Positions 1 through 38,956 of a stretch of DNA of 38,956 bases are shown here, piece after piece (positions within the stretch are counted from its first letter, which is position 1; every line of letters starts with the position of its first letter). The stretch spans positions 1 to 38,956 of the forward strand of contig CALZHT010000018.1 in the NCBI GenBank assembly GCA_945787445.1, written 5' to 3'. The stretch is from an uncultured Desulfobulbaceae bacterium (GTDB taxonomy: Bacteria > Desulfobacterota > Desulfobulbia > Desulfobulbales > CALZHT01). Under the pieces are notes generated by a model. That model was not told the DNA's origin. It worked only from the letters and a program-made list of their open reading frames with translations, and did no database searches. Both the position numbers and the translations under genes were made by a program.

Positions 1-689
1 ATCTGAGACAAGCCTGAAAATTCTTCGTTAATTGTTTTTGAAAATTGCGGGTTCTCTTCCATCACACCTTTGGAGATGAGATAACGGGTATAGTAGTTGA
101 TGAAAGACAGCCTTTCGATTAAATAACTTGCGAATTCTGGAACTTCTGGATGGTTTTCTGTAACTGGGTTATGACAAGAAGTGCAAATATCAGCTATGTC
201 TTCGGGTTTAGGAATAGAGGTATTAATGGAGCTGTGACATGTGACGCAGGTTGGTGTGAGACGCGAAGAACCACCTTTTTCCGCCAAAATTCTGTAATGT
301 TTGCTTTTTCTAAAGTTTTTAGCATTTTCTTCGTGACATTTTCCACATGTCATTGATATCTGTTCATATTTGACAGGGGTCAATAGCTGTTGAATATCTT
401 TTCCGTGCGCTTTCTTTTTATCAGAGATATTCGGATTTCCTCCATGACAACCAACGCAGGTGACCCCTTCCAGGGCGTGTATCGATAACTCCCAATCGCG
501 ATAATACTTATAGAGTTTTTTGTTTGTGATGCGAAAATCGGGTTTGCTATGACACTGAATACAACTATTTGTTGCACCCTCCGACGAGGCGGTGGTTACA
601 CTAAAACAGGTTACAATAAGGAAGGCTATAGAGGTTATGAGAAAAGAATCCGATAGGAATTTTCGCTTGAGTTCGTGTGCCATCCTCAT
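1..689 (-). CDS. Multiheme cytochrome c, 3' end outside window
   Basis: Reading the minus strand from 689 gives an uninterrupted frame that leaves the window at base 1, so the C-terminus is missing. It encodes at least 229 residues with a hydrophobic signal segment near residues 14-32 (LITSIAFLIVTCFSVTTAS) followed by five CxxCH haem c motifs: CIQCH, CVGCH, CGKCH, CVTCH and CTSCH. The protein is therefore an exported, covalently haem-bearing electron carrier of the periplasm. More haems may lie beyond the edge. Two in-frame ATGs exist, at 689 and 683; I chose 689 because a GGGGG stretch lies six bases upstream, while for 683 it is too far away. It is transcribed away from the NtrC-type regulator across a 750-base gap. 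The exact family (NapC/NrfH-like, c554-like or other) cannot be decided from this piece. Confidence 0.88.
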   Translation of the reverse strand, partial: MRMAHELKRKFLSDSFLITSIAFLIVTCFSVTTASSEGATNSCIQCHSKPDFRITNKKLYKYYRDWELSIHALEGVTCVGCHGGNPNISDKKKAHGKDIQQLLTPVKYEQISMTCGKCHEENAKNFRKSKHYRILAEKGGSSRLTPTCVTCHSSINTSIPKPEDIADICTSCHNPVTENHPEVPEFASYLIERLSFINYYTRYLISKGVMEENPQFSKTINEEFSGLSQ

Positions 690-1440
690 CTGATACCCCC
701 GGTTCTTTGAATACCTTTTCTTTTTTCAGCCGCCATTATCCTGGTGGAATACATTTTGCTTATTGTTATTGAGATAAAGCCCTTCCCGACAGGATGGTTC
801 GATTATTTGCAATTCCAATGCCAATTTTCAGGAAGGGGATTAACCGCTTGGATTTTAAAAAAAATCAGAACGCCCGAAATCTCAGCCGCTTTATTCTTTG
901 GCGGAAAACACCACAATGCGTTACGGTATTGTAACAAAATGGCTTCATTTATTGCTAGTGTTTGCTAAAGAAGGTATTTTGCTTGAATTTTAAAATGTTA
1001 GGCGCTGTGAGCCAACAACGCACTGTTACATTTTCGTAACGTTTCTTGGCTGCCTGAACCGTAGCATCAGTGGTTATGAGCAAATGGCAGAAAAGGGAAG
1101 CAAAAGCAGGATGAATTGCGACGAGGATGTCTTATTCCATCGATTATTGACGGAGCCCACTGACAAGAGACAACATTTATTGCAGGAATGTGCAATTCAG
1201 AAAAGGAAGTCCCCTGAAGTCATCAATCGGATGAGACTAGGCGGATTTAGTATTCCAGGTGAATTTGTTGGATGAAACTTCCTGAATACTCTCCACCGAA
1301 AATGCTGTAGGGAACGAAATGGAAGGATGACAGCAGGGTGAATCTGAAATCACCGCATTTGTGGATTATTATCTCGTAATTTCAGAACATTAAACTGTGC
1401 AACATTTCCTTAGCGGTCACGGATTTAGGAGAGTGAATAA
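690..1440. other. Long divergent intergenic region
   Basis: This 750-base stretch separates the minus-strand cytochrome from the plus-strand regulator. I see no convincing gene. A 63-codon frame at 1084-1275 begins 44 bases after the second GTTAC palindrome, but it has no ribosome binding site and no recognisable domain. The stretch could instead hold a small RNA. The firmest content is the pair of palindromes at 920-935 and 1025-1040. The regulator's own ribosome binding site, TAGGAGAG, lies just before 1441. Confidence 0.6.
920..1040. promoter_or_regulatory. Paired GTTAC-N6-GTAAC palindromes (A and B)
   Basis: Two 16-base inverted repeats of identical design lie at 920-935 (GTTACGGTATTGTAAC) and 1025-1040 (GTTACATTTTCGTAAC). 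Their starts are 105 bases apart, close to ten helical turns. An equivalent pair occurs at 13806-13925. Dimeric regulators, including activators of the NtrC type, usually bind symmetric sites like these. The neighbouring NtrC-family protein is a candidate binder, but nothing in the sequence proves the pairing. I found no good -24/-12 sigma54 promoter near either site. Confidence 0.6.
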
Positions 1441-2787
1441 ATGAAACACAAACTGCTCATTATTGAGGATGACAAAATCATGAGAGTTACCATCACGGAC
1501 TCTCTGACCATGAAGGGTCATGAAGTTCTCGCCTGTGGTGTTGGGGCTGATGGCATGACTGCTTTTGCAGAAGATGAATTCTCACTGGTCGTTACTGATG
1601 TACTCCTGCCCGATATGAACGGCCTTGATATTTTAGAAAAAATCCTGGAAAAGGACCCGCGGGCCGTGGTCCTCGTCATTACCGCTTACGGGACCATTAA
1701 AGACGCGGTCGAAGCCATGAAACTGGGGGCCTTTGATTATATCACCAAGCCTTTCTCCTTGGAGGAATTCAACCTGATTATCGACCGGGCACTTGAATTG
1801 CGAGAACTTCGGGTGGAAAATGTCAAACTGAAAAAAGATCTCTCTGTCTGCTTCAGCTTTCCGAACATAATAGGCGACAGCCCGGAAATGAACAAAGTGT
1901 ACGAACTCATTGGCAAGGTGTCTAAAATAGATTCAACAGTTCTCATTCTTGGCGAGAGCGGCACCGGCAAAGAACTGGCAGCCTCAACAATCCACTATCA
2001 AAGCGATCGCAGAAAGGGGCCCTTTATCAAGGTAAACTGTGCCGCTTTACCTGATAATCTGGTTGAAAGTGAATTTTTTGGCGTCGAGAAAGGGGCATTT
2101 ACCGGGGCGGACCGCAGAAAACCAGGTAGATTTGAGCGGGCGGACAAAGGGACGATCTTTCTGGATGAGATAGGCGACCTGTCAGCCGGGGTGCAGACAA
2201 AGCTCCTCAGAGTCCTGCAGGATGGGTCCTTTGAAAGGCTTGGCGGCACCCAGACCTTAAAGGTGGATGTAAGGGTTATTACGGCGACGAATAAGAATAT
2301 CGAAGAGGAGGTAAAAGAAGGGAAATTCAGAGAAGACCTCTATTACAGACTGAATGTTATCCCCATCCGTATGCCTGCCCTCAAAGAACGTAAGGAAGAT
2401 ATTCCTCCCCTTATTGACTCTTTTCTGGCGAATTATAACTGCTCTTTTGGGAAAAAGGTCGCATTGAGTTCCGAGGCAATAACGGCCCTGTTGGATTATA
2501 GCTATCCAGGTAATGTCAGAGAGCTGAAAAATATCCTGGAAAGATTGGTAGCGCTTGCCTCGTCTGATGTTGTTACAGTAGATTCACTTCCGAGGCATGT
2601 GGCAAAGCAAAGGGGGAAAATTGCAACCACTGTTCCTTTGGCTGAAGTGGCGGCCGAAGCGGAAAAGGCACACATCATGAGAACACTGAAATCTGTCAAA
2701 GGCAACAAGACAAGAACCGCAGAGCTCCTTGGCATCAGCAGAAAAACACTGTGGGAGAAAATAAAGCTGTACAACATTGAATCATAA
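1441..2787 (+). CDS. NtrC-family sigma54-dependent response regulator
   Basis: This 448-residue protein has the full three-domain plan of a bacterial enhancer-binding activator. The receiver domain covers residues 1-115, with acidic D10/D11, phospho-acceptor D53 (VVTDVLLPD) and K103 (ITKPF). The AAA+ domain covers about 138-370, with Walker A GESGTGKE at 171-178, the sigma54-contacting GAFTGA loop at 218-223 and Walker B LDEIG near 241. A Fis-type helix-turn-helix ends the chain (KTRTAELLGISRKTLWEKI). By family knowledge, phosphorylation drives oligomerisation, ATP hydrolysis and open-complex formation by sigma54 polymerase. The start is supported by TAGGAGAG eight bases upstream. No histidine kinase is adjacent, so it is an orphan here. 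It converges with the nuo operon, ending 98 bases from the nuoN stop. Target genes are unknown; the GTTAC palindromes are candidates. Confidence 0.95.
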   Translation: MKHKLLIIEDDKIMRVTITDSLTMKGHEVLACGVGADGMTAFAEDEFSLVVTDVLLPDMNGLDILEKILEKDPRAVVLVITAYGTIKDAVEAMKLGAFDYITKPFSLEEFNLIIDRALELRELRVENVKLKKDLSVCFSFPNIIGDSPEMNKVYELIGKVSKIDSTVLILGESGTGKELAASTIHYQSDRRKGPFIKVNCAALPDNLVESEFFGVEKGAFTGADRRKPGRFERADKGTIFLDEIGDLSAGVQTKLLRVLQDGSFERLGGTQTLKVDVRVITATNKNIEEEVKEGKFREDLYYRLNVIPIRMPALKERKEDIPPLIDSFLANYNCSFGKKVALSSEAITALLDYSYPGNVRELKNILERLVALASSDVVTVDSLPRHVAKQRGKIATTVPLAEVAAEAEKAHIMRTLKSVKGNKTRTAELLGISRKTLWEKIKLYNIES

Positions 2788-2884
2788 TCCGACCATACCG
2801 GAAAAGTTATTTCAGATCCGATACCAGTTTCTCTTAGTCTTATTTGTTCAAAGATACTGGATCCGCAAATTTCGCTCATTGGGA

Positions 2885-4309
2885 TTATTGAACAATAAGC
2901 AGAATTTTTGTGCTGATCATTGGGACAAGACCTAGCAGGATCATGAATACAGTGAGGATGGCAAGGCTTGATTGCTGGACAAAACTGACCTCGAAAACCA
3001 TGGGGCCGGCTGTCGGCTGCAGAATATAGGCCTCCTTAATCAGCAGCAGATAATAGTATAGGGATACCGTGGAATTCAGGGCGGCAAAGATAACCATAAA
3101 GTAATATCCTTCCTGTGCTGCAGAGGCAAACAGCATGAATTTTCCGATAAATCCTGCCAGAGGTGGGATGCCGGCCAGGGAAAACATGCTGAGTAGTAAA
3201 ATAGCGGCAAGAGTCGGACTCTGTTTTCCGAGGCCGCGCAGCGAGGCAAATTCCTCTGTCCTTTTCTGGCTGACAATTGAGATAATGAAAAATGTTGCAT
3301 AATTGGCAGCAGCGTAAATCAGCAGATAATAAATTATGGAAGCCCTGCCCATTTCCGCCTGGCCGGCCAGGGCCAGAAGAATATATCCGGCCTGGGCGAT
3401 TGAGGAGTAGGCCATGAATCGGCATAAATTCTTCTGTTTCAAGGCGCCGAGATTGCCGACGGTCATGGTGGCACCGGCCAGAAGCAGAATGAGATACTGC
3501 AGCCGAGGATGGAGGGGGGCCAGCGGGCCATAGAGCAGAACGATCAGGAAGGCAATGGCGGTGGCCTTTGACGACACCGATATAAAGGCGGTAACCGGGG
3601 TTGGCGCGCCCTCATAAACATCCGGAGCCCACATATGAAACGGGAAAAGCGTGAGTTTGAAGCCAATGGCTGCAAAGATAAAAAGGAGTCCCAAAAAGAG
3701 CAATGGGTGCAGGGGGTATTGTGTTGCAAAGGCCAGAATGTTTACAAAACGCAGGCTGCCCACCGCCCCATAAATAAAGGAGTAGCCAAACAGCAGGATG
3801 CCTGTTGAAAGGGCGCCCATAACGATGAATTTGGTGGAGGCCTCTGCCGACAGATCATCGCCTTTCCTGAAAGCGCTCAGGACATACAAAGGAATTGTGG
3901 CCAGTTCCATACCGATAAATAAGGTTAGCAGGCCGGTGGCGGAAACCACGGTGAACATGCCGAAGGTACAGAAAAGAACAATACCGTAAAATTCCCCCAT
4001 TGCCCGCATGGGCCCTCGAAAATTCCCTTTTTCAGTGAAGTAATATCTGGAAAGTAACACGGTAAAAAAAGCGGAAATCACAAAAATCTGTTTAAACAGG
4101 AGTGCGAGACCGGATACCTGATAGGTGCCGAAAAAAACAACGGTCCGGTCGTATGGCAGACAAAGCAGCAGGATAAAATTGAACAGCAGGCCGGACCAGG
4201 TCAGCTGAAACGTGACAACGGGTTCCCGCTTCCTGCTGAACAGGTCAATTCCAAGCACAGTAAACCCCTGCAGAAGGATAAAAAGATCAGGGAGGAGCAG
4301 ACTGTTCAT
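2885..4309 (-). CDS. nuoN: Complex I subunit N (ND2-type antiporter-like)
   Basis: This 474-residue integral membrane protein has about 14 hydrophobic helices and the proton-channel signature of the Mrp/ND2/4/5 family. A central helix pair carries FKLTLFPFHMWAPDVYEGAPTPVTAF, which includes the conserved lysine and the PFHxWxPDxYEGAP motif. It forms one of the three antiporter-like proton channels in the membrane arm of complex I. It is the last gene of the minus-strand operon, starting four bases after the nuoM stop at 4314. Length is normal for the family. No clear Rho-independent terminator follows in the 98 bases before the convergent regulator gene. The AP(T)P and lysine motifs separate it from NuoM and NuoL, so the assignment is firm. 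Confidence 0.96.
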   Translation of the reverse strand: MNSLLLPDLFILLQGFTVLGIDLFSRKREPVVTFQLTWSGLLFNFILLLCLPYDRTVVFFGTYQVSGLALLFKQIFVISAFFTVLLSRYYFTEKGNFRGPMRAMGEFYGIVLFCTFGMFTVVSATGLLTLFIGMELATIPLYVLSAFRKGDDLSAEASTKFIVMGALSTGILLFGYSFIYGAVGSLRFVNILAFATQYPLHPLLFLGLLFIFAAIGFKLTLFPFHMWAPDVYEGAPTPVTAFISVSSKATAIAFLIVLLYGPLAPLHPRLQYLILLLAGATMTVGNLGALKQKNLCRFMAYSSIAQAGYILLALAGQAEMGRASIIYYLLIYAAANYATFFIISIVSQKRTEEFASLRGLGKQSPTLAAILLLSMFSLAGIPPLAGFIGKFMLFASAAQEGYYFMVIFAALNSTVSLYYYLLLIKEAYILQPTAGPMVFEVSFVQQSSLAILTVFMILLGLVPMISTKILLIVQ

Positions 4310-4313
4310 AGCA

Positions 4314-5825
4314 TTACCGCGTCACATTGTTGACAATCGGCTCGATTGCGCTGTTCACCAGGTTGATTATCCAGCCCGGCAGTATGCCCATTCCACAGAT
4401 CAGGAATACCAGGATGGCAATGGGAAGTTTTTCAACCAGAGTCGCATCGGATAACGCATTGAATTTCTCATTGAGAGGGCCGTTGATCGCGAAATTGGCT
4501 GAACGAATAATATATACTGCTGAAATAACAATGGAGAGCACGGCCAAAACCGTGCAGATCCTGTTGATGGGATTAGCATTGGCAAAAGAACCGATGAATA
4601 TGGTTGCTTCGGCCACAAATCCGGAAAGACCGGGAAGACCCAGACCGGTCAGCCCGGCAATCACAAAGGCAACGGACAAGAACGGCATAACCTTCATGAG
4701 GCCGCCCATTTCATGGATTTGCCTGGTCCGGGTCCGGCTGTAAATCATGCCGATCAGGGCGAAAAAAAGGGCGGTCATCAGACCGTGGGAGACCATCTGT
4801 AGAACAGCACCTTTCAGACCGACATAGGTCATGGCCAGCAGGCCGAACAGGACCAGGCCGCAATGGGATACCGATGAGTAGGCGGTAATGTATTTCAGAT
4901 CGGTCTGGCGGATTGCCCCAAAGGCGCCATAGACTATATTGATGGTCACCAGCACCAGAAAAAATTCCACCCACATTTGTGCTCCTTCCGGCATCAGGTA
5001 CATGGCCACCCGCAGGCAGCCATAGCCGCCCAGCTTCATCAAGACTCCGGCGTGCAGCATGGACACGGCAGTCGGGGCCGAGGCATGACCGTCCGGCGAC
5101 CAGGTATGGAACGGAAACAGGCCGCCCAACAAGCCGAAGCCGATAAACAGGGCTGGGAATCCCCACACCTGCAGGGATTCCGGAAATCGTATCCGGGAAA
5201 GTTTCAATATATCAAAACTGGCTATGCCGGATTCATAGTACATGGCCAGAATACCGGCAAAGATAAGGGCGGATCCGGCCACCAGCATGAGGGTCAGTTT
5301 CATGGCCGAGTATTCCTTGTCCCCGGTTCCCCAGATGCCGATCAGCAGGTACATGGGGAGGACCGCAACTTCATAGAATAAAAACAGGGTAAAAAGATCA
5401 AAAGAGACAAAGACGCCATAGACCCCGCCTACCAGTACATTCAGTAGAATAAAGAACTCCTTGGCCTGCTCTTTAAGCTCCCAACTGGCCAGCACCCCAC
5501 AGAAGATTACGATGCCGGTCAACAGCAGCATCAGAACCGAGATCCCATCCACCCCAATATTGTAGGCGATGTTCAGCATCGAAAACCAGGGAACATTTAA
5601 AGTGAAATACAGCACGGTATACCGGGTATCGACGCCGGTTTCAGCTAAAGAAACCCTGGCAGCAAACAGCAAGGTGAGCCAGATAATCAAGACGAGGTTG
5701 AATCCTGAACCGGTCAACGATATTTTTTTTATCAGCTGATGGTTCGCCCGGCCGACCGGCACGATAAGCATGCCGGTAAGAAACGGCAGCAGCCAGATAG
5801 ATGTGAGTAAGGTCGATCCGTCCAT
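4314..5825 (-). CDS. nuoM: Complex I subunit M (ND4-type antiporter-like)
   Basis: This 503-residue polytopic membrane protein has the family hallmarks of NuoM: the early conserved glutamate in LFLFYEVAVLPMYLLIGIWG and the central LFPFHTWSPDGHASAPTAVSMLHAGVLMKLGGYG segment with a channel lysine. It provides a proton-translocation half-channel pair in the membrane arm. The start codon is separated from the upstream nuoL stop by 138 bases, most of which is a palindromic repeat element at 5854-5962; this interrupts the otherwise tight operon. Its stop is four bases from nuoN. The ribosome binding site before 5825 is weak (AAAGA at long spacing), which could mean translation depends on local structure. 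Function is certain at family level. Confidence 0.96.
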   Translation of the reverse strand: MDGSTLLTSIWLLPFLTGMLIVPVGRANHQLIKKISLTGSGFNLVLIIWLTLLFAARVSLAETGVDTRYTVLYFTLNVPWFSMLNIAYNIGVDGISVLMLLLTGIVIFCGVLASWELKEQAKEFFILLNVLVGGVYGVFVSFDLFTLFLFYEVAVLPMYLLIGIWGTGDKEYSAMKLTLMLVAGSALIFAGILAMYYESGIASFDILKLSRIRFPESLQVWGFPALFIGFGLLGGLFPFHTWSPDGHASAPTAVSMLHAGVLMKLGGYGCLRVAMYLMPEGAQMWVEFFLVLVTINIVYGAFGAIRQTDLKYITAYSSVSHCGLVLFGLLAMTYVGLKGAVLQMVSHGLMTALFFALIGMIYSRTRTRQIHEMGGLMKVMPFLSVAFVIAGLTGLGLPGLSGFVAEATIFIGSFANANPINRICTVLAVLSIVISAVYIIRSANFAINGPLNEKFNALSDATLVEKLPIAILVFLICGMGILPGWIINLVNSAIEPIVNNVTR

Positions 5826-5853
5826 GATTTTATTTTCGTGTCTTTCCCCATCC

Positions 5854-5962
5854 TGTAAGCGTTTACAGGTGCCGTAGATGCGTGTGATCAGGGTGATCAG
5901 CGATAGCCCGTTATGCTGGTTACCCGGAGCGCGCGCAGATGCGGGGCCTGTGATCGCTTACA
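5854..5962. repeat. Intra-operon palindromic element 1 (nuoL/nuoM gap)
   Basis: This 109-base element has imperfect inverted arms. The left arm starts TGTAAGCGTTTACAGG and the right arm, read on the other strand, starts TGTAAGCGATCACAGG. It ends two bases before the nuoL stop codon, so it lies directly downstream of nuoL in the direction of transcription. It shares with the elements at 8304-8413 and 10606-10758 a short AGATG box present in direct rather than inverted orientation in both arms, and a central core near GATAGCCCG. It should fold as a long stem in the nuo mRNA. Confidence 0.75.
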
Positions 5963-5963
5963 A

Positions 5964-7937
5964 CTAAATAGGTAAACGTCCCAACACATACAGCAGAATA
6001 ATCCCGATAGCCGTGGCTCCAAGATACACGGTAAGCTGGCCGTTCTGGGCCAGCCTGATGCCGGTGCCGCAAATATGCAGGAACCTGCCGACCATGTTCA
6101 CCGCTCCATCCACGATATGTCTGTCAAACCATTTGATTGGTGCGGCAATGTAACTGAAAATGATCTTATGAGTCACAAAGAGATACAGTTCATCAATGTA
6201 TAATTTATTGACAACAAGCTGATACCCTATACCCCTCCGACGGGTAAGCAGCCGGACATGCGAAAGGTCTCCCCGGCCGTATAAATACCAGGCAATGATA
6301 ATACCTGTTACCGCCAGCAGGTTGGCGCACACCGGCAGCCATAGAGGATGGCCAGGAAGGAGTTGCTTATCTGCAGCCCAAACCATGGGTGACGAGAAAT
6401 ATGCACTGAAAATTTCTTTCGAAAAATAACCGGCGACAACCGTTGGGATTGCTAAAATGACGATGGAAAAACTCATCAGCGGATCTTCCGTTTTCAGTTG
6501 ACGGCCGAAAGTCGTTTGCCCGTGAAAAACCATGAAAAAAAGGCGGAACATATATAAGGCGGTGATGCCGCTGCTGAGCAGACCGACGCCAAATGTAAGA
6601 TAGTGCCCGGATTGCCAGGCCCCCAGGAGAATTTCGTCTTTGGACCAGAAACCGGCAAAGGGGAAAATGCCGGAAATTGCCAGGCAGGCGGCCAGCATGG
6701 ACCAATAGGTTTTCGGCATGGCTTTCCTGAGACCGCCCATCCTGCCGATATCGTTCGTGTGTATCGTATGAATGATGGCCCCGGCTCCGAGGAACAGCAG
6801 ACATTTGTAAAAAGCATGGGTGAAAATGTGGAACATCGAAGCACTGTAGCCCAGTGGATTGATGCCGGCCGTAGTGGGATTATCCACCACTTGAGACGCT
6901 CCCAGTGAAAACATCATATAACCCAGTTGTGAGAGGGTCGAATAGGCAAGAATTCGTTTAATATCATGCTGGGTGAGGGCGATGACTGCCGCGAAAAGTG
7001 TGGTAAAGGCGCCGACCAACTGCACGATGGTCAGGGTTAGGGCAGAGGCGGCAAAGAGCGGGAACATGCGGGCCGTCAAAAAAACTCCGGCCACAACCAT
7101 GGTGGCGGAATGGATAATTGCCGAAACAGGGGTGGGCCCTTCCATGGCGTCCGGCAGCCAGATATGCAGGGGGAACATGGCCGACTTTCCCCAACCACCG
7201 GCAAAAATCAGCAGGCAGGAAAGGGCCAGGAGATTGACCCCAATTCCCTTGACCATGAACATTTTATTTAAAATGGCGGCGGTTTCGGGAGCATTGAGAT
7301 CCTGAAAATCAAAATTTCCTATGAAATAACCGACCATGATTATGCCGAGAAGAAAAAATGCATCGGCAAAACGGGTGATGATAAATGCCTTTTTACCGGC
7401 CGTCACTGCTGCCGGCTTATGATACCAGAAGCTGATAAGAACATAGGATGACACCCCCACTAACTCCCAGAAAACATACATCTGGAAAATATTGGTTGCC
7501 ACCACCAGCCCCAGCATTGAAAAGGCGAAGAAGGAAAGCAGAGCAAAGAATCTGCCGAAACCCTCATCACCTTCCATATAACCAAGGGAATAAATCTGAA
7601 CCAGAAAACCGATCACCGTGATAACGACAATCATCATCACCGAGATGGGATCCAGATATATACCCATGCGGACAGTCAAATCCGGCGAGATGTTGAGCCA
7701 GTCGAATTGATTTACCAGCAATGTCTTGTCCGGAAAAAGGTGCGGCCGAGCCAGCACCCTGCGATAATACCCGTAAGTAATACCGATACCGCAAACCATG
7801 GATAAGCCGGAAAACAGGACCGACAGGAGGCCGGCCGCCCGGCGGTTGTATCTGCCCAGCCAGAGGCCGATGATCAGGAAAGCGAGAAATGGCCAGAGGA
7901 GAACCAGATAGCTGTAGGAGAGAAACAGATCAGCCAT
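5964..7937 (-). CDS. nuoL: Complex I subunit L (ND5-type antiporter-like)
   Basis: This 657-residue protein is the distal proton-pumping subunit of complex I. It shows the ND5 signature: a conserved glutamate in MYVFWELVGVSSYVLISFWY, the GKSAMFPLHIWLPDAMEGPTPVSAIIHSATMVVAG segment with channel lysine and histidines, and a long C-terminal extension that includes the lateral helix region. I start it at 7937 (MADLFLSY) rather than at an upstream in-frame codon at 8003. A GGAGG lies six bases before 7937, and the longer version would overlap most of the nuoK C-terminus. The chosen start overlaps the nuoK stop by eight bases, which is typical of translational coupling. Downstream it is followed within two bases of the stop by palindromic element 1. 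Confidence 0.96.
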   Translation of the reverse strand: MADLFLSYSYLVLLWPFLAFLIIGLWLGRYNRRAAGLLSVLFSGLSMVCGIGITYGYYRRVLARPHLFPDKTLLVNQFDWLNISPDLTVRMGIYLDPISVMMIVVITVIGFLVQIYSLGYMEGDEGFGRFFALLSFFAFSMLGLVVATNIFQMYVFWELVGVSSYVLISFWYHKPAAVTAGKKAFIITRFADAFFLLGIIMVGYFIGNFDFQDLNAPETAAILNKMFMVKGIGVNLLALSCLLIFAGGWGKSAMFPLHIWLPDAMEGPTPVSAIIHSATMVVAGVFLTARMFPLFAASALTLTIVQLVGAFTTLFAAVIALTQHDIKRILAYSTLSQLGYMMFSLGASQVVDNPTTAGINPLGYSASMFHIFTHAFYKCLLFLGAGAIIHTIHTNDIGRMGGLRKAMPKTYWSMLAACLAISGIFPFAGFWSKDEILLGAWQSGHYLTFGVGLLSSGITALYMFRLFFMVFHGQTTFGRQLKTEDPLMSFSIVILAIPTVVAGYFSKEIFSAYFSSPMVWAADKQLLPGHPLWLPVCANLLAVTGIIIAWYLYGRGDLSHVRLLTRRRGIGYQLVVNKLYIDELYLFVTHKIIFSYIAAPIKWFDRHIVDGAVNMVGRFLHICGTGIRLAQNGQLTVYLGATAIGIILLYVLGRLPI

Positions 7938-8235
7938 GGAGGGCCTCCAATTCACGGACATCCAGGTTCTTTCGGTGTCTGTACATAGAGATAATGATAG
8001 CAAGGGCTACGGCCATTTCACAGGCCGAGACTGCCATGACAAAAACAGGAAAAATTGCCCCGGCTGTTGGATCTGCTGTTGTAAAACGGGCAAAGGCAAT
8101 GAAGTTGATATTGGCTGCGTTGAGAATGATTTCAATGGACAAAAGTATGCCGATGAGATGTCTACGCGTTAAAACGCCGTAAACACCGATAGCGAAAAGA
8201 AAAAGCGTCAGGATGAGGCAGTTTTGTAAAGTCAT
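7930..8235 (-). CDS. nuoK: Complex I subunit K (ND4L-type)
   Basis: This 101-residue three-helix membrane protein has the ND4L pattern, with the conserved glutamates of the E-channel in SIEIILNAANINFIAF and VSACEMAVALAII. It transmits conformational and charge changes between the quinone site and the antiporter-like subunits. I chose the ATG at 8235 (MTLQNCL), which gives the standard family length and has AAAGG eight bases upstream. An in-frame codon at 8271 would add 12 residues translated from a repeat arm, which I regard as artefactual. Its 3' end overlaps nuoL by eight bases. The 183-base gap upstream, towards nuoJ, is occupied by palindromic element 2. Confidence 0.95.
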   Translation of the reverse strand: MTLQNCLILTLFLFAIGVYGVLTRRHLIGILLSIEIILNAANINFIAFARFTTADPTAGAIFPVFVMAVSACEMAVALAIIISMYRHRKNLDVRELEALHG

Positions 8236-8252
8236 TATGCATACCTTTTGTT

Positions 8253-8413
8253 GTAACTGATCACGGGGCATGAACTAAATTTAGTGTCTGCACCCTTTTG
8301 TTCGTAATTGATCACAGGGTGGTGCAGATGCGCGAAAGAGGCTTAAGAGTCTATAGCCCGCCTATGTGCGTGAGCCGATGACAAAGCAGATGCGCCACTC
8401 TGTGATCAATTAC
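8253..8413. repeat. Intra-operon palindromic element 2 plus an extra half arm
   Basis: The full element is 8304-8413. Its left arm starts GTAATTGATCACAGGGTGG, and the right arm on the opposite strand starts GTAATTGATCACAGAGTGG; about 24 of 29 arm positions match. A GCAGATGCG box occurs in the same orientation in both arms, breaking the symmetry exactly as in elements 1 and 3. The central core contains CTATAGCCCGCCTATG. A further lone arm (GTAACTGATCACGGGG) begins at 8253, followed by the perfect 12-base palindrome ACTAAATTTAGT. The element begins six bases beyond the nuoJ stop codon, on its downstream side. Confidence 0.8.
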
Positions 8414-8418
8414 CTTTA

Positions 8419-8928
8419 CTACTTATCCTTGCGGGCGATTACTACTGCTCCTACCAGTGAGATAAACAGCAGCACGGAGACTATTTCAAAGGGCACAATA
8501 AACCCGTCACTGGTGGTGTCTAACAGCCGCAAGCCAATCTGCTCAAGCCCGCCGGCCTCCTCGTCGGCCTGCATAGCAACATTTTCAGGTTGTATGGAAT
8601 CGATGACCAGATAAAAAATTAGTCCGCCTAATGCTCCGGAGATTGCAAGCCCCCAGACCTTTTGCCCGGGACCTGGCGCAAGGGATTCTTCTCCCAAGCG
8701 GGTTGTTAAGAGAATTATTATCAGGATAAAAACAACTATCCCGCCGATATAGACCATGATCTGGGCCAGAGCGACAAATTCCATCTGCAGGAGGATATAG
8801 AGGGCGGCGGTGACAAAAAAGGACCCAATGAGTGAAATTGCCCCGTGCAGCAGGTTGGGCAGGATTACTACAAGCAAGGAAGATAACACTAGAAGTCCTG
8901 CCAGTCCGTAAAACAGAAAATCATGCAT
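8419..8928 (-). CDS. nuoJ: Complex I subunit J (ND6-type)
   Basis: This 169-residue protein has five predicted helices and the conserved NuoJ stretch ALAQIMVYIGGIVVFILIIILLTTR, where the third helix carries the pi-bulge region (MVYIGGIVVF) important for conformational coupling to the quinone site. It sits in the membrane arm between NuoH/A and NuoK. Start and upstream stop overlap as ATGA with nuoI at 8928-8930, which supports this start and translational coupling. The C-terminus (GAVVIARKDK) matches the family's conserved end. Just after the stop, transcription enters palindromic element 2. Confidence 0.95.
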   Translation of the reverse strand: MHDFLFYGLAGLLVLSSLLVVILPNLLHGAISLIGSFFVTAALYILLQMEFVALAQIMVYIGGIVVFILIIILLTTRLGEESLAPGPGQKVWGLAISGALGGLIFYLVIDSIQPENVAMQADEEAGGLEQIGLRLLDTTSDGFIVPFEIVSVLLFISLVGAVVIARKDK

Positions 8929-9473
8929 CAGCCCCTTCCCTCCTTATTGTTCAAAATGAAAATCAGAGAATCACGGTCATAGGCAGCTAGCTCAAAATCA
9001 TGTCCCATCCTGATGGCGTCAAAGGGACAGACCTCGATACAGAGATTGCACTGGGTGCATTGGTTCAAACGATACACATAACGGCCCAACACCTTCCGGC
9101 CGGCAATATTTCTGGTGGCATGGACGGATATTGTGCCATTAGGACAGGCTTTTTCGCATAAACCGCAGGCTGTGCAAGAATGTTCACCATCTTCATCGTG
9201 CACCATGATTACCCGCCCCCGAAAGCGGGGAAACATTTTAAGGGTCTCCCTGTTTTCAGGATATGGCTGGGTGACAATTTTTCCGGGATTCACAAAATAA
9301 CTGCCGGTCAGTTTCATGCCTTTGAGAAGTGAATAAAAACCGCTGCCTATTTTGTAAAGATACTGTGACAATGACAAGCCAGGCTTTACCGTTGAACTCT
9401 GTCTACTCTGCAGCAACTCAGCCGCATGCTCTGAAAGAACCGTATGTTTCTTAATGATACTTTCTTCTATCAT
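8928..9473 (-). CDS. nuoI: Complex I subunit I, 2x[4Fe-4S] ferredoxin-like
   Basis: This 181-residue peripheral-arm subunit carries two ferredoxin-type cluster motifs, CTACGLCEKACPNG and CTQCNLCIEVCPFDAI, which bind clusters N6a and N6b that lead electrons to NuoB. The family motif FRGR(V) and a PYPENRETLKMFPRFRG lead-in are present. I start at 9473 (MIEESII) because this ATG overlaps the nuoH TGA as ATGA. A longer in-frame reading from 9605 would merely be nuoH sequence in another frame. It lacks obvious membrane segments. Since NuoE, NuoF and NuoG are not encoded nearby, NuoI may be the point where an external reductant such as ferredoxin donates electrons; that is inference. Confidence 0.95.
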   Translation of the reverse strand: MIEESIIKKHTVLSEHAAELLQSRQSSTVKPGLSLSQYLYKIGSGFYSLLKGMKLTGSYFVNPGKIVTQPYPENRETLKMFPRFRGRVIMVHDEDGEHSCTACGLCEKACPNGTISVHATRNIAGRKVLGRYVYRLNQCTQCNLCIEVCPFDAIRMGHDFELAAYDRDSLIFILNNKEGRG

Positions 9474-10558
9474 GGCAAGATCCAGCCTTGCGCCACAAAG
9501 ATGGCCCCCAGCACCAAGACGATTATGTTTATCGGCAGCAGAACCTTCCATTCCAGTTCCATCAACTGGTCGACCCGTAGCCGTGGAAAGGACCAGCGGA
9601 ACCACATGAAAAGAAAGATGATGAAACAGGTCTTCAGGAAAAACCAGACAAAACCCGGCACGGCGTCGAAAAGAAGATCCACCGTCCCTAATCCAATCTG
9701 TGGGGCCAGGAAGCCGCCAAGGAAAAAAGTTGTGGTCAGGGTGCCTGCCACAAACATATTGACAAACTCGGCCAGAAAGAACATGGAAAAGCTGATCCCT
9801 GAATATTCAGTAGTAAAGCCGCCGGTGAGTTCGGACTCGGCCTCGCTGATATCAAAGGGGCCGCGATTCAATTCAGCAGTGGACGAAATCAGGTACATGA
9901 TAAAGGCGACCAGTCCCAGACCCGGCAACTTGAAAATCCACCAGTCCAGGACGGTGCCCTGCTGAGATAAAACAATTTCCCTGAGAGAGGCAGTTCCGCT
10001 GACCAGGACGATTAACAGCATGATAATCGCCAGAGAAATTTCATAGGAGATCAGCTGTGCGCCGGAACGCATGGCGCCCAGCAGGGAGTATTTGTTGTTG
10101 GAAGACCAACCGGCCAGGAGAATGCCGAAAACGGACAACCCTGAAATTGCTATCACATATATGACGCCACCATTCAGATCCGTAACCTGCAGGTGATGAT
10201 CAAAAGGAATGATGGTCATCACCAGAAAAGACGCGGTTGCCGGTAAGATGGGAGCCAGAAAAAAACCAAAAGAATCCGCCCCGGCTGGTTTTAACACCTC
10301 TTTGAATAAGAGTTTCAGGCCATCGGCTACAGACTGCAGAGTACCGTGAAAGCCAACCCGCATGGGTCCGAGCCTGGCCTGAAAATGTGCCGCCACCTTG
10401 CGTTCCATCCAGACCAGGAAAACCGGGATCAGGGCCACGGTGATTAGCACCGCGGCAATACCCAGAATCCCGTTGATAATATATGCAGAGGAGGCTGGAA
10501 AATTGGCCCTGACCAGGTCGCCGATGGCATTGGTAGTTGGAAAAGCGATATCGTTCAT
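9470..10558 (-). CDS. nuoH: Complex I subunit H (ND1-type)
   Basis: This 362-residue membrane protein forms the quinone-chamber base of complex I. Conserved ND1 stretches are visible: ERKVAAHFQARLGPMRVGFHGTLQSVADGLKLLFKE near the N-terminus and NRGPFDISEAESELTGGFTTEYSG in the middle, which supplies acidic residues of the E-channel. I start at the ATG at 10558 (MNDIAF), which has GAAAGG seven bases upstream. An in-frame GTG at 10636 would add 26 residues encoded by palindromic element 3 and is rejected. The stop overlaps the nuoI start as ATGA. The gene follows nuoD after a 200-base gap filled largely by element 3. Confidence 0.95.
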   Translation of the reverse strand: MNDIAFPTTNAIGDLVRANFPASSAYIINGILGIAAVLITVALIPVFLVWMERKVAAHFQARLGPMRVGFHGTLQSVADGLKLLFKEVLKPAGADSFGFFLAPILPATASFLVMTIIPFDHHLQVTDLNGGVIYVIAISGLSVFGILLAGWSSNNKYSLLGAMRSGAQLISYEISLAIIMLLIVLVSGTASLREIVLSQQGTVLDWWIFKLPGLGLVAFIMYLISSTAELNRGPFDISEAESELTGGFTTEYSGISFSMFFLAEFVNMFVAGTLTTTFFLGGFLAPQIGLGTVDLLFDAVPGFVWFFLKTCFIIFLFMWFRWSFPRLRVDQLMELEWKVLLPINIIVLVLGAIFVAQGWILP

Positions 10559-10605
10559 CTGTGTACCTTTCAGTGCCCCACTTGCATCTAAAATTGATCT
10601 GAAGT

Positions 10606-10758
10606 GTAATCGTTCAGAGACACCCCAGATGTGCACCCTAAAGGGTATAAACTTTCGCAGACTGGCGAACTATAGTAGTCCTATGTGAGCCAGGCTGATC
10701 GCGTGCACCCCAAGGGCATTTGCTTCGCGGCACAGATGGGGTGTCTCTGAACGATTAC
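10606..10758. repeat. Intra-operon palindromic element 3 (nuoD/nuoH gap)
   Basis: The two arms, 10606-10634 and 10730-10758, are almost perfect inverted repeats: both begin GTAATCGTTCAGAGACACCC when read inward. The only arm mismatch is the CAGATG box, which again appears in direct orientation in both arms. The interior holds ACTATAGTAGTCCTATGTGAGCC, resembling the core of element 2. The outer end abuts the nuoD stop codon with no intervening base (stop at 10759-10761). The 153-base unit is expected to fold into a strong stem in the polycistronic mRNA. Confidence 0.85.
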
Positions 10759-11910
10759 TCATCTGTCAATATCCGGAATCACCAGATCAAGAGTTGAAAT
10801 GATGGTAATTAAATCAGCTATCTTATAGCCAACGGCCATCTCGTTAATCGCACTGAGATTCGAAAAGCTGGGCGAACGGTATTTAAGCCGATAGGGCTTT
10901 GCTGTTCCATCTGCCACCATATAAATCCCCAGCAATCCTCTTGCCGTTTCCACCTGTGAGAAATAGCTGCCTGTGGGAATTCTGTATTTGCTGAACTCTT
11001 TGGAACGGTAAGGCCCGGTTGGAAAAGTTTCCATGGCCTGCTGCACTATTTTTATCGACTGGGCCATCTCCTCCATGCGTACGAGGTAACGGTCAAAACT
11101 GTCGCCCCCTTGTCCCACCGGTACTTCAAAATCAAAACGCTCATAAATCGAGTAGGGATTATTTTTCCGCCCATCATATTGAACACCCGAACCGCGCAGG
11201 ACAGGACCGGTGCAGCCGTAAGACAGCGCCTTTTCTCTAGACAGGACTCCTATGCCTCTGGTTCTTTCCTGAAAAATAATGTTATCAGTCAGCAGCGTTT
11301 GGTATTCATCCAAGGCACGTTTGAGCCGTTCGATAACCGTTGCGACTCTGGGGAGGAAGGTGTCTGGAACATCTGCAGATGAGCCCCCTGGCCTGAAAAA
11401 ATTCATGGTCAACCGGTTGCCGCATACTTCTTCAAAAATGTCGGTGATCATCTCTCTTTCTTTAAAACCATAGAGAAATGCGGTGACCGCGCCCATATCC
11501 ATGCCCAACACCCCCCACCAGAGAAGATGGGACTGTATGCGCTGCAGCTCGCAGAGCATTACCCGGATATATTCCCCCCGCTCCGGAACACCGATCCCCA
11601 GCCCCTTTTCTATGGCCATGCACAAACCGAGGTTGTTCATAAAACTTGAGAGATAATCCAACCGGTCAGTCAGGTGGATATTCTGCAGATAGGTCTGATT
11701 TTCAGCCATTTTTTCGATGGCCCGGTGCACATAGCCCAGATGCGGCACAACCTCCTGCACGTTTTCACCATCCAGTCTGAGCACCAGTCGCAGTACCCCA
11801 TGGGTACCGGGATGCTGCGGCCCCATATTCAGATAATATTCCTCCGTAGTGGCTTCAGCTGCCGCTGTATCGGTGAAACCGGGAGGTGCTTGTAAGTGAT
11901 TTATTTCCAT
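10759..11910 (-). CDS. nuoD: Complex I subunit D (49 kDa)
   Basis: This 383-residue peripheral-arm subunit descends from the NiFe-hydrogenase large subunit and lines the quinone-binding cavity. It shows the family N-terminus NMGPQHPGTHGVLRLVLRLDGE, with the quinone-site histidine loop, then YVHRAIEKMAE, DRLDYLSSF and the conserved C-terminus D(L)VIPDIDR. Hydrogenase cysteines are absent, as expected for complex I. It starts two bases after the nuoBC stop. Its stop touches palindromic element 3. Length is slightly short of the roughly 400 usual for stand-alone NuoD but all core blocks are present. Confidence 0.96.
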   Translation of the reverse strand: MEINHLQAPPGFTDTAAAEATTEEYYLNMGPQHPGTHGVLRLVLRLDGENVQEVVPHLGYVHRAIEKMAENQTYLQNIHLTDRLDYLSSFMNNLGLCMAIEKGLGIGVPERGEYIRVMLCELQRIQSHLLWWGVLGMDMGAVTAFLYGFKEREMITDIFEEVCGNRLTMNFFRPGGSSADVPDTFLPRVATVIERLKRALDEYQTLLTDNIIFQERTRGIGVLSREKALSYGCTGPVLRGSGVQYDGRKNNPYSIYERFDFEVPVGQGGDSFDRYLVRMEEMAQSIKIVQQAMETFPTGPYRSKEFSKYRIPTGSYFSQVETARGLLGIYMVADGTAKPYRLKYRSPSFSNLSAINEMAVGYKIADLITIISTLDLVIPDIDR

Positions 11911-11912
11911 GA

Positions 11913-13145
11913 TTAATACGGTCTCTTCACGATCCGGCTGGGATCTTTAAAATTCTTCCTCAGGGGATGACCGGGGAAATCCTCTTTCAGGAAGAGGCGC
12001 CTGAGGTCTGGGTGGCCTCTAAAGATAATGCCGAACAGATCATACACCTCCCGCTCGTGCCATTCCGCCCCCCTGTACAGATGCGAGAGAGTCTCTATTT
12101 CCGGTTGTTCCCCGGCAACCGGACACCGGACAAAAATCTTATGGCCATGCCGGGTAGACAGCAGGTGAACCAGAATATGAAAAAAATCGTGCTGGTCAAT
12201 GGCGGTTACTTGCAGCAAAAGGTCCATTTGCAGAGTCGCATGAGTTTTCAGTAAAGTAAGCAGGGAGAGGTAGTGGTCCTTTGTGACTGCAAATTCCAGA
12301 AGAGTCTCGCTGGTAAGTTTTTTATCGTTTTCAGCATCCGTATTTTCCTGCTTAACTTGTTTCACCTCCGGGAATACTTCATGCACAATTGCATAGATAT
12401 CCTGGTTGGCTAAACCCGATTGCACAACTGGCCGCCTGGGAACCTCAGGAAACTTATCTTTGGGCCGGCGAACCGCCTTATACGGTACATAGTCTGGATT
12501 CTCTGCCTTAAAGCGTTCCCTGGCCGTGGTCATCCCGGCCTGTTTTTGTGTTTCGATTTCTACCCATTCTTTCTTGGAATTGCTGTGGATATCTATGCAG
12601 GGCGGGGTTTCGAATTCTTTTACTTTCCAAGGATTATGGCGCCCTTCCTTTCTGATCAGTTTTTGCAGGTGCATAATGCCATACAGCAAAGCTTCCGGCC
12701 TTGGCGGACAACCGGGCACGTATACATCCACCGGTATAAGCCGGTCACCGCCTCGGACTATGGAGTAGGAATCGTAATAAAATGGTCCTCCGGAAATGGA
12801 ACAGGATCCCATGGCAATCACATATTTGGGACCGGGCATTTGTTGGTAGAGAGTTACAAGGTTATTACCCATCTTCTCGACAATAGTGCCAGCAAGCACA
12901 ATAAGATCGGCCTGGCGGGGGGTGGCCCGTGCCACCTCGACCCCGAAACGGGCCCAGTCGTGTCGGGAAGCGCCGGTGGCCATCATTTCCATGGCACAGC
13001 AGGCCGTGCCATACACTAACGGCCAAAGAGAATTGGCCCTGGCCCAACCGACAATAAATTCAATACCATTGACCAGATGTCTGCCGCCGGGAAGAGGGTC
13101 TAATATCTTTGGGATTGTTTCCGTTACTATTCCTGCTACTCCCAT
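11913..13145 (-). CDS. nuoBC: Fused complex I subunits B and C
   Basis: One uninterrupted 410-residue frame joins two subunits that are separate in most bacteria. Residues 1-165 are NuoB, with the four cysteines of cluster N2: C49, C50 (TACCAM), C115 (GSCSISGG) and C146 (PGCPPRPE). Residues about 260-410 are NuoC (30 kDa type), recognisable by [23 protein letters not shown] and [21 protein letters not shown] charged linker of roughly 95 residues connects them. The start at 13145 has AAGGAG seven bases upstream and overlaps the nuoA end by ten bases. In the assembled complex B and C are close together, so a fusion is structurally reasonable. The better-known fusion, in enterobacteria, is C-D. 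No frameshift is needed to join the two parts. Confidence 0.93.
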
Positions 13146-13519
13146 ATCAGAACTCCTTTCTTCCAGGCATAAACAAGGCCGGATAAAAGTATGAACAGGA
13201 AAATTCCCAGTTCGACAAACAATACAGCCGGGCTGGTCTCTGTAATCGATCCAGCGGTCACTTTCTTGAATATTGTTACACAGGGGAAAAGAAAGAGAGA
13301 TTCAATATCGAAAATCAGAAAGAGCAGCGCAAAAATGTAATACCCGACTTTAAACTGGATCCGGGCATCCCCGATGGGCTCCTCGGAACACTCATATGCT
13401 TCCACTTTGCGTCGGCTGTGTGGGGTTTTGAAGGCAAGCAATTTTGAGGTAATAATTGCCCCGCCGACAAAGAGTGTGCCAAGAAAAATAGCAATGCCGA
13501 TAATTGCGTAATTCGCCAC
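13136..13519 (-). CDS. nuoA: Complex I subunit A (ND3-type)
   Basis: This 127-residue three-helix membrane protein opens the operon. It contains the ND3 landmarks: the loop segment [42 protein letters not shown], with the conserved Y-E-C(G/S) loop that moves during the active/deactive transition in homologues and the FDIE acidic motif in the second helix. The start is a GTG at 13519 with AAGGTCGGG upstream. The gene overlaps nuoBC by ten bases. The promoter must lie in the 466-base gap before it, which also holds a half arm of the palindromic family and two GTTAC palindromes that face the divergent CBS gene. Confidence 0.95.
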
Positions 13520-13573
13520 AATTTATACCCGACCTTTTTTGCTGGGCCTGCTTTCAGAAAAAGCTGCCTGGTT

Positions 13574-13590
13574 GTAATTGATCACAGGGC
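13574..13590. repeat. Solitary half arm of the nuo palindromic family
   Basis: GTAATTGATCACAGGG at 13574 repeats the outer arm of element 2 exactly, 55 bases upstream of the nuoA start codon. I find no matching inverted arm nearby, so this is a solo or decayed copy. It lies where a nuo promoter or leader would be expected. Confidence 0.6.
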
Positions 13591-13805
13591 AAGGCTAGTT
13601 AACTCAATATCGTGGGTAATTTTTTTACCTAACGGCCCCCCTATGGAATAAAAATTGCTAAATAAATTATTGCGTCGCTTGTTTTATGTATTAGCAATTA
13701 AGGTGCCAGACGGCAGGATTGGCTGTAAGTGTTTGTATGTCTTAAATAAAACCAGGACTTGCAAAATTATGAAAAGGTTTTATTCCCCAAACACAACAAG
13801 AAGAT

Positions 13806-13925
13806 GTTACGTCAATGTAACAATTAAACGAATTTACTTTCCAGCACTGCTAGAAGAAAATAAAACTTTAAATTTCAACAGTTTATAAACAACATACCGT
13901 GAGATAGGTGTTACGTTTTCTTAAC
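13806..13925. promoter_or_regulatory. Paired GTTAC-N6-(G/T)TAAC palindromes (C and D)
   Basis: Sites lie at 13806-13821 (GTTACGTCAATGTAAC, flanked by T and A to give an 18-base palindrome) and 13910-13925 (GTTACGTTTTCTTAAC, one half-site base changed). Their starts are 104 bases apart, nearly the same as the 105 of the pair at 920-1040. Sites B and D also share the sequence that follows: TAACGTTT then TTTG or CTTG. Site D ends 61 bases before the CBS-protein start, and the pair also lies upstream of divergent nuoA. I take them as operator pairs of one regulator. Confidence 0.62.
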
Positions 13926-13986
13926 GTTTTTTGTCCGTTTTAAATGCCGGTGCGACCTGCAATAACAGAAAAAAGGAGGAAAAGCC

Positions 13987-14406
13987 ATGAGTCTTAACGA
14001 TGAAATCAGATCTGCAGTGAACTGGGATGCCCCAGGTGTTGATATGGACGATAGTCTTCGAACAGCTATTCAGAAATTGATGGACGGCTGCAGTACAGCC
14101 CTTCTTGTAAAAATGGATGGCTTTGTCATAGGGGTCATTACCGATATGGATTTAATGAGAAGTGTGGCAAGTAACGAAGACCTTGATGAAACCAAAGTCT
14201 CGGAATTCATGACTGGCTGTGAACTCATCACAGAGAGAGGCACTCCATCGCCTTGCGTGCAATTACACGAGGCAGAGACTGTGAAGAATGCCCTTGGCGT
14301 TTTAGAAATGGCCAATCTCCACAATCTTGTGGTTTCAGGGGAAAACGAAAAGTGCGCAGGCACGGTATCGGTTCGTGACTTGCTGGGACTGGTCATTTCC
14401 GACTAA
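13987..14406 (+). CDS. Two-CBS-domain protein
   Basis: This 139-residue soluble protein consists of little more than a tandem CBS pair (Bateman module). The first copy (about 15-65) contains TALLVKMDGFVIGVITDMDLMRSV and the second (about 75-137) contains NLHNLVVSGENEKCAGTVSVRDLLGLV. CBS pairs usually bind adenine nucleotides and act as energy sensors or as regulatory partners of enzymes and channels; the ligand here cannot be read from sequence. The start is well supported by AAGGAGG eight bases upstream. It stands alone, divergent from nuoA, with palindrome D 61 bases before its start codon, which suggests activation by the regulator that binds those sites. No partner enzyme is adjacent. Confidence 0.9.
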   Translation: MSLNDEIRSAVNWDAPGVDMDDSLRTAIQKLMDGCSTALLVKMDGFVIGVITDMDLMRSVASNEDLDETKVSEFMTGCELITERGTPSPCVQLHEAETVKNALGVLEMANLHNLVVSGENEKCAGTVSVRDLLGLVISD

Positions 14407-14514
14407 AATAATTGATCGTGTAACAAGTATCGAGCTGAGATAGTGCCAATTCAGAACTGGTCTTTCGAAGTCTTCGCTTTTCTCCGTTGGACGCCCGTGG
14501 TTATTTGTTTCACA

Positions 14515-14546
14515 TGCATCGGGGGCTCGCAAACTCGCTTACCTGA
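14515..14546 (-). repeat. Copy of the AGGTAAGCGAG repeat
   Basis: On the minus strand this stretch reads CAGGTAAGCGAG, three variable bases, GCGAG, three variable bases, CCGA. The same order of blocks occurs on the plus strand at 27515-27546. It lies next to a decayed transposase-HTH remnant, which may hint at how it spread. Confidence 0.45.
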
Positions 14547-14624
14547 TCTTGAACGAAAAAGAGGGGTCACAAAAGAGGGATCAGGTCTGTGGCGCACGCA
14601 AAGGGGGGGAGTTAACTTAATAAG

Positions 14625-14775
14625 TTAAATTTGTTTTGAGTATTTCTCACCACGTTGAATTGTTTGGGAGACCGCAGGACGGGAGATACTCAGAAATCGC
14701 GCAAGTTCATTTCCATTAATTCCAAGTTTATAATAGCCCCGAAGCATATCAAATCCTTGGTTATTTATATATTAT
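14625..14775 (-). pseudogene. C-terminal HTH remnant, possibly of a REP-type transposase
   Basis: On the minus strand an open stretch of about 50 codons ends at a TAA at 14627-14625 and encodes GYYKLGINGNELARFLSIS followed by RPAVSQTIQRGEKYS. This looks like the DnaA-like helix-turn-helix tail attached to REP-associated tyrosine (Y1) transposases. It is preceded in frame by a stop codon, and no HUH catalytic domain is found upstream. It therefore appears to be a fragment. The rest of the 14407-14912 gap contains the AGGTAAGCGAG repeat and nothing else I recognise. An alternative is a small stand-alone HTH protein, but I see no start codon or ribosome binding site for one. Confidence 0.5.
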
Positions 14776-14912
14776 TCCCCCGGCCCTTTTTCCTCAGGTC
14801 TCTTTGATCTATTGACAACATCCGGCACACTTCACGTGCACTTATCAAGCGCGTGCCGGCCGGAAATTTCTCCATGGCCATGCTCTATGACGCTGCCTGA
14901 GACAAAAAAATC

Positions 14913-17036
14913 TTAGGCAAAAACTTCAGGATTCTTGAGCCGCAATGCTTCATATCGAAGTTCGCGGGCCTTTTGCCGGGCCTTCTTGACAATGGCAATC
15001 GGAATGGCATGCTCCTTATACCAGGAAGAAGGATCACTGGTAAAGCTGACCAGCTCCGTGACCGCTTCCTCTGCTGTCCGGCATGTTCTGAATAATCGAG
15101 GGATAAATTCATGGCCGAGTTCGTTCCCGGCAATTTTTTCGAACTGTTTTCTTGCATTTTCCCACATTTCATCGGGATCGAGCAAAATAACCGGCACCAG
15201 CGGATTCTCGTTAAGTTTTAAAGAGGTAACAGTGATTGCCAATTCTTCGGTGGTACCGTATCCACCTGTATTGATAATCGGCAAATTAGTCATTTTTTCA
15301 ATATGATGCTGACGGGCAAGCCTGGCGCCGGACCGATAACAGATGAAACCGTCACAAGTCCTGAGGGCCTCCTGCGCCTCGTCCTGGAGATCAATGCCGA
15401 CACCTAAGCTCATGATGTTATTCTTGCGGGCCAGGTCATTGGACTCTTTCATTAATCCCGGGCCACCGCCATGCACTATGCCCATCTTTTGACCGAAAAT
15501 CTCGACGAGCTGGGAAATGAAATGCATCATTAACTGATTATCAGCTTTATTTGTGTGGGAGCCGTAGAACGCTAACCAGTATTTGACCTTGTTAAAACGC
15601 TGCCGGTCATCAGGCTCCATAAAACAGCCATGGTAAAAGGTTAACAGTTTCGATGAGAGGCGATCATAACGCAGAAACTCACAGACAGGAACCTCGCTAT
15701 GGGTCAACTGCAGCATTCTTCTGATATACTCTTCCGTAAACACCGGTTGCTCCTGGTCGGCAAGAAAGGTACGAATTCCACTTCTGCGAAAGATATGGAT
15801 TATTTCGTCACTTGGAAAAACCGGAGCACAGAATACCTTACTGCTTATTCCTCCCATCACTGACAGATTGGCTAAAATCCGCTCCAGGTCACCGTTGGCT
15901 GCTTTGAGGATATCCATATCATCCGAGGAGCTTGAGACTTTGGCAATGCGATTCTTGATTATTTCATTTTGCGCTTCACTTCGTTGATCCTTTGCTTTTG
16001 GAATCTGGGTTATTCTGCCTTTGCTTAAAATAATTCCCAACATGCCGTACCCTTTTTCTTTCTTTACCCTCCTGGTAATCATTTTCAAGGCATCGAAAAT
16101 GTTTTCCAAATCTGCTATGGTCACGAGATCATAGAGGTGATAGCCGTATTGGATTTTTTCTTTTTCCAGAGGAACGGAAAGTGGATTGTTGGCCCTGAAA
16201 AAGCGAATCTTGATCTTAATCTGATTGAGGGGAACCTCTTTGGTACCATAGTTGTAAAGCTCTACCTGACGATCCCTGACAGTACGAAATGGATCCAATA
16301 TCCCGGCAGGCAGATGGTTGACCCGGCCCTCTTCCGGTTCGGTCTGCGGATCAATTATCGCCACAAAGTCTCCCAGGGAAATCTTGATTGCCCCGACAAA
16401 AAATTGTTTAGGTTGTAAAAAGCTATCGTGCAATGCGAGCGGCAGACGGGTGCGTAATCGGTTCAAGGCGACACGTCCTTCCTTGATCACCCGGTTGATG
16501 CTCGCCCGTGACAGTGCTTCCTGTTCCAAGACATAATGATACGGCAGCAAATCAATGGTCAGATAGTGACAGATTCTACCGGTGTGCGGGTCTACCTCTT
16601 CACGGACGTCGAACCCCTCCCTTGCTTCGATTGCCTGCCCAACAAAGATTCTCTTGTGTAAGAAATGGTAGATATCCTCCACCCGCAACTCCGGGTCCAT
16701 TACCACAAGACGGCCGATATTATCTCCGACTTGAAAATTATCAAGCACATCGGTCAGTAAGTGATTGAGAGTGACTAACCGGCCTTCCAGGAACAACTTT
16801 TTGCGTTTCAGGTCCAGCTCGTGGGAAAAAATTTCGGAACTGATCCCGATTTGGGCGTGACCGCTTCGAATCGAGAAAGCAAAAGGCTTTTCTTCCTTCA
16901 AGGCCGCCAATGTATAGTCCCGTAACCCTGAAAATTTTATGCGAATAGAAGCAACGCTTTTTCCATCCTGTTGGCCTTTCTTATCAATCGCAACCAACTG
17001 GCCGTCTTGCGTAAGAATCGAGGCAATTTCCTTCAC
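14913..17036 (-). CDS. Large LOG-domain protein with uncharacterised N-terminal region
   Basis: This 707-residue soluble protein ends in a Rossmann-type LOG (lysine-decarboxylase-like) domain, about residues 480-650. The domain carries GGGPGLM at 523-529 and GGYGTTEE at 591-598, the two phosphoribohydrolase signatures. The family usually has PGG in the second motif; here it is TGG. Members of this superfamily cleave nucleoside monophosphates between base and ribose-phosphate. The first 450 residues are not familiar to me. They are rich in charged and beta-prone sequence, with no membrane segment or obvious motif, and are far longer than in cytokinin-activating LOG enzymes. E. coli PpnN also adds domains around a LOG core, but I cannot show that these are the same ones. 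The start is a GTG at 17036 with GGAAG nine bases upstream. A terminator-like hairpin lies about 140 bases before it. Confidence 0.85.
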   Translation of the reverse strand: MKEIASILTQDGQLVAIDKKGQQDGKSVASIRIKFSGLRDYTLAALKEEKPFAFSIRSGHAQIGISSEIFSHELDLKRKKLFLEGRLVTLNHLLTDVLDNFQVGDNIGRLVVMDPELRVEDIYHFLHKRIFVGQAIEAREGFDVREEVDPHTGRICHYLTIDLLPYHYVLEQEALSRASINRVIKEGRVALNRLRTRLPLALHDSFLQPKQFFVGAIKISLGDFVAIIDPQTEPEEGRVNHLPAGILDPFRTVRDRQVELYNYGTKEVPLNQIKIKIRFFRANNPLSVPLEKEKIQYGYHLYDLVTIADLENIFDALKMITRRVKKEKGYGMLGIILSKGRITQIPKAKDQRSEAQNEIIKNRIAKVSSSSDDMDILKAANGDLERILANLSVMGGISSKVFCAPVFPSDEIIHIFRRSGIRTFLADQEQPVFTEEYIRRMLQLTHSEVPVCEFLRYDRLSSKLLTFYHGCFMEPDDRQRFNKVKYWLAFYGSHTNKADNQLMMHFISQLVEIFGQKMGIVHGGGPGLMKESNDLARKNNIMSLGVGIDLQDEAQEALRTCDGFICYRSGARLARQHHIEKMTNLPIINTGGYGTTEELAITVTSLKLNENPLVPVILLDPDEMWENARKQFEKIAGNELGHEFIPRLFRTCRTAEEAVTELVSFTSDPSSWYKEHAIPIAIVKKARQKARELRYEALRLKNPEVFA

Positions 17037-17170
17037 AATACTAATCTTCCGTTTATACGTTCATGAGTCAGAATATTCAAAAGAACTCTCAAAGAATCGT
17101 TTTGAAAGGTTTCAATGGATATAGGCTGATTGTATCCTCCTGTTGTGAAAAGCTTACCATCACTCTGAAA

Positions 17171-17201
17171 AATAAAAAAGGAGGTTGTTTGAAGCCTCCT
17201 T
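17171..17201 (-). terminator. Rho-independent terminator-like hairpin upstream of the LOG gene
   Basis: On the minus strand AAGGAGG pairs with CCTCCTT across a ten-base loop and is followed by a U-rich run, the form of an intrinsic terminator. No intact minus-strand gene lies directly upstream. It may therefore be a relic, or it may act inside the leader of the LOG gene as an attenuator. Confidence 0.55.
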
Positions 17202-17373
17202 GCTGGGACAAATGACAAAGGGGGCGTTCTTGCTTTATTGCTTTACGTGGTCTGATGGTAAAGGATTGGGTATCAGGATTAACAAATGGGTGTTTGAAGA
17301 TAATGCAGAATGATGAATTATGAATGAAGAATTGGGTGCGAAAGGGAAACTTCAATTATTTCCTGAGAGTCAC

Positions 17374-17431
17374 CCAGGGGTACATCGAAAACATTAAGTA
17401 TTGACATCCCGCATTAATGAAACTGAAACTG
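17374..17431 (+). repeat. 58-base direct repeat, left of toxin-antitoxin cassette
   Basis: This segment, starting CCAGGGGTACATCGAAAACA and ending AAACTGAAACTG, recurs at 18078-18135 with about 54 of 58 positions identical. The copies lie 704 bases apart and enclose the complete toxin-antitoxin unit with its promoter. A perfect 18-base palindrome, GAAACTGTATACAGTTTC at 17425-17442, straddles the right end of this copy. Confidence 0.85.
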
Positions 17432-17518
17432 TATACAGTTTCGTTTCAAAAGCCTATTTGACAGTACTGTCAATAGTATTTATAATAGTACTGCAAACAG
17501 TATTTTTTGAGGTATATT
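17425..17518 (+). promoter_or_regulatory. Consensus sigma70 promoter and operators of the toxin-antitoxin operon
   Basis: TTGACA at 17458-17463 and TATAAT at 17481-17486 are both perfect consensus hexamers with exactly 17 bases between them. ACAGTACTGT overlaps the -35 end and AGTACTG/CAGTATT forms an inverted pair just after the -10. The palindrome GAAACTGTATACAGTTTC lies upstream. Repeated dyads over a strong promoter fit autorepression by the antitoxin or the antitoxin-toxin complex, as known for Phd/YefM systems. GAGG six bases before 17519 serves as the ribosome binding site. Confidence 0.85.
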
Positions 17519-17776
17519 ATGGGTACGATAGCAGCGAATGATCTGAAGACCAGAGGCGTGGCATCGATCAGTGAACAGCTGGCCGAGGCCCCTGAAGCTA
17601 TTATCACCGTCAGAGGCAAAAGCCGCTATGTGGTGATGGACATCGAGCATTACCAGTATCTGCGGGACTGCGAACTGGAGGCCGCCCTGCTGGAAGCGCG
17701 GGAAGATGTCAAGGCCGGCAGGGTGGTTACCGAAAGCGTGGCCGACCATATAAAAAGGCTCACCAATGGCCTATAA
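17519..17776 (+). CDS. Phd/YefM-type antitoxin
   Basis: This 85-residue protein has the Phd/YefM layout. The N-terminal DNA-binding half contains NDLKTRGVASISEQLAEAPEAIITVRGKSRYVVMDIEHYQYL, and the acidic C-terminal half (ELEAALLEAREDVKAG) is expected to wrap the toxin. It would neutralise the adjacent RelE-like toxin and repress their shared promoter. The start is ATG 17519 with GAGG six bases ahead; an in-frame TTG at 17507 would lie inside the leader. The frame overlaps the toxin start by 11 bases, normal for type II pairs. The whole unit is enclosed by direct repeats, suggesting it arrived as a discrete cassette. Confidence 0.9.
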   Translation: MGTIAANDLKTRGVASISEQLAEAPEAIITVRGKSRYVVMDIEHYQYLRDCELEAALLEAREDVKAGRVVTESVADHIKRLTNGL

Positions 17777-18041
17777 GCTTATCTATCCTGAAAGCTATAT
17801 CAGGCGCGCCCGTAAATTCTTCAAACGACATCCTAACCTGCTGGATCAATACCGGAAGACCCTGGAACTCCTGGAGATCAACCCCGGTCATCCCTCTCTC
17901 CGCCTACATCCTCTGAAAGGGAAACTGGCAGGTCTACACAGTGTTTCAATTACCATCAGTTACCGAATCACTCTTGAAATGGTGATTTCCGAGCAGGAAA
18001 TAGTCCTGGTGAATATCGGCGCCCATGACGAGGTATATTAA
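17766..18041 (+). CDS. RelE/ParE-superfamily toxin
   Basis: This 91-residue basic protein has the RelE/YafQ-like fold signature: an early YPESYIRRARKFFKRHP helix, LHPLKGKLAGLHSVSITISYRI in the beta-sheet, and a terminal IVLVNIGAHDEVY strand ending in His-Asp-x-Val-Tyr. Members cleave mRNA at the ribosome or, in the ParE branch, inhibit gyrase. The YRI and GAHDEVY ending is closest to the mRNA-interferase side. It follows and overlaps the antitoxin gene. The second copy of the 58-base direct repeat begins 36 bases after its stop. The reading frame and fold-type residues look intact, so the pair is probably functional. Confidence 0.9.
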   Translation: MAYKLIYPESYIRRARKFFKRHPNLLDQYRKTLELLEINPGHPSLRLHPLKGKLAGLHSVSITISYRITLEMVISEQEIVLVNIGAHDEVY

Positions 18042-18077
18042 AGGAAGATTTCATGAGCTTTATAAAATGTTGCGGCA

Positions 18078-18135
18078 CCAGGGGTACATCGAAAACATAA
18101 TGTATTGACATCCCCCATTAATAAAACTGAAACTG
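18078..18135 (+). repeat. 58-base direct repeat, right of toxin-antitoxin cassette
   Basis: Second copy of the repeat at 17374-17431, differing at about four positions and followed, as in the first copy, by GTTTCGTTT after a short gap. It lacks the perfect palindrome: GAAACTGTATACAGTTTC is reduced to GAAACTGATCTGTTTC. It lies 116 bases upstream of the GH43 gene and carries a TTGACA hexamer that could serve that gene, though no good -10 follows. Confidence 0.85.
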
Positions 18136-18250
18136 ATCTGTTTCGTTTTTCCGCGCTACTACCTGCCTGCTGACACCATACGGCCCAAGATCTGGTTTGT
18201 ATTACTGTTTTGGTGTATCATTATCCTTATTTTTCTTTATGGATACACAA

Positions 18251-19246
18251 ATGAGCAAAAAAAACATTACGATTGTTTTACTAAGCGCCGGAGCGCTTTG
18301 CCTGCTGGGGATCATGATCCTTGCCGCCAAAGACGCCGGGGTGGGGAAAACATATACAAATCCGGTGCTGGTTGAAACCGTTACCATACAAAGGGAGAAG
18401 CCCGATAATTTTTCAGGCGTGCTCGGCATCGGGGATCCAACCGTCTTATTCCATGATGGCACGTACTACCTGTACCCGACCGGCGACAACCGCGGCTACG
18501 ATGTGTATGTATCAACCGACCTGGTCAACTGGCGGAAAGGGCTCAGGGTATTTCACTCTGCCGAACCGGGGGTCTGGGCTCCTGATGTTTTTTATAATGA
18601 CACGGACCGGCGGTTCTACCTGTACTACACGGTGAATGGGCGCATCGGCGTGGCAACCGCCGACCGGCCTGACACCGTATTCACAGACCATGGCACCTTG
18701 ATGGAAAATGCGATTGACGCCCATATGTTTGTCGATACGGACGGTCAATACTATCTCTACTATGTGCAGTATCCGGGATTCAGGATCCATGTCCAGCCCA
18801 TGGCCTCGCCGGTGCGGAAAAAGGGCAATTCTTTCCGGATCATCCAGGCAACCGATTCCTGGGAAAAGAAACACGCCGCGCTCACCGAAGCCCCCTGGAT
18901 GCTGAAGCACCGCGGCCTGTATTATCTCCTGTATTCGGCCAGCGGCGCCGACAGCCAGGATTACGCCATCGGCTATGCCACTGCCGAAAGTCCGGTCGGA
19001 CCTTTTACGAAATACCCAGGCAATCCCTTTATCAAAAAGGGCGGCAATATCTTTGGCCCGGGACATTGCAGCGTTACAAAAACCGGCGATGGACAGCTAT
19101 GGATGGTGTACCATCAGCAGAAAAACGGCACGCGGGGCTGGAACCGCATCATCTGCATCGATCCACTCCGGTTTGATGACCAGGGGGTCCTGCAGGGTAA
19201 AGCCACCCGGGGACTGCCACTGCCTGTTCCCAAGGTTACAGGGTAA
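18251..19246 (+). CDS. Membrane-anchored glycoside hydrolase, family 43-like
   Basis: This 331-residue protein has an uncleaved-looking N-terminal membrane segment (about 6-25) followed by a five-bladed beta-propeller of the GH43 type. The three catalytic acids can be placed: general base D62 in GIGDPTVLF, pKa-modulating D156 in NAIDAHMFV, and general acid E213 in ALTEAPWML. Blade motifs such as YYLYPTG, FYLYYTV and YYLLYSAS recur. The family hydrolyses arabinan, xylan side chains or galactan; the substrate cannot be read from sequence. I chose ATG 18251 with GGA at suitable spacing; ATG 18239 in frame is an alternative. No transporter or other polysaccharide genes are adjacent. A 65-base palindromic repeat starts two bases after the stop. 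Confidence 0.88.
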   Translation: MSKKNITIVLLSAGALCLLGIMILAAKDAGVGKTYTNPVLVETVTIQREKPDNFSGVLGIGDPTVLFHDGTYYLYPTGDNRGYDVYVSTDLVNWRKGLRVFHSAEPGVWAPDVFYNDTDRRFYLYYTVNGRIGVATADRPDTVFTDHGTLMENAIDAHMFVDTDGQYYLYYVQYPGFRIHVQPMASPVRKKGNSFRIIQATDSWEKKHAALTEAPWMLKHRGLYYLLYSASGADSQDYAIGYATAESPVGPFTKYPGNPFIKKGGNIFGPGHCSVTKTGDGQLWMVYHQQKNGTRGWNRIICIDPLRFDDQGVLQGKATRGLPLPVPKVTG

Positions 19247-19248
19247 AT

Positions 19249-19313
19249 AGTTTCCGAATTGGAAACAACTTGTTCCAGCATCCGGAAAGTTACAGACTTT
19301 GCGGATGGGAACT
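19249..19313 (-). repeat. 65-base palindromic element, copy a
   Basis: Read on the minus strand this element begins AGTTCCCATCCGCAAAGTC and ends TTCGGAAACT. A 65-base copy lies at 33021-33085 (about 80% identical by eye) and a half copy at 37267. The ends AGTTCCC and GGAAACT form short terminal inverted repeats, and TTTCC/GGAAA forms an inner hairpin. It starts two bases after the GH43 stop codon. The following 19314-19576 interval carries a further small hairpin (CGATCGTT/AACGAT near 19353) and no gene. Confidence 0.8.
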
Positions 19314-19576
19314 AATTAAGCAAGGGTTTACCAAGTCTGTCTGTCAATCATCGATCGTTTTGTTGAACGATAATCGTCAGCAGTTGAGTATACGGACAAC
19401 GGTCCGACGGGCCAAGGGGAAAAACATAAAACAATAAGCAGGTATCCGATCCCTCTCTTTTTCATTTCTGCATCGAACACCTCCTCTGCTATAGTACAAA
19501 TATCTTGGTTTTCGTCAAACAGGTGTTCCCTCAACCTGATCCTTAAATTTTCGAGCATGAAAAGGAGGTTTCTCCC

Positions 19577-20401
19577 ATGATCCAGTTCAGGATAGACGAG
19601 GAGCGCTGCATCCAGTGCGGCGAATGCGCAGAAGATTGCCCGGCCGAAGTCATAGCAATGGATGACTTCCCGAAGATCATTAATGAAGATGGGTGCTACC
19701 GATGCCAGCACTGTCTTGCCGTGTGCCCGACAGGGGCGGTGTCGATCCTTGGCCGGAATCCTGATGCGAGTATCGCGCTGGAGGGAAATATGCCGGACCC
19801 GGGCAGACTGGAGACGTTGATCAAAGGCCGCAGATCGGTGCGCCGCTACACCGGCGAGAACCTGGACCAGGCCTTGATCGATGAACTGCTGGAAATCGCC
19901 TGGCATGCACCCACCGGCGTCAACAACCAGTCTGTGTTGTTCACCGTGGTCAGGGATGGCGAGGTCATGGACAGTTTGCGGGAAGAGGTAATGGCCCGGC
20001 TCGCTGAAAAACAGGATGCCGGTGGTTTTCCGGAAGGTTTCGTCGGGCAGTACCTAAGCGCGGCGGTCAATGGGTGGCAGGAGGAGGGCAGGGATATCAT
20101 TTTCCGGGGCGCTCCCCACCTTCTCATAGCCAGTGCGCCGAAAAACTCTCCCTGTCCAGTGCAGGACACCCACATTGCCCTGACCACCTTCCAGTTGATG
20201 GCGCATGCCCGCGGGGTTGGCACAGTCTGGGACGGGATATTCATGATGGCCCTTGCCGTTTGTCCAGATCTGACCGCGTTCCTCGGAATCCCAGCAGATC
20301 ATCTCATAGGGTATGCCATGGCTTTTGGCGAGCCGGCGGTGGAATACCATCGGACCGTGCAACGGGGCCCGGCCCTGGTGAATGTGGTCCGAAAAAAATA
20401 A
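19577..20401 (+). CDS. Ferredoxin-nitroreductase fusion protein
   Basis: This 274-residue cytoplasmic protein joins a two-cluster ferredoxin domain to an FMN-dependent nitroreductase domain. Cysteines C11, C14, C17, C21 and C40, C43, C46, C50 fit two [4Fe-4S] sites. The nitroreductase part starts near residue 80 with KGRRSVRRYTGENLDQALIDELLEIAWHAPTGVNNQ, where RRS and the PTG-N-Q stretch bind FMN phosphate and ring, and ends with GYAMAFGEPAVEYHRTVQR. Such fusions are common in anaerobes and probably reduce their substrate with ferredoxin-level electrons; the substrate is unknown. AAAGGAGG lies ten bases before the start. It stands alone between two repeat elements. Confidence 0.93.
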   Translation: MIQFRIDEERCIQCGECAEDCPAEVIAMDDFPKIINEDGCYRCQHCLAVCPTGAVSILGRNPDASIALEGNMPDPGRLETLIKGRRSVRRYTGENLDQALIDELLEIAWHAPTGVNNQSVLFTVVRDGEVMDSLREEVMARLAEKQDAGGFPEGFVGQYLSAAVNGWQEEGRDIIFRGAPHLLIASAPKNSPCPVQDTHIALTTFQLMAHARGVGTVWDGIFMMALAVCPDLTAFLGIPADHLIGYAMAFGEPAVEYHRTVQRGPALVNVVRKK

Positions 20402-20491
20402 CGTTGCGGATCACCGCATCCACTGTTTTTCGGTCTGCGATAAATTCCTGATAGGTCTGTCCTGCTCTTAATCCTTGTGGTGCACTTTGAA

Positions 20492-20638
20492 CTATACATA
20501 ACGCAAAAAGTCCTATCCATCCTGCCATGCTGCGTCACTCGCTGCGGTGCCTGCTCAGCCCGCTACAGCGGGACTCCGCCGGCTCCTCGCTCGTTCCTTG
20601 CCTGTTCAATCGGCAAGAACTTTTTGCGTCATGTATAG
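20492..20638. repeat. MITE-like element with terminal inverted repeats, copy A
   Basis: This 147-base element starts CTATACATAACGCAAAAAGT and ends, on the other strand, CTATACATGACGCAAAAAGT, giving 20-base inverted ends with one mismatch. The GC-rich core includes the hairpin CCCGCTACAGCGGG followed by ACTCCGCCGGCTCCTCGCTC. The same core is found inverted at 23650-23811. No coding capacity and no clear target-site duplication were seen. Confidence 0.82.
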
Positions 20639-20670
20639 AATTTACCTGTCTGGCTTGGAAATTTATACGG

Positions 20671-22365
20671 TCACCCAGACCTTTTAAGTGAATATTTCAC
20701 CCCTTTCCACTCGAAATCATCTTGCTGCCTTTCATTGAGAACTTGACGGGCATATTCGGCCACAATGCCCTCCTCAACGAGAAGGTCACACAGGTCCCCA
20801 TCCAGGTGTCCGTCTTTAGCCATAAATCCCATTATTTTCATGGACTCGGATAAAAGCTTCCCCTCTTTATATGGCCTGTCAGCAGAGGTGAGAGCCTCGA
20901 ACACATCTGCTACCGCCAGAATTCGTGCCTGCAGGGGGATGTCATCGCCATTGATAGCCCGGGGATAGCCGCTGCCGTCAAGTTTTTCATGATGCATGCC
21001 GGCATAGAGGGGCACATGTCTCAATTTTTTGGGAAAGGGCAGTTTCTGCAGCATCTTTATGGTCAGATTGACATGGTTGTTGATGACATCTCGCTCTTCT
21101 GCATTGAGTGTTCCCTTGCGGATGGTCAGATTTTCCACTTCATCCTCACTCAAGAGCGGCAAGACCTCGCCGTTGACCTGTAAGGTAAGACCGGAAACCT
21201 CCTTAATTTTCGCTACACTTTCATCGGGTAAAAACTCGCCGCCCATATTGGCATTTTCAAGAAATCCAAGGAGTTCATCGAGTCCGGCAGGTTCATGAAA
21301 ATCCTGCGTTTCGTAATCAGCGCCGCTGTTTCGTGCCAGTGTTTCCTGTAACCGTTTGATCTCCGCATCCCTTTTCAGAATTTCCACCCGATAGCGGATA
21401 AGCTCGATGCGGTCGAATATGGTTTGCAGTTTGGAGGCCTTGTCGACAATACATTCCGGCGTGGTGATTTTACCCACGTCATGCATCCAGGCCGCCATAC
21501 GAAGCTCCGCCATTTCATCGTCACTGAACCGCTTGCCGCCAAACATACCCGAAGGATTGTCGTTAATCTTGCGGGCGATTGTTTCGGCAAGTTCCGCCAC
21601 TCGCAGAATATGCCCGGCCGTGTAAGGGGATTTTTCATCAATGGCGTCGGCAATGGTTTGCACAAATGCGTTCAACAATTCTTCAAGGCCCTTGATCAAC
21701 CGCATGTTGGTTACGGCAATCGCAGCCTGTGATGCAAGGCTCGTAATAATTTCTATCTCATGCTCCGGAAAAGCAATGACCTTGCCGACGCTGCGGTCGC
21801 GGACATTGAGAAGCTGCAACACCCCGATAACCTCATCCTCATGGTTGCGCATCGGAATGACCAGCATGGATTCTGAACGATATCCCGTCTGGGCGTCAAA
21901 CTCCTTGGTACCATGAAAATCATAACCCTTAGCGCTATAGACATCGGGGATGTTGATGGCTTGGCCGGTTAAGGCGCAATGGGCACATACATTCTGGTGG
22001 TTTTCGGAACCATCACGATTCAGTAAGGGAATGGAGGGCCAGGTTATTTTTTCATGGGTGCCGCCCTTCTGCATATCAAGGGTATCGTTCTGCACAATGG
22101 AAAAATCGAGAACCTCCTCCCTCTCCCTCTTAATATAAAGGGTGCCGCCGTCGGCATTGGTGAAGCGCCTGGCTTCACTGACTATCATCTCCAGAAGCCG
22201 ATCCAATTTTTTCTCAGCGGAAAGAGCAAGGCCGATCTTGACAAGTTCATGGATATGCAGCATCTGCCCTTCGGAAAAGGTCCGGAGTTCATCCACCGTC
22301 TTTTTCAGCAATGTATTGCTGGCAGGGTGCTCACTGTAGGCTTGATCGTCCTGAGAATCAGTCAT
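20671..22365 (-). CDS. GAF-HD-GYP phosphodiesterase (c-di-GMP type)
   Basis: This 564-residue cytoplasmic protein has a GAF sensor domain at about 40-225 and an HD-GYP domain from about 230. The HD pair lies at 295-296 (MHDVGKI) and the second motif, HHEKLDGSGYP, at 458-468, followed by ADVFEALTSADRPYK. Catalytic HD-GYP proteins hydrolyse cyclic di-GMP. An insert of more than 100 mostly charged residues separates HDVGK from HHE, longer than in minimal HD-GYP domains; similar long forms are known in this class. The start at 22365 (MTDSQ) has GAGG six bases upstream and is preferred over 22386. It stands alone on the minus strand, so the signal sensed by GAF is unknown. Confidence 0.93.
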   Translation of the reverse strand: MTDSQDDQAYSEHPASNTLLKKTVDELRTFSEGQMLHIHELVKIGLALSAEKKLDRLLEMIVSEARRFTNADGGTLYIKREREEVLDFSIVQNDTLDMQKGGTHEKITWPSIPLLNRDGSENHQNVCAHCALTGQAINIPDVYSAKGYDFHGTKEFDAQTGYRSESMLVIPMRNHEDEVIGVLQLLNVRDRSVGKVIAFPEHEIEIITSLASQAAIAVTNMRLIKGLEELLNAFVQTIADAIDEKSPYTAGHILRVAELAETIARKINDNPSGMFGGKRFSDDEMAELRMAAWMHDVGKITTPECIVDKASKLQTIFDRIELIRYRVEILKRDAEIKRLQETLARNSGADYETQDFHEPAGLDELLGFLENANMGGEFLPDESVAKIKEVSGLTLQVNGEVLPLLSEDEVENLTIRKGTLNAEERDVINNHVNLTIKMLQKLPFPKKLRHVPLYAGMHHEKLDGSGYPRAINGDDIPLQARILAVADVFEALTSADRPYKEGKLLSESMKIMGFMAKDGHLDGDLCDLLVEEGIVAEYARQVLNERQQDDFEWKGVKYSLKRSG

Positions 22366-22884
22366 GTCTTGCCTCGCGATTGGCAAATGAATAAGTATAT
22401 AATAACGACTCTACCGCATTTCGATTTCTACCACAAACTCCTTTACCTTTGGAGACAAATCTGAATTACTTGAAAAAGGTCAAAAAATAGCCTAATTTCA
22501 GAACACCTAGCCTCGAAATGTAATTTCAGGAAGTTTCAATCGGTAAAGTGCCTAAAGTTGGAAATACAAAAAGCTGGAATCACCCCAAGACTTTTGACCC
22601 CAAAGGATTTTTTCAGTAATATTGAAATGGGCAAGAGAAGCCAATGAAATGCACTACCGGTGCAGAAAAAGTCGAGGCGAATTTACTCGGTTGAGAAGTG
22701 GTAACTCCGAACCGCCAAAAAAGAAGGAAATTACTGGCAATTTTCAACTCCATAGGAGAAGAATCTTAACTTTAGGCATGTTAGCTCACTTTAGGTAATT
22801 TAGTCACATTTAGGGGCTTAAACATATCCCATATTATGACAAAACTTCTTGAGTCAGGTTGTCTGAATTTTTTTGTTACTATCC
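22366..22884. other. Gene-free stretch with inverted and tandem repeat signals
   Basis: No convincing gene lies here. TGCCTAAAGTT at 22549-22559 is repeated in inverse orientation at 22768-22778, 219 bases away. The right copy is the first of three 19-base tandem units (starting 22768, 22787 and 22806), each with a TTTAGG core. Short reading frames between the two ends show nothing I can name. The arrangement resembles the multi-repeat ends of some transposons, so the stretch may be a decayed element. Confidence 0.5.
22768..22824 (+). repeat. Three tandem 19-base TTTAGG repeats
   Basis: Units begin AACTTTAGGCATGTTAG, CACTTTAGGTAATTTAG and ACATTTAGGGGCTTAA, with exact 19-base periodicity and a conserved TTTAGG core. 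They could be transposase or repressor binding sites. They lie 60-115 bases before the DUF3047 gene, so a regulatory role for that gene is also possible. Confidence 0.6.
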
Positions 22885-23547
22885 ATGTTTAACTTATCTC
22901 TGCCCAAAATATTTTTGATATTCTTATTCCTGTCATGTGTCCTCTTCTCATTTATGGTTGATGCCAACCATTTAACCCTTATAGACAACTTCGAAAATGG
23001 CATGAGCCCCCGCTGGGAGACAAAATCCTTTGCCGGAGTAACGGATTATACTGTGGTCAGAGAGGGTGACCGTTCATATCTCAAAGCCACAAGCAAGGCT
23101 GCCGCCTCAGGGCTATTCTATAAAATTAAGTACGATCCCCAGAAAAAGCCGCTGCTCACCTGGAGCTGGAAGGTGGAGAACATCCTCTCCGAGGGAGATG
23201 CCCGCTCAAAAAAAGGCGACGACTACCCTGCCAGAATCTATGTGGTATTCCCTTCCCTGTTCTTCTGGAACACCAAAGTGTTGAACTATATCTGGGCCAA
23301 TAAACTCCCAAAGGGCGAAGCAGTTCACAGTTCGTTTACATCAAATTCCGTAATGATAGCAGTGCAAAGCGGTGAAGACCTTGCAGGCGAATGGGTCATA
23401 GAAACACGGAATATATATAAGGATTACATCCGCAATTTCGGCAAGGAACCTCCTGCAGTTGGAGCCATTGCCATCATGACCGATACGGACAATACCGGTC
23501 AGGAAGCGACAGCCTATTACGGACCCATCAGCATTGGCACAGAATAA
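22885..23547 (+). CDS. Exported DUF3047-family protein
   Basis: This 220-residue protein has a strongly hydrophobic N-terminal signal (LPKIFLIFLFLSCVLFSFMV) and a beta-rich body that fits DUF3047: DNFENGMSPRWETKSFAGVTDYTVVREGDRSYLKA at the start, then PLLTWSWKVENIL, KGDDYPARIYVVFP, and VGAIAIMTDTDNTGQEATAYYGPI near the end. The fold is probably a carbohydrate-binding-like jelly roll, but no function is established for the family that I can state. The ATG at 22885 is chosen although the ribosome binding site is poor; TTG 22873 is the in-frame alternative. A stem-loop at 23560-23581 follows the stop. Confidence 0.82.
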   Translation: MFNLSLPKIFLIFLFLSCVLFSFMVDANHLTLIDNFENGMSPRWETKSFAGVTDYTVVREGDRSYLKATSKAAASGLFYKIKYDPQKKPLLTWSWKVENILSEGDARSKKGDDYPARIYVVFPSLFFWNTKVLNYIWANKLPKGEAVHSSFTSNSVMIAVQSGEDLAGEWVIETRNIYKDYIRNFGKEPPAVGAIAIMTDTDNTGQEATAYYGPISIGTE

Positions 23548-23559
23548 AATAAGCTTTAA

Positions 23560-23581
23560 TGGGACATAAAATTTTATCCCA
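23560..23581. terminator. Stem-loop after the DUF3047 gene
   Basis: TGGGACATAAAATTTTATCCCA is almost a perfect palindrome, 13 bases after the stop. It has no following U-run, so it may protect the mRNA end rather than terminate transcription. Confidence 0.4.
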
Positions 23582-23649
23582 ATGACCAAGCAAGATATTT
23601 GACTTGCTTGCTGTATAATGCTACGTTATAGGCCAAATCTTTATGACAT

Positions 23650-23811
23650 TATACATAGCGACATAAGTTCGAGGCACCCAGCCAGGCAAGCGCCCTGCGG
23701 GCATAAAGAACGAGCGAGGAGCCGGCGGAGTCCCGCTGTAGCGGGATGAGCAGGCAGCACAGCAAGTGACAAAGTGTGATGGGATTTATTGACTTAGGAC
23801 GTTGTGTATAG
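23650..23811. repeat. MITE-like element, copy B (inverted relative to copy A)
   Basis: This 162-base element has diverged ends, TATACATAGCGACATAAGTT on the left and CTATACACAACGTCCTAAGT on the right read inward. Its core carries the reverse complement of the copy A core: GAGCGAGGAGCCGGCGGAGT then CCCGCTGTAGCGGG, about 40 bases with a single mismatch. It fills most of the 23548-23867 gap. The SH3-domain gene's leader begins within its right end. Confidence 0.8.
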
Positions 23812-23867
23812 CTTTCATTTCGGGCATTAAAAAGAAAGAGATTTATAAAATAATAGGGGGAATCAGC

Positions 23868-24338
23868 ATGGATAAACTGAACATTCTTCGTAGAGCTTTG
23901 GGACTGGCAGTCGGCTTTACCCTGCTTTTCTTTGCAGTCTCAACCCATGCCGGAGAATATGTCAGTGTTAAGAAAGATGGAATAAATATCCGCTCCGGGC
24001 CCAGTACAAAGCATGAGATACTCTGGGAGGTTTTTAAAAATTTTCCTCTCGAGGTCGTCAAACGTGAAGGGAAATGGTCTCAGACCATGGATTTTGAAGG
24101 AGATAAAGGCTGGGTCTATTCTTCTCTTCTTTCCTCAAACAAAACAGTGATCATCAAAGTAAAGACGGCCAACATGCGATCCGGCCCTGGCAAGGATTAT
24201 GAAATTGTCGCCACCGTGAAATACGGCGTGGTCTTTAAGCCCCTTAAAAAAGAGGGCTCATGGGTGCAAGTAAAGCATGACGACGGCACCAGCGGCTGGA
24301 TGTTCAAAGACCTGATCTGGCCCAGCAATCCAATTTAA
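23868..24338 (+). CDS. Exported protein with two bacterial SH3 domains
   Basis: This 156-residue protein has a typical cleavable signal peptide (positively charged start, hydrophobic LGLAVGFTLLFFAV, predicted cut after STHA) and two SH3b repeats. The first (about 30-88) reads YVSVKKDGINIRSGPSTKHEILWEV to KGWVYSSLL. The second (about 93-152) reads VIIKVKTANMRSGPGKDYEIVATV to SGWMFKDLIW. SH3b domains usually bind peptidoglycan or periplasmic partners. The start at 23868 is supported by AGGGGG seven bases upstream; an in-frame start at 23802 would lie inside the repeat element. It converges with the helicase gene. No enzymatic domain accompanies the repeats. Confidence 0.9.
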   Translation: MDKLNILRRALGLAVGFTLLFFAVSTHAGEYVSVKKDGINIRSGPSTKHEILWEVFKNFPLEVVKREGKWSQTMDFEGDKGWVYSSLLSSNKTVIIKVKTANMRSGPGKDYEIVATVKYGVVFKPLKKEGSWVQVKHDDGTSGWMFKDLIWPSNPI

Positions 24339-24428
24339 TTATTACATTGTGCCTTTGAGCCTAAAAGCCATGCACCTTTTGATGGTTGAGCCGCTTGCCC
24401 CTTATCCGGCAAAGGGAAACGCCCCTAT

Positions 24429-27332
24429 TCATGGGCGCATATCAAAGCGGACAGGGCAGCGCACTTGGGTGCCGGCCTTGTTGCGGAACAACAGATAGCC
24501 GTTTTTGAGACCGAACAGGTAGAGATCCCGGGTAACCTTAACATCAATGCGGCAATAGTCGATTATTTTGTCGAATTGTCCCTCCTTATACCATTGCAAA
24601 GCCATGAGGCCGTTGGCCGTTTTTTTGACTCCCAGGGTCTGCTCGGCCAGATGATCGAGACTCAGCCTGTACCCCAGGCGGTTGACCACCTCCTCCATGA
24701 TATCCATGGTAGGAAGGGCATAAAGATCATAAGGGGTGTAGGCTGACAGCACCTTATTATCAAAGCGCTTGTTGTTAAATCCCACCACCAGCTCCATTTT
24801 CTGGAGATGGGCAACCATTGCCGGAACTTCATGCTCCCTGAAGACCAGAAAATCATCCGCTTCGGAATCATAAAGAATTGCTATGCTTACGCCCATCCGG
24901 TCGGCCCGATGCCAGCCGCCAACGTCACTTGCCGAAAGTCTGGTTTCCACATCAAACACGCCGTATCGTCTTGGAGGTTGTGGCGCCCGAACCTCCCGGG
25001 CAACAGCGGTAGTCGGATACGATGTCTGTAAAGCGGGCTGCTTCAATCTGTTTCTTTCCTTGTGCCCTTTGGCAAACAGGCCGTCAAGAATAAGGGAGGC
25101 GGCCTCCTTGTCAATAGGCCTGTTGCCGGAGCCGCATTTTGGCGAATGCACGCACGATGGACATCCCACCTCGCAGGAACACGAGGCAATAGCCTGGCGA
25201 GCAGTTTGCAGCAGCACATCTATTTTTTCAAAGGCCTGGCGGGTAAGTCCCACGCCTCCTGGGTAGCCGTCATAGATAAAAATTGCCGCGCCGCCAAGCT
25301 GGGGATGGAATGGATGGGCAATACCGCCGACATCGTTACGGTCGCACAGCACTGACAGAGGGAAAATACCTATGGCAGCATGTTCCACCGCATGGATACC
25401 GCCCATGAAATGCACCCGCCCTTTTTCAAGGCGATCCTGCAACTCCTTTGGGATCTCGATCCAAAGCCCCTCGGTTTCAAACTCCATGGGTGGCAAGTCA
25501 AGGGTTTCCGTGGCAATGAGCTTCTGGCCGCTGACCAGCCGCCTTTGAAAGCCGGTGACCGTGTCCGTGACCCGCACATAGCCGAACGACGCTTTGAATC
25601 CGTGAAACTCCTTGGTTTCATAAACTTCCAAAATGTCTGTCTGTTTGTGACCCAAGGGTCGGGTGAAAAAGTTGACATTGCGGCGTGACACGGTGACCCG
25701 ATGACCGTTTATATCAAGATCGGTGACCAGCCAGGTTTTGCCGCGGTGCAGATAAATGGCGCCGGGATAGCATTCCTTCACGGCACGCACCCCGTCGATT
25801 TCGCCAAGAAGCTCGTCACTTTCCGCAGTATGTATTGAACTCGACTGCCCGCTGCCCCGCAGATTCACCTGCCGGTGGGGATATTTCCTGCCGGTGTGCA
25901 AAGTCTGACCGTCGGCGCCAAAAAGCAGTTCACCTTCGTCTGCCATTTCCTGTGCAATACCAAGAGCCTGGCCGGTGAGAAGCGGTTCATCCAGGTCAAT
26001 GGGCCTTTCAGCCGCCGCACATAACAAATGGCGCTTAACAATCACCCTGTTCTCCGGATTCAATACCGCCGCTTCAACACCGCGGCTGAAAAAATCCCCG
26101 GGATTCCGCATAAAATGCTTGTCCAGGGCATCCTCTTGCGCCACCAGAATAACAAGGGAATCAGCCTGCCGCCGCCCTACTCTGCCGCTGCGTTGCAGAG
26201 TGGCCATGATGGTGCCGGGATATCCCACCAGAATGCAGACATCCAGGGTGCCGATATCAATGCCCAGTTCCAGGGCGCTGGTGGAAACGACCCCGAGCAG
26301 ATGACCATCCGCCAGGCGGGCCTCGATCTCCCGCCGTTCTTCAGGAAGAAATCCCGCCCGGTAGGCGGTAAGCTTATCCTGCAAAGGTCCGAGCCGACCC
26401 CTGGTCCAGAGGGCCACCAATTCCGTGATTTTACGGGACTGGGTGTAGACAATTGACCTGAGCCCGCGCTTGATGGCCGCTTCAAGGAGCTGGCTCGCCA
26501 CATATCCGGTACTTTCATGGGGGTCGATAAAAACAAAATGGCGGCTGCCCCTGGGTGCGCCGGTTTCGGTTATCGCCTTGGCCGGCATGTCCAGAAGATC
26601 CGCCGCCAATCCTGCCGGATTGCCGATTGTTGCCGAAGACATGATGAACAGAGGATCAGCGCCATAGAGGGAGCAGATACGGCGCAAGCGCCGCAGCACC
26701 CAAGCCATATGGCTGCCGAAAACCCCGCGATAGGTATGAACCTCATCCAGGATCACGTATCTGACATCCTGCCAGAAGGCGGCCCAGCTTTCATGATACC
26801 CCAGCATGGACAGATGGAGCATGTCGGGATTGCTGATCAGGATATGGGGGGGATGGTCCCGCAGTTTCTTACGATGATAGGCAGAGGTGTCACCATCACA
26901 GATTGCTGCCAGAGGCCGCATTTCAGGGGGAAGCAGAGCAGCCATCTCGTTAATGGTCCGCAATTGGTCCTGGGAAAGGGCCTTGAGGGGGAAAAGGTAT
27001 AACGCCTTTGTAGCAGGAGCGCTTAATATACGTTCAAACACCGGCAGGTTGTAGATCATGCTCTTGCCGCTGGCCGTCGGGGTGGAAACAATAACATTTT
27101 CACCATTACGGATGGCATCAATTGCAGCAGCCTGGTGGGAATAAAGCGTATTGATACCAAGGGTTGCAAGGATATTATTCAGGGCAGCAGGCAAGGGCTT
27201 GGCCGGTTCCGCGAATTGCGGAGTGCTTCCCGGGATTTCCTCATGATGCACGACCTGGGGCCGGAAGCGGGGCGAATCCTTCAAAGCCCTGAGATACTCG
27301 CCTATTGCCTTGTCCGGTTTGTCTGTATCCAC
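24429..27332 (-). CDS. MrfA-like helicase fused to an MrfB-like 3'-5' exonuclease
   Basis: This 967-residue protein joins two enzymes. Residues 1-770 form a superfamily 2 helicase of the YprA/MrfA type: Walker A TPTASGKS (84-91), DEVH (196-199), SAT (233-235), arginine finger region QRSGRVGRR (380-388), and a DUF1998-type C-terminal part with a cysteine cluster C718, C720, C724, C727, C733. Residues 785-967 form a DnaQ/RNase H-like exonuclease with D794 and E796 (FDVET), D858 (NKRFDNK) and Y926/D930 (YCRID), a DEDDy-type active site as in YprB/MrfB. In Bacillus subtilis MrfA and MrfB are separate proteins acting in mitomycin C lesion repair; here they are one chain. The start is a GTG at 27332 with GAGG five bases upstream. 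It is a single-gene unit. Confidence 0.92.
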   Translation of the reverse strand: MDTDKPDKAIGEYLRALKDSPRFRPQVVHHEEIPGSTPQFAEPAKPLPAALNNILATLGINTLYSHQAAAIDAIRNGENVIVSTPTASGKSMIYNLPVFERILSAPATKALYLFPLKALSQDQLRTINEMAALLPPEMRPLAAICDGDTSAYHRKKLRDHPPHILISNPDMLHLSMLGYHESWAAFWQDVRYVILDEVHTYRGVFGSHMAWVLRRLRRICSLYGADPLFIMSSATIGNPAGLAADLLDMPAKAITETGAPRGSRHFVFIDPHESTGYVASQLLEAAIKRGLRSIVYTQSRKITELVALWTRGRLGPLQDKLTAYRAGFLPEERREIEARLADGHLLGVVSTSALELGIDIGTLDVCILVGYPGTIMATLQRSGRVGRRQADSLVILVAQEDALDKHFMRNPGDFFSRGVEAAVLNPENRVIVKRHLLCAAAERPIDLDEPLLTGQALGIAQEMADEGELLFGADGQTLHTGRKYPHRQVNLRGSGQSSSIHTAESDELLGEIDGVRAVKECYPGAIYLHRGKTWLVTDLDINGHRVTVSRRNVNFFTRPLGHKQTDILEVYETKEFHGFKASFGYVRVTDTVTGFQRRLVSGQKLIATETLDLPPMEFETEGLWIEIPKELQDRLEKGRVHFMGGIHAVEHAAIGIFPLSVLCDRNDVGGIAHPFHPQLGGAAIFIYDGYPGGVGLTRQAFEKIDVLLQTARQAIASCSCEVGCPSCVHSPKCGSGNRPIDKEAASLILDGLFAKGHKERNRLKQPALQTSYPTTAVAREVRAPQPPRRYGVFDVETRLSASDVGGWHRADRMGVSIAILYDSEADDFLVFREHEVPAMVAHLQKMELVVGFNNKRFDNKVLSAYTPYDLYALPTMDIMEEVVNRLGYRLSLDHLAEQTLGVKKTANGLMALQWYKEGQFDKIIDYCRIDVKVTRDLYLFGLKNGYLLFRNKAGTQVRCPVRFDMRP

Positions 27333-27447
27333 AATTTCCTCATCCTGTAAAACGCAGCTCTTTTTTTACGTAACGGCTTTTCTTTTTGCAGAAAACCTTG
27401 ACCAGATTTTGTCAAACAACTAAATACTACCTGAATTCGTGAGCGTT

Positions 27448-27561
27448 CGTCAGCGGTCTGAATGCGCGAAGGGAACGAATTCGATTATCCTTGTGTGATA
27501 TCGAAGAGTTTCCGACAGGTAAGCGAGCCTGCGAGACTCCGAAGCAGGCGGGCCGCTGACG
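27448..27561. repeat. Palindromic element with CGTCAGCGG ends
   Basis: CGTCAGCGG at 27448-27456 pairs with CCGCTGACG at 27553-27561. Inner hairpins include GCCTGC/GCAGGC near 27528-27547. The plus strand also carries CAGGTAAGCGAG..GCGAG..CCGA, the block order seen on the minus strand at 14515-14546. It occupies the gap between the helicase and the aromatic amino acid gene (27333-27825), where I see no other feature. Confidence 0.65.
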
Positions 27562-27825
27562 GGCACCCCGAAGGGCGGCGTACCAACAGTAAATAAAAAC
27601 ATGGGATATGGTGTCATGACTATATTCTTCCATCATATCTAAGGTCCCGTATGAAATTTATCGTTTGCCGTCACGGATTCAGGTACTATGGAGATTGCTT
27701 GATACCAACAAGGCCGCATGCGATTCAAGGCTGGTGTGCCGGCCCGGGAGATATCAAGAAATTCCAACAACCATGGCGTCGGCACCTCAATCCATGCGGG
27801 GCCGATAACCGAAAGGGGAGACTGT

Positions 27826-29499
27826 ATGACTTCCATTGCAACCCTGGGACCAAAAGGGTCCCATGCCTGGCAAGCCGCCTTACAATTCAAAGCTGATGCA
27901 GAAATCAGCCTGTATCCGCAAATAAGCAAGGTTATAGAGGCATTCGTCCGCCGGGAAATCGATCTTGCCGCAGTACCTGTCTATAATACCCGAGAAGGGG
28001 AAATAAAAGAATATTTTCACATGATGGAAAATCTTTCCCGGGGCTACTGGATAGATAATGTGGTGCTGCCCATACATCTTTCGCTGGGGGCGCCGGCCGG
28101 CCATGATGAAATCAGGTCCATAATCGGCACCGCTACTGTGTTGCGCCAGTGCGAGGCCTATATTGGTGAGCGCTTTCCAAACATACCCATGATCGTGGTC
28201 CAGGATTTAAGTGAGCACCTGGAAACCCATGATAATTCAGACAATTATGGAGTGATTGATTCCGAAGAAGCTCTGAAGGAATTCGGGCTGGATATCATTG
28301 AGAGGGAGGTGGCGCCACATAATCGCACCCGCTTTGCAGTGCTCGGTCATACGATGGCTGCCTCCACGGGCTATGATGCCACCGCCATTCTTACCGCTCC
28401 GCTCATGGACCGGGTTGGACTGCTGTTCGACATCCTGGGTGAATTCACCAAACGAGGCGTTAATCTTCTCGACATGCGCACTGAAACAGATATCAAATCC
28501 CAAAAACTGCAATTCTACTTTGAGGTTGAAGGGCATATCCAGGACACCCAGGTCGGTAGAGCCCTGAAGCGCATTGAAAGCCATGTGATCCAGGAACCCA
28601 GATCAATGAGGGTGCTCGGCAGTTTTCCCAGGGTTGACATGCGTGTAAAGCACATCAAGAACTTTGGGTTTATCGGCACCGGTGACTTGAGCGCCTGGTT
28701 TGCCAAAAAGCTTGAAAACGAGGGGTACACGACCCTTCTTTCCGGGCGCTCCAGCCGACTTCGGCCTGAAGACATGATCCCCCAGGTGGACGTGGTGGTC
28801 ATCTGCGTGCCCATAAGTGCAACCCCGGCCACCATCGAATTATACGGCCCCCTGCTCAGAGACGGCCAAGCCCTGATTCTCCTGGCGGGGGAGGCGGAAA
28901 ATACCGTCAATACCGCGCTCGCTCATACAAAGCAGGGTGTGGAGGTAATTTTGGTTCATAATCTCTGGGGTCCGCAGACCACCAACATGAAGGACAAAAA
29001 TGCCTCCGTGGTTCGCACGGCCAGAACAGGATCCTTGTGCAGCGAATTCGAATCATTCCTCTACAAACATGGAGCCGTGATAAGCCAGGATGCACCACGG
29101 CAACATGACCTGCTCATGGGGGTCGGCCAGAAACTGCCTACTGCAATTTCCATTGCCATGGCCATGTCTATGCAAGAAAACAATATTACACCTGCGGATA
29201 TCGGTACCCATTCCACCCTTACATCCCTGTACGGCATACTGGCCATGGCTCGGGTCCATTCACAGAATCCGAGAACCTACGCGGAAATTATGGCTGCGCA
29301 TGGCGCCGGCAACAAGGTGGTGCGGGATTTTGTCAAGCACCTCCGCACCATACTTGATCATGCCGATGCAGGAGACATTCCTACTCTCTGCTCTATCATT
29401 GAACAGGGAAGAGGCTACCTTTCGGAAAACTTTCTGGAAGCCCGCATGGAACAGGCCCTTGCTGTGGATGAAACCCTGGGGAAATTGATCCTGCCCTGA
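27826..29499 (+). CDS. Prephenate dehydratase-ACT-prephenate dehydrogenase fusion
   Basis: This 557-residue cytoplasmic protein combines the phenylalanine and tyrosine branch enzymes. Residues 1-180 are prephenate dehydratase-like, starting TLGPKGSHAW and ending with the catalytic NRTRF (166-170). An ACT amino-acid-binding domain follows at about 187-265 (LMDRVGLLFDILGEFTKRGVNLLDMRTE), which normally gives feedback control. Residues about 279-540 resemble prephenate or arogenate dehydrogenase: GFIGTGDLSAWFAKKL nucleotide loop, VVICVPISATPATIE, and HNLWGP (378-383). The dehydratase half is divergent: the usual PIENS motif reads PVYNT. No chorismate mutase domain is present. I start at 27826, where GGGGAG precedes the ATG; in-frame extension to 27718 has no support. 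It is followed 26 bases later by the DUF445 gene. Confidence 0.87.
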   Translation: MTSIATLGPKGSHAWQAALQFKADAEISLYPQISKVIEAFVRREIDLAAVPVYNTREGEIKEYFHMMENLSRGYWIDNVVLPIHLSLGAPAGHDEIRSIIGTATVLRQCEAYIGERFPNIPMIVVQDLSEHLETHDNSDNYGVIDSEEALKEFGLDIIEREVAPHNRTRFAVLGHTMAASTGYDATAILTAPLMDRVGLLFDILGEFTKRGVNLLDMRTETDIKSQKLQFYFEVEGHIQDTQVGRALKRIESHVIQEPRSMRVLGSFPRVDMRVKHIKNFGFIGTGDLSAWFAKKLENEGYTTLLSGRSSRLRPEDMIPQVDVVVICVPISATPATIELYGPLLRDGQALILLAGEAENTVNTALAHTKQGVEVILVHNLWGPQTTNMKDKNASVVRTARTGSLCSEFESFLYKHGAVISQDAPRQHDLLMGVGQKLPTAISIAMAMSMQENNITPADIGTHSTLTSLYGILAMARVHSQNPRTYAEIMAAHGAGNKVVRDFVKHLRTILDHADAGDIPTLCSIIEQGRGYLSENFLEARMEQALAVDETLGKLILP

Positions 29500-29525
29500 T
29501 TCCGGATTCTTTAATTAATAACACC

Positions 29526-31112
29526 ATGCATCCGCTGCTCACATATCTTGCCCCGCCCTTCTTAGGCGCTTTTATCGGCTACATGACTAACTATGTGGCG
29601 ATCCGCATGCTGTTCAGGCCTCTCAAGCCCTGGCACTTCCTGGGCATGCGGATTCCCATGACCCCAGGTGTTATTCCTGGAAAAAGGCATGAGCTTGCCG
29701 GAAATATCGGGGAAATGGTAGGCGAACACCTGCTGACCGGCACTGATATCAGAAGGGGTTTGAGCGAGGAAAAATTCACCAACGAACTGCAAGGAGTGAT
29801 CGACGACAGGATTGCTAAACTATTGCAGAAAGAACTGGGCCCTGTCCCGAGGCTGATCCCTGATCGTTTCCGGTCCTACTTCATCATCGGCCTGAAAATA
29901 CTGCGCTGGCGATCCATGAAGCACCTTGCCGGCCACATGAACAGCGACGCCTTTGCACAAGACCTTTCAATGCTTATTATTTCCAGGATTGATGCCTTTC
30001 TTGCCCAGGACCTTGACGATATTCTCTCCCCTGCAAGCCGTGCCCATTTTTATGGTACCCTGGAGTCATCAATTACCGACTTCCTGGCCAGTCCTGAAGT
30101 GGAGCATTGGATTCAGATATACATTGATGAAAAGATCAGCGGTTTTCTTGCTGAAAAGAAATGTTTGCAAGATCTGCTGCAAGAAGAATTAACCCAGCTT
30201 GTTTTAGAACTCATCGAACAGGAAATTCCAAGAATTCTTGAAAAAGTCGCAACTCGCTTGGCAGAGCCGGACATGCAGGACAGAATCGCCTCCTCTATTT
30301 CCATGGCGATCCAGAATTTTTCCATAACTCTTGGTCCATTGGCCGCATTTATCATGGGATTCATCAATCAGAATACCATCGAACGAAAGGTCAAATCGTA
30401 CCTCAATGACCGGGGAGATGAATTTGCCCAGTGGTTGCTTGATCCCACAATTAGAAACAAAATTGCCCAAATAATCAAAAACAAGGTTGAAGAAATCCTT
30501 TCCACCCCGGTGGTGGATTTATTAAACAAGGTCAACCCAGAGAAAATACAGAAGGCGCAGGCATGGATCTCCGGGCAGATAGCAGTTTCACTAAAAAATC
30601 CCAAAACCGGCCGTTCCTTTGCCGGCCTCATACGCGATGCCCTGGAAACCCAGACTGACCGCCCATTACATGACATCCTTGTAGATGTTGCCGGCATAGA
30701 AAAACTTGAAAACGGCAAGGCACGAATCAGCGATGAAATCATCGCTGTGCTTCGCGCCCCCCATGTACGGAGGTTGCTGGACGAGCAGATTGGTCTGCTC
30801 ATTGAAGAAAAAGTTATTAACCGACCTGTGGGAAGGCTTGCCGACTTTTTGCCCAGAGCGGTGCAGGATACTGCCGGTGACTACATGCTGCAATTTGTGG
30901 GTGAACTTCTGATCCGAGAAGTCCCTGCATTAGTGGACTCCCTTGACATCAAAGAAGTAGTGACCCGAAAAGTTGATTCGCTCAATCTGCTCAGACTGGA
31001 AGAACTCCTTCTCAGCATCATGCAGGAACAGTTCAAATATATTAATCTCTTTGGAGCGTTGCTCGGTTTTATCATCGGCCTCTTCAATCTGATTTTTCTC
31101 TTCAGCCTATGA
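29526..31112 (+). CDS. DUF445-family membrane protein
   Basis: This 528-residue protein has the DUF445 (YheB/YjiN-like) plan: an N-terminal membrane segment with the conserved PFLGAFIGYMTNYVAIRMLFRP, then MTPGVIPGKRHELAGNIGEMVGEHLL, a long helical middle rich in charged residues, and a C-terminal membrane anchor (INLFGALLGFIIGLFNLIFLF). The family is widespread and its function is unestablished; the two end anchors suggest a large domain on one face of the inner membrane. It starts 26 bases after the prephenate enzyme stop and is followed 73 bases later by carbonic anhydrase, so the three may be co-transcribed. The ribosome binding site is weak. Confidence 0.88.
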   Translation: MHPLLTYLAPPFLGAFIGYMTNYVAIRMLFRPLKPWHFLGMRIPMTPGVIPGKRHELAGNIGEMVGEHLLTGTDIRRGLSEEKFTNELQGVIDDRIAKLLQKELGPVPRLIPDRFRSYFIIGLKILRWRSMKHLAGHMNSDAFAQDLSMLIISRIDAFLAQDLDDILSPASRAHFYGTLESSITDFLASPEVEHWIQIYIDEKISGFLAEKKCLQDLLQEELTQLVLELIEQEIPRILEKVATRLAEPDMQDRIASSISMAIQNFSITLGPLAAFIMGFINQNTIERKVKSYLNDRGDEFAQWLLDPTIRNKIAQIIKNKVEEILSTPVVDLLNKVNPEKIQKAQAWISGQIAVSLKNPKTGRSFAGLIRDALETQTDRPLHDILVDVAGIEKLENGKARISDEIIAVLRAPHVRRLLDEQIGLLIEEKVINRPVGRLADFLPRAVQDTAGDYMLQFVGELLIREVPALVDSLDIKEVVTRKVDSLNLLRLEELLLSIMQEQFKYINLFGALLGFIIGLFNLIFLFSL

Positions 31113-31185
31113 CCCCGGAAGCAAACAACATTGTTTTTTGCAGGGGAAGAAAGTAAAAAAATTCAAAAAACGGTACATATCCCTC

Positions 31186-31815
31186 ATGCGTGTCTTAAAA
31201 GATCTTTTTGAAAAAAACAGGAACTGGGCAAATAAAATAAAAGAATCCGACCCTGACTTCTTCACAAAGCTATCCCAACAGCAAAATCCGGAATACTTAT
31301 GGATTGGTTGCTCCGACAGCCGCGTGCCGGCAAATGAAATTGTGGATATGCTGCCGGGCGAAATATTTGTGCACCGAAATATTGCCAATGTTGTCATCCA
31401 TACGGACCTGAACTGTCTGTCGGTTATTCAATACGCGGTAGAAATACTGAAAGTAAAACATATTGTTTTGTGCGGCCATTACGGCTGCGGCGGCATTAAA
31501 GCGGCCATGGACAACCAGCAACATGGATTAATTGATAATTGGCTTCGGAACATTAAAGACATCCACCGTTACCATAAAGCCCAGATTGATGCTCTTCAAA
31601 CTGAAAAAGAAAAATTCGATTTACTCTGTGAACTCAATGTCATTGAACAGGTGGCCAATATATGCCACACGACAATTGTGCAGAATGCATGGAAATCAGG
31701 GCAGCCATTGTCCGTTCATGGCTGGATATACAGCATTGAAGACGGCATCTTAAAAGATCTGAATGTTTGCATCACCGGCCTGGCCGAAATATCGCAGATC
31801 CACCGCATGGAGTAA
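31186..31815 (+). CDS. Beta-class carbonic anhydrase
   Basis: This 209-residue zinc enzyme interconverts CO2 and bicarbonate. The beta-class signatures are complete: CSDSRV with zinc ligand C42 and the D44-R46 dyad, then HRNIANVV, and CGHYGCGG with zinc ligands H98 and C101. Length and the N-terminal MRVLKDLFEKNRNWA match the family, which supports a start at 31186 rather than a longer in-frame TTG start at 31138. The ribosome binding site is poor. The next gene, a membrane protein, starts 56 bases after its stop. Confidence 0.94.
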   Translation: MRVLKDLFEKNRNWANKIKESDPDFFTKLSQQQNPEYLWIGCSDSRVPANEIVDMLPGEIFVHRNIANVVIHTDLNCLSVIQYAVEILKVKHIVLCGHYGCGGIKAAMDNQQHGLIDNWLRNIKDIHRYHKAQIDALQTEKEKFDLLCELNVIEQVANICHTTIVQNAWKSGQPLSVHGWIYSIEDGILKDLNVCITGLAEISQIHRME

Positions 31816-31871
31816 TCCGTAATCGACTGAAACTTGATGAAGAATATAAAGTAAGGCAATCAATATACAAC

Positions 31872-32576
31872 ATGAAAAATATAATTCAGGATACCCTGAA
31901 GCTCTTTGCCACTAATATTAGCAGCATTATTCAGTTGGCATTACCCTTCGCTTTACTGATAGCCCTGGTCGAAAGGGCTTATTTCTTATTTGAAAATAAA
32001 CTTTTCACCTATACCCTGCTTGGTCTGGAAACAATAATATATTCCGTTTTTCTTCCGGCTTTTATTTTGCTGTTAGCACAATCATGGCAAAACAGCCGAT
32101 GGACCACAAAAGAATACGTATTAAACGGCATTACCTATGCGCCGTATTTGCTCATTGTGTATTTGATAATTTACGTCCCTTTTTACCTCACTATAAAAAT
32201 CACCTCGGAACTGAATATTTCAGGATTTATTTATGCAGTCGCAACTGCTCTATTTATCTATGTGAGCATAAAAAGTTCCTTTACAAGCTACCTGATAGTC
32301 TTAGAAGAAGATAAGCCGATAGATTCAATAAAAAACAGCTTCAAATTCACCACTGGAAAAGCATTCAAGATAATAGCAGCATTGCTCATTTTTGGCGGAC
32401 CATTGGCTATCCTGAAAACAATACTCAGTGTTGCTGTCAACCAAACGCCGAACTCCAATTTCATTTTCGAAATATGCATAAGCGTATTTTTTACGATTGC
32501 ATATTCAATTATTCATGCTGGCCTCTTTACAATCTATTGCCTTGATTATTTTCAGAGAAAAAAATCCATACAGTAA
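31872..32576 (+). CDS. Six-helix membrane protein of unknown function
   Basis: This 234-residue protein has about six hydrophobic helices, near residues 14-34, 45-70, 85-108, 118-140, 168-195 and 205-228, and short polar loops. The overall pattern, including SYLIVLEEDKPIDSIKNSFKFTTGKAFKII before the fifth helix, resembles the YciC/DUF975 or glycerophosphodiesterase-membrane-domain type of proteins, in which a VEDxxPxxALKRSxxLT-like stretch recurs; I cannot assign a role. I chose ATG 31872; an in-frame codon at 31767 would overlap carbonic anhydrase. The following gene begins 19 bases after its stop and may share its mRNA. Confidence 0.75.
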   Translation: MKNIIQDTLKLFATNISSIIQLALPFALLIALVERAYFLFENKLFTYTLLGLETIIYSVFLPAFILLLAQSWQNSRWTTKEYVLNGITYAPYLLIVYLIIYVPFYLTIKITSELNISGFIYAVATALFIYVSIKSSFTSYLIVLEEDKPIDSIKNSFKFTTGKAFKIIAALLIFGGPLAILKTILSVAVNQTPNSNFIFEICISVFFTIAYSIIHAGLFTIYCLDYFQRKKSIQ

Positions 32577-32595
32577 GGTACAAAAAACAAGTTAT

Positions 32596-33018
32596 ATGAA
32601 TTACACGATTATAAAAGAACTCAATGTGGTTTATGTAGAATGTGCAGGGGATATTCGCGAAGATGATATTATCGAACAAGCCATGCAGCAGCTCCATGAT
32701 CCTGAATATAGTCAGGACATGAATACTTTGTACAATTTTCAAAATGGTGTTTTCTCGGGTGGCGTAGAAAAGCTTAAAAAATTGGCAAAGAAAATGTCTG
32801 ATCCGAATGTTATACAAACACCCTCAAAAACAGCCATGGTTGCCCCAAATGATCTTGAATACGGGCTGTCAAGGATGTACTCCATGCTGGCTGTCGGTTC
32901 TTTGGTGGAATACGAGGCCTTCCCTACAATGAAAGAAGCGCTCGATTGGCTGGGTATACCTGATTCGTTGTTACAAAAATACATGGAAAAAGCATCCGAT
33001 CAACCGCCTGAAGACTAA
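32596..33018 (+). CDS. SpoIIAA/STAS-like small protein
   Basis: This 140-residue soluble protein starts with alternating strands (YTIIKELNVVYVECAGDI) and a helix-strand pattern that resembles SpoIIAA-like/STAS folds: DDIIEQAMQQLHDPEYSQDMNTLYNFQNGVFS, later KTAMVAPNDLEYGLSRMYSMLA and VEYEAFPTMKEALDWLGI at the end. The closing F-x-T-x-x-E-A-x-x-W-L-G is common in that group. I cannot identify a phosphorylatable serine with confidence. It follows the membrane protein by 19 bases. A 65-base palindromic repeat begins two bases after its stop. Confidence 0.7.
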   Translation: MNYTIIKELNVVYVECAGDIREDDIIEQAMQQLHDPEYSQDMNTLYNFQNGVFSGGVEKLKKLAKKMSDPNVIQTPSKTAMVAPNDLEYGLSRMYSMLAVGSLVEYEAFPTMKEALDWLGIPDSLLQKYMEKASDQPPED

Positions 33019-33020
33019 CA

Positions 33021-33085
33021 AGTTCCCATTCGGAAAGTCGCAGACTTGGAGGATGCTGGAATTATTTGTTTCCAGTTCGGAAACT
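33021..33085 (+). repeat. 65-base palindromic element, copy b
   Basis: Begins AGTTCCCATTCGGAAAGTCG and ends TTTCCAGTTCGGAAACT. Same length as the inverted copy at 19249-19313, with about 52 of 65 positions matching by eye. It sits two bases after a stop codon, as copy a does. The remaining gap to 33376 holds only the leader of the next gene: a TTTACA at 33292 with an AT-rich stretch 17 bases on could be its promoter, but this is weak. Confidence 0.82.
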
Positions 33086-33376
33086 GACTAAAATCGCGCC
33101 TGTGACTGAGGACACCTATTCCCGCCTGCTTTTTGACAATATATCCCTCTCTCTGTTGCCAATATCGTGTAGACCTTCAATCCTGAATCCCTTAAAGTGA
33201 AAAAGGATAAAAATTGGCCTCCGCTCTCTCCCTGCCCCTCCTCAGAAAAGGCCAACCAAAAGATGCGGTATATCTCAAAATATACGATCTTTTTACATAA
33301 GGTGATGGCAATTTATATTACAGGTATTATATTATTCTAAGTAAGGACTGCATCTCTAAGAGAGGAGGTGAAGCGC

Positions 33377-33676
33377 ATGGTTAAGATTAAGAACATAATT
33401 CGTACAGATTCTGCCGGCTTTAAGCCTCTGTTTCCTGCAGGATTTAAGAAAAGTTTAAAGCAGCTTGAAGAAAGTGTGGACGAAGTATCTGAAGCAAGCC
33501 GCGTTTGTATGGGTGATAGTTGCAAAGAACTTGAACCTTTGGTTGATGAATTGCATGAAGAGGTCTTTTCCCTTAGTGAACCAAGGTTTTGCTCCAAAGC
33601 AGTATCCTATAAGATTAAGGAACTGAAAGAAAAAATCATCGGTGTACACAACTGTCTAAATGAAAAAACGCATTAA
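33377..33676 (+). CDS. Small helical protein, unknown
   Basis: This 99-residue protein is mostly charged helix. A segment about 25-85 (KKSLKQLEESVDEVSEASRVC to ELKEKIIGVHNCL) has heptad-like spacing and could be a coiled coil. It has no signal peptide or membrane helix, and contains four cysteines (in VCMGDSC, RFCSK and HNCLN). I do not recognise a family. The start has a strong AGGAGG eight bases upstream, and an excellent Rho-independent terminator follows 27 bases after the stop, so it is very likely a real single-gene transcript. Confidence 0.75.
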   Translation: MVKIKNIIRTDSAGFKPLFPAGFKKSLKQLEESVDEVSEASRVCMGDSCKELEPLVDELHEEVFSLSEPRFCSKAVSYKIKELKEKIIGVHNCLNEKTH

Positions 33677-33702
33677 ATAGCAGCTGGTCTGTATTGTATT
33701 TT

Positions 33703-33739
33703 AAGCGGCACCTCTTATTAAGGGCGTGCCGCTTTTTTT
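33703..33739 (+). terminator. Rho-independent terminator
   Basis: GCGGCAC at 33705-33711 pairs with GTGCCGC at 33726-33732, followed directly by seven T residues on the plus strand. It ends the small helical protein gene. Confidence 0.92.
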
Positions 33740-34145
33740 ATTAAGGGACATAAAAACAAATAACCAGATCCGGTTATCAAAATTAATTTTGCTTTCCAGC
33801 AAATGGGGCGCCCTCCCGCCCCAGGCCGTTTATCCTGTCAACTCCCTTTCTTTTATACTTCTCTACAAAGTGGATGCTGTGCATCACCATCTGCATGGAT
33901 CGGTTGTCCTGGATTTGGCCAGGGTCCCCAGATCCATCCGGCCATGTGCAGGTGACTTGCCGTTATGTGCCGCAGGTCAAGCATGGTAAAATCCTCGATT
34001 TCCACCATGCAATACCCGCTATTCTTAGGTTGGTAGGCAAAAAAATCCCTTGCTGATTTTTTTTGTTATTTTACTCTTGCTTTTATCTAGGCAAAGGTAT
34101 TTAAATAATAGTATGCTAACAACATTTAAGAGCACTGAAGGTGGA
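33740..34145. other. Gap with no recognised gene
   Basis: About 400 bases between a terminator and the next small gene. Short frames on both strands (for example minus-strand text around WIWGPWPNPGQP near 33920) lack start signals and familiar motifs. It may be decayed coding sequence. I see no palindromic element of the families listed elsewhere. Confidence 0.5.
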
Positions 34146-34355
34146 ATGAAAATGCACAATCCTTTGGAATGCGAACGGCTGGAATCGCACGAAAATCCTT
34201 GTCCAAACAGAGATCTGTCCGGCATCCGAAATTTAATAGACTTCCTGGCACTTTTAGCCGTTTCCGGAAATTATAAAATTTCCTACCCGGCTAGTATCTT
34301 CGATGAGGCAAGCAGAATCTGCACCCAATGTTCAAGCTATGTGCAGGAGAAATAA
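34146..34355 (+). CDS. Small cysteine-containing protein, unknown
   Basis: This 69-residue soluble protein has four cysteines, two of them in a closing CTQCSSYVQ motif, and one each in LECERLE and NPCPNRD. The spacing might bind a metal, but I know no family. The start at 34146 has AAGGTGG just upstream; 34113 and 34152 are in-frame alternatives. It lies 58 bases before the response regulator, in the same direction, so the two may be co-transcribed. Confidence 0.5.
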   Translation: MKMHNPLECERLESHENPCPNRDLSGIRNLIDFLALLAVSGNYKISYPASIFDEASRICTQCSSYVQEK

Positions 34356-34413
34356 ACGAGAATCTTTTTTTAAAGCAACATGCCAATGCCATTCACTGTA
34401 AAGGAAAAATTCT

Positions 34414-34794
34414 ATGAAACGCATCTTGGTTGTTGATGATGAGTACCAAGTACGAAAGATGCTGCGCCAGACTTTGGAACGTTCCGGTTTTGAGGTGGTG
34501 GAGGCATCTGATGGAAAAGAAGCATTAAAACATTATCACGCAGATACAATAGATCTTGTAATCACGGATATCATTATGCCGGATAAAGAAGGTATTGAGA
34601 CCATCATAGATCTTCGCAAAATCAATCCGAACGTTAAAATCTTTGCCATTTCCGGCGGGGGAAAGGTCAGCCCTGGAGATTACTTGATTTTGGCCGGCAG
34701 GAGTGGTGCCATGCGGACATTCACCAAGCCATTGGACCGCGAAGAAATTCTCGTTGCAATCAAAGAGGCTCTGGGAAATAACTCCGACAACTAA
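34414..34794 (+). CDS. Single-domain response regulator (CheY-like)
   Basis: This 126-residue protein is a receiver domain alone: acidic pair D8/D9 (VVDDE), phospho-acceptor D52 (VITDIIMPD), S80 in the FAISGGG position and K105 (FTKPLD). It has no output domain, so it should act by protein contact, as CheY or Spo0F do. The beta4-alpha4 region SGGGKVSPGDYLILAGRSGAMRTFTKP has the extra-glycine form often seen in orphan receivers of this lineage. AAGGAAAAA precedes the start. No kinase is adjacent. Confidence 0.93.
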   Translation: MKRILVVDDEYQVRKMLRQTLERSGFEVVEASDGKEALKHYHADTIDLVITDIIMPDKEGIETIIDLRKINPNVKIFAISGGGKVSPGDYLILAGRSGAMRTFTKPLDREEILVAIKEALGNNSDN

Positions 34795-35092
34795 AATAAA
34801 TCCACTGGATAGACAGCAGAAGGCCTTGCCACAGCAGGACAGTGCAAATGCATTAGGCAGACTTTGCCGAATATATAAAGAAAAAAGATCCTATTGATAC
34901 TACCCACTTTCTCCACTTCTAAAAGAGCCAACCTATTTCATTGACTTTTTCCCCTACCTCGAATTACAAATTTCTTATAACAAAACATTGCGCGCTCAGA
35001 GGGCCCGTCGTTTCTGCAGTAAATGCCTGTTCTCCACTTGGCGGCCCCTTAGCGTGAGTTTTAATTGCACGAATAAATTAAGAGGGAAAACT

Positions 35093-35548
35093 ATGAAAAA
35101 ATCAATTTTTGCCATTTTCTTTGTTTGCTTGATCACAGGCATAGCAATTGCTGAAGAGCGTTCTCGTCCTGAGGCCTTGGTCGGTTTCTGGTATGGGGAA
35201 AGAAGTGTGGAGCACAAACCTATAAGCAATAAAATTCAAAAGGAACTGATTGAGCGCCATAAAAATGGCGACATTTTCATAAAATTTAAAATATACGACA
35301 AAACATACGGTAATTTGCTGGCGCAACAGACAGAATTCGGTCAATGGTGGCTTGATAACGATATATACACCACTAAAATAACAAAGATTGTCAGAGACGG
35401 GCAAGCACTCAAAATCAACACACCTGAGGGCTATTATCTTGAAAATTACAAAATTACTGAAATAACCAATGACCAAATCACCTACCGGAATGTAAAAGAT
35501 ACTATTGCCTTTATAATCATCCGTGTGCCCCCTGATTTTACATTTTAA
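35093..35548 (+). CDS. Small exported protein, lipocalin-like or unknown
   Basis: This 151-residue protein has a clear signal peptide (MKKSIFAIFFVCLITGIAIA, cut before EERS) and a beta-rich mature part: LVGFWYGE, GDIFIKFKIYDK, TEFGQWWLDNDIYTTKITKIV, GYYLENYKITEITNDQITYRNV. GxW near the start and repeated strands suggest a small barrel such as a lipocalin-like fold, but I cannot name a family. GAGGG six bases before 35093 sets the start; in-frame extension to 34988 is unsupported. A strong stem-loop follows 13 bases after the stop. The 298-base gap before it (34795-35092) shows nothing recognisable. Confidence 0.72.
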   Translation: MKKSIFAIFFVCLITGIAIAEERSRPEALVGFWYGERSVEHKPISNKIQKELIERHKNGDIFIKFKIYDKTYGNLLAQQTEFGQWWLDNDIYTTKITKIVRDGQALKINTPEGYYLENYKITEITNDQITYRNVKDTIAFIIIRVPPDFTF

Positions 35549-35561
35549 CGGTTACAATTGT

Positions 35562-35587
35562 TTTTCTTTTGTCCAGACAAAAGAAAA
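35562..35587. terminator. Stem-loop after the exported protein gene
   Basis: TTTTCTTTTGTC pairs perfectly with GACAAAAGAAAA across two bases. It is AT-rich and has no U-run, so it may act as an mRNA-end structure or weak bidirectional terminator. The rest of the 35549-35895 gap has no recognised feature. Confidence 0.45.
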
Positions 35588-35895
35588 CCTAACATTGTTT
35601 TTGATCAAACCACAGGCGATTCGCTTGTATTTCTCGCCAAGTTCAGTGACCTAGCTACTCTCCGCAGGCTTGGGGTCCATAATATTAATTGAACATAAAG
35701 CAAATTTGCATTACAGTGCACAAAATTAAACGACTGGGGACGTTTTCGGGCCAAGTGTATTTTTCCCGTCATCCACAGATAAACTCAATACTTTTCAGAC
35801 CTTACCTTAAAAAAATAGCGCACAAAGAGATAGCTATTAGCCTGGTTTCTTTATCTGCAAATCTGCTCCCTCAATATCTAATAAGAGAACTCTTC

Positions 35896-37200
35896 ATGAC
35901 AAAACCCACTCTGTTATTAATCCACCCGGCCCAGGACAAGGATCGCCTGGGTTCACGACGGCGGCGTCAGACTTCCATGCCAAAACTAAACCTGCCTCTA
36001 TTGGCAGCCTATGCCGATAACCGGTTTGAGGTCCGCATTGTTGACGAAACCGTTGATGATATTGATTTTGACTGTGAGGCTGATCTGGTGGGCATAACCG
36101 TTTTGACCCAGCTGGCGAAACGGGCCTATGAAGTTGCCGAAATGTTCCGCGAACGCGGTGCCAAAATAGTTATGGGCGGCTTTCATGTCAATTTCTTCCC
36201 TGATGAGGCGGAACTTCATGCCGATGCAATTGTCGTAGGCGAGGCCGATACGGTTTGGAACGAGCTGTTGGATGATTTCCTCGCCGGAAAAATAAAAAAA
36301 CGCTACAAGGCGGATATACCCCATGATCTCAAAGGACTGCCCCGGCCTCGTCTGGATCTGATGCGCAGAAGTGCATACAGCACTGCCAATGTCATTGAAA
36401 CCGCGCGCGGCTGCCCCCACCGCTGCGCATACTGTGCGGTCACTCTTTTTTGGGGCCATAAATTTCGCTTCCGTCCCATCGCTGAAGTGATCGATGAAGT
36501 CCGCGCCATGCCGCCGGGTGATATTGTTTTTGTCGATGACAATATCATTGGCTCGCCCAAACGAGCCAAGGAACTCTTTAAGGCAATGATTCCGCTTAAG
36601 CGGAGCTGGTACAGCCAGGCCGACATGAAACTGGCCAACGATCCGGAACTGTTGGAGCTCTGTGCGGCGAGCGGCTGCAAATGGCTCTTTATGGGCATCG
36701 AAAGCATCAATGCGGCAAATTTAAAAGAAGTGAGCAAATCGCGGGTCAATGCGGTGGAGAAATATGAAAAATCCATCGGGGCTATCAAGGATGCCGGAAT
36801 TAACATTTTCGGTTCATTTATTTTCGGGCTGGATCATGATGACACGAGCGTGTTTGCAAACACCGTCGATTTTTGTGTGGATAACCGGCTTCCCGGCGCA
36901 AATTTCTATATCCTCACTCCGCTGCCATTTACAAAACTCTTTGATGAGATGGAAAAGGAGGGCCGCATCATTCATAAAGACTGGTCCAGATATGATATGA
37001 ATCACGTGGTTTTTCAGCCGAAATTAATGTCGCCCGATGAATTAATGCAAGGGTACCTTTCCGCCTACCGCTCTTTTTATTCATGGCGCTCAATCGCCAA
37101 ACGCGTCCTGCGGCCCCAAAAAAACCTTACGCATCTCCTTGCCTTCAATGCCGGCAGAAATAGAAACTATCGCCATTTTAAAGAGGGATGCCTGATGTAA
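35896..37200 (+). CDS. B12-binding-domain radical SAM protein
   Basis: This 434-residue protein has an N-terminal cobalamin-binding-like Rossmann domain (about 1-140, with GITVLTQLAKRAYEVAEMFRERGAKIVMGGFHVNFFPDEA) and a radical SAM core from about 165. The [4Fe-4S] motif is C173-x3-C177-x2-C180 (CPHRCAYC), followed by FVDDNI and the substrate-side GIESI stretch. Such proteins carry out radical methylations or related chemistry; the substrate is unknown. The classical DxHxxG cobalamin motif is not evident, as in many class B relatives. I start at 35896; the upstream in-frame region to 35689 has only a TTG start and no domain similarity. It is a lone gene. Confidence 0.87.
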   Translation: MTKPTLLLIHPAQDKDRLGSRRRRQTSMPKLNLPLLAAYADNRFEVRIVDETVDDIDFDCEADLVGITVLTQLAKRAYEVAEMFRERGAKIVMGGFHVNFFPDEAELHADAIVVGEADTVWNELLDDFLAGKIKKRYKADIPHDLKGLPRPRLDLMRRSAYSTANVIETARGCPHRCAYCAVTLFWGHKFRFRPIAEVIDEVRAMPPGDIVFVDDNIIGSPKRAKELFKAMIPLKRSWYSQADMKLANDPELLELCAASGCKWLFMGIESINAANLKEVSKSRVNAVEKYEKSIGAIKDAGINIFGSFIFGLDHDDTSVFANTVDFCVDNRLPGANFYILTPLPFTKLFDEMEKEGRIIHKDWSRYDMNHVVFQPKLMSPDELMQGYLSAYRSFYSWRSIAKRVLRPQKNLTHLLAFNAGRNRNYRHFKEGCLM

Positions 37201-37266
37201 CAGGCCAGTAAGATACCTTCCCGGCTTTTTGCCATGATCATTAAATGACATCTACAGGTACTACGT

Positions 37267-37297
37267 AGTTCCCATCCGGAAAGTCGAAGACTTTGCG
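37267..37297 (+). repeat. 65-base element family, truncated copy c
   Basis: AGTTCCCATCCGGAAAGTCG followed by AAGACTTTGCG matches the left half of copies a and b, then the similarity stops. It lies 66 bases after the radical SAM stop. The rest of the 37201-37520 gap contains a CCCC/GGGG hairpin near 37338-37361 and the manC leader. Confidence 0.7.
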
Positions 37298-37520
37298 ATT
37301 GTTTTTCTGCGCTATTCATCCTTAAAAATACCCGGCACCCCTCCCCACAAGCCTGGGGGGAAAATCTCTTACTGTTCCTTGGATTTTTAAGTATTGCCTG
37401 ATTGTTACAGATGGAATATTTTGGAGAACCTCCTGAAAAAATAGGACCAAAGACGTGAGCAGTTAAGTAAGGTGTCCACAAAATTATGTTTCTCGGCAAC
37501 AAATAATCTGTGAGGGCAAA

Positions 37521-38956
37521 ATGATTATTCCTGTCATCCTTTCCGGCGGATCCGGGACCAGGCTCTGGCCCCTTTCAAGAAAACTGTATCCGAAACAGCT
37601 GCTGGCCTTGACTGGCAATCAGACGCTGTTGCAGCAAACGGTTTCCCGCCTACATGGTATCGAGAATGTTGGCGGCCCAATAATCATTTGCAATGAAGAA
37701 CATCGTTTTTTAGTGGCCGAGCAACTGCGAGCCATAAACGTGAAACCGGCTGCAATCATTCTCGAACCCGTGGGTCGCAACACCGCTCCTGCCATTGCCG
37801 TTGCAGCTGAAGCTGCGATTGCTGCCCGAAAAGGCCGCAAGAACATGGACACACTTTTTGTCCTGCCGGCCGATCATTTTATTGCAAACACGGAAGCGTT
37901 CAAAAAAGCCGTTGTCAGTGGAGCATCCTGGGCCCAACAGGGAAAGATGGTGACTTTCGGCATCGTCCCTAATACCCCTGAAACCGGTTATGGGTATATA
38001 AAACGAGGGCAGAAATTACAGGACAAAGTGAAAAGGGCCAAACTGGATACGTTTACTGTTGAGAAATTCGTTGAAAAGCCTGAATTGGAAACTGCTCAAA
38101 AATATTTACAATCAGGAAAGTACTACTGGAACTCCGGTATGTTTCTTTTTCAGGCGGACCGGTATCTTGAAGAGTTGGGCGAATATGCACCAAAAATTCA
38201 TGAACAGTGTCGAAAGGCATACCAAAATATCACGTCCGACTTGGATTTTTCCCGTCTCGATAAGGAAGCTTTTATTGCCTGTCCAAGTGATTCGGTGGAC
38301 TATGCGGTTATGGAACAAACCAGAAATGCGGTAATTATTCCGATAGATCCCGGTTGGAATGACATAGGTGCCTGGTCTTCGCTATGGGATGTTGGGGATA
38401 AAGATAATCAGGGGAATGTCCTTATCGGCGATGTTTTTATGCACGATACCCATAATTCCTATATGTATGCAGGGAATCGATTACTTGCTACTGTGGGCCT
38501 CAACAACATGGTGATTGTTGAAACTGCAGATGCGGTGCTGGTCGCACCAAAAGAACGCGTCCAGGAGGTCAAAGAAATTGTCAACCGGCTCAAGGCTGAA
38601 GGACGCAATGAAGTCAATCTGCACAGGCGGGTTTTTCGACCATGGGGTTCCTATGAAGGAATCTCTGTTGGCGACCGTTACCAGGTCAAACGGATCATCG
38701 TCAACCCCAATGCCATTCTTTCCCTGCAAAAGCACCATCACCGGGCCGAACATTGGATAGTGGTAAAAGGAACCGCTAAAATCACCAGGGATGGAGAAAC
38801 CTTTCTCCTCAGTGAAAACGAATCAACCTATATCCCGCTTGGAGTAAAACACCGTCTTGAAAATCCCGGCGTGATCCCCTTGGAACTGATTGAAGTCCAA
38901 AGCGGCTCATATCTTGATGAAGATGATATCGTGCGGTTTGACGATAATTATGGCCG
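37521..38956 (+). CDS. manC: Mannose-1-phosphate guanylyltransferase/mannose-6-phosphate isomerase, 3' end cut
   Basis: The frame is open from ATG 37521 to the window edge: 478 codons, probably missing only the last few. The N-terminal guanylyltransferase has [22 protein letters not shown] (nucleotide loop), [30 protein letters not shown] and WNSGMFLF. The C-terminal cupin isomerase part has [27 protein letters not shown] (metal histidines) and [14 protein letters not shown]. The enzyme makes GDP-mannose, precursor of exopolysaccharide, O-antigen and GDP-fucose. GAGGG five bases upstream supports the start. What follows in the operon is outside the window. Confidence 0.95.

Follow-up and report, generated by a model that had tools for sequence, protein, structure and literature searches.

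The three palindromes that lie between genes of the complex I (nuo) operon of this uncultured Desulfobulbaceae bacterium belong to a real and abundant family of MITEs, with IS66-type ends and an unusual fold conserved on one strand. Copies of this family accumulate at stop codons with their right end toward the stop, older copies hug the stop more often than younger ones, and no such hugging is seen for a related autonomous IS (STATISTICALLY). The explanation that accounts best for the data as a whole, and that is considered very probable, is that the elements are non-autonomous MITEs which would be moved in trans by IS66-like transposases and retained at stops, the three nuo copies being independent insertions.

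The nuo copies and the mobile unit

The window, that is the whole stretch of 38,956 nucleotides that was analysed, is contig C18 of a source genome of 4.46 Mb in 227 contigs. The nuo operon is located on the minus strand in the order A, B/C, D, H, I, J, K, L, M, N (NCBIfam), in agreement with the division at D/H, J/K and L/M that a previous sequence-only reading had proposed. That reading had also placed inverted-repeat elements 0-5 bases past the stops of nuoL, nuoJ and nuoD; all three have been found there, with precise bounds of 5855-5961, 8304-8413 and 10606-10758, distances from the stop of 2, 5 and 0 bases and palindrome lengths of 107, 110 and 153 bp, respectively. They share one orientation, each hugging the upstream stop at an intercistronic junction. 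When compared with dinucleotide shuffles, the + strand of the three palindromes gives z values of -10.2, -7.2 and -8.3, while the mRNA strand folds much more weakly than the + strand in two of the three copies. The features of the region are collected in Table 1.

Table 1. MITE copies and associated features in the nuo region (bit scores from the covariance model)
Feature	Position	Strand	Remarks
Palindromic MITE copy, nuoL/nuoM junction	5855..5961	+	nuoL stop at 5964; 46.4 bits
MITE unit, nuoJ/nuoK junction	8253..8413	+	nuoJ stop at 8419; 93.3 bits
Left target-duplication copy TCATCTGT	10555..10562	+	includes nuoH start codon (ATG, 10558-10556, minus strand)
MITE unit, nuoD/nuoH junction	10563..10758	+	43.0 bits
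Nested hairpin module CACCCCAAGGGCATTTGCTTCGCGGCACAGA	10704..10734	+	matches also in other repeat families of the same genome
Right target-duplication copy TCATCTGT	10759..10766	+	includes nuoD stop codon (TGA, 10761-10759, minus strand); ORF end
Solitary arm-like remnant TTGTAATTGATCACAGGGCAAGG	13572..13594	+	upstream of nuoA

In many copies an extra arm lies about 45 bp to the left, and the complete unit reads GTAA-outer arm ... GTAA-palindrome-TTAC, with GTAA...TTAC terminal inverted repeats and with both the outer arm and the right end of GTAASYGWTCA type. Units are 107-196 bp long and carry no transposase gene; at least one copy (L238) consists of the palindrome only. Among 121 copies, the flanking 8-bp target duplications are perfect in 18 and match at seven or more positions in 31, where offset controls give expectations of 0 and 0.2. 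The outer left arm, the 8-bp duplication, the nested module in the copy at 10606 and the remnant at 13572-13594 had not been part of the sequence-only reading.

GTAA ends together with 8-bp duplications are hallmarks of the IS66 family (PMC12888890, PMC3281130). Moreover, an intact 1.7-kb element in another genome of the order (L213), encoding a 475-aa IS66-like transposase, has the same ends as the MITE (GTAACTATCCAGCTTG, with target duplication GAATATTT), the first 12-16 end bases being identical. Since the GTAA/TTAC ends, the 8-bp duplications and an IS66-like element with the same ends coincide, the elements are classified as MITEs with IS66-type ends, and these sequence features suggest that an IS66-like transposase would move them in trans. 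The subgroup of IS66 elements with a single transposase gene of ~475-510 aa (L213, L215 and the copies of genome G110) shares the GTAA...TTAC ends and the 8-bp duplications; the MITEs differ from them in being gene-free, in their length of 107-196 bp and in possessing a conserved folded core that L213 lacks. In the MITE's own genome no intact IS66-type partner with matching ends was found, and the IS66 element that is present there (L079) was rejected as a partner, as its ends differ. Draft assemblies tend to lose IS copies.

At the nuoD/nuoH junction the unit comprises an outer part (10563-10605) and the palindrome, which contains nested modules, and is flanked by a perfect 8-bp duplication, TCATCTGT. 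Its in-silico excision restores ...GACAGATGAACGATATC, an ATGA stop/start overlap, and nuoD and nuoH have both kept their signals because the duplication doubled this ancestral overlap. The nuoJ/nuoK unit starts at 8253 with the outer left arm GTAACTGATCACGGGG, and its flanks (CTTTTGTT / CTTTACTA) match at 5/8 positions, representing a decayed duplication that adjoins the nuoK ribosome-binding site. The nuoL/nuoM copy is without a clear target duplication, and its outer left arm is absent or decayed. A covariance-model scan of the nuoD regions of 17 relatives found no MITE copy in any of them; a search for the relatives' nuoD 3' ends returned none (the NuoD proteins are 44-51% identical), hence the absence applies to the vicinity of nuoD only. 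On this basis the nuo insertions look lineage-specific.

The relatedness that had been proposed for the three palindromes extends genome-wide and order-wide. With a covariance model derived from 60 diverse copies, 65 matches were obtained in the own genome at E up to 0.1, where BLAST also finds the family throughout, as well as matches in 85 of the 112 genomes and 42 of the 49 genera of the order of sulfur-cycling bacteria concerned, Desulfobulbales/Deltaproteobacteria according to record titles, often with at least 34 copies per genome; outside the order, family matches occur in 13 genomes. Pattern matches come from Desulfobulbaceae, Desulfurivibrio and Deltaproteobacteria records. At gathering thresholds no Rfam family matched in the window, and over 12 loci at E up to 1 none matched the element, the only hits being a csp region, a tRNA and a chance miRNA; a literature search found no description of this MITE family.

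Stop codons: retention or targeting

The enrichment after stop codons that the sequence-only reading had suggested for nuo proved far more general. With gene calls taken as simple ORFs, 66 of 118 copies have their right end no more than 8 bp away from the stop of a gene that points toward the element, as against ~4.8% for random non-coding positions of the same loci, and copies hugging a stop on the right only outnumber those doing so on the left only by about 58:5. At distances of more than 8 bp after the stop the density of hugging is ~50-fold lower. In the model-selected set 15 of 37 copies hug a stop, and so do ~10/18 of the GTAA-family copies in the own genome. In about 26 hugging copies the stop in use is the TAA that the element brings with its GTAA. 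Furthermore, in each of 15 copies with readable duplications the native stop lies at -3 to +15 nt relative to where the duplicated 8-mer begins, and the C-termini are altered by a few residues at most. On the folded strand these 8-mers are rich in T.

Two processes could produce such a distribution. According to the first, insertion would be broadly intergenic, and landing on a stop would be harmless, either because the element's GTAA supplies a TAA or because stop, start and ribosome-binding signals are all repeated by the 8-bp duplication; copies of this kind would then persist in the orientation in which the host mRNA contains the strand that folds less strongly. The nuo copies would most likely be such retained insertions, by which junctions that had been tight or overlapping became spaced. 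According to the second, the transposition machinery itself would target stop-proximal DNA asymmetrically, for instance by recognizing an A-rich 8-mer of the sense strand or a structure linked to transcription or translation, with selection playing a minor part. The sharp density fall past the stop, the stop lying within or beside the duplicated 8-mer and the T-richness of this 8-mer all fit targeting.

The age of the copies bears on this choice. Of the 36 young copies, recognized by readable duplications, 15 hug a stop, compared with 50 of the 79 decayed copies (p 0.04). In pooled figures, which mix data sets, hugging increases with age (p 0.0005) and the right:left ratio is 2:3 for young copies vs 44:3 for older ones (p 0.008). 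In genome G110, most of whose copies are flanked by perfect or near-perfect duplications, ~2/19 young copies hug a stop and no orientation preference is seen, these being small counts read by eye from a table. The IS66-like element of the same genome, with 14 copies and mostly perfect duplications, has no stop preference, a comparison that weakens the view that hugging is mainly due to targeting by the IS66 transposase. Retention is therefore favoured, because younger insertions hug less and the related autonomous IS not at all, and targeting is regarded as unlikely.

Two observations stand beside this preference. In the first data set the younger copies already lean right (14:2), which counts against retention and is what targeting would yield too. 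In addition, retention alone does not account for the conserved one-strand fold.

The folded core and its strand

In both arms an AGATG box had been noted in direct and not in inverted orientation, an asymmetry thought to be conserved. This is indeed the case: CAGATG faces CAGATG in the helix, pairing as C-G, A-U, G.A, A.G, U-A and G-C, so that a tandem G.A mismatch is enclosed within it, and the left AGATG is conserved at 90% or more per column in the 60 diverse copies. Most of the aligned copies were collected with a pattern in which GCGAAAGAGG and GACAAAGCAGAT were fixed, which makes loop conservation there partly ascertained and leaves the stems unaffected; the left AGATG was not part of this pattern. 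In G110, where only the model was used to find copies, the better-scoring ones mostly have AGAT opposite AGAT, though their loops differ. A function of AGATG as a direct-repeat protein site is disfavoured because variants such as L037 and L178, with G->C in one arm and C->G in the other, keep pairing yet lose the identity of the repeats.

Compensatory changes, which had been suggested as a check of the structure, are present: in a MAFFT alignment 27 of 36 pairs vary on both sides, and 95.4% of alignment cells are paired as against 24-41% with slid partners. The chance that the elements are ordinary intrinsic terminators, or chance hairpins forming no family, is practically nil: hairpins after stops are common and the target 8-mers are T-rich, but the shared core, the genome-wide family, the target duplications and the covariation refute this reading. 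Copies elsewhere and covariation, whose absence would have spoken against the family, are thus both found. Wobbles are one-sided, with 243 G.U vs 30 A.C (23 vs 3 columns), and still 124 vs 30 without the three most wobble-rich pairs; a tandem U.G/G.U is retained in 46 of 60 copies. From this one-sidedness it follows that the strand kept foldable is the + strand, antisense to the nuo mRNA, whether as RNA or as single-stranded DNA.

In 19 comparisons of same-site copies across genomes, some of them non-independent, 29 of the changes in the arms were compensated and 26 were wobble-neutral, as against 9 A.C and 10 other breaks. The most divergent of these pairs may be independent reinsertions. The arms stay complementary after insertion, be it through selection or through template switching, and the one-sided wobbles indicate that selection has some part in this.

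The same results bear on the proposal that the nuo copies are domesticated mRNA elements which set subunit ratios by processing or stability. The presence of three copies at three junctions of one operon, in the same orientation at the upstream stop, would suit such a role, as would the maintenance of the fold after insertion at shared sites and the fact that ERIC-type MITEs can destabilise upstream transcripts depending on their orientation (PMC2229807). This proposal is possible but not favoured, and its probability is put very low, since evolution keeps the antisense strand foldable while the mRNA strand is weak in two of three copies, the 17 relatives have no copy near nuoD, and the same bias is found at unrelated genes across the order. 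The core is likeliest an RNA or single-stranded-DNA structure that aids persistence or movement of the element, and not a dedicated nuo regulator.

A second MITE family of the same genome has different ends (CCTAAATTGAGCG...CGCTCAATTTAGG) and 5-bp duplications (TTACA, ATATG, TTTGA, TCTTT), and its core (GATGCGCGAAAGAGG ... GACAAAGCAGAT) is the same as that of the GTAA family, set in different arms. Its 13 copies in this genome do not exhibit the right-end stop bias. The core thus travels with different ends and the stop bias is a property of the GTAA family, because the second family has the one and not the other; for the same reason it is disfavoured that the orientation bias stems from the shared core. 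Small hairpin modules like that nested in the nuoD/nuoH copy recur in still further repeats.

The core could also be a terminator or barrier, bidirectional or acting on the antisense strand, that keeps antisense transcription away from the 3' end of the gene being hugged. In its favour, the strong fold is that of the antisense strand, often with a T-rich 8-mer after it, and 26 of the 66 hugging copies lie between convergent genes; 38 of the 66, however, belong to co-directional pairs, with no antisense gene reading in, and the second family has the same core without this orientation, which makes this role improbable. Somewhat wider is the tentative idea, to be taken as a possibility, that the core, which reads CAGATG...GAAAGAGG-hairpin-CCGATGACAAAG-CAGATG in one of the strands, might be an undescribed structured RNA or ssDNA module. 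It would be present in MITEs whose ends are of two kinds, giving 8-bp and 5-bp duplications, and would be folded antisense to the abutted gene and retained in an oriented manner at gene ends for some role, for instance blocking antisense transcription or shaping the 3' end.

Comparison with known repeats and significance

Integron attC sites are palindromes that fold as single strands and lie just past stop codons in one orientation. The present MITEs resemble them in all these respects; identity with attC sites was nevertheless rejected, as the copies stand singly at unrelated genes, form no cassette arrays and are flanked by 8-bp duplications. The sequence-only reading had offered REP-like mobile sequences tolerated at these sites: mobility and tolerance have stood, and the assignment to REPs has been replaced by that to IS66-type MITEs. 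REP and REPIN sequences are likewise abundant extragenic palindromes, but REPs measure 20-40 bp and are tagged by GTAG or CGTC (PMC3733652), whereas the present units measure at least 107 bp (up to 196), end in GTAA/TTAC and generate 8-bp duplications.

Closer in general properties are the ERIC elements and the MITEs of Yersinia and Neisseria (NEMIS/Correia), which often lie downstream of gene ends or overlap them (PMC2674063, PMC2229807). These are also short non-coding mobile elements forming long stem-loops, and orientation influences the effects of ERIC on mRNA; they differ in their TA-type ends and unrelated sequence. In the family described here the stop bias is quantified, one-sided and age-dependent, and the core is common to two MITE families. 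Finally, the very small mobile repeats of cyanobacteria (SDR5 type; PMC4390886) are similarly tiny palindromic modules nested in repeats; they differ in sequence, and the modules of the present elements sit within several MITE families.

The family is present in tens of copies in many genomes of one order, at the ends of ordinary genes including those of core respiratory operons. Its many replicates provide a test case for how tiny transposons come to occupy stop codons, for whether overlapping genes can be separated unharmed by means of an 8-bp duplication, and for whether a mobile element can move a conserved RNA-like module between transposase systems.

Origin of the nuo operon

Besides the nuo operon at window 2885-13519, the genome from which the window derives carries a second nuoD (G000:C25:23890-24990), and the NuoD of the window is only 44-51% identical to that of relatives. 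Because of these two features, the operon is read as a divergent, possibly acquired copy; nuoEFG were not seen adjoining it.

Repeats of the window and of its genome

Between two long, divergently arranged ORFs, the region at window 27439-27569 has inverted arms of its own and weakly matches the covariance model of the GTAA-end MITE family (20.8 bits, E 0.0036), of which it is possibly a remote relative.

Other repeat elements in the window and in the same genome
Feature	Location	Ends or type	Details
Dispersed inverted repeats	window 19249-19318, 33016-33085, 37266-37297	TAGTTCCCATCCGGAAAGTC	
Dispersed inverted repeat	window 20492-20638	ACTTTTTGCG	
Repeat pair	window 20519-20599, 23705-23785	dispersed inverted repeats	81 bp; 3.1 kb between copies
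Direct repeat	window 17374-17431, 18078-18135		58 bp; 93% identical; copies 704 bp apart
Second MITE family	L233, L235-L237, L239, L243, L245-L247	CCTAAATTGAGCG...CGCTCAATTTAGG	5-bp target duplications
Further palindromic families	L003, L004, L013-L018	CCCGCATTTCTCACAA and GATGGCGTCGCAAAAAGTCC	

Core variants and apparent module exchange

At loci L300, L301, L304 and L321-L345, from other lineages, the outer arms and AGAT boxes are for the most part retained, but the core loops diverge and read AAGGC / AACACAG or TAGGCATC / GATAACACC. Another genome of the order, G028, bears the family's palindrome as three tandem copies spaced by about 120 bp (L303 1501-1848).

Within the window's own genome, the folded core is also present in the second MITE family, whose arms are unrelated. 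The same nested module of approximately 30 bp, TGCACCCCAAGGGCATTTGCTTCGCGGCAC, and other small hairpins lie inside the further palindromic families, and small modules appear to have been swapped between the repeat families of this genome.
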